Shown here: one piece after another, positions 1 through 34,780 of the stretch
How positions within the stretch are numbered: position 1 is the stretch's first letter
Layout of the letters: every line of letters starts with the position of its first letter
IMG/VR virus record: IMGVR_UViG_3300050821_016370
Coordinates: 1-34,780 of that record
Source: a virus
Length of the DNA stretch: 34,780 nucleotides
Direction: 5' to 3' (one strand)
Position numbers and translations under genes: made by a program
The notes under the pieces: generated by a model
What the model was told of the DNA's origin: nothing
Databases searched by the model: none
The model's input: the letters and a program-made list of their open reading frames with translations, nothing else

Positions 1-104
1 ATCGAGCTAATTTACTCAATACGAAACAGTATTTAGAAAAGTTGCCAGAGGCCAACGCAAGCACGGCACCCGAAGGCGGGAAGGGCGGTGAGAAGCGTGA
101 TTAA
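1..104 (+). CDS. C-terminal end of an upstream gene, possibly terminase large subunit
   Basis: A frame is open from base 3 to a TAA at 102-104 and gives 33 residues ending in a charged, glycine-rich tail (APEGGKGGEKRD). The start lies outside the window. It overlaps the next gene by 17 nt, as is usual in packed phage operons. The guess of terminase rests only on position: in this gene order the large terminase normally lies just upstream of the portal. The visible residues carry no diagnostic motif, so another packaging or head gene is equally possible. Confidence 0.45.
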   Translation, partial: RANLLNTKQYLEKLPEANASTAPEGGKGGEKRD

Positions 105-507
105 AAAAGCACGTCGAGGACGGAAGTTGAAAGAGTCGACAGTAATGTTCGATAAAGCAGGAACGATTCGTGTGGCGCATGATTTGATTCCGCCCAAGTT
201 GCAAGGAAAAAAGATTGCGTTCAGCGTAAGTGTTTTTCCGTCAAGCGCACTAGTGGTTATGAAGCCATTCGAGCAAGGCACATTACCACGTGAGGTCGGT
301 TTCGTACTGCGCGCTTGGTTCCCGTCGAAGACCAGTAAGAGCCCACTCGCTTCTGCTCTGTCGATTCTGACGTCTTTGCAAGTGTCGAGACCCACAAAGC
401 CTGTAGAGCTTGATGCGAGCGTAGAGAAGCTCCGTGACGGGTGGGCTATTCGGTTCAATGCTGACAAGTTGAGGGCTGCTACCACAACACGTAAGCCAGT
501 GGCATAA
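88..507 (+). CDS. Conserved-looking hypothetical protein between packaging and portal genes
   Basis: The product is 139 residues and starts at GTG 88 behind a purine-rich, SD-like stretch (GGCGGGAAGGGCG, 75-87). The N-terminus is strongly basic (KKARRGRKLK), followed by a stretch that looks like alternating beta strands and ends with a basic tail. I recognise no domain. It overlaps the end of the upstream gene and is followed by an intrinsic terminator at 559-595, so it is probably the last gene of the upstream packaging operon. The basic head could suit nucleic acid binding, but that is inference only. Confidence 0.6.
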   Translation: MRSVIKKARRGRKLKESTVMFDKAGTIRVAHDLIPPKLQGKKIAFSVSVFPSSALVVMKPFEQGTLPREVGFVLRAWFPSKTSKSPLASALSILTSLQVSRPTKPVELDASVEKLRDGWAIRFNADKLRAATTTRKPVA

Positions 508-558
508 TTTGTAGTACGCCGCTCTTTACAAACAATCAACAGTACGAATCCTCAAGTA

Positions 559-595
559 GAACGCCAGTACGCATTACTGGCGTTCCTTCTTTTTG
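559..595 (+). terminator. Intrinsic terminator after the first operon
   Basis: Perfect 11-bp stem: GAACGCCAGTA (559-569) pairs with TACTGGCGTTC (575-585) around the loop CGCAT, followed by a T-rich run (CTTCTTTTTG). It separates the upstream packaging genes from the portal gene. Confidence 0.85.
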
Positions 596-646
596 TCCAC
601 TTTAGTTTTGCTCACTCCTCGGTAGTTTTCTTCTGTACTACTAGAC

Positions 647-2659
647 TTGGTGCAGATGTGGAACAAGCTCAAAGTTGTTCATACGAATATCAAAGCAGCC
701 GTTGTGCGGTGGTTCCGTGCGCGCGAAGTTGTAAAGGTAATGCGCGTTGACCACGCCCAACAGTTAGCTGAATGTTATCGTACGAATCCCACCAACGCGG
801 TCCTGCTCAAAGCTCAGCAGAGTCGAGAAATTGCCGCTGTAAAATCCGGTCAGTTTGGAATTATAGACCGCCGGTCGTGGCAGTTTCCGTACATTCCTGA
901 AGCTCTGCATCGTTTGAATCAGCCCATCCTAAAAAATACGCCGTATAACTTGCGGCGTTTCTCCGAAACTCCGATTCCGCGCAAGGCTATAAATCTAATC
1001 AAGGACGGTTTGCTTTCGTTGCGTTGGAGGGTTTCGCCAGACGAGGGTCAGGACCAGGAAGATCCAGAGCTTTTGAAAGAGTGTGAAATTGCCACGTACT
1101 GTTTGAAGAATCCGAACAATCAGGATTCCTACAGAACGTTTATGGAAGCGGTCGCTGAAGATTTTATCATTGGTGGTTACGGAACTATCGAACCGCAGTT
1201 GACTCCGGACTACCGTCGTCCGTTCAAGATGTGGCCCATTGATGGTACAACGATTCGTATTTATGCCGACTGGACCGAGTCGGCTCCAGACCGTCCTCAT
1301 TACGCACAGTTGACGGGTCTGAAAGGCGAGCGGGGAATTATCGCCTTCATGGACGATGAAATAATCTACGTACGAGACAATGTCCGATCGTCCACGCCTT
1401 TTGGTCTGGGTAAACTTGAGGTTTGTTTCAATACCGTGAACGCGTTCTTGGGCGTTCAGGACATGGCGTCCAAAGCCGGCGCCGACCAGATCCACAAAAC
1501 TTGGTTGTGGTGGAAGGAGTCTGTTCCGCCGGCTCATCTAGACACGGTCCGTCGTCATATACGCGACGAAGTCGAAGGCCAGTCGAAGATGAGCTTGATG
1601 TCCAGTCTTCCAGTACCGTCGGTACTGGATGTTCAAGCGGTGACGCCGGAAGACTTGCTGCTCGAGTGGCAAGAGTTTTTGATTCGAATTATTGCCGCGG
1701 GCTTCGGGTTGTCGGCAATGGCGTTAGGGCTTGAGCGCGACGTAAATCGAAACACAGCTGAAGTGATGTCGGTTGCCGATTTCAACGCCACTGTTGTCCC
1801 AGTCGCCAGGCGATTTGAAGAAGCTATCACGCGATTTGTTCTGCATCGTTTCATGGGTTGGAAAAAGTTGCGGTTTGAGTATATGGGTCTGGAAGATCCA
1901 GATGCCATGACTCAGATGCAGATCATGACCATGAAGTACAGAGCCAATGCCACGACACCGGATGAAATACGAGAAGCGTTTGGAGACGCTCCGTTGCCGG
2001 GTGGTTGGGGTAAACTGACCATGGCTCAACAGCAGCTTTTGATTGCATCGGTTGCGGGAGGTAAGAGCGGCAGTATGGGTGGGATGGCTGTAGGTGGCAG
2101 CAGCGGGGGCATGGGTGGCGGAATGGGTGGCGGCGGTAGTATTAGTTCGGCTGCCAGCAAGATGCTGCCACCGTCTGATGACGACCAGCAGAACGAGCAA
2201 GATGCGCAGCAGCAATCAGGAATAAATCTGGACCAGAGTCCGTTCAGTGCCGATGAAGTAGCACAAATGTCTCCTGATGATATTATGTTGTATCAGCAAG
2301 CCGGTCTGTTGCCGGGTAACAACGGCGATTTGATGGACCAGATGAACCAGCAGTCTCCGGGTATTTTGGAGACCTTGTCTGATCAGTTGGTTGACTTCTT
2401 TACCAAGATGGACGAGCAGACGGAAGAAGACCAAACCAAGCCGGCAAAGATTACGAAGGCGGACCAAACCAATCAGGTGAAAATGTTCAGGGAACGCCAG
2501 CATAGAAATACGCAGGTTGAGCAGGACGCAAGAAGAATCGAGCTGCAAAGAAAGCAACTGCTGACGCGTAACCCGTTTCGAGGTACCACAACGATCAGCA
2601 ACCGTCGTCCTCTGAGCCCAAGGAGTGGTGGAGACGACGAAAGGTTCCGGGGCAGATAA
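647..2659 (+). CDS. Portal protein
   Basis: This 670-residue protein matches the portal family of long-tailed phages. It should form the dodecameric ring at one capsid vertex through which DNA is packaged and to which the tail attaches. Supporting features are the early helix containing IPRKAINLIKDGLLSLRW, the clip/stem-like centre (AVAEDFIIGGYGTIEPQL, then WPIDGTTIRIY), and the late segment with GFGLSAMALGLE and RNTAEVMSVADF, which is typical of portals. A Gly/Met-rich linker near residues 475-510 precedes a Gln- and charge-rich C-terminal extension of about 160 residues. The first codon is TTG 647; ATG 656 is a possible alternative. Neither has a clear ribosome binding site, so the start is uncertain. 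The next gene starts at the base after the stop codon. Confidence 0.9.
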   Translation: MVQMWNKLKVVHTNIKAAVVRWFRAREVVKVMRVDHAQQLAECYRTNPTNAVLLKAQQSREIAAVKSGQFGIIDRRSWQFPYIPEALHRLNQPILKNTPYNLRRFSETPIPRKAINLIKDGLLSLRWRVSPDEGQDQEDPELLKECEIATYCLKNPNNQDSYRTFMEAVAEDFIIGGYGTIEPQLTPDYRRPFKMWPIDGTTIRIYADWTESAPDRPHYAQLTGLKGERGIIAFMDDEIIYVRDNVRSSTPFGLGKLEVCFNTVNAFLGVQDMASKAGADQIHKTWLWWKESVPPAHLDTVRRHIRDEVEGQSKMSLMSSLPVPSVLDVQAVTPEDLLLEWQEFLIRIIAAGFGLSAMALGLERDVNRNTAEVMSVADFNATVVPVARRFEEAITRFVLHRFMGWKKLRFEYMGLEDPDAMTQMQIMTMKYRANATTPDEIREAFGDAPLPGGWGKLTMAQQQLLIASVAGGKSGSMGGMAVGGSSGGMGGGMGGGGSISSAASKMLPPSDDDQQNEQDAQQQSGINLDQSPFSADEVAQMSPDDIMLYQQAGLLPGNNGDLMDQMNQQSPGILETLSDQLVDFFTKMDEQTEEDQTKPAKITKADQTNQVKMFRERQHRNTQVEQDARRIELQRKQLLTRNPFRGTTTISNRRPLSPRSGGDDERFRGR

Positions 2660-4258
2660 ATGCCAAGAGTAGAAACATTACTGACGAGCACGCCGCAAGC
2701 GTTATCTTTTTCTGACATAACGTTTGACGCGTCCATCGACCGAGACCATCCTAACAAGCTGCCGTTCACCGGCACTCTGCTGTTGCTTGACGAGCCGTCG
2801 CAGCAGCCGCCCCATGGTGCAGAGGGTCATACGATTTTGGTTCCCAGAGAAGCCGCCGAGAAGGCTTTGCCTTCTGTCGTCGGAATGGGAATAAACTACA
2901 AGCCGAACTTGGAGGAACACGACCCAAAAAAGAAAATTGGTGTCATTTCTAAGGCGTGGATTGATGGGAATGCAGTAAAGGTCAAAGGAATTATCTGGCC
3001 GAAGGACTTTCCAGAAGCGGTTGCGAGGCTGCACGCCAACCGTGGGGATTTGGGAATGTCGATGGAGCTTGGTAACGTATACGTAGAAGATCAGGATGCC
3101 GATGTGTGGACGTTGGAGAAATTCCACTTTACAGGGGCAACGGTGTTGAAGAAAGAAAGCGCGGCGTACCAGCACACTTCACTGGCGGCGAGCGCTGTAC
3201 GTAAAGCAACCTTAGCGGCAGCAGCGGCTGCTATGGGAGCACTTAAAGGAGGAAAGGGACCTATGGCAAATGGTAAGCATAAAGCCAAGGACCAGAATCA
3301 GGTTCTCGCCGCCGCAATTGCCGCTGGTGTTGAAACAGCGTTCAACAAAGGCGTGATTCCGAAACTGACCAAGGCCTTGGAGGATGTAGGCAAGACCAAC
3401 GGCGCTATTTTGACGATGATGAAAGCCGCTGGAGATCAGAACAAGGTCATTCTTGCGACCTTGACCAAGAAGGAATCAGCTGAAGACGCCGATGATGGAA
3501 CTGTCGACCTCGACGTCGAAGCCATTCTTGCCGCCACTCACGGTGACGCAACCGATCCGACTGCTTCGAGTTCCAGCTCCAGTTCGAGCTCGAGAATGGC
3601 CGGCGGAGCGGACGCCAGTTCGTCTGCTTCGATGTCGAGCGCGGCCGCCAATTCGTCAACCGATGACGCAACAACAGACCAAACCGACCCAAGCGCTTCT
3701 GCATCAGACCAGCGCGCAGCGGCCGACCCGACGGCTGTTGACGGAAACGATCCAACCGTTCCTGACAACAGGATTGTCAACAAGAAAGCATCTGAACACG
3801 CCCACAAGCAGGCGAAGAGTGGTGCGGCGGGGCAGTTGACTCCGGGCGGCGGTAACGGTGGCGTTTCCGCGTCCAAGGACAAGAAGGGAGTAATACAAGT
3901 GGCTGCTGCGACCGCAAAGCTGGTGAACGACCTCCGTGCACAAAATGAGGAATTGCGCGGCGTGGTTGGCAAGCAAAACAATCGAATCCGGAAAATGGAA
4001 GCTCAGCTCGATCGGTTCTCCGAGCGAATTGAGCGCCGTTCGTTGTCTCCGGAAGTTTTGAACCTGCTTGAAAAGACCGGGCACGACCCCCGCGAACTGA
4101 TGGCCGGCAGCGCCAAGCTGTCTGTGGGACAGGTGGATGAGATGTTTGAGAAGTCTGGTCTGCATCTCGACCCGACGACTCGTATGGCCTTGAAAAATCA
4201 GCTGGTGCAAGCCGGCGTGATGGACCAAGGAATTGTCAACCGCCAGCGCTTGATGTAA
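2660..4258 (+). CDS. Capsid maturation protease fused to scaffold domain
   Basis: The product has 532 residues. The first ~180 resemble phage prohead serine proteases: His87 in the motif NLEEHDP and Ser134 in GDLGMSMEL are the likely catalytic pair, placed as in HK97-type (S78-like) enzymes. Residues ~200-532 look like scaffold: an Ala-rich helix, a long Ser/Asp/Thr-rich disordered region (with a run of nine serines) and a coiled coil near residues 415-455 (LVNDLRAQNEELRGVV and following). The protein should guide capsid assembly from inside the procapsid and then cleave itself and other head proteins. It starts directly after the portal stop (TAA then ATG). A second in-frame start at 3263 should give the scaffold alone. 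The family assignment comes from motif reading only. Confidence 0.8.
   Translation: MPRVETLLTSTPQALSFSDITFDASIDRDHPNKLPFTGTLLLLDEPSQQPPHGAEGHTILVPREAAEKALPSVVGMGINYKPNLEEHDPKKKIGVISKAWIDGNAVKVKGIIWPKDFPEAVARLHANRGDLGMSMELGNVYVEDQDADVWTLEKFHFTGATVLKKESAAYQHTSLAASAVRKATLAAAAAAMGALKGGKGPMANGKHKAKDQNQVLAAAIAAGVETAFNKGVIPKLTKALEDVGKTNGAILTMMKAAGDQNKVILATLTKKESAEDADDGTVDLDVEAILAATHGDATDPTASSSSSSSSSRMAGGADASSSASMSSAAANSSTDDATTDQTDPSASASDQRAAADPTAVDGNDPTVPDNRIVNKKASEHAHKQAKSGAAGQLTPGGGNGGVSASKDKKGVIQVAAATAKLVNDLRAQNEELRGVVGKQNNRIRKMEAQLDRFSERIERRSLSPEVLNLLEKTGHDPRELMAGSAKLSVGQVDEMFEKSGLHLDPTTRMALKNQLVQAGVMDQGIVNRQRLM
3245..3252 (+). promoter_or_regulatory. Strong internal Shine-Dalgarno for a nested scaffold start
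   Basis: AAAGGAGG lies inside the protease-scaffold gene, 10 nt ahead of the in-frame ATG 3263. It is one of the best SD matches in the window and better than that of the full-length gene. Confidence 0.75.
3263..4258 (+). CDS. Nested scaffold protein from an internal start
   Basis: ATG 3263 is in frame with the gene starting at 2660 and corresponds to its Met202 (MANGKHKAKDQNQ). With the AAAGGAGG just upstream it should yield a 331-residue protein containing only the scaffold half: the Ala-rich helix, the Ser/Asp-rich linker, the coiled coil and the C-terminal helices. This is the same arrangement as lambda C/Nu3, where the scaffold is made from an internal start of the protease gene so that many scaffold copies accompany few protease copies. 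The start and SD are seen directly; the product is inferred. Confidence 0.7.
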   Translation: MANGKHKAKDQNQVLAAAIAAGVETAFNKGVIPKLTKALEDVGKTNGAILTMMKAAGDQNKVILATLTKKESAEDADDGTVDLDVEAILAATHGDATDPTASSSSSSSSSRMAGGADASSSASMSSAAANSSTDDATTDQTDPSASASDQRAAADPTAVDGNDPTVPDNRIVNKKASEHAHKQAKSGAAGQLTPGGGNGGVSASKDKKGVIQVAAATAKLVNDLRAQNEELRGVVGKQNNRIRKMEAQLDRFSERIERRSLSPEVLNLLEKTGHDPRELMAGSAKLSVGQVDEMFEKSGLHLDPTTRMALKNQLVQAGVMDQGIVNRQRLM

Positions 4259-4297
4259 AGCGCCGGGAAAAATCACACACAGGAGGAATGTCGATTT

Positions 4298-5293
4298 ATG
4301 GGAGCAAATTCAGTCAGATTCGCCCAACCAATCGAGATTTCTGCTGCGGCTGACTTCTTGGCGCCAGGCGCTATTGAAGTAAACCGCTATCAAGCAGAAA
4401 TTTTCGATTTGGTCCGGCGTCGTTTCGTCCTCGGACAGAGGATAAATCAGACGCCAGCAACCGGTCAGCCGTCGCGGTACTTCGAGCAGCTGTTGATTCC
4501 CATTGCTCAGACGACCGACCCCCGCGTAATCACCGTCACCGCCTCGCAGCCGAAGCGCGTGGAACGGCCCATCACGTTGAAAGCGATAGTTGCGCAAATC
4601 AACTATTCGATTTTCGACGTGGAAGTGAACCAGCAACAGGGACAGTTCGCCTATCTTGAAGCCAAGGACTTGACCGACGCAGTCGACTCGAGCCTGAAGC
4701 TTCATGACACGATGTTGTGGAACGGTTCAGATACCGACTTGGTCGTTCCAACGACCACGCAGTATTTTGGTATCTCCGGTCAAATCGTGGGCGCGCCGAC
4801 CGTCGGTGCCTTTGCCCCGACCTTCCCGATTACCGCCAGCGGTTCACTCGTTGATGGCCACAAGACAGCGGTAGCGCAGATGGTCAGCAGGCAGGACTTT
4901 GAAGTCCGGCCTTCGGGCATCTACATGTCACCGTTGTTTGCCGATCTGTTCGACCAAGAAGCAAAATCGGTGCAGTTGTATTTCAACGAAGTCGAAGTCA
5001 TTCCGGGTGTCATCGTCAAGGCGCTTCCGACGCAAGCCGGTCTGTTGCCGCTTATTCCTGACCCTGGTTTGCAGCCGACTCCGTTCCCGCCGGTTGCCGG
5101 GTCGACGCAGTATTCCAGCTTCGTTGTGATGGAGGAGTTCATCGAGTACCATTGGTTGACCTCTCCGTTGCCGCGTGTGTTCCAACTTGGCCTCGTCGGA
5201 AACCTTGCGGGGCAATTTGTGATTCTCAAATTCGGGGCCGTAGTCGCAAAGGGTCCAGGCTATGCCCATCGCGTGGTGTTGACAACCCGTTAG
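4298..5293 (+). CDS. Major capsid protein, HK97 fold likely
   Basis: This 331-residue protein follows the protease-scaffold gene, the standard place of the major capsid protein. It has a strong ribosome binding site, AGGAGG at 4281-4286, in keeping with heavy expression. The N-terminal region, the long extended segment (RVITVTASQPKRVERPITLK), the central helix (EAKDLTDAVDSSLKLHDTML) and the late beta-rich part (SGIYMSPLFADLFDQEAK, then the P-rich loop and PRVFQLGLVGNLAGQFVILK) fit an HK97-fold shell protein. There is no long N-terminal delta-like domain, so the separate scaffold probably supplies that role. A hairpin and the first endonuclease gene follow directly. Confidence 0.88.
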   Translation: MGANSVRFAQPIEISAAADFLAPGAIEVNRYQAEIFDLVRRRFVLGQRINQTPATGQPSRYFEQLLIPIAQTTDPRVITVTASQPKRVERPITLKAIVAQINYSIFDVEVNQQQGQFAYLEAKDLTDAVDSSLKLHDTMLWNGSDTDLVVPTTTQYFGISGQIVGAPTVGAFAPTFPITASGSLVDGHKTAVAQMVSRQDFEVRPSGIYMSPLFADLFDQEAKSVQLYFNEVEVIPGVIVKALPTQAGLLPLIPDPGLQPTPFPPVAGSTQYSSFVVMEEFIEYHWLTSPLPRVFQLGLVGNLAGQFVILKFGAVVAKGPGYAHRVVLTTR

Positions 5294-5304
5294 TCGTAGT
5301 TGAT

Positions 5305-5359
5305 GCACCTTGCATTGGTCGGGGCATTTGTATAATATACAGATGCCCCGATGAGGTGC
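5305..5359 (+). promoter_or_regulatory. Leader hairpin burying the endonuclease ribosome binding site
   Basis: Inner stem: bases 5319-5333 pair with 5337-5351 (15 pairs, one T-G wobble, loop AAT). Outer stem: GCACCT (5305-5310) pairs with AGGTGC (5354-5359). The SD of the endonuclease gene, GAGGTG (5353-5358), is therefore inside the outer stem on any transcript that comes from upstream. A transcript starting inside the hairpin would lack the 5' arm and expose the SD. Confidence 0.7.
5310..5336 (+). promoter_or_regulatory. Possible promoter inside the hairpin
   Basis: TATAAT at 5331-5336 is a perfect -10 box in the apical part of the hairpin, preceded by TTTG. The best -35 is TTGCAT (5310-5315), with a short 15-bp spacer, so the -35 is weak. 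The predicted start near 5343 falls in the 3' arm of the stem. Confidence 0.5.
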
Positions 5360-5366
5360 CGTAAAC

Positions 5367-6059
5367 ATGGCTTGGACAAGAAAAAGTAGAAAAGCTGCAT
5401 CGAGACGAACAACAAAACAGAACAAGCGTCAGTGGTCCGACCAGAAGTTCAAAAAGAAGATGTGCAAGATTCGCAAAAAGCAAGCTACACGACCGGGTGC
5501 ATCAGAGGCTTACTCCGAGCGCATGACTATTGTTTGGAAAAATTCGAAGTACCGCGCCAGACAGACACGTTCTAGGAGTAGGTCGGTTGCTTATCAAAAC
5601 CGTGGCGAGAAAATTTCTAAAACGCTTTCCGGGCGCGTGGGTTGGTCGCGGGGTCTCACAAAAGAAACAGACATTCGAATGCAGAGTATTTCCGACGGGT
5701 TGCGTGGTCGCGTTCCGAACTATAAAAAGTACGGAACGTACTACGAAGGGAAGCACGGAAAGATTTGGATGCGGTCGCATTGGGAAGTTGCCTTTGCAGA
5801 GTGGTGTGACAAGAAAGGGTTCGACTGGTTGTACGAACCTATTCATTTCCGGGTAGGAAAAGGTCCGTGGGCTGGTGAGACCTACACTCCAGACTTTTTC
5901 TTGCCACAGCAGGACATGTGGGTTGAAGTAAAAGGACGGTTGAACGAGAGCAACGAGCAGAAGCTATTCTCTTTTCTGAAACAGCATAGTCACGTGCCGT
6001 GGATTATGTTGAAGAGGAGAGACTTGCAAATGCTTGGTGTTCTAGACAAGGCAGCCTAG
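5367..6059 (+). CDS. Free-standing homing endonuclease, PD-(D/E)XK type (copy 1)
   Basis: The product has 230 residues. The basic N-terminal ~115 residues contain NUMOD3-like DNA-binding segments (RGEKISKTLSGR; GWSRGLTKETD; ISDGLRGR). The C-terminal nuclease core reads MRSHWE (Glu140), WLYEPIHF, TYTPDFFLP (Asp176) and WVEVKG (Glu187, Lys189), the PD-(D/E)XK active-site pattern. It should cut a specific site in phage relatives lacking the gene and so spread by repair. It lies between the major capsid and connector genes, which are normally adjacent. The start ATG 5367 has the SD GAGGTG 8 nt upstream, locked in a hairpin. Its stop lies one base from the next start. Two paralogues lie at 11044 and 12972. 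Confidence 0.8.
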   Translation: MAWTRKSRKAASRRTTKQNKRQWSDQKFKKKMCKIRKKQATRPGASEAYSERMTIVWKNSKYRARQTRSRSRSVAYQNRGEKISKTLSGRVGWSRGLTKETDIRMQSISDGLRGRVPNYKKYGTYYEGKHGKIWMRSHWEVAFAEWCDKKGFDWLYEPIHFRVGKGPWAGETYTPDFFLPQQDMWVEVKGRLNESNEQKLFSFLKQHSHVPWIMLKRRDLQMLGVLDKAA

Positions 6060-6060
6060 T

Positions 6061-6885
6061 GTGGCTCAGCAAGATTTCCAGCCGAGATTCATTTCTCAGC
6101 AAGAGCTTGCCGCCTTTGGTCTGCCGGATGCGACAGTGCAGCCAGACATTATCACTCTCGTCGAACGAGCGTCGACGCTAATCGATGAGGCTTGCGGTAG
6201 ACAAGACGTAGACGGAAACGGTTCTCTCGTCTATACGACGTACACAGAACGGGTATTGCTGCCACAAGGGCGGAACATGACTAGGTTGTCATTCCGCCCT
6301 TTGGTCGCAGTACCACTATCGGTTCAGCAACAGTTAGTTGCTTCTGCCAATCAAATGGACGCAAGTGGTAATCCGATAGCGAATAATTTCTACACTGGGT
6401 TTCAGCCGAACACGCAGAATGCTCCGGTAGCGTCGGCCAATTTGACGCCGTTAATTTCCTGTAGTGGTCGGTACGGTTACGGAAGAAGGGGTCAACAGCA
6501 GGTTTATCCGGATTTGAACTATGCCGCAAACGTTTTACAAATTGCCAGTTTCTTCGGAGGTCCTCCGACGTTCACTCCAGTCGACATTACGCAAGTCGAC
6601 TACGATCCGAGAACAGGTGAGATTTGGGTTCCCGCTGGATTGTATCTCTCGCAGTACACAGAACTCGTTGTCGCGTACAACGTGGGATTTCACCCGTTGC
6701 ACATGCCGAGGGGAATCAAGCACGCTTGCGCCTCTCTGGTTCGAAACTTACTTGTCAGAGGAGGAGGAGCAACAGGGTTGACCGGTTTTGGGGCAGGAAA
6801 GATACGAGCGGACTTTACTCCCGCACTAATTGATGTAACGATAGAACAAATGCTTATGCCTTATTACACGGTTCGGGCGCTTTAG
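6061..6885 (+). CDS. Head-tail connector (adaptor) protein
   Basis: This 274-residue protein starts at GTG 6061 with a weak AAGG 9 nt upstream. The N-terminal part (QPDIITLVERASTLIDEACGR, YTERVLLPQ, LSFRPLVAVPLS) has the pattern of HK97 gp6-type adaptors: a helical bundle followed by the turn that introduces FRPV-like strands. The C-terminal helices (MPRGIKHACASLVRNLLVRGG) are also typical. It should form the ring below the portal. Between the two adaptor-like parts is a beta-rich insertion of about 90 residues (PNTQNAPVASANLTPLIS to QVDYDPRTGEIWVP), making it longer than the usual ~100-190 residues. Position after the capsid gene (and endonuclease) supports the call. Confidence 0.72.
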   Translation: MAQQDFQPRFISQQELAAFGLPDATVQPDIITLVERASTLIDEACGRQDVDGNGSLVYTTYTERVLLPQGRNMTRLSFRPLVAVPLSVQQQLVASANQMDASGNPIANNFYTGFQPNTQNAPVASANLTPLISCSGRYGYGRRGQQQVYPDLNYAANVLQIASFFGGPPTFTPVDITQVDYDPRTGEIWVPAGLYLSQYTELVVAYNVGFHPLHMPRGIKHACASLVRNLLVRGGGATGLTGFGAGKIRADFTPALIDVTIEQMLMPYYTVRAL

Positions 6886-7383
6886 ATGTCGTCGAATTTC
6901 AATTTCGGGTTGCGTTCGTTGTATGACACGCAGTTGCGGTTCTTTCAGCCAGGACTGCCTTGCTACCTGCGAATTGATAATCTGTCGCCGGACGTAAGAG
7001 GAACCGTCGGTTCAGTTGCTGCTCTGGGGTTTCAGCCCACTGTTTCGGGTAACTTGTCGGGAGTAACGGATATTTTGATTGATCCGCCGCCAGAAGTAAA
7101 AGAAGTTCCGTGGCGGAACATTGGTTTGAATTTGGCACGGTTGAGATTCGGTGCGAGAATTTTTACTATCTCGCATACGTTCGTCGCAAATCGCCAAGCA
7201 CTGTTGGCGTTTACGGACCCAGAGCAAGTGTTCCGAGACGCTTCTGTTCAAGGGATTTTGTACTCGGGGCGTATTTACAACATGGAGTCCGTAACGCATG
7301 AAGATCTAGCAGGGCAGCCGATTATTTGGACTATCATCGGCAACGCAATTGAGGTTCAGAGTCAGCAGCCTTTGTCAACGTAA
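6886..7383 (+). CDS. Probable head-closure/neck protein, function unassigned
   Basis: The product has 165 residues and starts at the base after the upstream stop. It is predicted to be mostly beta strands (FQPGLPCYLRIDNL; ARIFTISHTFVANRQALLAF), with no membrane segment or signal. I recognise no family. In this gene order the slot between adaptor and tail terminator is normally filled by the head-closure (stopper) protein, so that is the likeliest role; the assignment rests on position and size. Confidence 0.55.
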   Translation: MSSNFNFGLRSLYDTQLRFFQPGLPCYLRIDNLSPDVRGTVGSVAALGFQPTVSGNLSGVTDILIDPPPEVKEVPWRNIGLNLARLRFGARIFTISHTFVANRQALLAFTDPEQVFRDASVQGILYSGRIYNMESVTHEDLAGQPIIWTIIGNAIEVQSQQPLST

Positions 7384-7395
7384 AGGAGAACATCG

Positions 7396-7647
7396 ATGGC
7401 CCCAGACTTTTCTGTAAACGATCAAGTGATTGTCAAGCGTGTTATGCGCAATGGAACGCTGATTAGGATTGGTTCCATCATTCGTCTGAGCGCCAGTTCG
7501 GAAACAGCCTTGGTACATTTTCCTGTCGACCACTGTCAGGCGTCGGTTCCGTTTTCACAAATGGAAAAAACGTCTGAACGGTTTTCGGGTCGAGCACGGG
7601 TGCAGGTGAACCCTGTCTACCGTGGTATTGGAGTGTTGTCTCGGTAA
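7396..7647 (+). CDS. Small beta-barrel-like virion protein
   Basis: The product has 83 residues and a good ribosome binding site (AAAGGAG, 7382-7388) ahead of ATG 7396. The alternation in NDQVIVKRVMRNGTLIRIGS and ETALVHFPVDHCQASVPF suggests a small SH3/KOW-like barrel. Such a fold occurs in neck and tail proteins as well as in RNA-binding proteins, and nothing in the sequence decides between them. It lies inside the head-tail connector genes, so a structural or assembly role is likely. Confidence 0.55.
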   Translation: MAPDFSVNDQVIVKRVMRNGTLIRIGSIIRLSASSETALVHFPVDHCQASVPFSQMEKTSERFSGRARVQVNPVYRGIGVLSR

Positions 7648-7683
7648 CAAGTCTTTTCAAAATTTCACTTTGGAGGAAACAAA

Positions 7684-7947
7684 ATGGCAGCTTCGACTAC
7701 AATCATTACCGATTTGACCACGGCGGATACGACCGGACCGAGCGCAACAACGCTCGCAAATTCGAACTCTGCCGCTGGCCCAATCATGGACGTCAGGGGC
7801 AATATCAACTTGGCACTGCTCAAGGCCAAGGAACTGAAAGAGCTTTTGAACAACATGCTTGGCGCTGGCGCCCATCCGACGAGTATTATCGACGGCAGCG
7901 ACCCAATCAAAACGAATCTGAACAACGTTCTCTTGTCACTAGTCTAG
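7684..7947 (+). CDS. Small Ala/Thr-rich protein of the connector region
   Basis: The product has 87 residues, with a strong SD TTGGAGGAAAC just ahead of ATG 7684, implying abundant synthesis. The N-terminal third is a low-complexity Thr/Ala/Ser stretch; the rest contains an amphipathic helix (NLALLKAKELKELLNNML) and ends with a hydrophobic LLSLV. I do not recognise it. High expression and position suggest a minor capsid, decoration or neck component, but this is inference. Confidence 0.55.
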   Translation: MAASTTIITDLTTADTTGPSATTLANSNSAAGPIMDVRGNINLALLKAKELKELLNNMLGAGAHPTSIIDGSDPIKTNLNNVLLSLV

Positions 7948-7960
7948 GTAACGTGGCCCG

Positions 7961-8527
7961 ATGTTTACGATTGGTTTGCCATCTTTGGCTGCTTCTGACT
8001 TGGTAAACGATACCGAGATTCAGAGGTTTGCCAGAGAGGTAGAGAAAATCGGAGAAGTTCGGGCTGGTGTTGCTTCTGAGGGCCCTGCCGCCGCGTACGC
8101 TCTAATTTGGGAGTGGGGTAACGTTCGGCAAACAAAAAAGGGACCAAAGACGGTGATGGGGGTGAATCCAGATGGATCACGTGTTTGGTTGTCGATACAA
8201 GCGCCGGAAGGGTACATCAGAATAAACACGCCACAGTTCTTGGACGCTTTGGACAAAGCTTTGGCTAGTGTATCCTTCCGGACGTTGACAGCCAGCGCCG
8301 TTCGCAAAGAAATAGAAAAGGCCAACGGTACTGCAGCAAAGAAGATCGTGTTGATTTTGCAGCACAGTGCTCCTGAGGATTCGGGGGACTTGCGAGAGTC
8401 GTTCGTAGTCCTAGGAGCTGACGACCCAGATTTGAATTCCAACGAAGACGATTTGGATTTGTCGTCGTCCGAGTTTGGAGGTATCTATCAGGTCGGGGAC
8501 TTGAGTAGTTCGGATATGTTCTCGTAA
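7961..8527 (+). CDS. HK97 gp10-like neck/tail-completion protein
   Basis: This 188-residue protein has the pattern of HK97 gp10-like proteins: an N-terminal helix (DTEIQRFAREVEKI), a strand turning into YALIWEWGN (the family usually shows an A-x-x-x-E-x-G-T motif here), a TPQFLDALDKAL segment, a long helix and finally APEDSGDLRESF, the typical 'P-x-DTG-x-L-R-x-S' end of the fold. These proteins sit at the head-tail interface or help finish the tail. A Asp/Ser-rich acidic tail of about 50 residues after the domain is unusual for the family. It lies among other connector genes. Confidence 0.6.
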   Translation: MFTIGLPSLAASDLVNDTEIQRFAREVEKIGEVRAGVASEGPAAAYALIWEWGNVRQTKKGPKTVMGVNPDGSRVWLSIQAPEGYIRINTPQFLDALDKALASVSFRTLTASAVRKEIEKANGTAAKKIVLILQHSAPEDSGDLRESFVVLGADDPDLNSNEDDLDLSSSEFGGIYQVGDLSSSDMFS

Positions 8528-8539
8528 AGGACAAGAACG

Positions 8540-9076
8540 ATGGAATCAGAAAGAGAAAAGCCAGCAGCTCCTGCGAATTTTGCTTTGCCGACTCCGGTAG
8601 CTATCCCGCAGAAAGACGGAAGTGGGCAAGCAAGGAGTCGTAAAGTTTTCACGAATCAGAAGTACTACGATGAGGATTTCTCTGAGCGTGATTTGACTCA
8701 TGCAGATTTTCGGGGAACAACGTTGTTCAACTGCAAGTTCGATGGTTCTGATTTAGGGTACGCCAATTTTGAAGGCGCAAATTGCTATAGGTCTTCTTTC
8801 AAGCGTGCGCGTCTGTACTATACGAACTTTCGTAACGCCGTACTGGCTGAAACAGTCATGGAGCCAAGAGATTTTTTCGCGGTTGCCATTACGTTGACCT
8901 GCGATACTTTCGATAAAATGGCGTTGAGCCACCAGTGGAAATTAGCTTGGTTGTACCAATTGCTATTGACCAAGCCGGACTCGTTGAACGAAAAAGTCGA
9001 AAAATTGTTGATAGAGGAGATCGGCGAAGAACGCTTTAAGTCACTCCAGCGTGTTTTTAGGGACCGCCAGATTTAG
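8540..9076 (+). CDS. Pentapeptide-repeat protein in the connector region
   Basis: Of 178 residues, roughly 45-100 form pentapeptide repeats of the A(D/N)LXX type: DFSERDLTHADFRGTTLFNC, then DGSDLGYANFEGANCYRSSF, then ARLYYTNFRNAVL. This predicts a short right-handed quadrilateral beta helix of about two to three coils. A helical C-terminal domain of ~75 residues follows (ITLTCDTFDKMALSHQW, WLYQLLL, VEKLLIEEIGEERF). The start ATG 8540 has AAAGGACA upstream. Some pentapeptide proteins mimic DNA and inhibit gyrase, but this one has too few coils and its setting in virion genes fits a structural role at least as well. Function unknown. Confidence 0.65.
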   Translation: MESEREKPAAPANFALPTPVAIPQKDGSGQARSRKVFTNQKYYDEDFSERDLTHADFRGTTLFNCKFDGSDLGYANFEGANCYRSSFKRARLYYTNFRNAVLAETVMEPRDFFAVAITLTCDTFDKMALSHQWKLAWLYQLLLTKPDSLNEKVEKLLIEEIGEERFKSLQRVFRDRQI

Positions 9077-9168
9077 GGTCCGGGAGGGGTTAGAAAATTC
9101 TCTCGGCCATCGATTCTTATTTTGAGTACTGCACCGGTCGGCTGGCGACGATCAATCCAAGTCGCCAG

Positions 9169-9627
9169 ATGGTTGCCGTAATGGACGCGATGGACTGGCC
9201 AGCTAAGCCGGTGTCCTTCGAAAACTTCTATCTGCTGACGTTGGGTCAGCGGCCGTTGGGAAAAGAGTTTTGGTCTGGGACAGTTCCGGTATTGGCCCAT
9301 ACCTTGCAGTGGACTTGGATGATATCCGGGACGGACTTACGAACGGGTAAAGTAGGACGGAGTCGGGGCGACCGATACAGAACAAACATGACGATGCGGG
9401 AGGAGTTACTTGGAGCGTCTTGGCCTTGGTTTACAGAGAAGTTAAGTTGGGCTGTACAAGGCTCTTCACCGTCAGGACTTGTTTTGCAGTCACAGTCGCT
9501 AAACCCGAGAGAATTCATGTGGTGGACTGAGCTGACGTTTATGAACCGTATCGATAGGGAGAGCGGTATTTTGTACGGTACCGCAACGCTTTATTTGACG
9601 GACATGGACGCAGCTATTACTTCTTAG
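9169..9627 (+). CDS. Probable tail terminator/minor tail protein
   Basis: Position directly before the major tail protein and a length of ~150-175 residues suggest the tail terminator. The sequence has a Trp-rich, beta-prone middle (SWPWFTEKLSWAV) and ends YGTATLYLTDMD, as in proteins that cap tail tubes, but I recognise no family motif. ATG 9169 lacks any ribosome binding site. The same frame is open back to a stop at 9091 and encodes protein-like sequence (ILSAIDSYFEYCTGRLATIN). A GGGAGGGG at 9082-9089 stands 7 nt before an ATT codon at 9097, so translation may start there and give 176 residues. Confidence 0.6.
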   Translation: MVAVMDAMDWPAKPVSFENFYLLTLGQRPLGKEFWSGTVPVLAHTLQWTWMISGTDLRTGKVGRSRGDRYRTNMTMREELLGASWPWFTEKLSWAVQGSSPSGLVLQSQSLNPREFMWWTELTFMNRIDRESGILYGTATLYLTDMDAAITS

Positions 9628-9840
9628 AAGTTCGGTGGGTGCGACTGTGGTTGGTGGCATACTCTATTCTGCGTTGTTTGCCTTCCAGAACCCGCGTTTT
9701 AGCCCCTTGCTTACCCAAACCACCTGTAATACGGTAGAGTGTGGGAAATCAACTGCTAGTGCGTCGCCGACCCCTCTGAGAAGTGGGTTTAGTGGGGCTA
9801 AACAGCCCTAGAGACTGCGTTTTGGAGGAATCACAGATAT
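9628..9840 (+). other. 213-nt gene-free leader before the major tail gene, possibly structured
   Basis: No convincing ORF. Several complementary segments are visible: TTTAGCCCC (9698-9706) with GGGGCTAAA (9794-9802); GTTTAG (9787-9792) with CTAAAC (9798-9803), a competing local hairpin; ACTCTA (9660-9665) with TAGAGT (9735-9740), approximate positions; and GTGGTTGG with CCAAACCAC (one bulge), which would cross the others as a pseudoknot. The region ends with the strong SD TGGAGGA before ATG 9841. It may be a structured 5' untranslated region; no clear promoter seen. Confidence 0.4.
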
Positions 9841-10941
9841 ATGGCTCTATCTAAAGCGTTGGTGCAGACATTCCGCAAAAACACACTGCTCGTTGGAGCA
9901 GGGTGGCGCGCTTTCTTCTCTCCGTTCAACTTGGGGCAAAGCGCAGCGGCCAACAATACGTCCATCGGTCCAAAGATTTTGGACCTACAGAACGGTGGAC
10001 CTTTCAATACAAACGCACCGCCTTCCGGTTGGTTCGATCTGGGATGGATCAAGGATTTCAAGATCACTCCGCAGTCGAAAATCGGCCAGGTCCGTTCCGG
10101 CTATCGTGGAGCGGTTCGTGCACAGTACCGCGGTCAGGTTGGGGAGCAGTTCGAATTCGCTTTTCGTGAAGCGACGAGACTTGCTTTCAAAATCGCCGTG
10201 GGAACAACGCCGTTCAATTTGACTAAGACACCAGCGCCGTCAACAGCAGGTCCGCTGTCGGGTTCCGGTGCACAGGCTGTTCCTCTGGGAGCGTCTGGGT
10301 ACCAAGCTGCCGGAGCCGGTGCCACAGCCGGTTCGCCAACCGTATTCGTTCCTGCCGGTTCAGGAGCATTGTTCACCGCAGGTGCCTACATTGTGGTGGA
10401 CCAAGACTATACGAACCAGACGGGTATCGTCAATGACGCCGGTCAGCCAGTTTCCGCCGGTCAGGTAACTGACATTGACTTCATTCGGAAGACGTCCGAC
10501 TACGTAGCCCGCGTAACCAGCATTGCTGCCGGTGCTGTTGCGGGTCAGGACGGTTTGGTTTTGAACAACGTGTTTGTCGGCGGCGGTTCGTCCCAGCCAG
10601 GTGTTGCTGCCAATACGGGGCCGACGGCGGGAGCGAAAGTTCAGCAGGTAGTCGGTTGGGCCGTGAGAGAAGGTGCGACATTCATTACTGAATGGTCTGC
10701 ACTGTTTATCATGGACACAATCGACGCCGCTCAAATCGCCATTTATTATCCACACGTGTCGATTTCGCAGTTTAAGGACGTCGCTGCGTGGGCGATTGAG
10801 AACATCGGTACCACAGACGAAACTGGATACCAGTTGGATTGTGCGATGGAAGCTCTTGCCTTTGACGACCCAGAAGATGGTGAGACGGTCGTCGGATACA
10901 AAGCTTTTTATCCCAGGCCTTCACAAGACATACAAATATAA
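9841..10941 (+). CDS. Major tail (tube) protein
   Basis: This 366-residue protein lies between the probable tail terminator and the tail chaperones, the standard place of the tube protein. A strong SD (TGGAGGA) precedes ATG 9841, implying high expression. The N-terminal segment (PPSGWFDLGWIKDFKITPQS, KIGQVRSGYRGAVRAQYRG) is typical of siphophage tube proteins, which start with a beta strand, a 'DLG-x-x-x-F' turn and then a series of strands. An Ala/Gly/Pro-rich insert around residues 125-185 may form a surface domain. It should polymerise into stacked hexameric rings around the tape measure. The last codons overlap a terminator-like hairpin. Confidence 0.8.
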   Translation: MALSKALVQTFRKNTLLVGAGWRAFFSPFNLGQSAAANNTSIGPKILDLQNGGPFNTNAPPSGWFDLGWIKDFKITPQSKIGQVRSGYRGAVRAQYRGQVGEQFEFAFREATRLAFKIAVGTTPFNLTKTPAPSTAGPLSGSGAQAVPLGASGYQAAGAGATAGSPTVFVPAGSGALFTAGAYIVVDQDYTNQTGIVNDAGQPVSAGQVTDIDFIRKTSDYVARVTSIAAGAVAGQDGLVLNNVFVGGGSSQPGVAANTGPTAGAKVQQVVGWAVREGATFITEWSALFIMDTIDAAQIAIYYPHVSISQFKDVAAWAIENIGTTDETGYQLDCAMEALAFDDPEDGETVVGYKAFYPRPSQDIQI

Positions 10942-10972
10942 AGTTAATAAACATTTGTATGTCGTTTCGTTA
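10927..10972 (+). terminator. Terminator-like hairpin overlapping the end of the tail-tube gene
   Basis: GACATACAAAT (10927-10937) pairs perfectly with ATTTGTATGTC (10953-10963) around a 15-nt loop; GTTTCGTTATTT follows. The stop codon TAA (10939-10941) of the tube gene lies in the loop, so the 5' arm is made of the gene's last sense codons. The stem is AT-rich and the T tract imperfect, so termination would be partial. Confidence 0.55.
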
Positions 10973-10981
10973 TTTAAGAAA

Positions 10982-11035
10982 ACCACTAGAGAGATTGTAT
11001 TCTGGTTTGGTTTCGGGTATAATCTCTCTAGAGGT
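10982..11035 (+). promoter_or_regulatory. Leader hairpin burying the ribosome binding site of endonuclease 2
   Basis: CTAGAGAGATT (10986-10996) pairs perfectly with AATCTCTCTAG (11021-11031); after one A-A mismatch ACC (10982-10984) pairs with GGT (11033-11035). The SD of the gene, AGAGGT (11030-11035), lies in the 3' arm, so transcripts from the tail genes should hide it. This is the same design as at 5305-5359 with unrelated sequence. Confidence 0.7.
10995..11023 (+). promoter_or_regulatory. Sigma-70-type promoter inside the hairpin
   Basis: TTGTAT (10995-11000), a 17-bp spacer and TATAAT (11018-11023). The predicted start near 11030 would drop the 5' arm of the hairpin and leave a short leader with a free SD ahead of ATG 11044. 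Confidence 0.7.
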
Positions 11036-11043
11036 AATTTTGG

Positions 11044-11850
11044 ATGCCGGTTAAAGGCGGTACGCACACTACAAGTGTTCGTTTGCTGCTTTCAAAGCAG
11101 AAGTTAGGTAGTAAAAATCCTACGAAGCGTTTAGATGTTCGGCAAACGTTAAGTAGCGCAGCAAAAGACCGATGGAATAACACAAGTAAGAAGAAACGAT
11201 TAGCTGAGGGTCAGCGCTTAGTCTCAGCGGCAAAAAAGTTTTATGCTACTAGAGAGGGCAAGAAACAAAAGCTACAACAAAGTAAAAAGCTTAGAGGCGA
11301 GAACAATCCGGCGAAACGTTTGGAGGTTCGTGAGAAAATTAGTAGAGGAAGGCGGCGGGCTTGGCGTAACAAGGAGGTAAGGAAACGTACTATCGCCGCG
11401 ATGCAAAAGAGTTGGGACGAAAACTACGATGAGCGTGTAAAAGTAAATCGTAGCCCAAAAACAAGGGCAAAGATTTCCAAGACCATGAAAGGGCGTGACC
11501 CGGTAGGTCGCCCAAGAGGACCGAGAACAGTTTGGTACCGTGGAAACTGTGGTCGAATCGCCATGCGTTCTGAACCAGAGGTTGTGTACGCCAAGATTTT
11601 GGACAAGAAAGGAATCAAGTGGTTGTACGAACCAAACACTTTCTGCGTGGTAGTGGACGGCGTACTGAGAACGTGGACACCGGATTTTTATCTTTCACAA
11701 GAGCGGAGGTTCGTTGAGATAAAAGGATGGCTGCAGCCAGACCAAAAGAAAAAGATTTTGAAGGTGATTGAGCATTATAACGCCACTGATTTTGAATTGA
11801 AGGTTGTCAAAGACGTTCGGTATTTGAAACAAGAGTTAGTAGCAGCGTAG
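11044..11850 (+). CDS. Free-standing homing endonuclease, PD-(D/E)XK type (copy 2)
   Basis: The product has 268 residues. A very basic N-terminal half contains repeated NUMOD3-like elements (GSKNPTKRLDVRQTLS; GENNPAKRLEVREKIS; SPKTRAKISKTMKGRD), which should contact the DNA target along the helix. The C-terminal core matches copy 1: MRSEPE (Glu179), WLYEPNTF, TWTPDFYLS (Asp214) and FVEIKG (Glu225, Lys227). It is inserted between the major tail protein and the tail chaperone gene and has its own promoter inside a hairpin. The SD AGAGGT stands 8 nt before ATG. A terminator follows at 11880, so this gene forms its own expression unit inside the tail operon. Confidence 0.8.
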   Translation: MPVKGGTHTTSVRLLLSKQKLGSKNPTKRLDVRQTLSSAAKDRWNNTSKKKRLAEGQRLVSAAKKFYATREGKKQKLQQSKKLRGENNPAKRLEVREKISRGRRRAWRNKEVRKRTIAAMQKSWDENYDERVKVNRSPKTRAKISKTMKGRDPVGRPRGPRTVWYRGNCGRIAMRSEPEVVYAKILDKKGIKWLYEPNTFCVVVDGVLRTWTPDFYLSQERRFVEIKGWLQPDQKKKILKVIEHYNATDFELKVVKDVRYLKQELVAA

Positions 11851-11879
11851 TACGCGTTGTTGTTGTGGTTTTTGTTCTT

Positions 11880-11922
11880 GTGGGACAAGGTGTAGTTTAT
11901 GCCTTGTCCTACTTGTGTTTTC
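11880..11922 (+). terminator. Intrinsic terminator after endonuclease 2
   Basis: GTGGGACAAGG (11880-11890) pairs with CCTTGTCCTAC (11902-11912), 11 pairs with one G-T wobble and an 11-nt loop, followed by TTGTGTTTTC. The T tract is interrupted, so some readthrough into the tail chaperone gene is likely. Confidence 0.65.
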
Positions 11923-11948
11923 AAAAAACCAGACTGAGGAGAGACACA

Positions 11949-12611
11949 ATGTCGTCAACAGCATCAGTTGTAGTACCGCAGCAGGAGATGGGTCCGTCAC
12001 CGCTCCAAGAGTTGGTGAAGGACTATCCGGCGGACCTAGTACAAAAAGTTCACAACATTCTCGAAGCAGAAAATAAAAAACAGATGGATGATCTTTCCGT
12101 TGCCGTGCGGGAAGAGAATAAAAAGGCCATCGACGCGGCCATGGAAGAGATTCAGAAGAAGTTGAAGCCGCCGACTCAAGAAGAAATCCAAAAGCTCCTG
12201 AATCAAGAGTTGATGGAGTTTACGGTGACGGTTGGTGGAACAGAGAAGCGGAAGTTTACAATCGTCGAGTTGCCACAGGCGGTTGAGAAGAAGATGGTCC
12301 GGGTCATAAGAGACCGTTTGGTCCCCATCGCCACGGAAATTTCTGCATTGACCATGAATCTGCTGCAAGGAGACGCGGCAGACAAGCTGGTCAAGTTGAT
12401 GAGCACGTTTGAGCCGGCGTTGGGCGTAATGACCGACCTGTGCGTCATTGTTCTGAATCCGTACGGTGACGACAAAGAGGTAACGCTGGAGTGGGTCGAG
12501 AAGAATTTGACTTCCCAGCGGATTTTGTCGATCGTGGTAGCTCAGTTCGAGTGTAACCGGATGCGGGATTTTTTCTCGCAGCTCTCCCTCACCATAAACT
12601 CAATGACGTAA
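11949..12611 (+). CDS. Tail assembly chaperone, first protein (gpG-like)
   Basis: The product has 220 residues. ATG 11949 is chosen because GAGGAG lies 7 nt upstream; the frame is open further upstream but only through the terminator hairpin. It is mostly helical and charged, with a central beta-like stretch (MEFTVTVGGTEKRKFTIVEL). Position between tube protein and tape measure, and the -1 slippery site near its end, identify it as the G part of a lambda G/GT-type pair. These proteins coat the tape measure and recruit tube subunits during tail assembly. About 14 codons from the stop, T TTT TTC at 12569-12575 allows a shift into the following frame. Confidence 0.8.
   Translation: MSSTASVVVPQQEMGPSPLQELVKDYPADLVQKVHNILEAENKKQMDDLSVAVREENKKAIDAAMEEIQKKLKPPTQEEIQKLLNQELMEFTVTVGGTEKRKFTIVELPQAVEKKMVRVIRDRLVPIATEISALTMNLLQGDAADKLVKLMSTFEPALGVMTDLCVIVLNPYGDDKEVTLEWVEKNLTSQRILSIVVAQFECNRMRDFFSQLSLTINSMT
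12569..12575 (+). promoter_or_regulatory. Programmed -1 frameshift site of the tail chaperones
   Basis: The heptamer T TTT TTC fits X-XXY-YYZ in the zero frame (GAT TTT TTC). After a -1 shift the frame is open without a stop through 12632 to 12994. Shifted ribosomes would read FFLAALPHHKLNDVSKSE and continue into the next ORF. No strong downstream pseudoknot is evident by eye. Confidence 0.8.
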
Positions 12612-12631
12612 GTAAGTCGGAGTACCCGGGT

Positions 12632-12994
12632 GTGGCTGGACGGGCTTCGCAAATTGAAGCATTCAAGATGTCAACGCGGGAGATTGAGGCCAAGTTCACA
12701 AAGTCGGAAATCGTATTCTTGTCTTGGTCTTCCCGTGAGACGTCGTTCAATTTGGAGAAGCGGTTTAAGCCTCTACCCGAGTCGACCGGGGGAGAGCGTG
12801 AGACGCGTAACTACGGTGGCGTTGAAGTGCCACGAGATTTGCCTGAACGTTTTTACGACCCAAAGACGGGAGAGATAGACTTGAGCAGGGTAACGGGAAG
12901 CGACGCCTATAAGTACTTTCAGAAAATAGGCATCCGTTTGCCAATTTTTCCTGTGGACGGTCCGAGAAAAGATGCCAAAGAAACCAAAAGCTGA
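12632..12994 (+). CDS. Tail assembly chaperone, frameshift extension (gpT-like)
   Basis: This ORF lies in the -1 frame relative to the upstream chaperone gene and is open from the slippery site, so its main product should be a 348-residue GT fusion. Taken alone from GTG 12632 it has 120 residues; GGAG at 12619-12622 could permit separate starts, but fusion is the usual way. The sequence (SQIEAFKMSTREIEAKFTKS, VPRDLPERFYDPKTGEIDLS) has no diagnostic motif; the T domain in other phages binds the tape measure or tube protein. Its last 23 nt overlap the third endonuclease gene, so its C-terminus may have been altered by that insertion. Confidence 0.75.
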   Translation: MAGRASQIEAFKMSTREIEAKFTKSEIVFLSWSSRETSFNLEKRFKPLPESTGGERETRNYGGVEVPRDLPERFYDPKTGEIDLSRVTGSDAYKYFQKIGIRLPIFPVDGPRKDAKETKS

Positions 12995-13664
12995 GCAAGA
13001 AAAGTTAACTAACGCCAGAGCTAGGTTTCTTGAAAGACCTATTGTATGCGCCTGTGGTTGCAAGGAAACCATAGTCGTAACTCGTTGGATGTGCTTTCCT
13101 TCGGGTTCTATTCCCAAGTACAAGCGTGGGCACCATTTTAGAGGCGCAAAGAGGCCCTATATGGTGAGGCGTAATAAAAGTAAGAAGCAACGTTTGGCTG
13201 TTGCTGCGTCGTGGCGGAATAAAAGAATACGTACCTCGAGAATAGATAAAACGAGTGAGTCATTGATGGGTCGTTCGAGGAGTTTAGAATCGAATAGAAA
13301 GCAGAGTCGTACGATGTCTTCTTTGTACGCAAAAGGAATTATAAAATGGAGTTGGAAAACCCACCAGTACTCGTATCGCTTAGTGAAAATGCGCTCTGAT
13401 TGGGAAGTAAAGTTCGCCACGTGGTGTGATTTGCACAAAATTAGTTGGCTGTACGAAAAGAAAAGATTTGTGTTGAAAAAGAATAGAACGTACACGCCAG
13501 ATTTTTACTTGCCTAGTTTGGATTTGTACGTTGAGGTGAAAGGGTTTTTGACTTCTTACTCTCTAAAAAAGTTGCAAGAATTTGGTAGGTTGTATCCAGA
13601 CATAACGTTGGTTTTGGCTACCGGAAACGTTTTGAAGGCCATCGGTGCTATGAGGGTCGCCTAA
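12972..13664 (+). CDS. Free-standing homing endonuclease, PD-(D/E)XK type (copy 3)
   Basis: The product has 230 residues. The C-terminal core is like copies 1 and 2: MRSDWE (Glu145), WLYEKKRF, TYTPDFYLP (Asp177) and YVEVKGF (Glu188, Lys190). The N-terminal part differs: CACGC (Cys26, 28, 30) and YKRGHH (His54, 55) look like a small metal-binding DNA-recognition element, followed by a basic linker. The three copies thus share a nuclease domain but carry different targeting parts. It starts inside the end of the chaperone ORF (23-nt overlap) with only a weak GAGAAAAG ahead, and stops 2 nt before the tape measure start. No hairpin-promoter like that of the other copies is seen. Confidence 0.78.
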   Translation: MPKKPKAEQEKLTNARARFLERPIVCACGCKETIVVTRWMCFPSGSIPKYKRGHHFRGAKRPYMVRRNKSKKQRLAVAASWRNKRIRTSRIDKTSESLMGRSRSLESNRKQSRTMSSLYAKGIIKWSWKTHQYSYRLVKMRSDWEVKFATWCDLHKISWLYEKKRFVLKKNRTYTPDFYLPSLDLYVEVKGFLTSYSLKKLQEFGRLYPDITLVLATGNVLKAIGAMRVA

Positions 13665-13666
13665 GT

Positions 13667-16600
13667 ATGCCAGCTACGTCATCTGAAGTGAAACAAGTTC
13701 TTATAAAATGGAATATAGATGTGTCCGACTGGAAAAAGGCTCTGTCGGATATCACGCGTCAGATTGGCGAGGTGCGTAAGTCTGACGCCGCCGCCCGTAG
13801 CGATGACAAGACTTATCTTGATTATAGGTTGAAGCAGATTCGATTGTCGATTGGCGACATTCGGTCTGAAGTTCAAGAGCGGGTAAAAGCCACTCGGCAG
13901 GTTTTGAACCAGGTACAGCAGCAAAAACTGCTAACCGCACAAGCCACCGCAACAAAAGCACAGCATCAGGCGTCGACCGCCGCATTGAATAAGCAAAAAG
14001 CTGAACAGCAGCAGGTAACTGCTGCCGCAGCAGCGACTGCAGCTCAGCAGAGAACTATTACTGCCCAGATTCAGGCGCAGACTGCCGCGTTGCGTTTGCA
14101 AGCTCTACAGCAGCGACTTGCTGGAGGTGGCGGCGTGGGTGGTGGTCGCGCGGGTGGTGGCGGCGGTGGGGCGGGAGGTAGTGGGTTCCTTGGTGGGTTG
14201 CTAGGTGGATTCTCGAGTAGGCTCGCCGGTACAATCGGATTTTCCATTCTTTCTGCCGAGGGTCTGGGCCGCGTATTCGAGCAGCTGTACGAAAAAGTAA
14301 AACGGTTCATCGAGGACAGTGGTCCTCTTGAGCAGTTGCGGATGCAGTTTGAAAAGCTCGGCGCTGTCAAAGGCATCGACACAGTAAAGTTTCTTGAAGG
14401 CCTACGCTCCGCGACCCACAATCTTGTAAACGACCAAGAGCTGTTCAGGACTGCAAATCGTTTCATGCAGTCGGGAATCAAGGCGTCTGAAGACCAAATT
14501 GTTGCTTTGACGCGTGCGACAGTTGGATTGGCTAGAGCGCAGGGGCAAGATGCTACGAGAGCCATAGACGCTCTAAACAGGGGGTTGACGACAGGTAATT
14601 TTAGAACATTGGGGTATCTAATCGGTATAAGTAGGGTTGAACTACAAGTTCGTGGATTGTCTTCCACGATGTCTGACCATGCAAGAATTCAAGCTCAGTA
14701 TGAGAATGGTCTTAGAGTTATAACACAACGGTACAAAGAGGTCGGTGAACCAGCTCTGACGTTCACCGAGCATTTGAAGCAGCTCGAAACGATTACAACA
14801 CGCTTGTTCGAGAGCTTTGCAAAAGGTGCCGTGAGTTCCAGCGGTATGCAGTACCTGTTGCAGACTCTCGACGACTACACTAAGAAGCTAGCCGGAAAAG
14901 AAGGTGGTGTAGAGACACTCGGGCAAAAATTCGGCTCTGTGTTCTTTGTAATTGCTGAGGGTGCGAAAGCCATCAGAAGTATTATTGGAGACGCTGGTGA
15001 CCTGTTAAAAACGTTGATAGAGGCGTTTGCTCCGAAGACTATAAATGACGATTTCATTACGCGCTTGACGACGTTTTCGGGTTTGATGAAAACCGCCGCC
15101 GGTGCAGCCATTCTCGTAAAGAACGCCTTTACAGAGCTAGAGTTGCGGACAAAGTTCTCGTTAGCTGAGGAAGGGAAGCAGTGGTCCCAGTTTGGCAATT
15201 TCTTAAAGAACGATTTGATAAAAGGTCCGTTTGCCGGATTGAAAGGTGCTCAACCGCACGGAGTATCGGACCTACATGCAGAGTTTCTCCGGCGTTTGCA
15301 AGAATTAAAAGATAAGGAAGTAAGTGAATTAGAAGCATTGGAAGCGGGCTTTGCAAAAAAGCCTACTAGTGCTGGAGACTTGTTTGGCAAAGGTGGCTCG
15401 GGTGGCACTGGTGATAACGACCCGAATGTAATCCTTGAACGTCGTCTAGCTCAGCTGCGAATGCAGCTTGCCAGAGACACAGCCAAGACCGTACTAGATG
15501 TAGAAAAGCAGCTGTTGCAGGACGAGAAGGACGCCAATGAGGAGGCGTACCAAGAAGGTACGACGTCATTCGCTGATTACATAGCTAGAAAAAGAGAGAT
15601 ACGCGAAAAGGAGCTTTACAATACTCTAAGGGAGATTAAGGCTGAGCGCGACGCTGAGGCTGTCGGATTTGCTTCCAAGTTGAAAACTGGCCAGATACAG
15701 CCATCAGAATACGCGTTAATGATAAAGGACCTGAACGAGAAGACCGCGGCTAAGGTAGCTGTTGCCGGAACTGGTGAAGAAAAAGACCAAGCTGCGTTGC
15801 AGCGTAAGGTTGAAAAAGATGTTCGAGATGCCGCCGACGTACGCTCAAGAGTTGAGCTTGAAGAACAGCAAAAGACTTTGCAGGAAGCAGAAAAGATACT
15901 TGATCGCCAGCTGAAAAACGCTGAAGTGACTGTGCTGGAGTACTCCCAGAGAAAGAAAGATATTTGGGCCGAGGAGTTGCGAGTATTCAACGCCATCGAA
16001 GAGTTCAAAGTAAAGGGCGTAGGGCAGTCTCTCAAGCAGCAGGAAGAACTTGCTAGGAAAAAAGCAGCGCAAGCTGTTGTGACGCGTGTCAAAGGCGAAG
16101 AGCTTGACCAGCAAACGCCGCAGTTGGAGATTGAACGTTCTCAGGCTCTGTTCGACAAGCAGTTGAAAATTTTAGAAGCCCAGAAAACCGTTGCTCAGTT
16201 GGTAGGTGGAAAAACGAAAGGAGGTACGGCGGCACCGATACAAGACCTGATTGGTCTGTATCAGAAGTACATTGACGAGCAAGCCGCGTTGCTGCAAACA
16301 GTACCGGTGGGTAGTAAAGAGTTCTTGTCTTTGGCTGACAACATCGCTAAGTCCACTGCTGAAATAATAAAGTTGAAAGAAGCGATGCCGAGTCTAGCCG
16401 GGTCGCTTTCGGGGTTCTTGTCCTCCGTGGGTGCGGCGTTTGGTTCTTTTGGAGCACCAAAGTCTGTAACGCACTACAATCCAGTTACGAAAACGTTCGG
16501 GCAAACAACGACGCCTGTAATCACTCAGTTGCAGGAAGGGTTGACTGCGACTGGAGCCTATGAGGCGAATCAAGCTAAGTACGTTTCGTACTCGCGTGGA

Positions 16601-18109
16601 GCGGGGATAAGTGATAGTCCTCTTACAGCATTGGGTAGTACGTTCAAGAGTTTGGTGACCAGCGGTAAGCAAATGGGGGACACTTTTGGAAAGTTTACCG
16701 AAGCTTTGACTGCGTCGATTTCTCAGATAGGTACGTTTGTGCAGGCGTTACAAGGGCAGGGAGGGCCGGTACAGGCCGGGTTAACTGGATTGGCTAGTGG
16801 CGCTGATCTTGGAAAATCTTTAGGCGGAATAATGAGTCAGGCCGGTACAGCGATGGGCGGTGCGTTTGGTTCTGTATTGAGTGCTGCCGGTCCGTGGGGA
16901 GCTGCTGCGGGTGCTGCGATTGGTTTGATAAGCGGCGTCTTCGGGGGCAAGGCTAGAAAAGCAGCAGAGAAAATCGCCAAACAGATTTCTGACGAGATAA
17001 ACAAATCGTTGAAGGATTTCGCGCTGCAGAACACAACGCTGCAGCAGACGATTGCTGCTTTGCAGTCCGAACGTCAGCAAGCCATCAGTCAGTTGTCAGG
17101 TAAGAAGGGCGGTCGTGACCAGCTCGATAAAATCTTGCCACAGTTGGACCAGCAGATTACCCAGCTGCAAGAGCAACAGAAGCAGTTGTTCATTCAGATG
17201 GATAAGAATTTGCAGATTATCGGCTCACCGACGCCGTGGCAGCCATTGCTGCAAAATATCCAAAGTATCATCGACACGTACAGGCAGTATGTAAACGCTG
17301 GAGGGGACGTAAACAAAGCCAACGCATTCCTGAAAGACAGTTTCGCCAATTTGCAAGTGACCAACATGGCGACGTTGAATCAGGATATGCAAGACGCCAT
17401 CAATAACGCTTTGCAGTACAACGATTTGTTGTTGCAGCGTCAGCAGTATCTTGCCCAGACCGACCAGCAGATTCAGGACATCATAGCTGCCGGTGCGCCG
17501 ACGCGTATGAGAACAACGGCGCAAACCAAGATGGCTCAGATTGAGCAAATTGAGTTGCAGAGAAACCAGCAGCTCCAGCAGATGAATGAGCAGATAACTG
17601 TTGCCGGTTACAGGCTAGATGCCGAGAAACATATTTTCAATTTGGCAACCGACCGCATAGGTTTGGAAACGCAGCTCGCCCAGTTGCAGATGCAGACTAT
17701 CAATCAAGACGTTGCGCGAATCGCTGCTTTGAAAGATTTGGTTACTTCTATGGGTGGTGGGTCGTCGTCGCTGATTGCTGCGATTATCGCGGCAATTGCT
17801 GCCAATCCAACGAGTGGTACGGGTGGTTTGGACGCACTCTTGGCTGCGTTGGGGTTAGGACCGGGAGTTCCTCAGTCAGCTGGTTCTGCTACGGGAAGTG
17901 GAGGAACGGGAAGTGGTGGTGGTCGTCCGGGCGGTCGTGGTGGAGGTGGTCGAGGTATAAATTCGCCGCAGACTGCCCACGTAGATTCCACGTCCGCTGG
18001 TGTTGCGCCAAACACAAACGCGTCTGAGGTGTCTGAACAGTCGTGGCAGTCTATATACGCAACAAGAGGGCGTCAAGGGTTTGGTGGGTTTAATGGGGAG
18101 CCAGGATAA
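13667..18109 (+). CDS. Tape measure protein
   Basis: At 1480 residues this is the longest gene of the window. The start ATG 13667 has GAGGGT 9 nt upstream. The N-terminal ~130 residues are a Gln/Ala-rich coiled coil; a Gly-rich segment (residues ~155-185) and a hydrophobic helix (GTIGFSILSAEGLG) follow. The centre has long charged coiled coils (~610-860). A second hydrophobic stretch near 1075-1100 (AAGAAIGLISGVFGG) is typical of the part that crosses the host membrane. More Gln-rich coiled coil and a Gly-rich end (~1415-1440) complete it. Inside the tube it sets tail length and is ejected ahead of the DNA. I see no lysozyme or peptidase domain. Confidence 0.9.
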   Translation: MPATSSEVKQVLIKWNIDVSDWKKALSDITRQIGEVRKSDAAARSDDKTYLDYRLKQIRLSIGDIRSEVQERVKATRQVLNQVQQQKLLTAQATATKAQHQASTAALNKQKAEQQQVTAAAAATAAQQRTITAQIQAQTAALRLQALQQRLAGGGGVGGGRAGGGGGGAGGSGFLGGLLGGFSSRLAGTIGFSILSAEGLGRVFEQLYEKVKRFIEDSGPLEQLRMQFEKLGAVKGIDTVKFLEGLRSATHNLVNDQELFRTANRFMQSGIKASEDQIVALTRATVGLARAQGQDATRAIDALNRGLTTGNFRTLGYLIGISRVELQVRGLSSTMSDHARIQAQYENGLRVITQRYKEVGEPALTFTEHLKQLETITTRLFESFAKGAVSSSGMQYLLQTLDDYTKKLAGKEGGVETLGQKFGSVFFVIAEGAKAIRSIIGDAGDLLKTLIEAFAPKTINDDFITRLTTFSGLMKTAAGAAILVKNAFTELELRTKFSLAEEGKQWSQFGNFLKNDLIKGPFAGLKGAQPHGVSDLHAEFLRRLQELKDKEVSELEALEAGFAKKPTSAGDLFGKGGSGGTGDNDPNVILERRLAQLRMQLARDTAKTVLDVEKQLLQDEKDANEEAYQEGTTSFADYIARKREIREKELYNTLREIKAERDAEAVGFASKLKTGQIQPSEYALMIKDLNEKTAAKVAVAGTGEEKDQAALQRKVEKDVRDAADVRSRVELEEQQKTLQEAEKILDRQLKNAEVTVLEYSQRKKDIWAEELRVFNAIEEFKVKGVGQSLKQQEELARKKAAQAVVTRVKGEELDQQTPQLEIERSQALFDKQLKILEAQKTVAQLVGGKTKGGTAAPIQDLIGLYQKYIDEQAALLQTVPVGSKEFLSLADNIAKSTAEIIKLKEAMPSLAGSLSGFLSSVGAAFGSFGAPKSVTHYNPVTKTFGQTTTPVITQLQEGLTATGAYEANQAKYVSYSRGAGISDSPLTALGSTFKSLVTSGKQMGDTFGKFTEALTASISQIGTFVQALQGQGGPVQAGLTGLASGADLGKSLGGIMSQAGTAMGGAFGSVLSAAGPWGAAAGAAIGLISGVFGGKARKAAEKIAKQISDEINKSLKDFALQNTTLQQTIAALQSERQQAISQLSGKKGGRDQLDKILPQLDQQITQLQEQQKQLFIQMDKNLQIIGSPTPWQPLLQNIQSIIDTYRQYVNAGGDVNKANAFLKDSFANLQVTNMATLNQDMQDAINNALQYNDLLLQRQQYLAQTDQQIQDIIAAGAPTRMRTTAQTKMAQIEQIELQRNQQLQQMNEQITVAGYRLDAEKHIFNLATDRIGLETQLAQLQMQTINQDVARIAALKDLVTSMGGGSSSLIAAIIAAIAANPTSGTGGLDALLAALGLGPGVPQSAGSATGSGGTGSGGGRPGGRGGGGRGINSPQTAHVDSTSAGVAPNTNASEVSEQSWQSIYATRGRQGFGGFNGEPG

Positions 18110-18112
18110 CGC

Positions 18113-21100
18113 GTGGCAATTCAGATAAAAATTAACAACGGATCGGGGCTGATCGACTACACGAAGTATGTAGAAGACGGCACGCTCAAAGTTGAAGACT
18201 CTATCAACGTTCCGAATCTGTGCGACTGCACGATGGGGAACATTGATAACGCCTTTGTAGTTCCTGTACGTAACTCGTACATGACAGTTTTCAGTACGAA
18301 GGAAAGCCGTTTTCTGTTCACCGGATTTATAACTGCCGTTCCAGAAGTAACGCACTTGGGCAGCGCCGGTAATGTAGCGTCGACAGGGTTCCAGCGCCAG
18401 CGTTACAAAATTCAAGCCACGTCAGACGAATATCTTCTGAACATAAAGTCGCTGCCGTTCGTACCGTCGTTTGTGAATCAGACGATGGGGCAGATTCTTG
18501 CTGCGTTGGCGAACACCCTAGCGCCCGGGTTCTTCGACACGAGTAAAGTACAAGGTGGGGACTTAATTCCGTTTTTTCAGTATGACCCAACGCAGAAATG
18601 GTCTGATTTAGCCAAGACCTTTTGCGATGCTGCCAGGTTCTACTATCAGGTAGTCAACAAGCAGATTATTTTTGAGCAGTACACCGGTACGTCATTGGGC
18701 ATTACGTACGATGAAACGAAGGGTCAAGGTACGTTCGACCCGTTCTCGTTGAAAACCAGCCTACTGACCGTACCACCAGTAAACGACGCCATCGTCATAG
18801 GCGACGTAGAACCGCAGAATATACACGACGATTTTTTAATAGGCGATGGTGTGACGTCGAATTTTCCGTTGCGCCACGCGATGTTCAGAGGTTCCAGTCA
18901 GTTGCTTTTGCAAGAAGATTGGACTGAAGTCGCCTTCTCGAATAGTTGGAACATATTTGATCCACAGTTTGCTTTTTCACTAGGTTCTGGTTCGTTAGTG
19001 TCGCAAATGTCTGCGTCGGGGGCTTTGGGAACGGAGTATATACAGAGTCAGTCTGGAGTAGAGCTGGGCGGTCACTTAGACCTGCAGCATGGCGAGTTCT
19101 TCTTTACGGGACTTTGTAATGGTCTTGTTGGTGGTGCGTATAGTTCCAGTCCACCGACGCAAGCCAATTGCGTTTTGGGCTTCCAGCTAAGTTCACCTGT
19201 AGTTGGTTCACAGCAGCTAACGCCTTTGGCAGCGGACACATTTTCTGTTCCAGACAATAATGATTTGACTGCTGTAGACTCGAATTGGGCCTACACATCA
19301 GGCGTTGGAGTATTGCCTGTGTCTGGTGGGCAGATAGGTAATCCGGGGTTTAGTAATTTTCCGGCTGTGTTCTGGAAAAATGTTTCTTGGCCAGCAGACC
19401 AGTATTGTCAAATAACAGTTGTAAGAGCCAATGATTCTGGCGCACTGGTTGGATGCGCTGTAAGAATAGATCCGGGTGGTGCAAGAAATTACTACCAGTT
19501 CGTCTTTGCAAAAGGCCACAGAATGTTGCAAAGAATCACCAATGGAACTAGTAGTATCGTAACGTTACAAAGCGACTTTGTCACTCCTACACTGGGCGAC
19601 GTGTATACGTTAATCGCCCAAGGAACGCAAATATCTGTATTGGTGAACGGACGCGCCTTGTTCTCTGTTACAGACGCAACTTACTCGTCTGGGTTCGCGG
19701 GAATACCGGTAGGAAACGCTGCTGGCCACATAACGTTTGATTGCGCTTTTGACAATTGGGTTGGTGGTAGCGTATCAACAGCATCGGTGCAAGTAACGAC
19801 AACGTTCTCGGGCGCTTCCGGAGTACAAATTGCACCGATTCTGAACGGTGCTGTGGTGCCGGGTAGTACTCCAGTCGTAACAAAAATAAACCACCATTAC
19901 TTTTTGGAGACGTTCATCACCGCCAGGAGGTGGTCGAGGTACGACCAGATTTACAGAACGCTGGCGGGAACGCCGTTTGGCGACACGCAGTTGTCGACTC
20001 AAGCTGAGGTAACGTTTATCGTTTGGGACATAGATTTGTTGCATCCAGAAAGTCCTGTCCCAACGAAGTACTACACAACTGCCAGTTTGCCGTCTTTCGG
20101 TCTGTACGTTCCGTTGAACGCACAGCAACTGAATCTGACGTTGAATTACACTTTGTTGAATCAGCCACCGCAAGGATTGTTGACTGTCCAGTCTTTGTAT
20201 GGTCCGACGGGTTTGAATCTGCCGATTAAGACGCCCGGTCCAGCAGAGCCGTACAGACTAGGTTCTGGGTTTGGCCAGCAGGTTGCTACCATTACCGCGT
20301 CACAAGGAACAGGATTTGGTGCAACGCCGGATGCACTGCAGTTTTACGCCGGGTCGTTGTCAAATTTGAACACGTGGGTAGGCGGAACAATTCCTGCAGC
20401 TGGAGCAAGAATTCGGTTGAGGTCTTGGGAAGCGGGTAAAGCTCTGGCCCGTGTACAGGACCCTGTTTCCATCGCAAAGGAAGCTGCGATTGTTGGAGAC
20501 AATGGTCTCAGAACAGCAATTTTTGCCGATTTGAACCCATTGCCACGTACAAGTGATGAAGCCGCGCTTGCCGCAAGCGCCACAATTTTAGACCGTGAGT
20601 CACCGCAGTATGATGGTAGCTACACGGTGTACGACTACTTCCGCGACAAGACCCAAGATTTTCCGCGCTCGGGAAGAATTCTTTCTGTAAACGCGCCAAA
20701 GACACGGAGCATTTCAGGTGCCCAATTTCTTGTACGAAGTATCAATAGTTCTATAGAGTCGTTGCCAGACGAAATCATTGTCGCGACCATCGAATTTGGA
20801 CAAGACTTGTTCGTAGAAAAGTTGCTGAAGCGTTTCTTGCCGAGTCCGACAAATATTTTGGGCCCGAAAGATTCTGCTATTGCGCCACAGTCCCAGACGC
20901 TGAACAATCTGGGTACGATGTTCACAAACGATTTGTTGGACGTGTCCGTATTGGCCATTTCCGGTAATCAGGTGTTCCTTGACTTGGGAGCGCTGCCGGC
21001 TACCGGCGTAGAGATTCGCAGAGTTGATAGTGGTTGGAATACAAGCTCAGCCGGTCTTACACTAAAAACCACAAACCGATTCGTTACTCTGCAACGAACG

Positions 21101-21940
21101 CAGTACGAGCAGATCTGGTACATACGACAAGTAAATGGCGCTGCTGTCTCCAGATTCTCACGTGTCATACGTGTAGTGTACCCGTTGATACCAGCGCCAC
21201 CGTACGCTGTTGCCAACATAGCAACGCCTCTGCGCCCTGTAATAAGTGTAGGTCTGACAGGTGACTTGAGAAATCTGCGGTTCACGGAAATACGAGACTC
21301 GGACAATGCCACGCTTTTGTTCCAGAGTACTTTTGCATCGTATGCTGATTTGATTTTCACGTATGACAACAGCATTGCATTGAAACGAAGTTTCAATTGG
21401 TTTGTGTATTTTGCGAACTTACAGAACGAGTATTCGATCCCGTTCAATTTTAATTTCCAGATACCAGCGCCGGTTTGCTCGATGGTTGTCGACGAACAGT
21501 CGGTAGCGTTGGCCGTATCTGTAACGGGAATACAGGTAAACCGTGTTGACTTCGTTTGTTACAAAGATGCTGCTCTGACTGTGTTTGCCGCGTCAGGTTC
21601 TAGCGCTGTAAACTTTGCCGTGAGCGGTGTAAATGTTACTGGAACGGGAATAGCTGTAACGTTCCCGCTTACTGTTGATGATATGGTTGGGCAGCGGTAC
21701 TTCATCGCACGTGCTACTGACCCATTGGGAACGGGAGTTTTTTCCGCTGCGTTTAGCCATATTTACACAGCGCAGGGTTTGGTTTCTTTTGACAACACGA
21801 GCAACGTTAGAAACATTGCTGTTCCACCGGCTCCGGGTACCGACCCGGTGGTTCCTGCTCCGTTGCAGCCGTATGCTGGGGACATAATAAACGAAGGTTG
21901 GAATCTGTACGTCAGAGGAATTAACAGGCAGTTTAGGTAG
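18113..21940 (+). CDS. Tail-tip hub protein with lectin-like insertion
   Basis: The product has 1275 residues; GTG 18113 follows GGGGAGCCAGGA. The N-terminal ~250 residues (ready match to baseplate-hub style proteins: IDYTKYVEDGTLKVEDSINV, MGQILAALANTL, WSDLAKTFCDAARFYYQVVN) look like the ring that closes the tail tube. Residues ~380-555 resemble a LamG/concanavalin-like sugar-binding domain (CAVRIDPGGARNYYQFVF, YTLIAQGTQISVLVNGRALF). The C-terminal third is beta-rich and may hold FN3-like domains (IRRVDSGWN, YEQIWYIRQVNGAAVS). It probably combines the structural hub and the first contact with surface glycans. It is tightly coupled to the tape measure (3 nt gap) and to the next gene (3 nt gap). 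Confidence 0.68.
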   Translation: MAIQIKINNGSGLIDYTKYVEDGTLKVEDSINVPNLCDCTMGNIDNAFVVPVRNSYMTVFSTKESRFLFTGFITAVPEVTHLGSAGNVASTGFQRQRYKIQATSDEYLLNIKSLPFVPSFVNQTMGQILAALANTLAPGFFDTSKVQGGDLIPFFQYDPTQKWSDLAKTFCDAARFYYQVVNKQIIFEQYTGTSLGITYDETKGQGTFDPFSLKTSLLTVPPVNDAIVIGDVEPQNIHDDFLIGDGVTSNFPLRHAMFRGSSQLLLQEDWTEVAFSNSWNIFDPQFAFSLGSGSLVSQMSASGALGTEYIQSQSGVELGGHLDLQHGEFFFTGLCNGLVGGAYSSSPPTQANCVLGFQLSSPVVGSQQLTPLAADTFSVPDNNDLTAVDSNWAYTSGVGVLPVSGGQIGNPGFSNFPAVFWKNVSWPADQYCQITVVRANDSGALVGCAVRIDPGGARNYYQFVFAKGHRMLQRITNGTSSIVTLQSDFVTPTLGDVYTLIAQGTQISVLVNGRALFSVTDATYSSGFAGIPVGNAAGHITFDCAFDNWVGGSVSTASVQVTTTFSGASGVQIAPILNGAVVPGSTPVVTKINHHYFLETFITARRWSRYDQIYRTLAGTPFGDTQLSTQAEVTFIVWDIDLLHPESPVPTKYYTTASLPSFGLYVPLNAQQLNLTLNYTLLNQPPQGLLTVQSLYGPTGLNLPIKTPGPAEPYRLGSGFGQQVATITASQGTGFGATPDALQFYAGSLSNLNTWVGGTIPAAGARIRLRSWEAGKALARVQDPVSIAKEAAIVGDNGLRTAIFADLNPLPRTSDEAALAASATILDRESPQYDGSYTVYDYFRDKTQDFPRSGRILSVNAPKTRSISGAQFLVRSINSSIESLPDEIIVATIEFGQDLFVEKLLKRFLPSPTNILGPKDSAIAPQSQTLNNLGTMFTNDLLDVSVLAISGNQVFLDLGALPATGVEIRRVDSGWNTSSAGLTLKTTNRFVTLQRTQYEQIWYIRQVNGAAVSRFSRVIRVVYPLIPAPPYAVANIATPLRPVISVGLTGDLRNLRFTEIRDSDNATLLFQSTFASYADLIFTYDNSIALKRSFNWFVYFANLQNEYSIPFNFNFQIPAPVCSMVVDEQSVALAVSVTGIQVNRVDFVCYKDAALTVFAASGSSAVNFAVSGVNVTGTGIAVTFPLTVDDMVGQRYFIARATDPLGTGVFSAAFSHIYTAQGLVSFDNTSNVRNIAVPPAPGTDPVVPAPLQPYAGDIINEGWNLYVRGINRQFR

Positions 21941-21943
21941 ACG

Positions 21944-24619
21944 ATGGCGCAGACGCAGACCAGTACGGCCGTAATTGCGAATATGCAGACGCAAGAACGG
22001 TTCTTTGACCACTTCGAGTTAGAAGTGTGGCCCGGTGGTCTTGCTACGCCGACGTTTCAACAAGTAGTGGAGGTAGACCAGCCGGGAGGGTCTTCACTTA
22101 CTTATGCCTATGTTCTTCCAAATAACGTGCTCTTCGGAAGTCTTCTAGTCTACGCAGTTCGAGACAACGGAGGATTGCCAGCGACCGGAGTTACTGACTC
22201 GCGGGGAAACACTTGGGTTAAGCTTTACAATACTTTTTGGTACGCGCTGAATTGCGCCGCAGGTCCAACTACCGTAACGGTCACGTACGCATCGAATAAT
22301 CACGAGCAGGGAATCATTGCAGAATATTCCAACGTCGCAAATCTTGCGCCGGATGCTTCGGCGAACATCGTTGGAGGGACGAGTAACACAGCGACTTCGG
22401 CTTCCATTACTCCTACGGTCAATGGCGATTTGATTCTGGCGTGGGCCTACAACGGCACGACCAATGGGCCGACCTATACAGCGGGAGCGGGGTTCACGCT
22501 GCGCAGTACAGGAACGCACAACGCCTGTCTTGAAGAACAGGTTCAGCTAACCGCAGCGGCGCTGACAGCGTCACTAACTATCAACAGTAGCGTCGCTTGG
22601 GATATCGGAATTGTGGCGTTCAAGGCGTCTGGAGCTCCGCAGACGAGTTTGGTTTTGGGCCCGTATCATATTCCGGGTCGATGGGTAGCTGCTTCGGGTG
22701 CTTGGATTCAGCAAGACCCGTTGTATGTCCGGGGTTTAACGACGGGAACGACGTACGCGTACCGTGCCAGAGTGCACATAAAGTCACAGGGGTTGCCGTC
22801 GCCTTGGACTCCATTTGTACAGTCAACTGCCGGTGACTTAACGCCGCCAAGTCAGTCGTACATCCCGTCAGATTCTGTAACAGGTTCTGGTGTGGTGATT
22901 CAGTCTAATCCGATTGCTCCGTCACCAGACACTGCTTACTATGAATTTTTTACGAACACGTCTGGTAGTTTGCCAAGTGCGGCGCAGCCGCCAAATCTTC
23001 CGAATTCCACTGACGGGTCCGTTCGTCTGTTGTTGGGAGATTTGGATACAGCTTCTGTTTGGATACGAGCAGTTGACACGTCTGGAAATCGTCAGACGTG
23101 GAATTTCTTGGGTGTGTTCAACAGTAATGGCGCACTGATAATTGCCGGTGGGCCGGGTGGCGCAGGTTCAAATCTTGTAGGTAATCCGAGTTTTGAAAGT
23201 GCCAGAGTTGCCTATCAAACGGGGTTGAGGCCAGCGTCGGGTCAGTACGTAGCCGATGGTTGGGTAGCTGCTTCTGGTTCAAACGCTCAGTTCAATCTAG
23301 AAGTAGAGGTGGCTGGACCGTTCCCGCGTACGGGCCAGAAAAACGGCCATATTCAGTTGGCGCAAAATAAAGCGATCGCCAGTGGCACAACTATTTCTGC
23401 CGATTTGATGTGGCCGGGTGATACGCCGAACCCGGGTCGGTCTAAGTTGTTTCCAGTCCGTGGTGGTGATTATTATTATTTTGGTGGGTGGGTGCGTTGG
23501 GATGCCGGGGTGACGTTGCCTGGTGGCGTAACAGGTCTCGCAAGGTTCCTTTTGAATTTCTATGACTCGAATGGTGCGTTTGTAAGCTCAGCCACTACGA
23601 ATTCTGTAACGTCAGCAAGTGGTGGTCAGCAATTTTTGAATGGTACGGTGCGTGTTCCGATTACGGCTGCATTTGTGCAGTTTGATTGTAACGCGCAGAT
23701 TACGACTACAGGAGCGTCGTTCAATACCGGTTCGTCTGGTATCTATATGGATGCCAGATTCGACGATGTGTTTATTTATAAAGCTACGAGAAGTGTGCAT
23801 ACTAGTTATCGTCCGTTGTCGAATCCGTTGACGGGCCACGATGCTGGTTCGAGCGTTACGGTAAATATCGCGTCATTTACTATGCGCGCTGGCAGCACAG
23901 ACCTGTCTATAAGTTCTGGCGCGATAACCAGTTTGTCGTACAATACGTTGTATTATGTGTATTTCGATGACCCAGATTTTGTTGGTGGCGCTGAAGGATT
24001 TAACGCAACGACTGTGAAAGAGACTGCGTTGCAAGGGGAGTTTAGGTATTTTGTTGGGTCAATCCAAACGCCGCGAGCTACGGCTCCGGATACTGTTGGG
24101 AACAACGATGGTGGTTCGGGCACACAAAATGGAATGTTAAGTATTATCGGTTTTTCGACGAATCAAACTCAGTTGATTGGTAACGGAGCTATGGGTAATC
24201 CGGTCAGCGCATTCGATGCTGACCTTACTACTTTTGTTGCGCTTACAGCTAGTGGCGGGGGTGGGGTACCAAACCAATCTGTTTTATCGTTGATTGCGCA
24301 AACAGCAATTACGAGAAAGTACCAATCTGCAACGCTAAAAGTTCGATGGGGCGTACCAGTAAATAGTGGCTTTGTGGTTGCCAATCCAACTACAGTGAAG
24401 TTGTCGTATGGAATACTTGGTGTCACCGGAGCGCTTACTTCGATTGCCACACTTGCACAGAATGTAACGCAAGCCACGATAACGTCTTCTGTAGCTCTGT
24501 CTACTACACAAAATTTGAGCCAATTAGTTGTTAGTGGGCTTGTGTCTGTTACGTCAGCACAGTCCGTTGGGTCGGTCGAATTAGACATTTACGAAGCATG
24601 GGTTGAGGTTATTGAGTGA
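21944..24619 (+). CDS. Tail fibre / receptor-binding protein with carbohydrate-binding-like domain
   Basis: The product has 891 residues. After a short N-terminal anchor, residues ~40-230 form a beta-sandwich-like domain (GSLLVYAVRDNGGLPATGVT, TVTVTYASNNHEQGIIAEYS). An FN3-like piece follows (LYVRGLTTGTTYAYRARVHI). Residues ~405-615 (NLVGNPSFESARVAYQ, YYYFGGWVRWDAGV, IYMDARFDDVFIYKA) match the pattern of CBM4/9-type modules, which start 'N-x-G-F-E' and end with 'DDV-x-I'. The C-terminus is beta-rich with threonine- and serine-rich strands. It should recognise a host surface polysaccharide. No catalytic depolymerase motif is seen. Being last of the tail genes fits a receptor-binding protein. 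Confidence 0.7.
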   Translation: MAQTQTSTAVIANMQTQERFFDHFELEVWPGGLATPTFQQVVEVDQPGGSSLTYAYVLPNNVLFGSLLVYAVRDNGGLPATGVTDSRGNTWVKLYNTFWYALNCAAGPTTVTVTYASNNHEQGIIAEYSNVANLAPDASANIVGGTSNTATSASITPTVNGDLILAWAYNGTTNGPTYTAGAGFTLRSTGTHNACLEEQVQLTAAALTASLTINSSVAWDIGIVAFKASGAPQTSLVLGPYHIPGRWVAASGAWIQQDPLYVRGLTTGTTYAYRARVHIKSQGLPSPWTPFVQSTAGDLTPPSQSYIPSDSVTGSGVVIQSNPIAPSPDTAYYEFFTNTSGSLPSAAQPPNLPNSTDGSVRLLLGDLDTASVWIRAVDTSGNRQTWNFLGVFNSNGALIIAGGPGGAGSNLVGNPSFESARVAYQTGLRPASGQYVADGWVAASGSNAQFNLEVEVAGPFPRTGQKNGHIQLAQNKAIASGTTISADLMWPGDTPNPGRSKLFPVRGGDYYYFGGWVRWDAGVTLPGGVTGLARFLLNFYDSNGAFVSSATTNSVTSASGGQQFLNGTVRVPITAAFVQFDCNAQITTTGASFNTGSSGIYMDARFDDVFIYKATRSVHTSYRPLSNPLTGHDAGSSVTVNIASFTMRAGSTDLSISSGAITSLSYNTLYYVYFDDPDFVGGAEGFNATTVKETALQGEFRYFVGSIQTPRATAPDTVGNNDGGSGTQNGMLSIIGFSTNQTQLIGNGAMGNPVSAFDADLTTFVALTASGGGGVPNQSVLSLIAQTAITRKYQSATLKVRWGVPVNSGFVVANPTTVKLSYGILGVTGALTSIATLAQNVTQATITSSVALSTTQNLSQLVVSGLVSVTSAQSVGSVELDIYEAWVEVIE

Positions 24620-24628
24620 GGTGTTGCT

Positions 24629-24907
24629 ATGCCTGTAAAAATAGTTTCGTCAGTTCATGGTCTTAACGTACTTGTCGCCCACAGTGTGCAAAAAAATGAA
24701 GAGCATCTGCACCGTATAGATATTGTGGGTTTGTGTGGAAGTTCTAGTCATACAAAGACGTGGACAATAGGAGCTGTGGACGGTGCACGCCCAGATCCGC
24801 CGACGAGTGAAGAGCTGCAAAATACTTTGGACGAGTTTCGTCAAGAAGTAGCGGACCACGCCGCTTGGAAAGAACGTGTTGGGAGAAACGTAGCAAATCT
24901 AAAGTAA
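24629..24907 (+). CDS. Small hypothetical protein at the end of the tail operon
   Basis: The product has 92 residues; GAGGTG (24618-24623) lies 5 nt before ATG 24629. The N-terminal half is beta-like (MPVKIVSSVHGLNVLVAH); the C-terminal half is helical (SEELQNTLDEFRQEVADH). I do not recognise it. Its place directly behind the fibre gene suggests a fibre chaperone or tail-tip accessory, by position only. A strong promoter begins 6 nt after its stop, so it is the last gene of the structural operon. Confidence 0.55.
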   Translation: MPVKIVSSVHGLNVLVAHSVQKNEEHLHRIDIVGLCGSSSHTKTWTIGAVDGARPDPPTSEELQNTLDEFRQEVADHAAWKERVGRNVANLK

Positions 24908-24912
24908 AGGAC

Positions 24913-24941
24913 TTGACATGAAACTTGGGATTTCATATAAT
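24913..24941 (+). promoter_or_regulatory. Perfect consensus sigma-70 promoter
   Basis: TTGACA (24913-24918), 17-bp spacer, TATAAT (24936-24941): 12 of 12 consensus bases at optimal spacing. The spacer contains ATGAAA and TTTCAT (24917-24922 and 24930-24935) as an inverted repeat, a possible operator. Expected start near 24948. Confidence 0.9.
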
Positions 24942-24976
24942 AATCGTGTGGGGTAGGCTGCATGGAAACACCCACG

Positions 24977-25010
24977 AAGCCACCGGAAACAGGTGGCTTT
25001 AATTTTGTCT
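24977..25010 (+). terminator. Terminator or attenuator hairpin in the leader of the exported-protein gene
   Basis: AAGCCACC (24977-24984) pairs with GGTGGCTT (24992-24999) around a 7-nt loop GGAAACA, followed by TTAATTTTGTCT. It lies only about 30-60 nt after the predicted transcription start, so it either ends a short RNA of about 60 nt or attenuates expression of the gene at 25028. Confidence 0.65.
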
Positions 25011-25027
25011 GAAAAAGGAGAAAGTCG

Positions 25028-25501
25028 ATGAAACTGATTGTGTTAGCTGCTTTGCTGCTTTTGGTTGGTGGCATTATACAAGCCGATGAGTTGCCTGTAA
25101 TGCCAGCGGCAAAGTCAGAAGTGGTAATGCCGAAACCAGCAGCTGAGAAGCACAATACGTTGGGTAGACTGCTTACATTGGGTGACGCGACTTTTGCGTT
25201 GTGGGATGTGCGACAGACTCAAGTGCACCAAGCCTCTCCGGGTTTTTATGAGCAGAACCCAATCGCGCGCCCGCTCGTGCACCATCCTGTAGCAAATTAT
25301 GCACTTGCGGGTGTAGAAGTCGTCGTGCTCAAAAAGGTTGGTGACAATTGGCGTGGAAAGTCTGATTGGCGTCACAAGATATGGTGGCTTCCACAGACCG
25401 TAGGAATTGCCGGTCATGTCATTGGTATAGCCACAAGTACAGGTTGGGGGAACCAAACAACTACGAAAAATGTTCTTCGCAACGAAGCCCACAAGCACTA
25501 A
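25028..25501 (+). CDS. Exported protein of a moron-like cassette
   Basis: The product has 157 residues; AAAGGAG stands 8 nt before ATG 25028. An N-terminal signal peptide is clear (MKLIVLAALLLLVGGIIQADE, cleavage probably after ~19). The mature part has a Pro-rich start, then LGDATFALWDVRQTQVHQ, NPIARPLVHHP and two hydrophobic helices (NYALAGVEVVVLKKV; LPQTVGIAGHVIGIATS). This resembles small bacterial envelope proteins with an 'NP-x-x-R-P' motif rather than virion or lysis proteins; I cannot name the family with certainty. With its own consensus promoter and leader hairpin between the tail and replication operons, it looks like a moron that may change the host envelope. A holin/spanin role cannot be excluded. 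Confidence 0.6.
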   Translation: MKLIVLAALLLLVGGIIQADELPVMPAAKSEVVMPKPAAEKHNTLGRLLTLGDATFALWDVRQTQVHQASPGFYEQNPIARPLVHHPVANYALAGVEVVVLKKVGDNWRGKSDWRHKIWWLPQTVGIAGHVIGIATSTGWGNQTTTKNVLRNEAHKH

Positions 25502-25507
25502 ACTTTG

Positions 25508-25544
25508 TATAATAACTGTGAAGCGGCCACGGGAAGAAGCCGCT
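25508..25544 (+). promoter_or_regulatory. -10 element and 5' hairpin before the helicase gene
   Basis: TATAAT (25508-25513), preceded by TTTG as at 5331, lies 7 nt after the upstream stop; no good -35 is visible. AGCGGC (25522-25527) pairs with GCCGCT (25539-25544), so an mRNA starting near 25520 would begin with a stem-loop. The SD AAAAGGAAG follows. Confidence 0.45.
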
Positions 25545-25560
25545 AGAAAAGGAAGTCGCC

Positions 25561-27060
25561 GTGGCGGAAATGGTGAAAGTAGTTCTAGGGAATAGAACTG
25601 CCAAGCTAGTACGTCCGTACCCGTACGAAGTTTTTTCCGAGCATTTGAAGTTCAGAGTCGATGGCGCCGACTACATGCCCAAAGTGAAGTCGGGTGAGTG
25701 GGACGGTTACATCAAGATGTTGAAATTTGACTCTATGGGTGCTGGATTGTTTCTGGCCATGCGTGAGAAGTTGGCAAAAGCTGCAGAGTGCCAATTTGTC
25801 GTGCAAGACATCCGCCGTCAGCCAGAAATGAAACATTCGGGTGTCGTGTCCGACCGGACGTACCAGACCGAGTGTGTCGAGAAAATGGTCCAAGCCAAGA
25901 CTGGTGGACTCATTCTCAACGCTACAGGTACGGGAAAAACGTACATAGCGGGAATGTATTTCAGCCGTCTGGTCAAAACCGGAGTGTTCCTCGTTGACGA
26001 ACTAACGCTTTTGAAGCAAGCACAGATTGAGTTGTCAAGAGTGATGGGTGAAGATGTCGGGCAGGTTGGTAAAGGAGTCTTCGACCCTAAGCGAATAACC
26101 GTAGCGACTGTCCAAACGATGCATCTGCATAAAAAAGACCCGCGGTTTCTCCCGTGGGCCAGAAATCTGGAATCTATCATCATAGACGAGGTTCATCTGG
26201 CCATGAACCGTCGTAACTTTGAAACGGTGTCGTCCATTCGCCCGCCAGTCGTATTTGGCCTAACGGCCACACTTGAGTTGAGAAAAGCTCGTGTCGCGTT
26301 GCAATCCTATAATTTGTGCGGCCCGGTACTTTTTGATTACCCGCTTGAGCGGGGAGTTCAGGAAGGGTACCTGTCTCCGGGAATGGCGGTGTTTGTCGAC
26401 TTTGAAAACGACTTTGAAAAGCAGGGAGGTCGCTGGCGGTTTTTTAACAAAGGAGCGTCAGCGAAAGAGTACACAACCGCCATTGCCGAAAATCAGCAGC
26501 GCAACGCCTTGATTTGTAGCTTGATTCGAGAAGCCGTTAGGAGAGAGAAGTTCGTTATCGTATTGGTCGAGCGAATCAAGCACATTCAGCTGCTACACGA
26601 CGCGTTGATGGACGTTCCGCACCGCGTCGTGTGCGGCTTGAAAAAGGTCGAAGACCGACTAAACTCCCGCAAGTTGTTTGAAGAGGGAAAGATTAAGCTG
26701 ATAATTGCCAATCGTGTTTTCAAAAAAGGGATAGACATAAAGAAAGTCAACGTCATTCTGGACGCAGCGGCCATGCGAAACAAGAACGATGCAGTCCAAA
26801 AATATGGCCGGGGAATCAGAATGTGCGAAGGCAAAGCCGGTCTAATTTACATCGACATTTACGACAAGACTCCTGCCGGAGCCAAGCAGCGCCACCGATT
26901 CGAAACGTCTGCCGAAAGCAGGAGAGCGGCTCTGAAGAGCCGGGGTATCGTCAGTGGACGAGCCAACGCCGGTATGGACCCACAGAGAATCTTTGACCGG
27001 GCCGAGCTTGAGCTGAAGAAGCTAATTGATGCCCTGCCCAAGAAGGAGAACGCCGCATGA
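25561..27060 (+). CDS. Superfamily 2 DNA helicase, UvsW-like
   Basis: This 499-residue protein has the SF2 motifs in order: Walker A NATGTGKT near residues 119-126, DEVH near 209, TAT near 235 (GLTATLEL), and motif VI YGRGIR near 414, ahead of the C-terminal RecA-like domain end. The N-terminal ~90 residues (FRVDGADYMPKVKSGEWDGY) match the small N-terminal domain of T4 UvsW. UvsW unwinds branched DNA and R-loops and helps shift replication from origin- to recombination-dependent modes. The start is GTG 25561 behind AAAAGGAAG. It overlaps the following small gene by ATGA, as a translationally coupled pair. Confidence 0.85.
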   Translation: MAEMVKVVLGNRTAKLVRPYPYEVFSEHLKFRVDGADYMPKVKSGEWDGYIKMLKFDSMGAGLFLAMREKLAKAAECQFVVQDIRRQPEMKHSGVVSDRTYQTECVEKMVQAKTGGLILNATGTGKTYIAGMYFSRLVKTGVFLVDELTLLKQAQIELSRVMGEDVGQVGKGVFDPKRITVATVQTMHLHKKDPRFLPWARNLESIIIDEVHLAMNRRNFETVSSIRPPVVFGLTATLELRKARVALQSYNLCGPVLFDYPLERGVQEGYLSPGMAVFVDFENDFEKQGGRWRFFNKGASAKEYTTAIAENQQRNALICSLIREAVRREKFVIVLVERIKHIQLLHDALMDVPHRVVCGLKKVEDRLNSRKLFEEGKIKLIIANRVFKKGIDIKKVNVILDAAAMRNKNDAVQKYGRGIRMCEGKAGLIYIDIYDKTPAGAKQRHRFETSAESRRAALKSRGIVSGRANAGMDPQRIFDRAELELKKLIDALPKKENAA

Positions 27061-27167
27061 GCTGCCAGAACGTACCGAGTAGCAATGTTATCCTTCTGCT
27101 GTGGATGTCTTTTTGGCTTTGTGCTGGTTACTTTACAGGTCTTAGAGATGGGCGACGAGGCAAATGA
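27057..27167 (+). CDS. 36-residue single-pass membrane peptide
   Basis: The ATG overlaps the helicase stop (ATGA), and AAGGAG lies 10 nt upstream within the helicase gene. The peptide has one hydrophobic segment (VILLLWMSFWLCAGYF) and a positively charged end (GLRDGRRGK), which predicts the C-terminus inside. I know no function. Coupling to the helicase and a good SD support that it is real despite its length. Confidence 0.5.
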   Translation: MSCQNVPSSNVILLLWMSFWLCAGYFTGLRDGRRGK

Positions 27168-27238
27168 GCCGTAAAACCAGAAAAACCAAAAAACTAAGCG
27201 AAGCTGGTCAGCGAGCCGTACCCAGAAGCCTTAATTAG
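27164..27238 (+). CDS. 24-residue basic peptide
   Basis: The ATG overlaps the stop of the preceding membrane peptide (ATGA), and GAGG lies 5-6 nt upstream. The peptide has nine Lys/Arg residues (MSRKTRKTKKLSEAGQRAV). Its size makes chance hard to exclude; the coupling and SD are the only support. Confidence 0.35.
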   Translation: MSRKTRKTKKLSEAGQRAVPRSLN

Positions 27239-27270
27239 TAACTGAACTTAGCAGAAGGACTATTGCCTAT

Positions 27271-27795
27271 ATGCCCAATGACAGTGAAGAAAGAATATTA
27301 AGGCAGCGGGTCTTCGAGGTGCAGGGGCTAGTCGATAAAGCCCTGCAGAAGCACTTCGGCTGTCGTCTGTGGAAGCTAAAAAAGCCTGTTGACCAGTTGC
27401 GCCTTGTGGTGTTCCAGTTGTGGGCCGAGAAATACCATACTTCTGTAGATGAGGTCGTCGAGATAGTGGTAACGTATTTCAGACGACTGATGTCCAAGAA
27501 GTTGCGTCATGCGCCGATTTTCGGCGCAACGATAGCCACAGTGACGGGCCAGCACGCCGAGAAAATCCTGCAAGACACTTTGCTCAAGAGGAACTCAGAC
27601 CGGGAACGAGACTGGTTGCAAAGCGAGCGAGATCGCCAGCTGCGACTGCTGGTTGCCAAGCCCGTCGACCAGCTACACGCCTCAGCAGAAAATTCTTTCC
27701 TGAAAAATTACAGCAAGACTGTAAAACAGGGACAGGTCCAGTCGAAATCAAAAGAGCTTCTGACCCGGAGACGGTTCAGGGGAACGCCGTGGTAA
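27271..27795 (+). CDS. Hypothetical helical basic protein next to the repeat array
   Basis: The product has 174 residues; AGAAGGA lies rather far (13 nt) before ATG 27271. It is predicted to be nearly all helix, basic in total and rich in Arg/Lys at the end (KSKELLTRRRFRGTPW). It contains no motif I recognise. It is the gene directly next to the array of boxes starting 18 nt after its stop, and a small basic helical protein would suit DNA binding; that it binds the array is only a guess from adjacency. Confidence 0.55.
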   Translation: MPNDSEERILRQRVFEVQGLVDKALQKHFGCRLWKLKKPVDQLRLVVFQLWAEKYHTSVDEVVEIVVTYFRRLMSKKLRHAPIFGATIATVTGQHAEKILQDTLLKRNSDRERDWLQSERDRQLRLLVAKPVDQLHASAENSFLKNYSKTVKQGQVQSKSKELLTRRRFRGTPW

Positions 27796-27812
27796 AGTTT
27801 TCCAAGTCGAAA

Positions 27813-28810
27813 GTGAGTGCCGTAGCAGATGAGAGACCCGAGTTGCGAGAGTTGTGCCGGCAAGATTGTGCGATTCGACAAAGTAGTGAGTACCGCAACA
27901 GACGAAAGATTCGTGCCTTGGGTGTCGTACCGTACTCAATGAAAGGTTCGTGGCTGCGGAGTGTACCGTGATTCTTGAAAGATTTGGCTAGTTAGCGCGT
28001 ACCGTGGAAATGGAAAGATTCGCCCTAGAAAGTGAGTGCCGTGACAGCTGAGAAATTCATTACTTGGGTGTCGTACCGTAATAAATGAAAGGTTCGAACA
28101 ATTTGTGGGTACCGGAGTAGGAGGAAAGATTCGTTGAAGACAAGTGTACCGAAAGCGAGGAAAGATTCGGCGCCAAAGAGAGTACCGAGGTTGCTGAAAG
28201 ATTCAGCACCGGGGAGTGTACCAAGTCTAGTGAAAGATTCGAATTGAACGCGCGTACCGTGGCAGATGAAAGATTTGTATGCAATGTGGGTACCGAGAAG
28301 TGTGAAAGAACCGTCGGCCGTGAGTGTATCGAGTTGTCGGAGTGATTCGGTAGTGGGGAGTTGTTCCGCAAAATGGAGAAAGATTCGTACCCACAGAGTG
28401 TTCCGACACCAGGCGAAAGATTCATGCAGATGGGGAGTATCGTCACAGGCGAAAGATTCGACACCCCTGAGAGTTCCACATGCGGCGAAAGATTCGCTAC
28501 TGAAGTGAGTACCGGATGTAGTGAAAGATTTGCTACCTACGATAGTACCGAGAGTCAGGAAAGATTTGTGAAATGAGAGTTGTACCGACGGGGTTGGAAA
28601 GAGTCGCAACGAGCAGTGAGTGCCACAGTTCCAGAACGAACCGCCGGTCTGGAGAGTATCGATCCACCGTAGTGAGTCGTCGAAGTAGGTGGGTATCGTC
28701 AATCAAGAATGAATCGTTGCATCTGTGGGTTCCGGAAAGGTTGGAATGATTCGTGAGAGTACGCGTTGTGTCGTGGGAATACGAAAGAATCGTAATTGGT
28801 AAGAGTGCCG
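27813..28810 (+). repeat. Array of two alternating 10-bp boxes, one box every 18-19 bp
   Basis: The whole gap between the genes ending at 27795 and starting at 28823 is filled by about 54 boxes that alternate between A (consensus GAAAGATTCG) and B (consensus GWGWGTACCG, W = A/T). Examples of A: 27904-27913, 28013-28022, 28124-28133, 28160-28169, 28232-28241, 28451-28460, 28487-28496. Examples of B: 27886-27895, 27959-27968, 28105-28114, 28178-28187, 28505-28514. Ends of successive boxes are 18 nt apart, sometimes 19, with one irregular step near 28760; the pair period averages about 36.6 bp. The 8-9 nt between boxes are not conserved. The last B box (28801-28810) touches the SD of the next gene. 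No gene, terminator or promoter is evident. It may be an origin, a partition site or another multi-site protein target. Confidence 0.9.
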
Positions 28811-28822
28811 AGGAATACGAAA

Positions 28823-28984
28823 ATGGCTATTCTGAGAAAGCAGATTCAAGAAGCAACGCAAGCAGTAGAGACGCTTGCTACCAGTCAGGTCGGTTCACCC
28901 AGCCAAAAGAAAGAAGCTTTGAGTGAATTGCAAGACCTGATTGAGAACTACATGGAAGAGCTTGCCAAGCAAGCAGGAGACTGA
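28823..28984 (+). CDS. Small helical protein after the array
   Basis: The product has 53 residues from ATG 28823, chosen because GAGGA (28810-28814) lies 8 nt upstream; a TTG further up would read into the array. It is almost entirely charged helix (MAILRKQIQEATQAVETL, KKEALSELQDLIENYMEEL), probably a coiled coil. No family is recognised. It is the first gene of the replication operon. Confidence 0.6.
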   Translation: MAILRKQIQEATQAVETLATSQVGSPSQKKEALSELQDLIENYMEELAKQAGD

Positions 28985-28986
28985 AC

Positions 28987-29229
28987 ATGAGAAAGATAGT
29001 TGGTACGATTTGTTTGGTAGCGGTATGGGTTGTCGCGTTTTGGCTTTTGTCATTGAAGCACTCCAAGGTTCAGGCTATGGAGTACCAAGAGGTCAAGCCG
29101 TACAAATTTGCAGAGGTGCCTGGTTTCGGCGCAGAGATTTACAAAGGAGTGCACGAAGGTTGTGAGTATTACGTAGCCGAATCAACATATCGTGGTGTTT
29201 CCATCGCTCTAGGTCGTGGCTGTAAGTAA
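28987..29229 (+). CDS. Small exported or membrane-anchored protein
   Basis: The product has 80 residues; AGGAG stands 8-9 nt before ATG 28987. The N-terminal ~22 residues form a hydrophobic segment after MRK (IVGTICLVAVWVVAFWLLSL), followed by KVQA-ME, a possible signal-peptidase site. The mature part has two Cys residues (GCEYYV and GRGCK) that could form a disulfide outside the cytoplasm. Unknown function; small exported proteins in early regions sometimes act on the host envelope or on superinfection, but nothing here shows that. Confidence 0.58.
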   Translation: MRKIVGTICLVAVWVVAFWLLSLKHSKVQAMEYQEVKPYKFAEVPGFGAEIYKGVHEGCEYYVAESTYRGVSIALGRGCK

Positions 29230-29263
29230 AAACGCATTGTGCTTTTGAGGGGAGCCCAGCCAC

Positions 29264-30613
29264 GTGGCAGGAGAATATTTTGAGGACCCAAATTTTCAAG
29301 ACGAGTTGGTCAGGTTCCTTGTACACGACCGGAACTTTTTGCGCGATTACTCGGCGATGCTTGACCCAGACGACTTTCTGCCGAAAGATAAAATTGAGAA
29401 AAAAGAACGCTACTACGTAGCCAAGACCGCGTTAGAGTTCTGGCGGTTGTACAGAGAGCCAGTACAAAAGCTACTGCGGTCCGAAATGCTGCACATGGCC
29501 GAGGTTGAAAAGCTTGGAGTAGACCAGCTGGGTCGCCTGAACCTTTACGTGGGCCGGATGCTCAACAGTAGCGCGCTCAAGGCCGGTACTGTACTGGGTC
29601 AGAAAATCCTACAGTACAAAAAAGAGCGAGCCAAGGCTGCTGCCATTTCCCAGATGTTCGAGTTGTCGTCGAAAGGATTACTGACCGATGAAGCCTGGAT
29701 AAAGATGTGCCAAGACGGCCTGTCTCTGTACAAGTCCAAGTTCAGGATGACCGATTACTGGCAAGAACTAGACGCGCGTATCGCGCGTAGAGCAATTCAG
29801 AACCAGCGGCAGAGATTCCCATATTTGCTGATAGAGCCGTTCGACCAGATGGTTCATGCCATAGGTAGGGGCCACATAGGGCTGGCCATGGCCCCTTGGA
29901 AACGGGGTAAGAGTCTTTTTCTACAGTGGGTCGCTTTTGCCTACGTCATACAAGGATTGCGGGTAGCGTACTGGACTCTGGAAGACCCTATGGATGACGT
30001 AGAGGACCGGTTCGACGCGTGCGTCACTTGTCTTCCGGTCAAAGAGTTACACGAGAGTGAAGAAAAAGTCAGGCGGCGTTTCGCTTGGGTCAGAAAGTCC
30101 ATCCGGTCGAAACTGAAAATCTACGACGGAACTGACGGCAAAGTTCCCATTCGAAAAATCGAAGACGTTCACGAGCGAGAAGCCAACGCCGGGTTCCATT
30201 CTGACGTAACGATAGTCGATTACGACGACGAGGTCAAACCGCCCGACAGTAAAAAAGAAAAACACGAGCAGCAAGCCGACATCTATTCTGAGTACAGAGC
30301 GTATCTGGGCCGGACTCAGCAGTTCGGTTGGATAGCTAGCCAGACGGGGCGTGACACCCAGAACCTAAAAATAATCGCCGGGTCCAAAATTGCCGACGCC
30401 ATCGGTAAGGTACGGAAAGCGCACATGGTGCTGGGTTTGGGCGTGGGGGACTGGGGAGAAGAATCTATCTACATGTACGTTGACGCCCATAGGTCGGATG
30501 CATCACGGCGGGGTTGTAACATCATGACCAACAAGAACCAGATGGCCTTTTACGATAGAGATGCGACTATGGCCAAGTTGCTGAAAATGGACACGTCTCA
30601 GGAGGATGTATGA
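29264..30613 (+). CDS. Replicative DNA helicase, DnaB/gp41-like
   Basis: This 449-residue protein starts at GTG 29264 behind GAGGGGAG. The N-terminal helical domain (residues ~1-150) resembles the DnaB/T4 gp41 N domain. The RecA-like domain shows Walker A APWKRGKS near 209-216 (with Lys215 and Ser216), a following helix (LFLQWVAFAYVIQGLRVAYW) ending in the usual 'V-x-Y-x-T-L-E' strand, and Walker B VTIVDYDDE near 315. SQTGRD near 365 matches the DnaB H3 'Q' motif. It should unwind DNA at the fork as a hexamer with the primase at 31550. It is coupled by ATGA to the next gene. Confidence 0.8.
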   Translation: MAGEYFEDPNFQDELVRFLVHDRNFLRDYSAMLDPDDFLPKDKIEKKERYYVAKTALEFWRLYREPVQKLLRSEMLHMAEVEKLGVDQLGRLNLYVGRMLNSSALKAGTVLGQKILQYKKERAKAAAISQMFELSSKGLLTDEAWIKMCQDGLSLYKSKFRMTDYWQELDARIARRAIQNQRQRFPYLLIEPFDQMVHAIGRGHIGLAMAPWKRGKSLFLQWVAFAYVIQGLRVAYWTLEDPMDDVEDRFDACVTCLPVKELHESEEKVRRRFAWVRKSIRSKLKIYDGTDGKVPIRKIEDVHEREANAGFHSDVTIVDYDDEVKPPDSKKEKHEQQADIYSEYRAYLGRTQQFGWIASQTGRDTQNLKIIAGSKIADAIGKVRKAHMVLGLGVGDWGEESIYMYVDAHRSDASRRGCNIMTNKNQMAFYDRDATMAKLLKMDTSQEDV

Positions 30614-30801
30614 AGGTTGTAGTTACTATTGACCATGCTCTAATCGTCGACATGATTCATGCTCATTTGGTTTCCAAACTCGGCGAAGACGCAACGCCGT
30701 CCAAAGAAAATATAAAAGTCCTGGTCAGGTCGAAACAAAACTACCGTGACAAAAGCTGGGAACAAGGGGAGTTGCAAGTGACTTATGAAGGTGACGTATG
30801 A
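30610..30801 (+). CDS. Small protein coupled to the helicase gene
   Basis: The product has 63 residues; the start overlaps the helicase stop (ATGA) and AGGAGG lies in the end of the helicase gene just ahead. The layout is a beta strand, a helix (DHALIVDMIHAHLVSKLG) and further strands (IKVLVRSKQ; LQVTYEGDV), a compact alpha/beta fold. No family recognised. Confidence 0.6.
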   Translation: MKVVVTIDHALIVDMIHAHLVSKLGEDATPSKENIKVLVRSKQNYRDKSWEQGELQVTYEGDV

Positions 30802-31019
30802 GCCAAATTTTAGATTTGCCGACGCGAATGACTAAAGAAGAGTGGTGTAGACTTGTGGAGGTTGGCGCGTTTCAAGATTTGTCTGCCGAGTTGCCCGATA
30901 GTTTCTTGCTCTATGGACAATGGATGCGCGCCAAGATTGGGTTCAAAGGAAAGGTCTACATGGCGTCGGGTTGGAACTTTGGTGGGAAGCCGGTTGTTGA
31001 ATTGGTGGAGGTTCTGTAA
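30798..31019 (+). CDS. Small hypothetical protein
   Basis: The product has 73 residues; it overlaps the preceding gene by ATGA and the following by TAATG. An N-terminal helix (TKEEWCRLVEVGAF) is followed by beta strands (KVYMASGWNFGGKPVVELVE). I recognise no family; coupling on both sides supports that it is expressed with the replication genes. Confidence 0.6.
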   Translation: MSQILDLPTRMTKEEWCRLVEVGAFQDLSAELPDSFLLYGQWMRAKIGFKGKVYMASGWNFGGKPVVELVEVL

Positions 31020-31249
31020 TGGACGGTTTCTACCAGCTAGACATCGACACGAAGTGGACCATTATTTTGCTTAAGAATTCAAACGGAGGTGCCACGTCCT
31101 TTCTTGTGGAGGACTACGTGCACGCACGGTATTCAGGTTGCACTCACGTTACCATTGGTGTCGGTGCCGCGCGTTTTACGGACAAAGATGGTAAGGCGCA
31201 TGTCGTGGTGAACTTGGGCCTTGAAGCCATCGAGGAGAAAACGAAGTGA
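31019..31249 (+). CDS. Small beta-rich hypothetical protein
   Basis: The product has 76 residues; its ATG shares a base with the preceding stop (TAATG) and GGAGG is just upstream. Strands predominate (KWTIILLKN, HVTIGVGAARFT, AHVVVNLGLEAI). No motif recognised. The end overlaps the next gene by 4 nt (GTGA). Confidence 0.6.
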   Translation: MDGFYQLDIDTKWTIILLKNSNGGATSFLVEDYVHARYSGCTHVTIGVGAARFTDKDGKAHVVVNLGLEAIEEKTK

Positions 31250-31383
31250 TTCGAGGAGAACGGAGAACCAAGCCAAGAGCCAGGAAGGACCGTCGTCAGC
31301 GGGTTCGAACGCCGGGGACCTTGAAAAAGGTCGAAGACACGACGTACGCCGCTCTGAGAAAGCTTGAGGAGAAAAAGAAATAA
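31246..31383 (+). CDS. 45-residue strongly basic protein
   Basis: GTG 31246 overlaps the previous stop (GTGA), with GAGGAG about 12 nt upstream. Over a third of residues are Lys/Arg (RGERRTKPRARKDRRQRV), with a helical end (YAALRKLEEKKK). It may bind nucleic acid by charge. Evidence is the SD and 4-nt and 1-nt overlaps with its neighbours. Confidence 0.5.
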   Translation: MIRGERRTKPRARKDRRQRVRTPGTLKKVEDTTYAALRKLEEKKK

Positions 31384-31550
31384 TGGATATTCCGGCAGCT
31401 TACGACACCGCTGAGAAGGTTTGTAAAGAGTGGCTTGTAACGACGGATGGCTCTGTAGATGCGGGTATGCGGAGAATAGGTACTGAAAGATTCGAGAAGT
31501 GGGTTCTGGAAGTAGAAGCCGTGTTGGAAAAGAACAATCCGAGAGAGTGA
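31383..31550 (+). CDS. 55-residue helical protein
   Basis: ATG 31383 shares a base with the previous stop (TAATG); AGCTTGAGGAG lies upstream in the end of the preceding gene. The sequence (AAYDTAEKVCKEWL, TERFEKWVLEVEAVLEK) is helical and acidic. Its stop overlaps the primase ATG by one base. No family recognised. It contains one exact A-box (31485-31494), here read as TERFE. Confidence 0.55.
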   Translation: MDIPAAYDTAEKVCKEWLVTTDGSVDAGMRRIGTERFEKWVLEVEAVLEKNNPRE

Positions 31551-32527
31551 TGAATCTGCTTGACGCATTGAACCAGGTCGGCGTACCGTGGAAGCCACAC
31601 AGGTCCCGTTTTGACGATGGAGAGGTTTACATATGCTGTCCGTTTTGTACAGAGCGTCACGAGTCTCCTGACACAAGATTCCGGTTGTCTGTAAACTACA
31701 AGACCAGTATGGGTCATTGCTACAATTGCGGGTGGGCTTCCAAAGATGCCCTGCGGTCGTTGAGTTACATGCTGCGAATAGGAGAGCTGGCTCCGGCTGA
31801 AAATCCGGGCGTGTCGCAGCGGCGCCCAGAAAAAGTAGAATTGCCAGAGGAGTATATCGAGCTTGCCGACGTACAAGACGCCAACGATCCGTTGTGGTTC
31901 ATGAAAGAATATCTGCTCAAGAGGGGTGTGACTCAGAAGCAGATTGAAAAGAAAAAGATTGGTTGCTGCATTGGAGGTCGCTACGCATACTCAATAATCC
32001 TGCCGGTCTACTACGGCGAGACCGGGTTGTGCGGTTGGATATCGAGGGATGTGACGGGAAAGAGGTCGGGTAAAGATGGAAAACCGTTGCGGTACTTGAA
32101 CTCGGAGGGTACAAAAGTCGCTTACAACGTTCCGTATCCTTTGCCGAAAAACTGCACGGTAGTAATAACAGAAGGAGCGTTCAAAGCACTGGCTGTAGAA
32201 CGGTGTCTGAATCCAAAGAGTAGTTGGGTTTCTGTATCGGTACAAGGAAACACCGTCAGTGATTTGCAGGTGAACCAGTTCGCAGGTGCCAAAGAGCTGG
32301 TGTTTTTTCCGGACCCGGGTAGAGAAGGACGAGTGCAGTTCATAAACGCTGCTGAAAGTAATCAACCGCTGTTCGAGCGCGTAACGATTGCATATCCTCT
32401 GCCGTCGTACCAGGCCGACGAGCTGTCTAAAGAAAAGGTAATTGACCATCTACGACAGAGAAAGACGTACTCTCATGGGTTGGGCATGCAGTTGAAAAGC
32501 AAGGAGATTCTAGGAGGTGGACAGTGA
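31550..32527 (+). CDS. DNA primase, zinc-finger plus Toprim
   Basis: The product has 325 residues. ATG 31550 is chosen over earlier in-frame starts because it shares a base with the previous stop (TGATG), has GAGAGAG ahead and gives a typical start (MNLLDALNQVGV). An N-terminal zinc ribbon has Cys30/Cys33 (CPFC) and Cys57/Cys60 (CYNC), as in CHC2-type primases. The Toprim fold shows TEGAFKALAVE near 207-217, with the catalytic Glu, and VFFPDPGREG near 251-260, a variant of the D-x-D motif. It makes RNA primers for the replication fork. It is short compared with DnaG (~580) and lacks a helicase part, which the gene at 29264 supplies. Confidence 0.8.
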   Translation: MNLLDALNQVGVPWKPHRSRFDDGEVYICCPFCTERHESPDTRFRLSVNYKTSMGHCYNCGWASKDALRSLSYMLRIGELAPAENPGVSQRRPEKVELPEEYIELADVQDANDPLWFMKEYLLKRGVTQKQIEKKKIGCCIGGRYAYSIILPVYYGETGLCGWISRDVTGKRSGKDGKPLRYLNSEGTKVAYNVPYPLPKNCTVVITEGAFKALAVERCLNPKSSWVSVSVQGNTVSDLQVNQFAGAKELVFFPDPGREGRVQFINAAESNQPLFERVTIAYPLPSYQADELSKEKVIDHLRQRKTYSHGLGMQLKSKEILGGGQ

Positions 32528-32697
32528 CTCAGGTCGAACTAGAGAAGATCATAGAGCATGCTAATGTTGCAGGAGAAGAGAAAGCGTTGTGGGTTATCGC
32601 TTTACAGACTACTAGAATCGCTGATAGTCTAGACGAGTTGAAAAAGCAGTACGAAGAGAAGTCGGTTTTTGAGCGTGTATTCGGAACTAAAATATGA
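32524..32697 (+). CDS. 57-residue helical protein after the primase
   Basis: GTG 32524 overlaps the primase stop (GTGA); a strong AGGAGGT (32513-32519) lies 4 nt upstream. The sequence is nearly all helix (VELEKIIEHANVAGEEKALW, ADSLDELKKQYEEKSVFERV). No family recognised. It could bind the primase or helicase; that is a guess from coupling. Confidence 0.58.
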   Translation: MTQVELEKIIEHANVAGEEKALWVIALQTTRIADSLDELKKQYEEKSVFERVFGTKI

Positions 32698-32849
32698 CTA
32701 GAGCTATCCGTTGCCTGTTAACTGCTTTGTTGCTTATAGTTGTTTGGCGCCATTCCCATTGGTCCGTTGCACTTACGCTAACGGGTTTGTGCATTGCGAA
32801 CGAATTGAACGCTTGGTTGCTGGACGAAGTTGCTGGACGAACACGATGA
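32694..32849 (+). CDS. 51-residue membrane protein
   Basis: ATG 32694 overlaps the previous stop (ATGA), and its own stop overlaps the exonuclease ATG (ATGA). One or two hydrophobic segments (LLTALLLIVVW; VALTLTGLCIANEL). No strong SD, so it probably depends on coupling. It is read in a different frame from the exonuclease, whose earlier in-frame codons lie within this gene. Confidence 0.5.
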   Translation: MTRAIRCLLTALLLIVVWRHSHWSVALTLTGLCIANELNAWLLDEVAGRTR

Positions 32850-33796
32850 ACAAAGTCGTCCTAGTTGACGGAAAAAACTTCGGTTACATACAAACGTACG
32901 CTCACAAGACGCTGCATTCGTCGACGGGTTTTCCGACGGGTATGCTACATGGCGGTTTGGTGTCTCTGAAGAAAATGGTTGAGAGAACATTTCCGGGAGC
33001 GGCCATCGTATTTTGTTGGGATGGAAAAGGTAAGACATGGCGTAACGACGTTCCGCCTCATTTGTACAAAGCTAATCGAGGCGGCGACGGTAGCGGCGAG
33101 CTAAAGCCAGAAGTTAAAGACGCGTTCACGCAGTTCCCCAAGTTCGGTTTGCTGCTACACGGAATCCTCAAGTTCAAATATCTGAAGTACGACCATTTGG
33201 AGGCCGATGACCTAATCGGTCTGTGCACAACTGTCTTGCGCCCAAATTTTGAAGTTGTAATAGTCAGCTCAGACCAAGATTTTTATCAGCTTGTTGATCC
33301 AGGTGTGTCGGTGTACTCGCCGAGAAAAGATAAGTTGTATACGCCCAAAGATGTCTATGATGAGTTCGGTGTAAAGCCGTCCAGGTGGGATTGGTTCAGA
33401 GCGTTGATGGGGGATTCGTCTGACAACTTGCCGGGAGCACCGGGGCTGGGACCGAAAAAAGGAAAAGCTGCTCTGGACGCGGGGCTGAATCCTGCCATAG
33501 CGTTCGAGTTGAACAGAAGAGACGTTCAAGCTGCCTACGAAAAGTACAGAGAGCATTGGCCTATAATTCAGTACTGTTTGAAAATGAGTACTATTGCGAG
33601 AAAGGTAGGTGACCTAGCTGGTTGTTTACACCCAGACGTGCTCGACACAATCCAAAAAGATTTGATTCAGTTACTAAAATTTCCGTATCGTGGTGCGTAT
33701 ACGAAAACGGAGTACAAACAGTTGGTTGCGTTCATGGGTGAGTTCGAGTTACAGGACGCAATGAGAGATCGGAATTTTTGGTGGTCAGTCAAGTAA
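32846..33796 (+). CDS. 5'-3' exonuclease, FEN-1/RNase H type
   Basis: The product has 316 residues. ATG 32846 gives the classic start MNKVVLVDGKN and overlaps the previous stop (ATGA); earlier in-frame codons give an unlike tail. Metal-binding acids are present: Asp9, the LEADDLIG block (Glu119, Asp121, Asp122), SSDQDFYQLV (Asp143, Asp145) and MGDSSDNLPG (Asp190, Asp193). The helix-hairpin part (GAPGLGPKKGKAAL) binds duplex DNA; YKANRG near 75 is the usual arch-side motif. It matches T4 RNase H and T5 exonuclease in length and should remove RNA primers and flaps from lagging strands. It ends the replication operon. Confidence 0.85.
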   Translation: MNKVVLVDGKNFGYIQTYAHKTLHSSTGFPTGMLHGGLVSLKKMVERTFPGAAIVFCWDGKGKTWRNDVPPHLYKANRGGDGSGELKPEVKDAFTQFPKFGLLLHGILKFKYLKYDHLEADDLIGLCTTVLRPNFEVVIVSSDQDFYQLVDPGVSVYSPRKDKLYTPKDVYDEFGVKPSRWDWFRALMGDSSDNLPGAPGLGPKKGKAALDAGLNPAIAFELNRRDVQAAYEKYREHWPIIQYCLKMSTIARKVGDLAGCLHPDVLDTIQKDLIQLLKFPYRGAYTKTEYKQLVAFMGEFELQDAMRDRNFWWSVK

Positions 33797-33818
33797 TCAA
33801 CAGCATCAAAATGTAGCA

Positions 33819-33846
33819 TTGACATGTCAAGGGGGTTACTTAGAAT
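33819..33846 (+). promoter_or_regulatory. Strong sigma-70-type promoter with palindromic -35
   Basis: TTGACA (33819-33824), 16-bp spacer, TAGAAT (33841-33846). The -35 is the first half of the perfect palindrome TTGACATGTCAA (33819-33830), a possible operator. It shares TTGACATG with the promoter at 24913. Expected start near 33853, about 40 nt before the sigma-like gene. Confidence 0.7.
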
Positions 33847-33893
33847 CAGCTCGGGTTTCAGAACTCCAAACAAAAAACTGAGGGGAAAATAGA

Positions 33894-34469
33894 ATGCGAA
33901 CCAGCCCATGCGCCAGTGTAGCTACGCGTTTTAGGCAGGAAGCCATAGTCAAGAATTTTACACCGATGGTAGCCAAGTTGGTGTGGCGGTACTGGCCATC
34001 GTTACCGATGGCCATCAAAGTCTGGTTGGACATAGACGACCTAGTGATGGAAACTTTGTCACACGTCGTCATGATTTCATTGCCGTTGTATCGGGGTAGC
34101 ATGGCGTCCATGTCGACGTTCGTGTACATGAACGCCGAGAAGTATATGCTCAACACAGTAAAAAAGTACGGGTGTATGAAACGCAATGCTCCTGTTATAA
34201 GCATCGAGCCAGCCGACCTACCAATGATTGAGCCGATGTCCTTGTCAAACTTGTACGAGACCAGAATGGGTATAGAGAAGGTCTACAAGTTAGCCAGCCC
34301 GTTGCTCAGGCACCAGATGCGCTTGTGGTTCACACCGCCAAAGCCAATAGTCAGAAAGGACAGTCAGTTTGAGCGGTCCAGAAAAGAGTTCCTGCGTCTT
34401 TCCAGCGCCTGCCGGTTGTCCCGCCAAGATTGTCGTTTGTTGCTAGATACGGGCTACTACTTCTTGTAG
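33894..34469 (+). CDS. Sigma-70 region-2-like protein
   Basis: The product has 191 residues; GAGGGG (33880-33885) lies 8 nt before ATG 33894. Residues ~20-92 follow sigma region 2: FTPMVAKLVWRYWP, then LDIDDLVMETLSHVV (the 'DDL' of region 2.2), PLYRGSMASMSTFVYMNAEKYM (matching the 'F-x-x-Y' core helix) and NTVKKYG. A linker with two ISIEP/PMIEP stretches follows. The C-terminal ~30 residues (FLRLSSACRLSRQDCRLLL) could be a short region-4-like helix-turn-helix, but this is weak. It may redirect host RNA polymerase to phage promoters. Similarity is by pattern only; an unrelated helical DNA-binding protein is possible. Confidence 0.55.
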   Translation: MRTSPCASVATRFRQEAIVKNFTPMVAKLVWRYWPSLPMAIKVWLDIDDLVMETLSHVVMISLPLYRGSMASMSTFVYMNAEKYMLNTVKKYGCMKRNAPVISIEPADLPMIEPMSLSNLYETRMGIEKVYKLASPLLRHQMRLWFTPPKPIVRKDSQFERSRKEFLRLSSACRLSRQDCRLLLDTGYYFL

Positions 34470-34489
34470 AATAAGACTAGGAGGACGTT

Positions 34490-34681
34490 ATGGACTTTCC
34501 AAAACAGTTGTACGTTGGCATGGAGGACCGGTTGGTCAGTCCGATGCCAAACCAAGTAGTTTTGACCGCTCAGACTGACTTGACCGAAATGGCTTTGAAC
34601 CAAAGCGAAAAAACGTTTCGCTACGGTGTGTACCGTCTGGTTGAAGAAAAGGTAGGGACCGTCAAGGTTGAGAGTAAGTAA
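34490..34681 (+). CDS. Small hypothetical protein
   Basis: The product has 63 residues; a strong TAGGAGGA lies 5 nt before ATG 34490. It is beta-rich and begins with a FPKQLYVGMEDRLV stretch; no motif recognised. It lies 20 nt behind the sigma-like gene, so it is probably expressed from the promoter at 33819, and is followed at once by another start. Confidence 0.58.
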   Translation: MDFPKQLYVGMEDRLVSPMPNQVVLTAQTDLTEMALNQSEKTFRYGVYRLVEEKVGTVKVESK

Positions 34682-34780
34682 ATGTTCTTCGGCGTCGTGA
34701 GAGAAAAAGAGGTATTGCCGTGCAAACTATGCGCGAAGAGATTCTCGGTGGAGGATGTTGCGAAGGCTCGTTACTTCGCT
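34682..34780 (+). CDS. Start of a gene cut by the window end; Cys-x-x-Cys protein
   Basis: ATG 34682 follows the preceding TAA directly. The 33 visible codons read MFFGVVREKEVLPCKLCAKR and then FSVEDVAKARYFA, with a CxxC that suggests a zinc-ribbon start. The ribosome binding site would be in the end of the upstream gene. Too little is visible to say more. Confidence 0.45.
   Translation, partial: MFFGVVREKEVLPCKLCAKRFSVEDVAKARYFA

Follow-up and report, generated by a model that had tools for sequence, protein, structure and literature searches.

In phage T4, the intron endonucleases I-TevI, I-TevII and I-TevIII share a way of staying silent on long transcripts: a structure in the long RNA sequesters the Shine-Dalgarno sequence (SD), and the RNA made from an adjacent upstream promoter, a late promoter in the case of I-TevI, is too short to form that structure (PMC2988022). 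Free-standing mobile endonucleases, namely T4 segB and mobE of Aeromonas phage Aeh1, are described with an SD-sequestering hairpin and a promoter in PMC2988022 and PMC3014915. For seg43 of Aeromonas phage 25, PMC2988022 reports a stable hairpin just 5' of the SD, with the SD outside it. Ordinary phage genes can also be controlled in this way: the long early transcripts of T4 e, soc and 49 are silenced, and in the case of e, the SD is released by late promoters lying in the structure's 5' strand (PMC3014915). In IS200, a stem-loop at the transposase start represses translation and shields the element from outside transcription (PMC2515195). IS200 is a transposon and additionally has a terminator stem-loop, so its likeness to the present case lies in the self-protection of a mobile element by a start-site stem-loop. 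IS10 fold-back inhibition likewise guards a mobile element from outside transcription through a stem-loop at the transposase start.

The leader described here precedes a free-standing endonuclease gene, endonuclease 2, and appears to follow the same principle with different parts. As far as the sources go, the T4 intron endonucleases use late or middle promoters, a phage-modified polymerase and an intron, whereas here the -10 box is a host-type TATAAT and the gene stands free after structural genes. segB and mobE belong to T4-type phages and encode GIY-YIG and HNH enzymes, in contrast to the T7 endonuclease I-like nuclease of an unclassified tailed phage seen here, and e, soc and 49 are ordinary phage genes with the late promoter TATAAATA, unlike endonuclease 2. 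The seg43 arrangement also differs from that of endonuclease 2; it resembles one relative's endonuclease leader (L250) and partly another's (L012/L006), both discussed below. The principle is therefore already known from T4 and is ordinary as such; what is new is that the phage is not of the T4 type and the -10 box is of the host type, which makes this a useful independent case. Our literature search, beyond which most subscription journals lie, returned no description of a host-promoter form before phage endonucleases.

The window, i.e., the whole stretch of 34,780 nucleotides that was analysed, belongs to a tailed phage, since genes other than the endonucleases match portal, head-tail adaptor and tail proteins (helicase, primase and exonuclease matches are also present). 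It contains three related endonuclease genes on the + strand, endonuclease 1 (5367-6059, 230 aa), endonuclease 2 (11044-11850, 268 aa) and endonuclease 3 (12972-13664, 230 aa), which share a T7 endonuclease I-like domain and whose proteins are 26-30% identical. Their family profile matches PDB entries 1m0d, 1fzr, 3cae and 2pfj. In endonuclease 2, the nuclease domain lies toward the C-terminal side and matches phrog_945 (7.7e-11) and PF05367 (4.6e-7, 30 bits, cut-off 29.1), making it the only endonuclease in the window over the PF05367 cut-off. Annotated phages yielded no homologue of endonuclease 2 in DNA and protein searches, nor did a single-protein viral scan find one. The nuclease domain, together with the empty sites in relatives, leads us to class these genes as putative T7 endonuclease I-like mobile (homing) endonucleases.

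The genes directly 5' of endonucleases 1 and 2, ORF 4298-5293 and ORF 9841-10941, have no convincing family match, and the predicted structure models of their products have mean pLDDT values of 27.7 and 37.4, respectively. Guessing from synteny, we take them to be the major capsid and major tail protein genes. Endonuclease 3 starts within its upstream ORF and follows what is presumably a frameshifted chaperone pair. At position 12565 stands GGGATTTTTT, kept in three relatives (L005, L006, L007), which we take to be the likely frameshift site of the tail assembly chaperone genes. Elsewhere in the window, positions 27800-28830 hold a degenerate array with a step of 36-37 nt (identity 0.43 at lag 36), in which motifs resembling GAAAGATTCG and GTACCG take turns every 18 nt or so; no reading frame survives steps of 37, so the array seems to be a feature of the DNA or RNA.

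The endonuclease 2 leader contains a strong hairpin, identified by RNA folding and inverted-repeat search. Its 5' arm, ACCACTAGAGAGATTGTA (10982-10999, + strand), includes ACC-A-CTAGAGAGATTGTA with the anti-SD ACC, and its 3' arm, TATAATCTCTCTAGAGGT (11018-11035), includes TATAATCTCTCTAG-A-GGT. The arms are 18 nt each and 89% complementary, with a single A.A mismatch in the stem (10985/11032), and they are the first-listed of six inverted pairs in the 34,780-base window (at least 13 nt, within 80 nt); the second-listed pair, 5319-5351, lies upstream of endonuclease 1. The RNA of positions 10970-11060 folds at -35 kcal/mol, where shuffles average -17.4 (sd 2.64, z -6.66), and 0 of 200 shuffles fold equally well. 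The SD, AGAGGT (11030-11035), lies within the 3' arm, 8 nt 5' of the ATG at 11044. The preliminary description had claimed such a pairing with the SD inside it, and this is borne out, with coordinates that agree with the sequence. It had also claimed the promoter TTGTAT-17-TATAAT, which is present: the -10 box (11018-11023) matches 6/6 and lies within the 3' arm, and the candidate -35 box (10995-11000), 17 nt 5' of it, is weak, matching TTGACA at 3/6. A promoter scan of the window did not list this promoter because it demands 4/6 in each hexamer.

The predicted transcription start is at about 11030, 7 nt past the -10 box, which would give a 14-nt 5' UTR and an RNA, AGAGGUAAUUUUGGAUG, that begins with the SD. 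In computed folds, the cost of opening the SD-to-AUG region is 11.7 kcal/mol on the read-through RNA and 3.2 kcal/mol on the promoter-initiated RNA, the latter computed for starts moved -3 to +1 nt around 11030. One feature of T4-type locks is present, as judged from computed folds only: the SD is sequestered in a stable structure on the read-through RNA. For another, a promoter whose RNA lacks the 5' arm, the -10 box would be suitably placed; the candidate -35 box matches at 3/6 and the start is a prediction.

The stem has no U-run on its 3' side, where AATTTTGG stands instead, and so differs from an intrinsic terminator. The T4 late promoter TATAAATA is absent from the leader, the box there being TATAATCT; nothing therefore points to late timing, and a constant low supply of the endonuclease is as likely. 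No Rfam cis-regulatory family matches the window over its gathering score, and a lax Rfam search of 10900-11100 gave sub-threshold matches only (E 0.71-1.9). The window has 11 TATAAT sites on both strands (6.26 expected), six of them on the + strand, of which those at 5331 and 11018 fall inside the two first-listed hairpins. Besides the TATAAT of a consensus promoter at 24913-24941, a second intergenic one, at 25508-25513, lies in TTTGTATAATA, a string also present in the endonuclease 1 leader. No Sigma70_r2 match was found in the window record, and one of 11 related records, which are fragmentary, has one above the cut-off.

We read the endonuclease 2 leader as a read-through lock with a built-in promoter key, and put the probability of this reading at roughly 0.6. 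Endonuclease 2 directly follows ORF 9841-10941 on the same strand, ahead of a terminator-like hairpin, so structural-operon transcripts would run through it. On such read-through RNA, the 5' arm would pair with the SD and block ribosomes from starting. The promoter, with its consensus -10 box in the 3' arm, would start RNA at about 11030, past the 5' arm, and this RNA, beginning at the SD, would be translatable. In consequence, the plentiful structural mRNA would yield little endonuclease, and the gene's own promoter would provide a small supply besides. We also count for this reading that the phage has at least one clear host-type promoter elsewhere, TTGACA-17-TATAAT at 24913-24941.

The architecture of this leader is non-random. 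We shuffled the leader 10,000 times with dinucleotides preserved and the SD and start fixed (the remaining 89 nt being shuffled). Any TATAAT appeared in 792 of the 10,000 shuffles, and a TATAAT with an SD-to-AUG access gain equal to or bigger than that observed appeared in two. TATAAT alone is therefore common in so AT-rich a leader (32% GC vs 50% for the window), and the rare part is its combination with the access gain. When only the sequence upstream of +1 was shuffled, 22 of 1,000 shuffles matched the observed opening cost.

Comparison with relatives shows that the leader arrived with the endonuclease. Scans with ORF 9841 yielded L005-L007 and then L011-L018, the first three of which are the same contigs. 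All seven relatives that span the site have neither the endonuclease nor a TATAAT there (221 nt read, the stretch between the genes being short), which implies that the leader came with the insert; L018 stops before the site and is outside this count. Aligning these seven places the inserted cassette, leader plus endonuclease 2, at 10942-11850 (+ strand, boundaries approximate), past the stop codon of ORF 9841-10941 and ahead of the terminator-like hairpin that belongs to this gene (11880-11912, + strand, from the terminator scan). The closest relative (L005/L011, neighbour protein 88% identical) has a similar hairpin immediately 3' of the gene that precedes the insertion, so the cassette entered between gene and hairpin. 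L005 lacks endonucleases 1, 2 and 3 at their respective sites, and no homologue of endonuclease 2 was found at its own site among the relatives. At 2565-3256, L005 has a broken-looking endonuclease of the same family, in two overlapping ORFs and 8 nt past the upstream gene, with no leader hairpin seen.

Endonuclease 1 is inserted between ORF 4298-5293 and ORF 6061-6885, whose counterparts in L005 are 14 nt apart. The preliminary description had seen the same design upstream of both genes, and for endonuclease 1 this holds in part. Its leader has a long, strong hairpin (5319-5351, + strand, z -6.28) with TATAAT near the apex (5331-5336), and GCACC (5305-5309) pairs with the SD region GAGGTGC (5353-5359). 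The gain in SD access, on the other hand, is small at 1.2 kcal/mol, a value that 191 of 10,000 leader shuffles match or exceed. Folding a longer upstream stretch gives costs of 9.5 and 6.5 kcal/mol, the first of which 302 of 1,000 upstream shuffles reach.

A family scan with ORF 4298 gave 36 loci, near-duplicates included, of which 35 were examined (L278 ends within the gene). Five of the 35 have a same-family endonuclease at the endonuclease 1 site: L244 (the same contig as L006/L012), L247, L249 (L023), L250 and L259 (L022). With the window, this makes six alleles, three of which have TATAAT and one of those three a strong lock. The strong one is L022, with TTGAAA-16-TATAAT, arms that enclose the SD-AUG spacer and TATAAT between them; its opening cost falls from about 20.1-20.4 to 3.8 kcal/mol, which 0 of 10,000 shuffles equal. 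L022 and endonuclease 1 share a -10 core, TTTGTATAATATACA, at 15 of 15 nt (0 of 1,000 shuffles), and the L022 arms, GAGTGGTC and GACCACTC, are unrelated to those of endonuclease 1. It looks as if a promoter core had been retained while the arms were rebuilt, and two sequences are thin evidence for this. In L012/L006, TATAAT lies at the foot of a 16-bp stem, on the 5' side, and an outer stem of 5 bp reaches the SD, with a gain of 1.6 kcal/mol (282 of 10,000 shuffles). L250 has a hairpin (z -5.13) with the SD free and TATAAA in place of TATAAT, and L249/L023 has a truncated N-terminus and no unusual leader structure (z -0.57). L247 has no TATAAT within the 90 nt that precede its start; a sequence resembling a group I intron (RF00028, 27.1 bits, E 4.5e-5, under the gathering score of 50) lies at 2534-2714, after the gene in the capsid position and before the endonuclease.

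These alleles bear on an alternative that we consider unlikely, in which only the hairpin matters: the stem silences translation, or opens by some other signal, and TATAAT is there by chance in an AT-rich leader. The shuffle frequency of TATAAT, the low GC content and the poor -35 box are all compatible with this, and the endonuclease family has strong hairpins without TATAAT in L090 and L091, where the SD is in the stem, and in L250, where it is free. Against it, the -10 box recurs in the hairpins of L022 and endonuclease 1 with the 15-nt core conserved, and in L012/L006 it sits at the foot of the hairpin.

A rather less probable alternative is that the stem serves a highly expressed upstream gene, as a hairpin for mRNA 3' ends, termination or processing, and that SD pairing is a by-product. 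Endonuclease-free relatives often have, judged by eye, a GC-rich hairpin after the same genes (L015, L017 and L018 at site 1, and most of L011-L017 after the ORF 9841 homologue), and the stems of L012/L006 and endonuclease 1 resemble these. However, the terminator-like hairpin persists 3' of endonuclease 2, and the 10982-11035 stem has no U-run, includes the SD and was not listed by the terminator scan (its loop is 18 nt, and the scan takes loops of 3-8 only).

It is very unlikely that the palindrome around the -10 box is instead a DNA operator that the endonuclease itself binds, despite the precedent of I-TevI, which represses its own late promoter through a mimic of its homing site (PMC2988022). 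The endonuclease 2 leader does match the empty site of L011 locally over 19 columns, but not significantly (160 of 1,000 shuffles do as well), and the endonuclease 1 leader has none (423 of 1,000). A chance inverted repeat, which would fit one leader in one window with no homologous leader at the same site, can practically be dismissed, given that no shuffle of 200 folds as well, two of 10,000 match the combination and the pair is listed first of six in 34.8 kb.

Several observations nevertheless count against the lock reading. Ribosomes may bind poorly to an SD that stands at the extreme 5' end of an RNA, the -35 box matches at 3/6, and the gains in endonuclease 1 and L012/L006 are small. The endonuclease 3 leader has neither hairpin nor TATAAT, hence no lock, unlike the two genes behind the presumed capsid and tail genes, and L247, L249 and L250 also lack the combination. 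In the wider family, profile scans covered 14 genomic homologues and the best 80 of 515 viral ones, and 98 starts were used, from 95 database loci and the three window genes (L105 gave no start). Dropping duplicates, leaders without an SD of at least 4 nt and leaders with less than 100 nt upstream left 51 family and 216 control leaders, of 310 in all. The strict architecture with exact TATAAT occurs in three of the 51 (viral part being the best 80 of 515) and in one of the 216; among the matches listed, it is endonucleases 1 and 2 and L095 that have it. The preliminary description had staked its case on homologous leaders, and 48 of these 51, with the same viral sampling, fail the strict test, so that we reject family-wide conservation of the design. 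The strict test is conservative, as its SD-only threshold also missed L022 and L006.

Other nuclease leaders were also read. L090 and L091 have SD-covering hairpins without TATAAT, and L090 has TTGACA-17-TCTAAT, not counted as a lock because its -10 box has no A at position 2. The related records contain 13 HNH matches, of which nine leaders were read (four loci gave no ORF), and none of the nine has a clear lock: L235 shows a weak TTCCTTTATAAT/AAAAGGAAA pairing and L228, the HNH gene of L006, has TATAAT without a hairpin. No GIY-YIG gene was found in the 11 related records.

A collection-wide scan for ACCTCC-TATAAT-GGAGGT-N6-ATG, with ATTATA replacing TATAAT as the control, found 60 design and 59 control stretches, so the raw count shows no enrichment and the scan is only partial proof of it. 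Many matches are divergent gene pairs in which ACCTCC is the SD of the second gene. Removing these leaves 41 design and 26 control matches, and the gain is at least 10 kcal/mol in 23 of the 41 vs 9 of the 26. By Pfam, mobile nucleases make up 7 of 39 scanned proteins in the non-divergent design set (GIY-YIG 2, HNH 4, TnpB 1; two of the 41 proteins are shorter than 20 aa, and the near-duplicate pairs L137/L146 and L139/L154 are included). The control set, divergent and non-divergent together, has 1 of 45, which omits L153, whose stem reads both ways, and the near-duplicates L199, L213, L221, L223 and L224; it becomes 2 of 46 if L153 is counted. The divergent design proteins have 0 of 17 (L161, already in the control scan, is omitted).

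Among the individual cases, the GIY-YIG genes L137 and L146 have long locks of 20 bp upstream, and the HNH genes with the architecture are L157, L139, L154 and L143. L153, which matches both patterns, is TnpB-like (OrfB_IS605, below the Pfam cut-off) and has, at 783-828, TTGACA-17-TATAAT with the -10 box in a 20-bp SD-sequestering stem; besides it, the control pattern has one GIY-YIG gene (L183). The L147 product (382 aa) matches the MTES_1575 nuclease family weakly (E 0.0017, below cut-off) and is possibly of the REase fold. Genes for holin, dUTPase, DnaE, DNA ligase and kinase also have the architecture in front of them. Of all locks computed in the pattern scan, that of a phage holin gene (L131, about 6095-6149, minus strand) is the largest, at 26.4 vs 2.7 kcal/mol. 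As most family leaders fail the strict test and holin, dUTPase and ligase genes have the design, it is not confined to mobile nucleases, nor do all of them have it.

The preliminary description had gone further, proposing that two leaders with no shared sequence converged on one architecture that silences mobile endonucleases. Convergence of the leader design is partly supported. In its favour, the architecture is real and non-random, is insert-borne before endonuclease 2 and recurs in L022; against it, non-nuclease genes have the architecture also and endonuclease 3 does not. Leaders 1 and 2 may share some sequence: they have a local match, CATTTGTAT (33 of 1,000 shuffles), at non-equivalent places. 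Since the endonuclease proteins are homologous (26-30% identity), convergence is indistinguishable from diverged descent. A broader view is that a T4-style lock using host sigma is a general module of phage mobile nucleases, invented repeatedly, with the order anti-SD, -10, SD, in which arms are swapped while the -10 core persists, and which precedes timing-sensitive genes too, e.g., holin genes. We think this view less likely than not.

Mobile endonuclease genes are often found inserted next to phage genes that are essential and strongly expressed. If the lock reading is true, the endonuclease would go unread on its neighbour's transcripts and keep a private supply, which would make insertion cheaper and help the gene to persist. 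The host-promoter form would also make the T4 mechanism available to phages that have no late sigma factor, and its signature (anti-SD, -10, SD) could be used for finding locks in genomes and for testing whether arms are rebuilt around a fixed promoter.

What the first reader, a model, noticed from the sequence alone, without database searches (positions are those of the whole stretch)
27813..28810. A 1-kb array of two alternating boxes with a fixed 18-19 bp rhythm, filling the gap between two replication-region genes
Seen directly: about 27 A boxes (GAAAGATTCG and variants) alternate strictly with about 27 B boxes (GWGWGTACCG). The distance between ends of neighbouring boxes is 18 or 19 nt nearly throughout, while the 8-9 nt between boxes are unrelated. 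Both boxes share G at position 1, G at 5 and CG at 9-10, so they may derive from one 18-bp unit. Conserved short boxes with divergent spacers mean selection on the boxes, not recent duplication. 18.3 bp is about 1.75 helical turns, so successive sites rotate by about a quarter turn, as would suit a protein filament or wrapped complex. Position between the UvsW-like and DnaB-like helicases suggests an origin with an extreme number of iterons, or a partition/segregation site. I know of no described phage element with this two-box layout.
Basis: partly seen in the sequence, partly recalled or inferred. Interest (0 to 1): 0.92.

Follow-up and report, generated by a model that had tools for sequence, protein, structure and literature searches.

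The report
Phage TIGR guide-RNA array without its partner
The 1-kb array is a string of about 28 tiny two-part guide-RNA units of the recently described TIGR-Tas system, a CRISPR-like RNA-guided DNA-binding system of phages, here sitting among the phage's replication genes and apparently far from the gene for the protein that uses the guides.

Summary
Window 27813-28810 holds 55 ten-base boxes, 27 A and 28 B, strictly alternating at 18-19 bp, with spacers of 8-9 nt that carry essentially no conserved sequence. The origin/iteron/partition reading is not supported. A sister phage keeps the array between the same genes. A third phage of the same capsid family has a 64-box array elsewhere, beside a gene for an IS110-C-terminal-like protein. 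A search with that protein returned 21 viral contigs (two of them the source phages). All carry a ~36-nt-period two-box array beside or near the gene. The protein's closest solved relatives by sequence and fold are TasR and TasH. The array therefore matches TIGR arrays (Faure et al. [quoted passage not shown] It probably makes about 28 dual-spacer guide RNAs for a nuclease-less TasA. No tas gene lies in this 34.8-kb contig; in the sister phage the syntenic array is inferred to lie about 35 kb or more from tas, with four more arrays scattered between genes. No targets found in held related genomes. Known kind, unusual dispersed layout.

The parts
27799..28822 (+). [quoted passage not shown] fills the gap between two genes
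   Evidence: comparison with PMC12045711
27813..28810 (+). 55 full boxes: 27 A boxes (edge repeat, GAAAGATTCG) alternating with 28 B boxes (loop repeat, GnGnGTACCG), pitch 18-19; 8-9-nt spacers between them without consensus
27799..27804 (+). putative 5'-truncated edge repeat (TTTCCA, ending 8 nt before the first loop repeat); weak
   Evidence: read by eye
28819..28822 (+). putative 3'-truncated edge repeat (GAAA), directly before the ATG at 28823
   Evidence: read by eye
27271..27795 (+). upstream gene, 174 aa, unknown function; conserved also in relatives that lack the array, so not the array's dedicated partner
28823..28984 (+). small downstream gene (53 aa from ATG); similar small ORF at the same place in sister phage G001 (by eye)
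29264..30613 (+). DnaB-like replicative helicase
25561..27060 (+). UvsW-like helicase

Best explanation
The interval is a TIGR (tandem interspaced guide RNA) array of a phage TIGR-Tas system. Shown here: the array anatomy, its kinship with arrays that sit beside Tas-like genes in other viral contigs, and the kinship of those proteins with TasR and TasH. Inferred: the array is transcribed with the surrounding one-direction gene block. A box = edge repeat and B box = loop repeat. The transcript is cut inside edge repeats into about 28 tigRNAs of about 36 nt, each with two 8-9-nt spacers between box C/D-like motifs. Each tigRNA is held by a dimer of a Nop-domain Tas protein and guides it to DNA, spacer A pairing with one strand and spacer B with the other. 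The Tas-like protein of the sister phage has no nuclease domain (TasA type), so it would bind and bend targets, not cut them. Its gene is expected about 5 kb beyond the left end of this contig. The array at the helicases would act in trans.
For: Two alternating 10-nt repeats with 8-9-nt spacers at 36-37 nt per unit match the published TIGR architecture: alternating 8-12-nt repeats, 9-nt spacers with exceptions (16 nt in total for SpTIGR), 36-nt units (PMC12045711). Spacer positions carry about 0 bits in three phages. The Tas-like profile search returned 21 contigs, two of them the source phages G011 and G003; every one has a two-box array of ~36-nt period beside or near the gene. A scan of the capsid family's contigs found arrays only in the window, G001, G003 and G011. 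phrog_4285 was found only in the array-bearing G003 and G011, not in G009, G012, G013, G014 or G015. The 18-member Tas-like profile matches TasR 9mty (E 4.7e-27) and TasH (5.7e-14), ahead of IS621 (1.1e-6). The AlphaFold2 model (pLDDT 83.7) has TasR and TasH as its top 11 PDB matches. The last base of the two repeats covaries over 16 loci (r = 0.83), and locus L113 begins both repeats with GT where others mostly have GA, as the paper reports for box C and D.
Against: No tas gene is in the window contig. No terminator above chance follows the array, although published arrays typically end in one. The 5' truncated edge is weak. No target was found: spacer pairs match held related genomes no better than mispaired controls. 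That G003 and G001 are two parts of one phage is an inference. Transcription and processing are untested. The covariation test is not corrected for kinship of the loci.
Confidence: 0.94

Rival explanations
1. Replication origin with many iterons, or a centromere-like site, bound as DNA by a phage initiator or partition protein.
For: Location between UvsW-like and DnaB-like helicase genes; conserved short boxes at fixed pitch.
Against: Relatives with the same flanking genes have ordinary ORFs and no array there. G011 has its array next to portal and tas. The sister phage appears to have five arrays. Array presence follows the Tas-like gene, not helicases. Box changes covary between A and B.
Confidence: 0.03
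2. Remains of a TIGR system: arrays left behind or copied to new places that no longer give working guides because tas is far away or lost in this phage.
For: No tas in the contig; some boxes are degenerate; smaller arrays in G003 are degenerate.
Against: Boxes are still near consensus over 55 copies while spacers are randomised, which needs continuing selection. The array is kept at this place in two phages about 56-92% identical in shared proteins. A tas gene is present in G003, inferred to be part of the sister phage's genome.
Confidence: 0.1
3. Arms of an IS110-like mobile element with a bridge RNA.
For: Pfam names the partner's domain Transposase_20 (IS110/IS116) in 16 of 18 members; phrog_4285 is annotated 'transposase'.
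Against: No N-terminal DEDD/RuvC-like domain was matched; sequence and fold are closer to TasR and TasH than to IS621; the ncRNA is a long dual-repeat array, not a single bridge RNA.
Confidence: 0.01

Closest known systems
TIGR-Tas, dual-repeat type with solo-Nop TasA (Faure et al., Science 2025, PMC12045711)
   Same: Two alternating ~10-nt repeats, 8-9-nt spacers, 36-nt unit, repeats whose end motifs covary, phage genome, Nop/IS110-C-terminal-like protein without nuclease domain beside arrays in relatives.
   Different: This array is not next to a tas gene in its contig; in the sister phage the syntenic array is inferred to be >=35 kb from tas, with four more arrays between other genes. About 28 units here, while 5-15 was most often reported. 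End motifs here are GA...CG rather than the UG...CCA of TasR arrays; no terminator seen.
TasH of Salicola phage CGphi29 (SpTIGR)
   Same: Phage-borne; 16 nt of spacer per guide (8+8), as here; TasH structures are among the top structural matches of the Tas model.
   Different: TasH carries an HNH nuclease; the Tas-like proteins here match no nuclease domain in Pfam.
IS110 transposases with bridge RNA (IS621)
   Same: Shared C-terminal RNA-binding (Nop-like) domain with the GIGP motif; dual guides.
   Different: No DEDD/RuvC-like domain matched, no insertion-sequence structure seen, array of many short guides.
CRISPR arrays
   Same: Conserved repeats with variable spacers that turn over quickly.
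   Different: Two different 10-nt repeats and 8-9-nt spacers; no Cas or adaptation genes were identified among the window genes tested.

Membership tests
TIGR array (dual-repeat) | two distinct alternating repeats of 8-12 nt | tested here: met
   27 A and 28 B boxes of 10 nt, strictly alternating
TIGR array (dual-repeat) | variable spacers of about 9 nt (8-12) | tested here: met
   spacers 8-9 nt (one 10), about 0 bits at nearly all positions
TIGR array (dual-repeat) | 36-nt unit | tested here: met
   A-to-A distance mostly 36-37; lag 36 dominates autocorrelation
TIGR array (dual-repeat) | end motifs (box C/D) covary between the two repeats across loci | tested here: met
   last base r = 0.83 over 16 loci; GT start in both repeats of L113; not corrected for kinship
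TIGR array (dual-repeat) | array starts and ends with truncated edge repeats (typical) | tested here: inconclusive
   GAAA at 28819-28822 fits; TTTCCA at 27799-27804 is weak (by eye)
TIGR array (dual-repeat) | rho-independent terminator after the array (typical, not defining) | tested here: not met
   no terminator-like site above chance follows the array
TIGR-Tas system | tas gene in the same genome | tested here: inconclusive
   absent from the 34.8-kb contig, a fragment; in sister contig G003 tas lies about 5 kb before the ortholog of the window's first gene
TIGR-Tas system | Nop-domain Tas protein next to the arrays (tested in relatives) | tested here: met
   21 of 21 contigs; profile hit to TasR 4.7e-27; Foldseek top hits TasR and TasH
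TIGR-Tas system | processing to 36-nt tigRNA bound by Tas; dual-strand DNA targeting | not testable with these tools
   needs RNA-seq and binding assays; target search in held related genomes negative
Iteron origin / partition site | conserved position with replication or partition genes in relatives | tested here: not met
   array absent from the same gap in four relatives; elsewhere in G011
IS110 transposon | DEDD/RuvC-like domain plus C-terminal domain | tested here: not met
   only Transposase_20 matched

The most novel reading that the evidence does not exclude
A phage carries several TIGR guide arrays detached from tas and dispersed between unrelated genes, one locked between its replication genes. 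They serve one nuclease-less Tas protein in trans, so that guide supply is tied to the expression of each gene block. Such distal arrays would have been missed by mining that looked only within 5 kb of tas.
Probability: 0.5. Interest if true: 0.72.

Novelty: new member of a known kind. Interest (0 to 1): 0.58.

Why it matters
The natural role and targets of TIGR-Tas are unknown, above all for nuclease-less TasA. This phage family has near-complete ~120-kb contigs with and without the system, arrays of up to about 50 guides (about 62 in one related contig), arrays away from tas, and close relatives whose spacers have turned over. That makes comparative and experimental tests of function possible and shows that searches limited to the neighbourhood of tas will miss guides.

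Tried and rejected
Exact A-B pattern in viral contigs gave a chance hit inside a tail gene. The degenerate triple A pattern in 11.3 million genome contigs gave only ordinary tandem repeats with conserved spacers. The minus-strand 225-aa ORF across the array gave no family hit, and the array's box spacing breaks its frame. The 18-nt periodicity in G012 and G013 is a collagen-like coding repeat in G012; G013 was assigned the same by its matching signal. Structure prediction of the 27271 protein gave a poor model (pLDDT 70.8) and was not pursued. No Rfam match above gathering score. Searches for targets of the spacer pairs in own and related genomes showed no excess over mispaired controls. Literature phrase searches for a two-box phage element or a phage IS110-like protein found nothing; only the TIGR searches were productive.

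Full report
Observation. The finding is real and well described. A chain model with two alternating box types recovers 55 boxes from 27813 to 28810, 27 A and 28 B, all on the + strand, strictly alternating, pitch 18 (39 times), 19 (14) or 20 (1). The chain scores far above mononucleotide shuffles and above other stretches of the window. Column-wise information reaches 1.9 bits in the boxes and is about zero at nearly all spacer positions.

Relatives. The window is a 34,780-base linear virus record. It has no DNA match among 50,697 phage records at blastn sensitivity, and only remote DnaB similarity there. Its portal finds a sister contig G001 (59.6 kb; shared proteins about 56-92% identical) that has the array in the same gap: A box GAAAGATTYG, B box drifted to GTTTGTAWCG, spacers unrelated; the loop-to-edge spacing is 18 in 21 of 22 cases and the other 18-21. 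A second contig from the same metagenome, G003 (57.8 kb), carries four more arrays of 26, 7, 10 and 6 boxes between genes. G003 ends with the ortholog of the window's first gene, while G001 begins with the region of the window's portal, and their gene contents complement each other, so they are probably two parts of one ~117-kb phage (inference).

Position is not conserved. The major capsid protein finds five further relatives that also encode DnaB and the 27271-type gene, three of them 117-125 kb contigs (G011, G012, G014), plus fragments. In G011, G012, G014 and G015 the sequence between those two genes has no array and reads as ordinary ORFs. G011 has a 64-box array of its own upstream of the portal, with boxes GARCGAGTCA and GAGAGWACCA. 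That ends the origin reading, which needed the place to matter.

The partner. The gene immediately before the G011 array and the gene immediately before one G003 array are orthologs. They match Pfam Transposase_20 (the IS110 C-terminal domain; in G011) and phrog_4285 (both). phrog_4285 was found in none of G009, G012, G013, G014 or G015. An alignment of the two proteins returned 21 viral contigs, two of them the source phages. All 21 have an array or a 34-38-nt periodicity beside or near the gene, most within 150 bp, with typical repeats GAGCGAGCCA and GAGAGTACCA. The consensus for L118, L120, L121 and L122 is less certain, so these were left out of the covariation test. In a scan of the capsid-family contigs, arrays appeared only in the window, G001, G003 and G011.

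Identity. The 18-member profile matches the solved TasR (9mty, 4.7e-27) and TasH (5.7e-14) before IS621 (1.1e-6); 9MTY is the TasR structure of the TIGR-Tas paper. The AlphaFold2 model (pLDDT 83.7) has TasR and TasH as its eleven best PDB matches, with modest TM-scores (0.45-0.52 on the query) and 14-18% sequence identity. Faure et al. (PMC12045711) describe TIGR arrays as two alternating 8-12-nt repeats with spacers of 9 nt (8+8 in one phage system), processed to 36-nt tigRNAs whose two spacers pair with opposite DNA strands, held by a dimer of a Nop-domain protein; the motifs at the ends of the two repeats covary between systems. All anatomical points hold here. The last base of the two repeats covaries over 16 loci (r = 0.83, not corrected for kinship), and one locus starts both repeats with GT where others mostly have GA. 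I assign A as edge repeat because the array appears to end in a half A box (GAAA, 28819-28822, directly before the ATG at 28823) and to begin with a weak half edge; this is by eye.

How it probably works. Inferred from the known systems: co-transcription with the gene block, cutting inside A boxes, about 28 tigRNAs loaded on a TasA dimer, RNA-guided DNA binding without cleavage, since no nuclease domain was matched. tas is not in this contig. By synteny it should lie about 5 kb to the left. In the sister phage the syntenic array would be at least 35 kb from tas, so it would act in trans. What it acts on is unknown: spacer pairs in the published target geometry (A followed by the reverse complement of B) match held related genomes no better than mispaired ones, so there is no sign of self-targeting or of targeting these sister phages. 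Between close relatives boxes are 72-93% identical and aligned spacers 44-61%; exact sharing of spacers is rare (8 in one pair, 6 when full lengths are compared), so spacers turn over fast.

Verdict. A known kind of system, met without its protein gene and in an unusual dispersed layout. The paper searched for arrays within 5 kb of tas, so distal arrays of this sort would not have been seen by that route. Whether others have since reported them I could not establish; the library held only four papers that mention tigRNAs.

Noticed in passing
L078 1-1240 (G015, IMGVR_UViG_3300024286_000006): A different 1.2-kb noncoding array, with GT at nearly every 5 nt and superperiods of 21, 26 and 31 nt, upstream of a gene similar to one in G014 and G009; no tas-like gene found in this partial contig. 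Found in no other held locus. Unexplained.
   Followed up: partly
window 31485-31494: One isolated exact A box (GAAAGATTCG) just before the primase gene, outside the array; 0.1 expected by chance in the window.
   Followed up: no
window 5367-6059 and 11044-11850: Two proteins with similarity to phage endonuclease families lie among the structural genes.
   Followed up: no
L024 5025-7943 (G003): Terminase large subunit with a weak Intein_splicing match inside.
   Followed up: no
L074 1630-2050 (G014): Noncoding insert next to a gene of the structural block that looks like a group I intron by eye; not tested against Rfam.
   Followed up: no
L022 2412-3361 (G003): A 26-box array with drifted A boxes (GAATGAATCG type) sits directly before a gene with a LuxR-type helix-turn-helix domain.
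   Followed up: partly
L090 12524-18385 (G012): 1953-aa protein with long collagen-like Gly-X-Y repeats, which mimics an 18-nt periodicity.
   Followed up: yes
window 27271-27795: 174-aa protein of unknown function kept between UvsW-like and DnaB-like helicase genes across the capsid family, C-terminus RRRxRGxPW in the two closest.
   Followed up: partly
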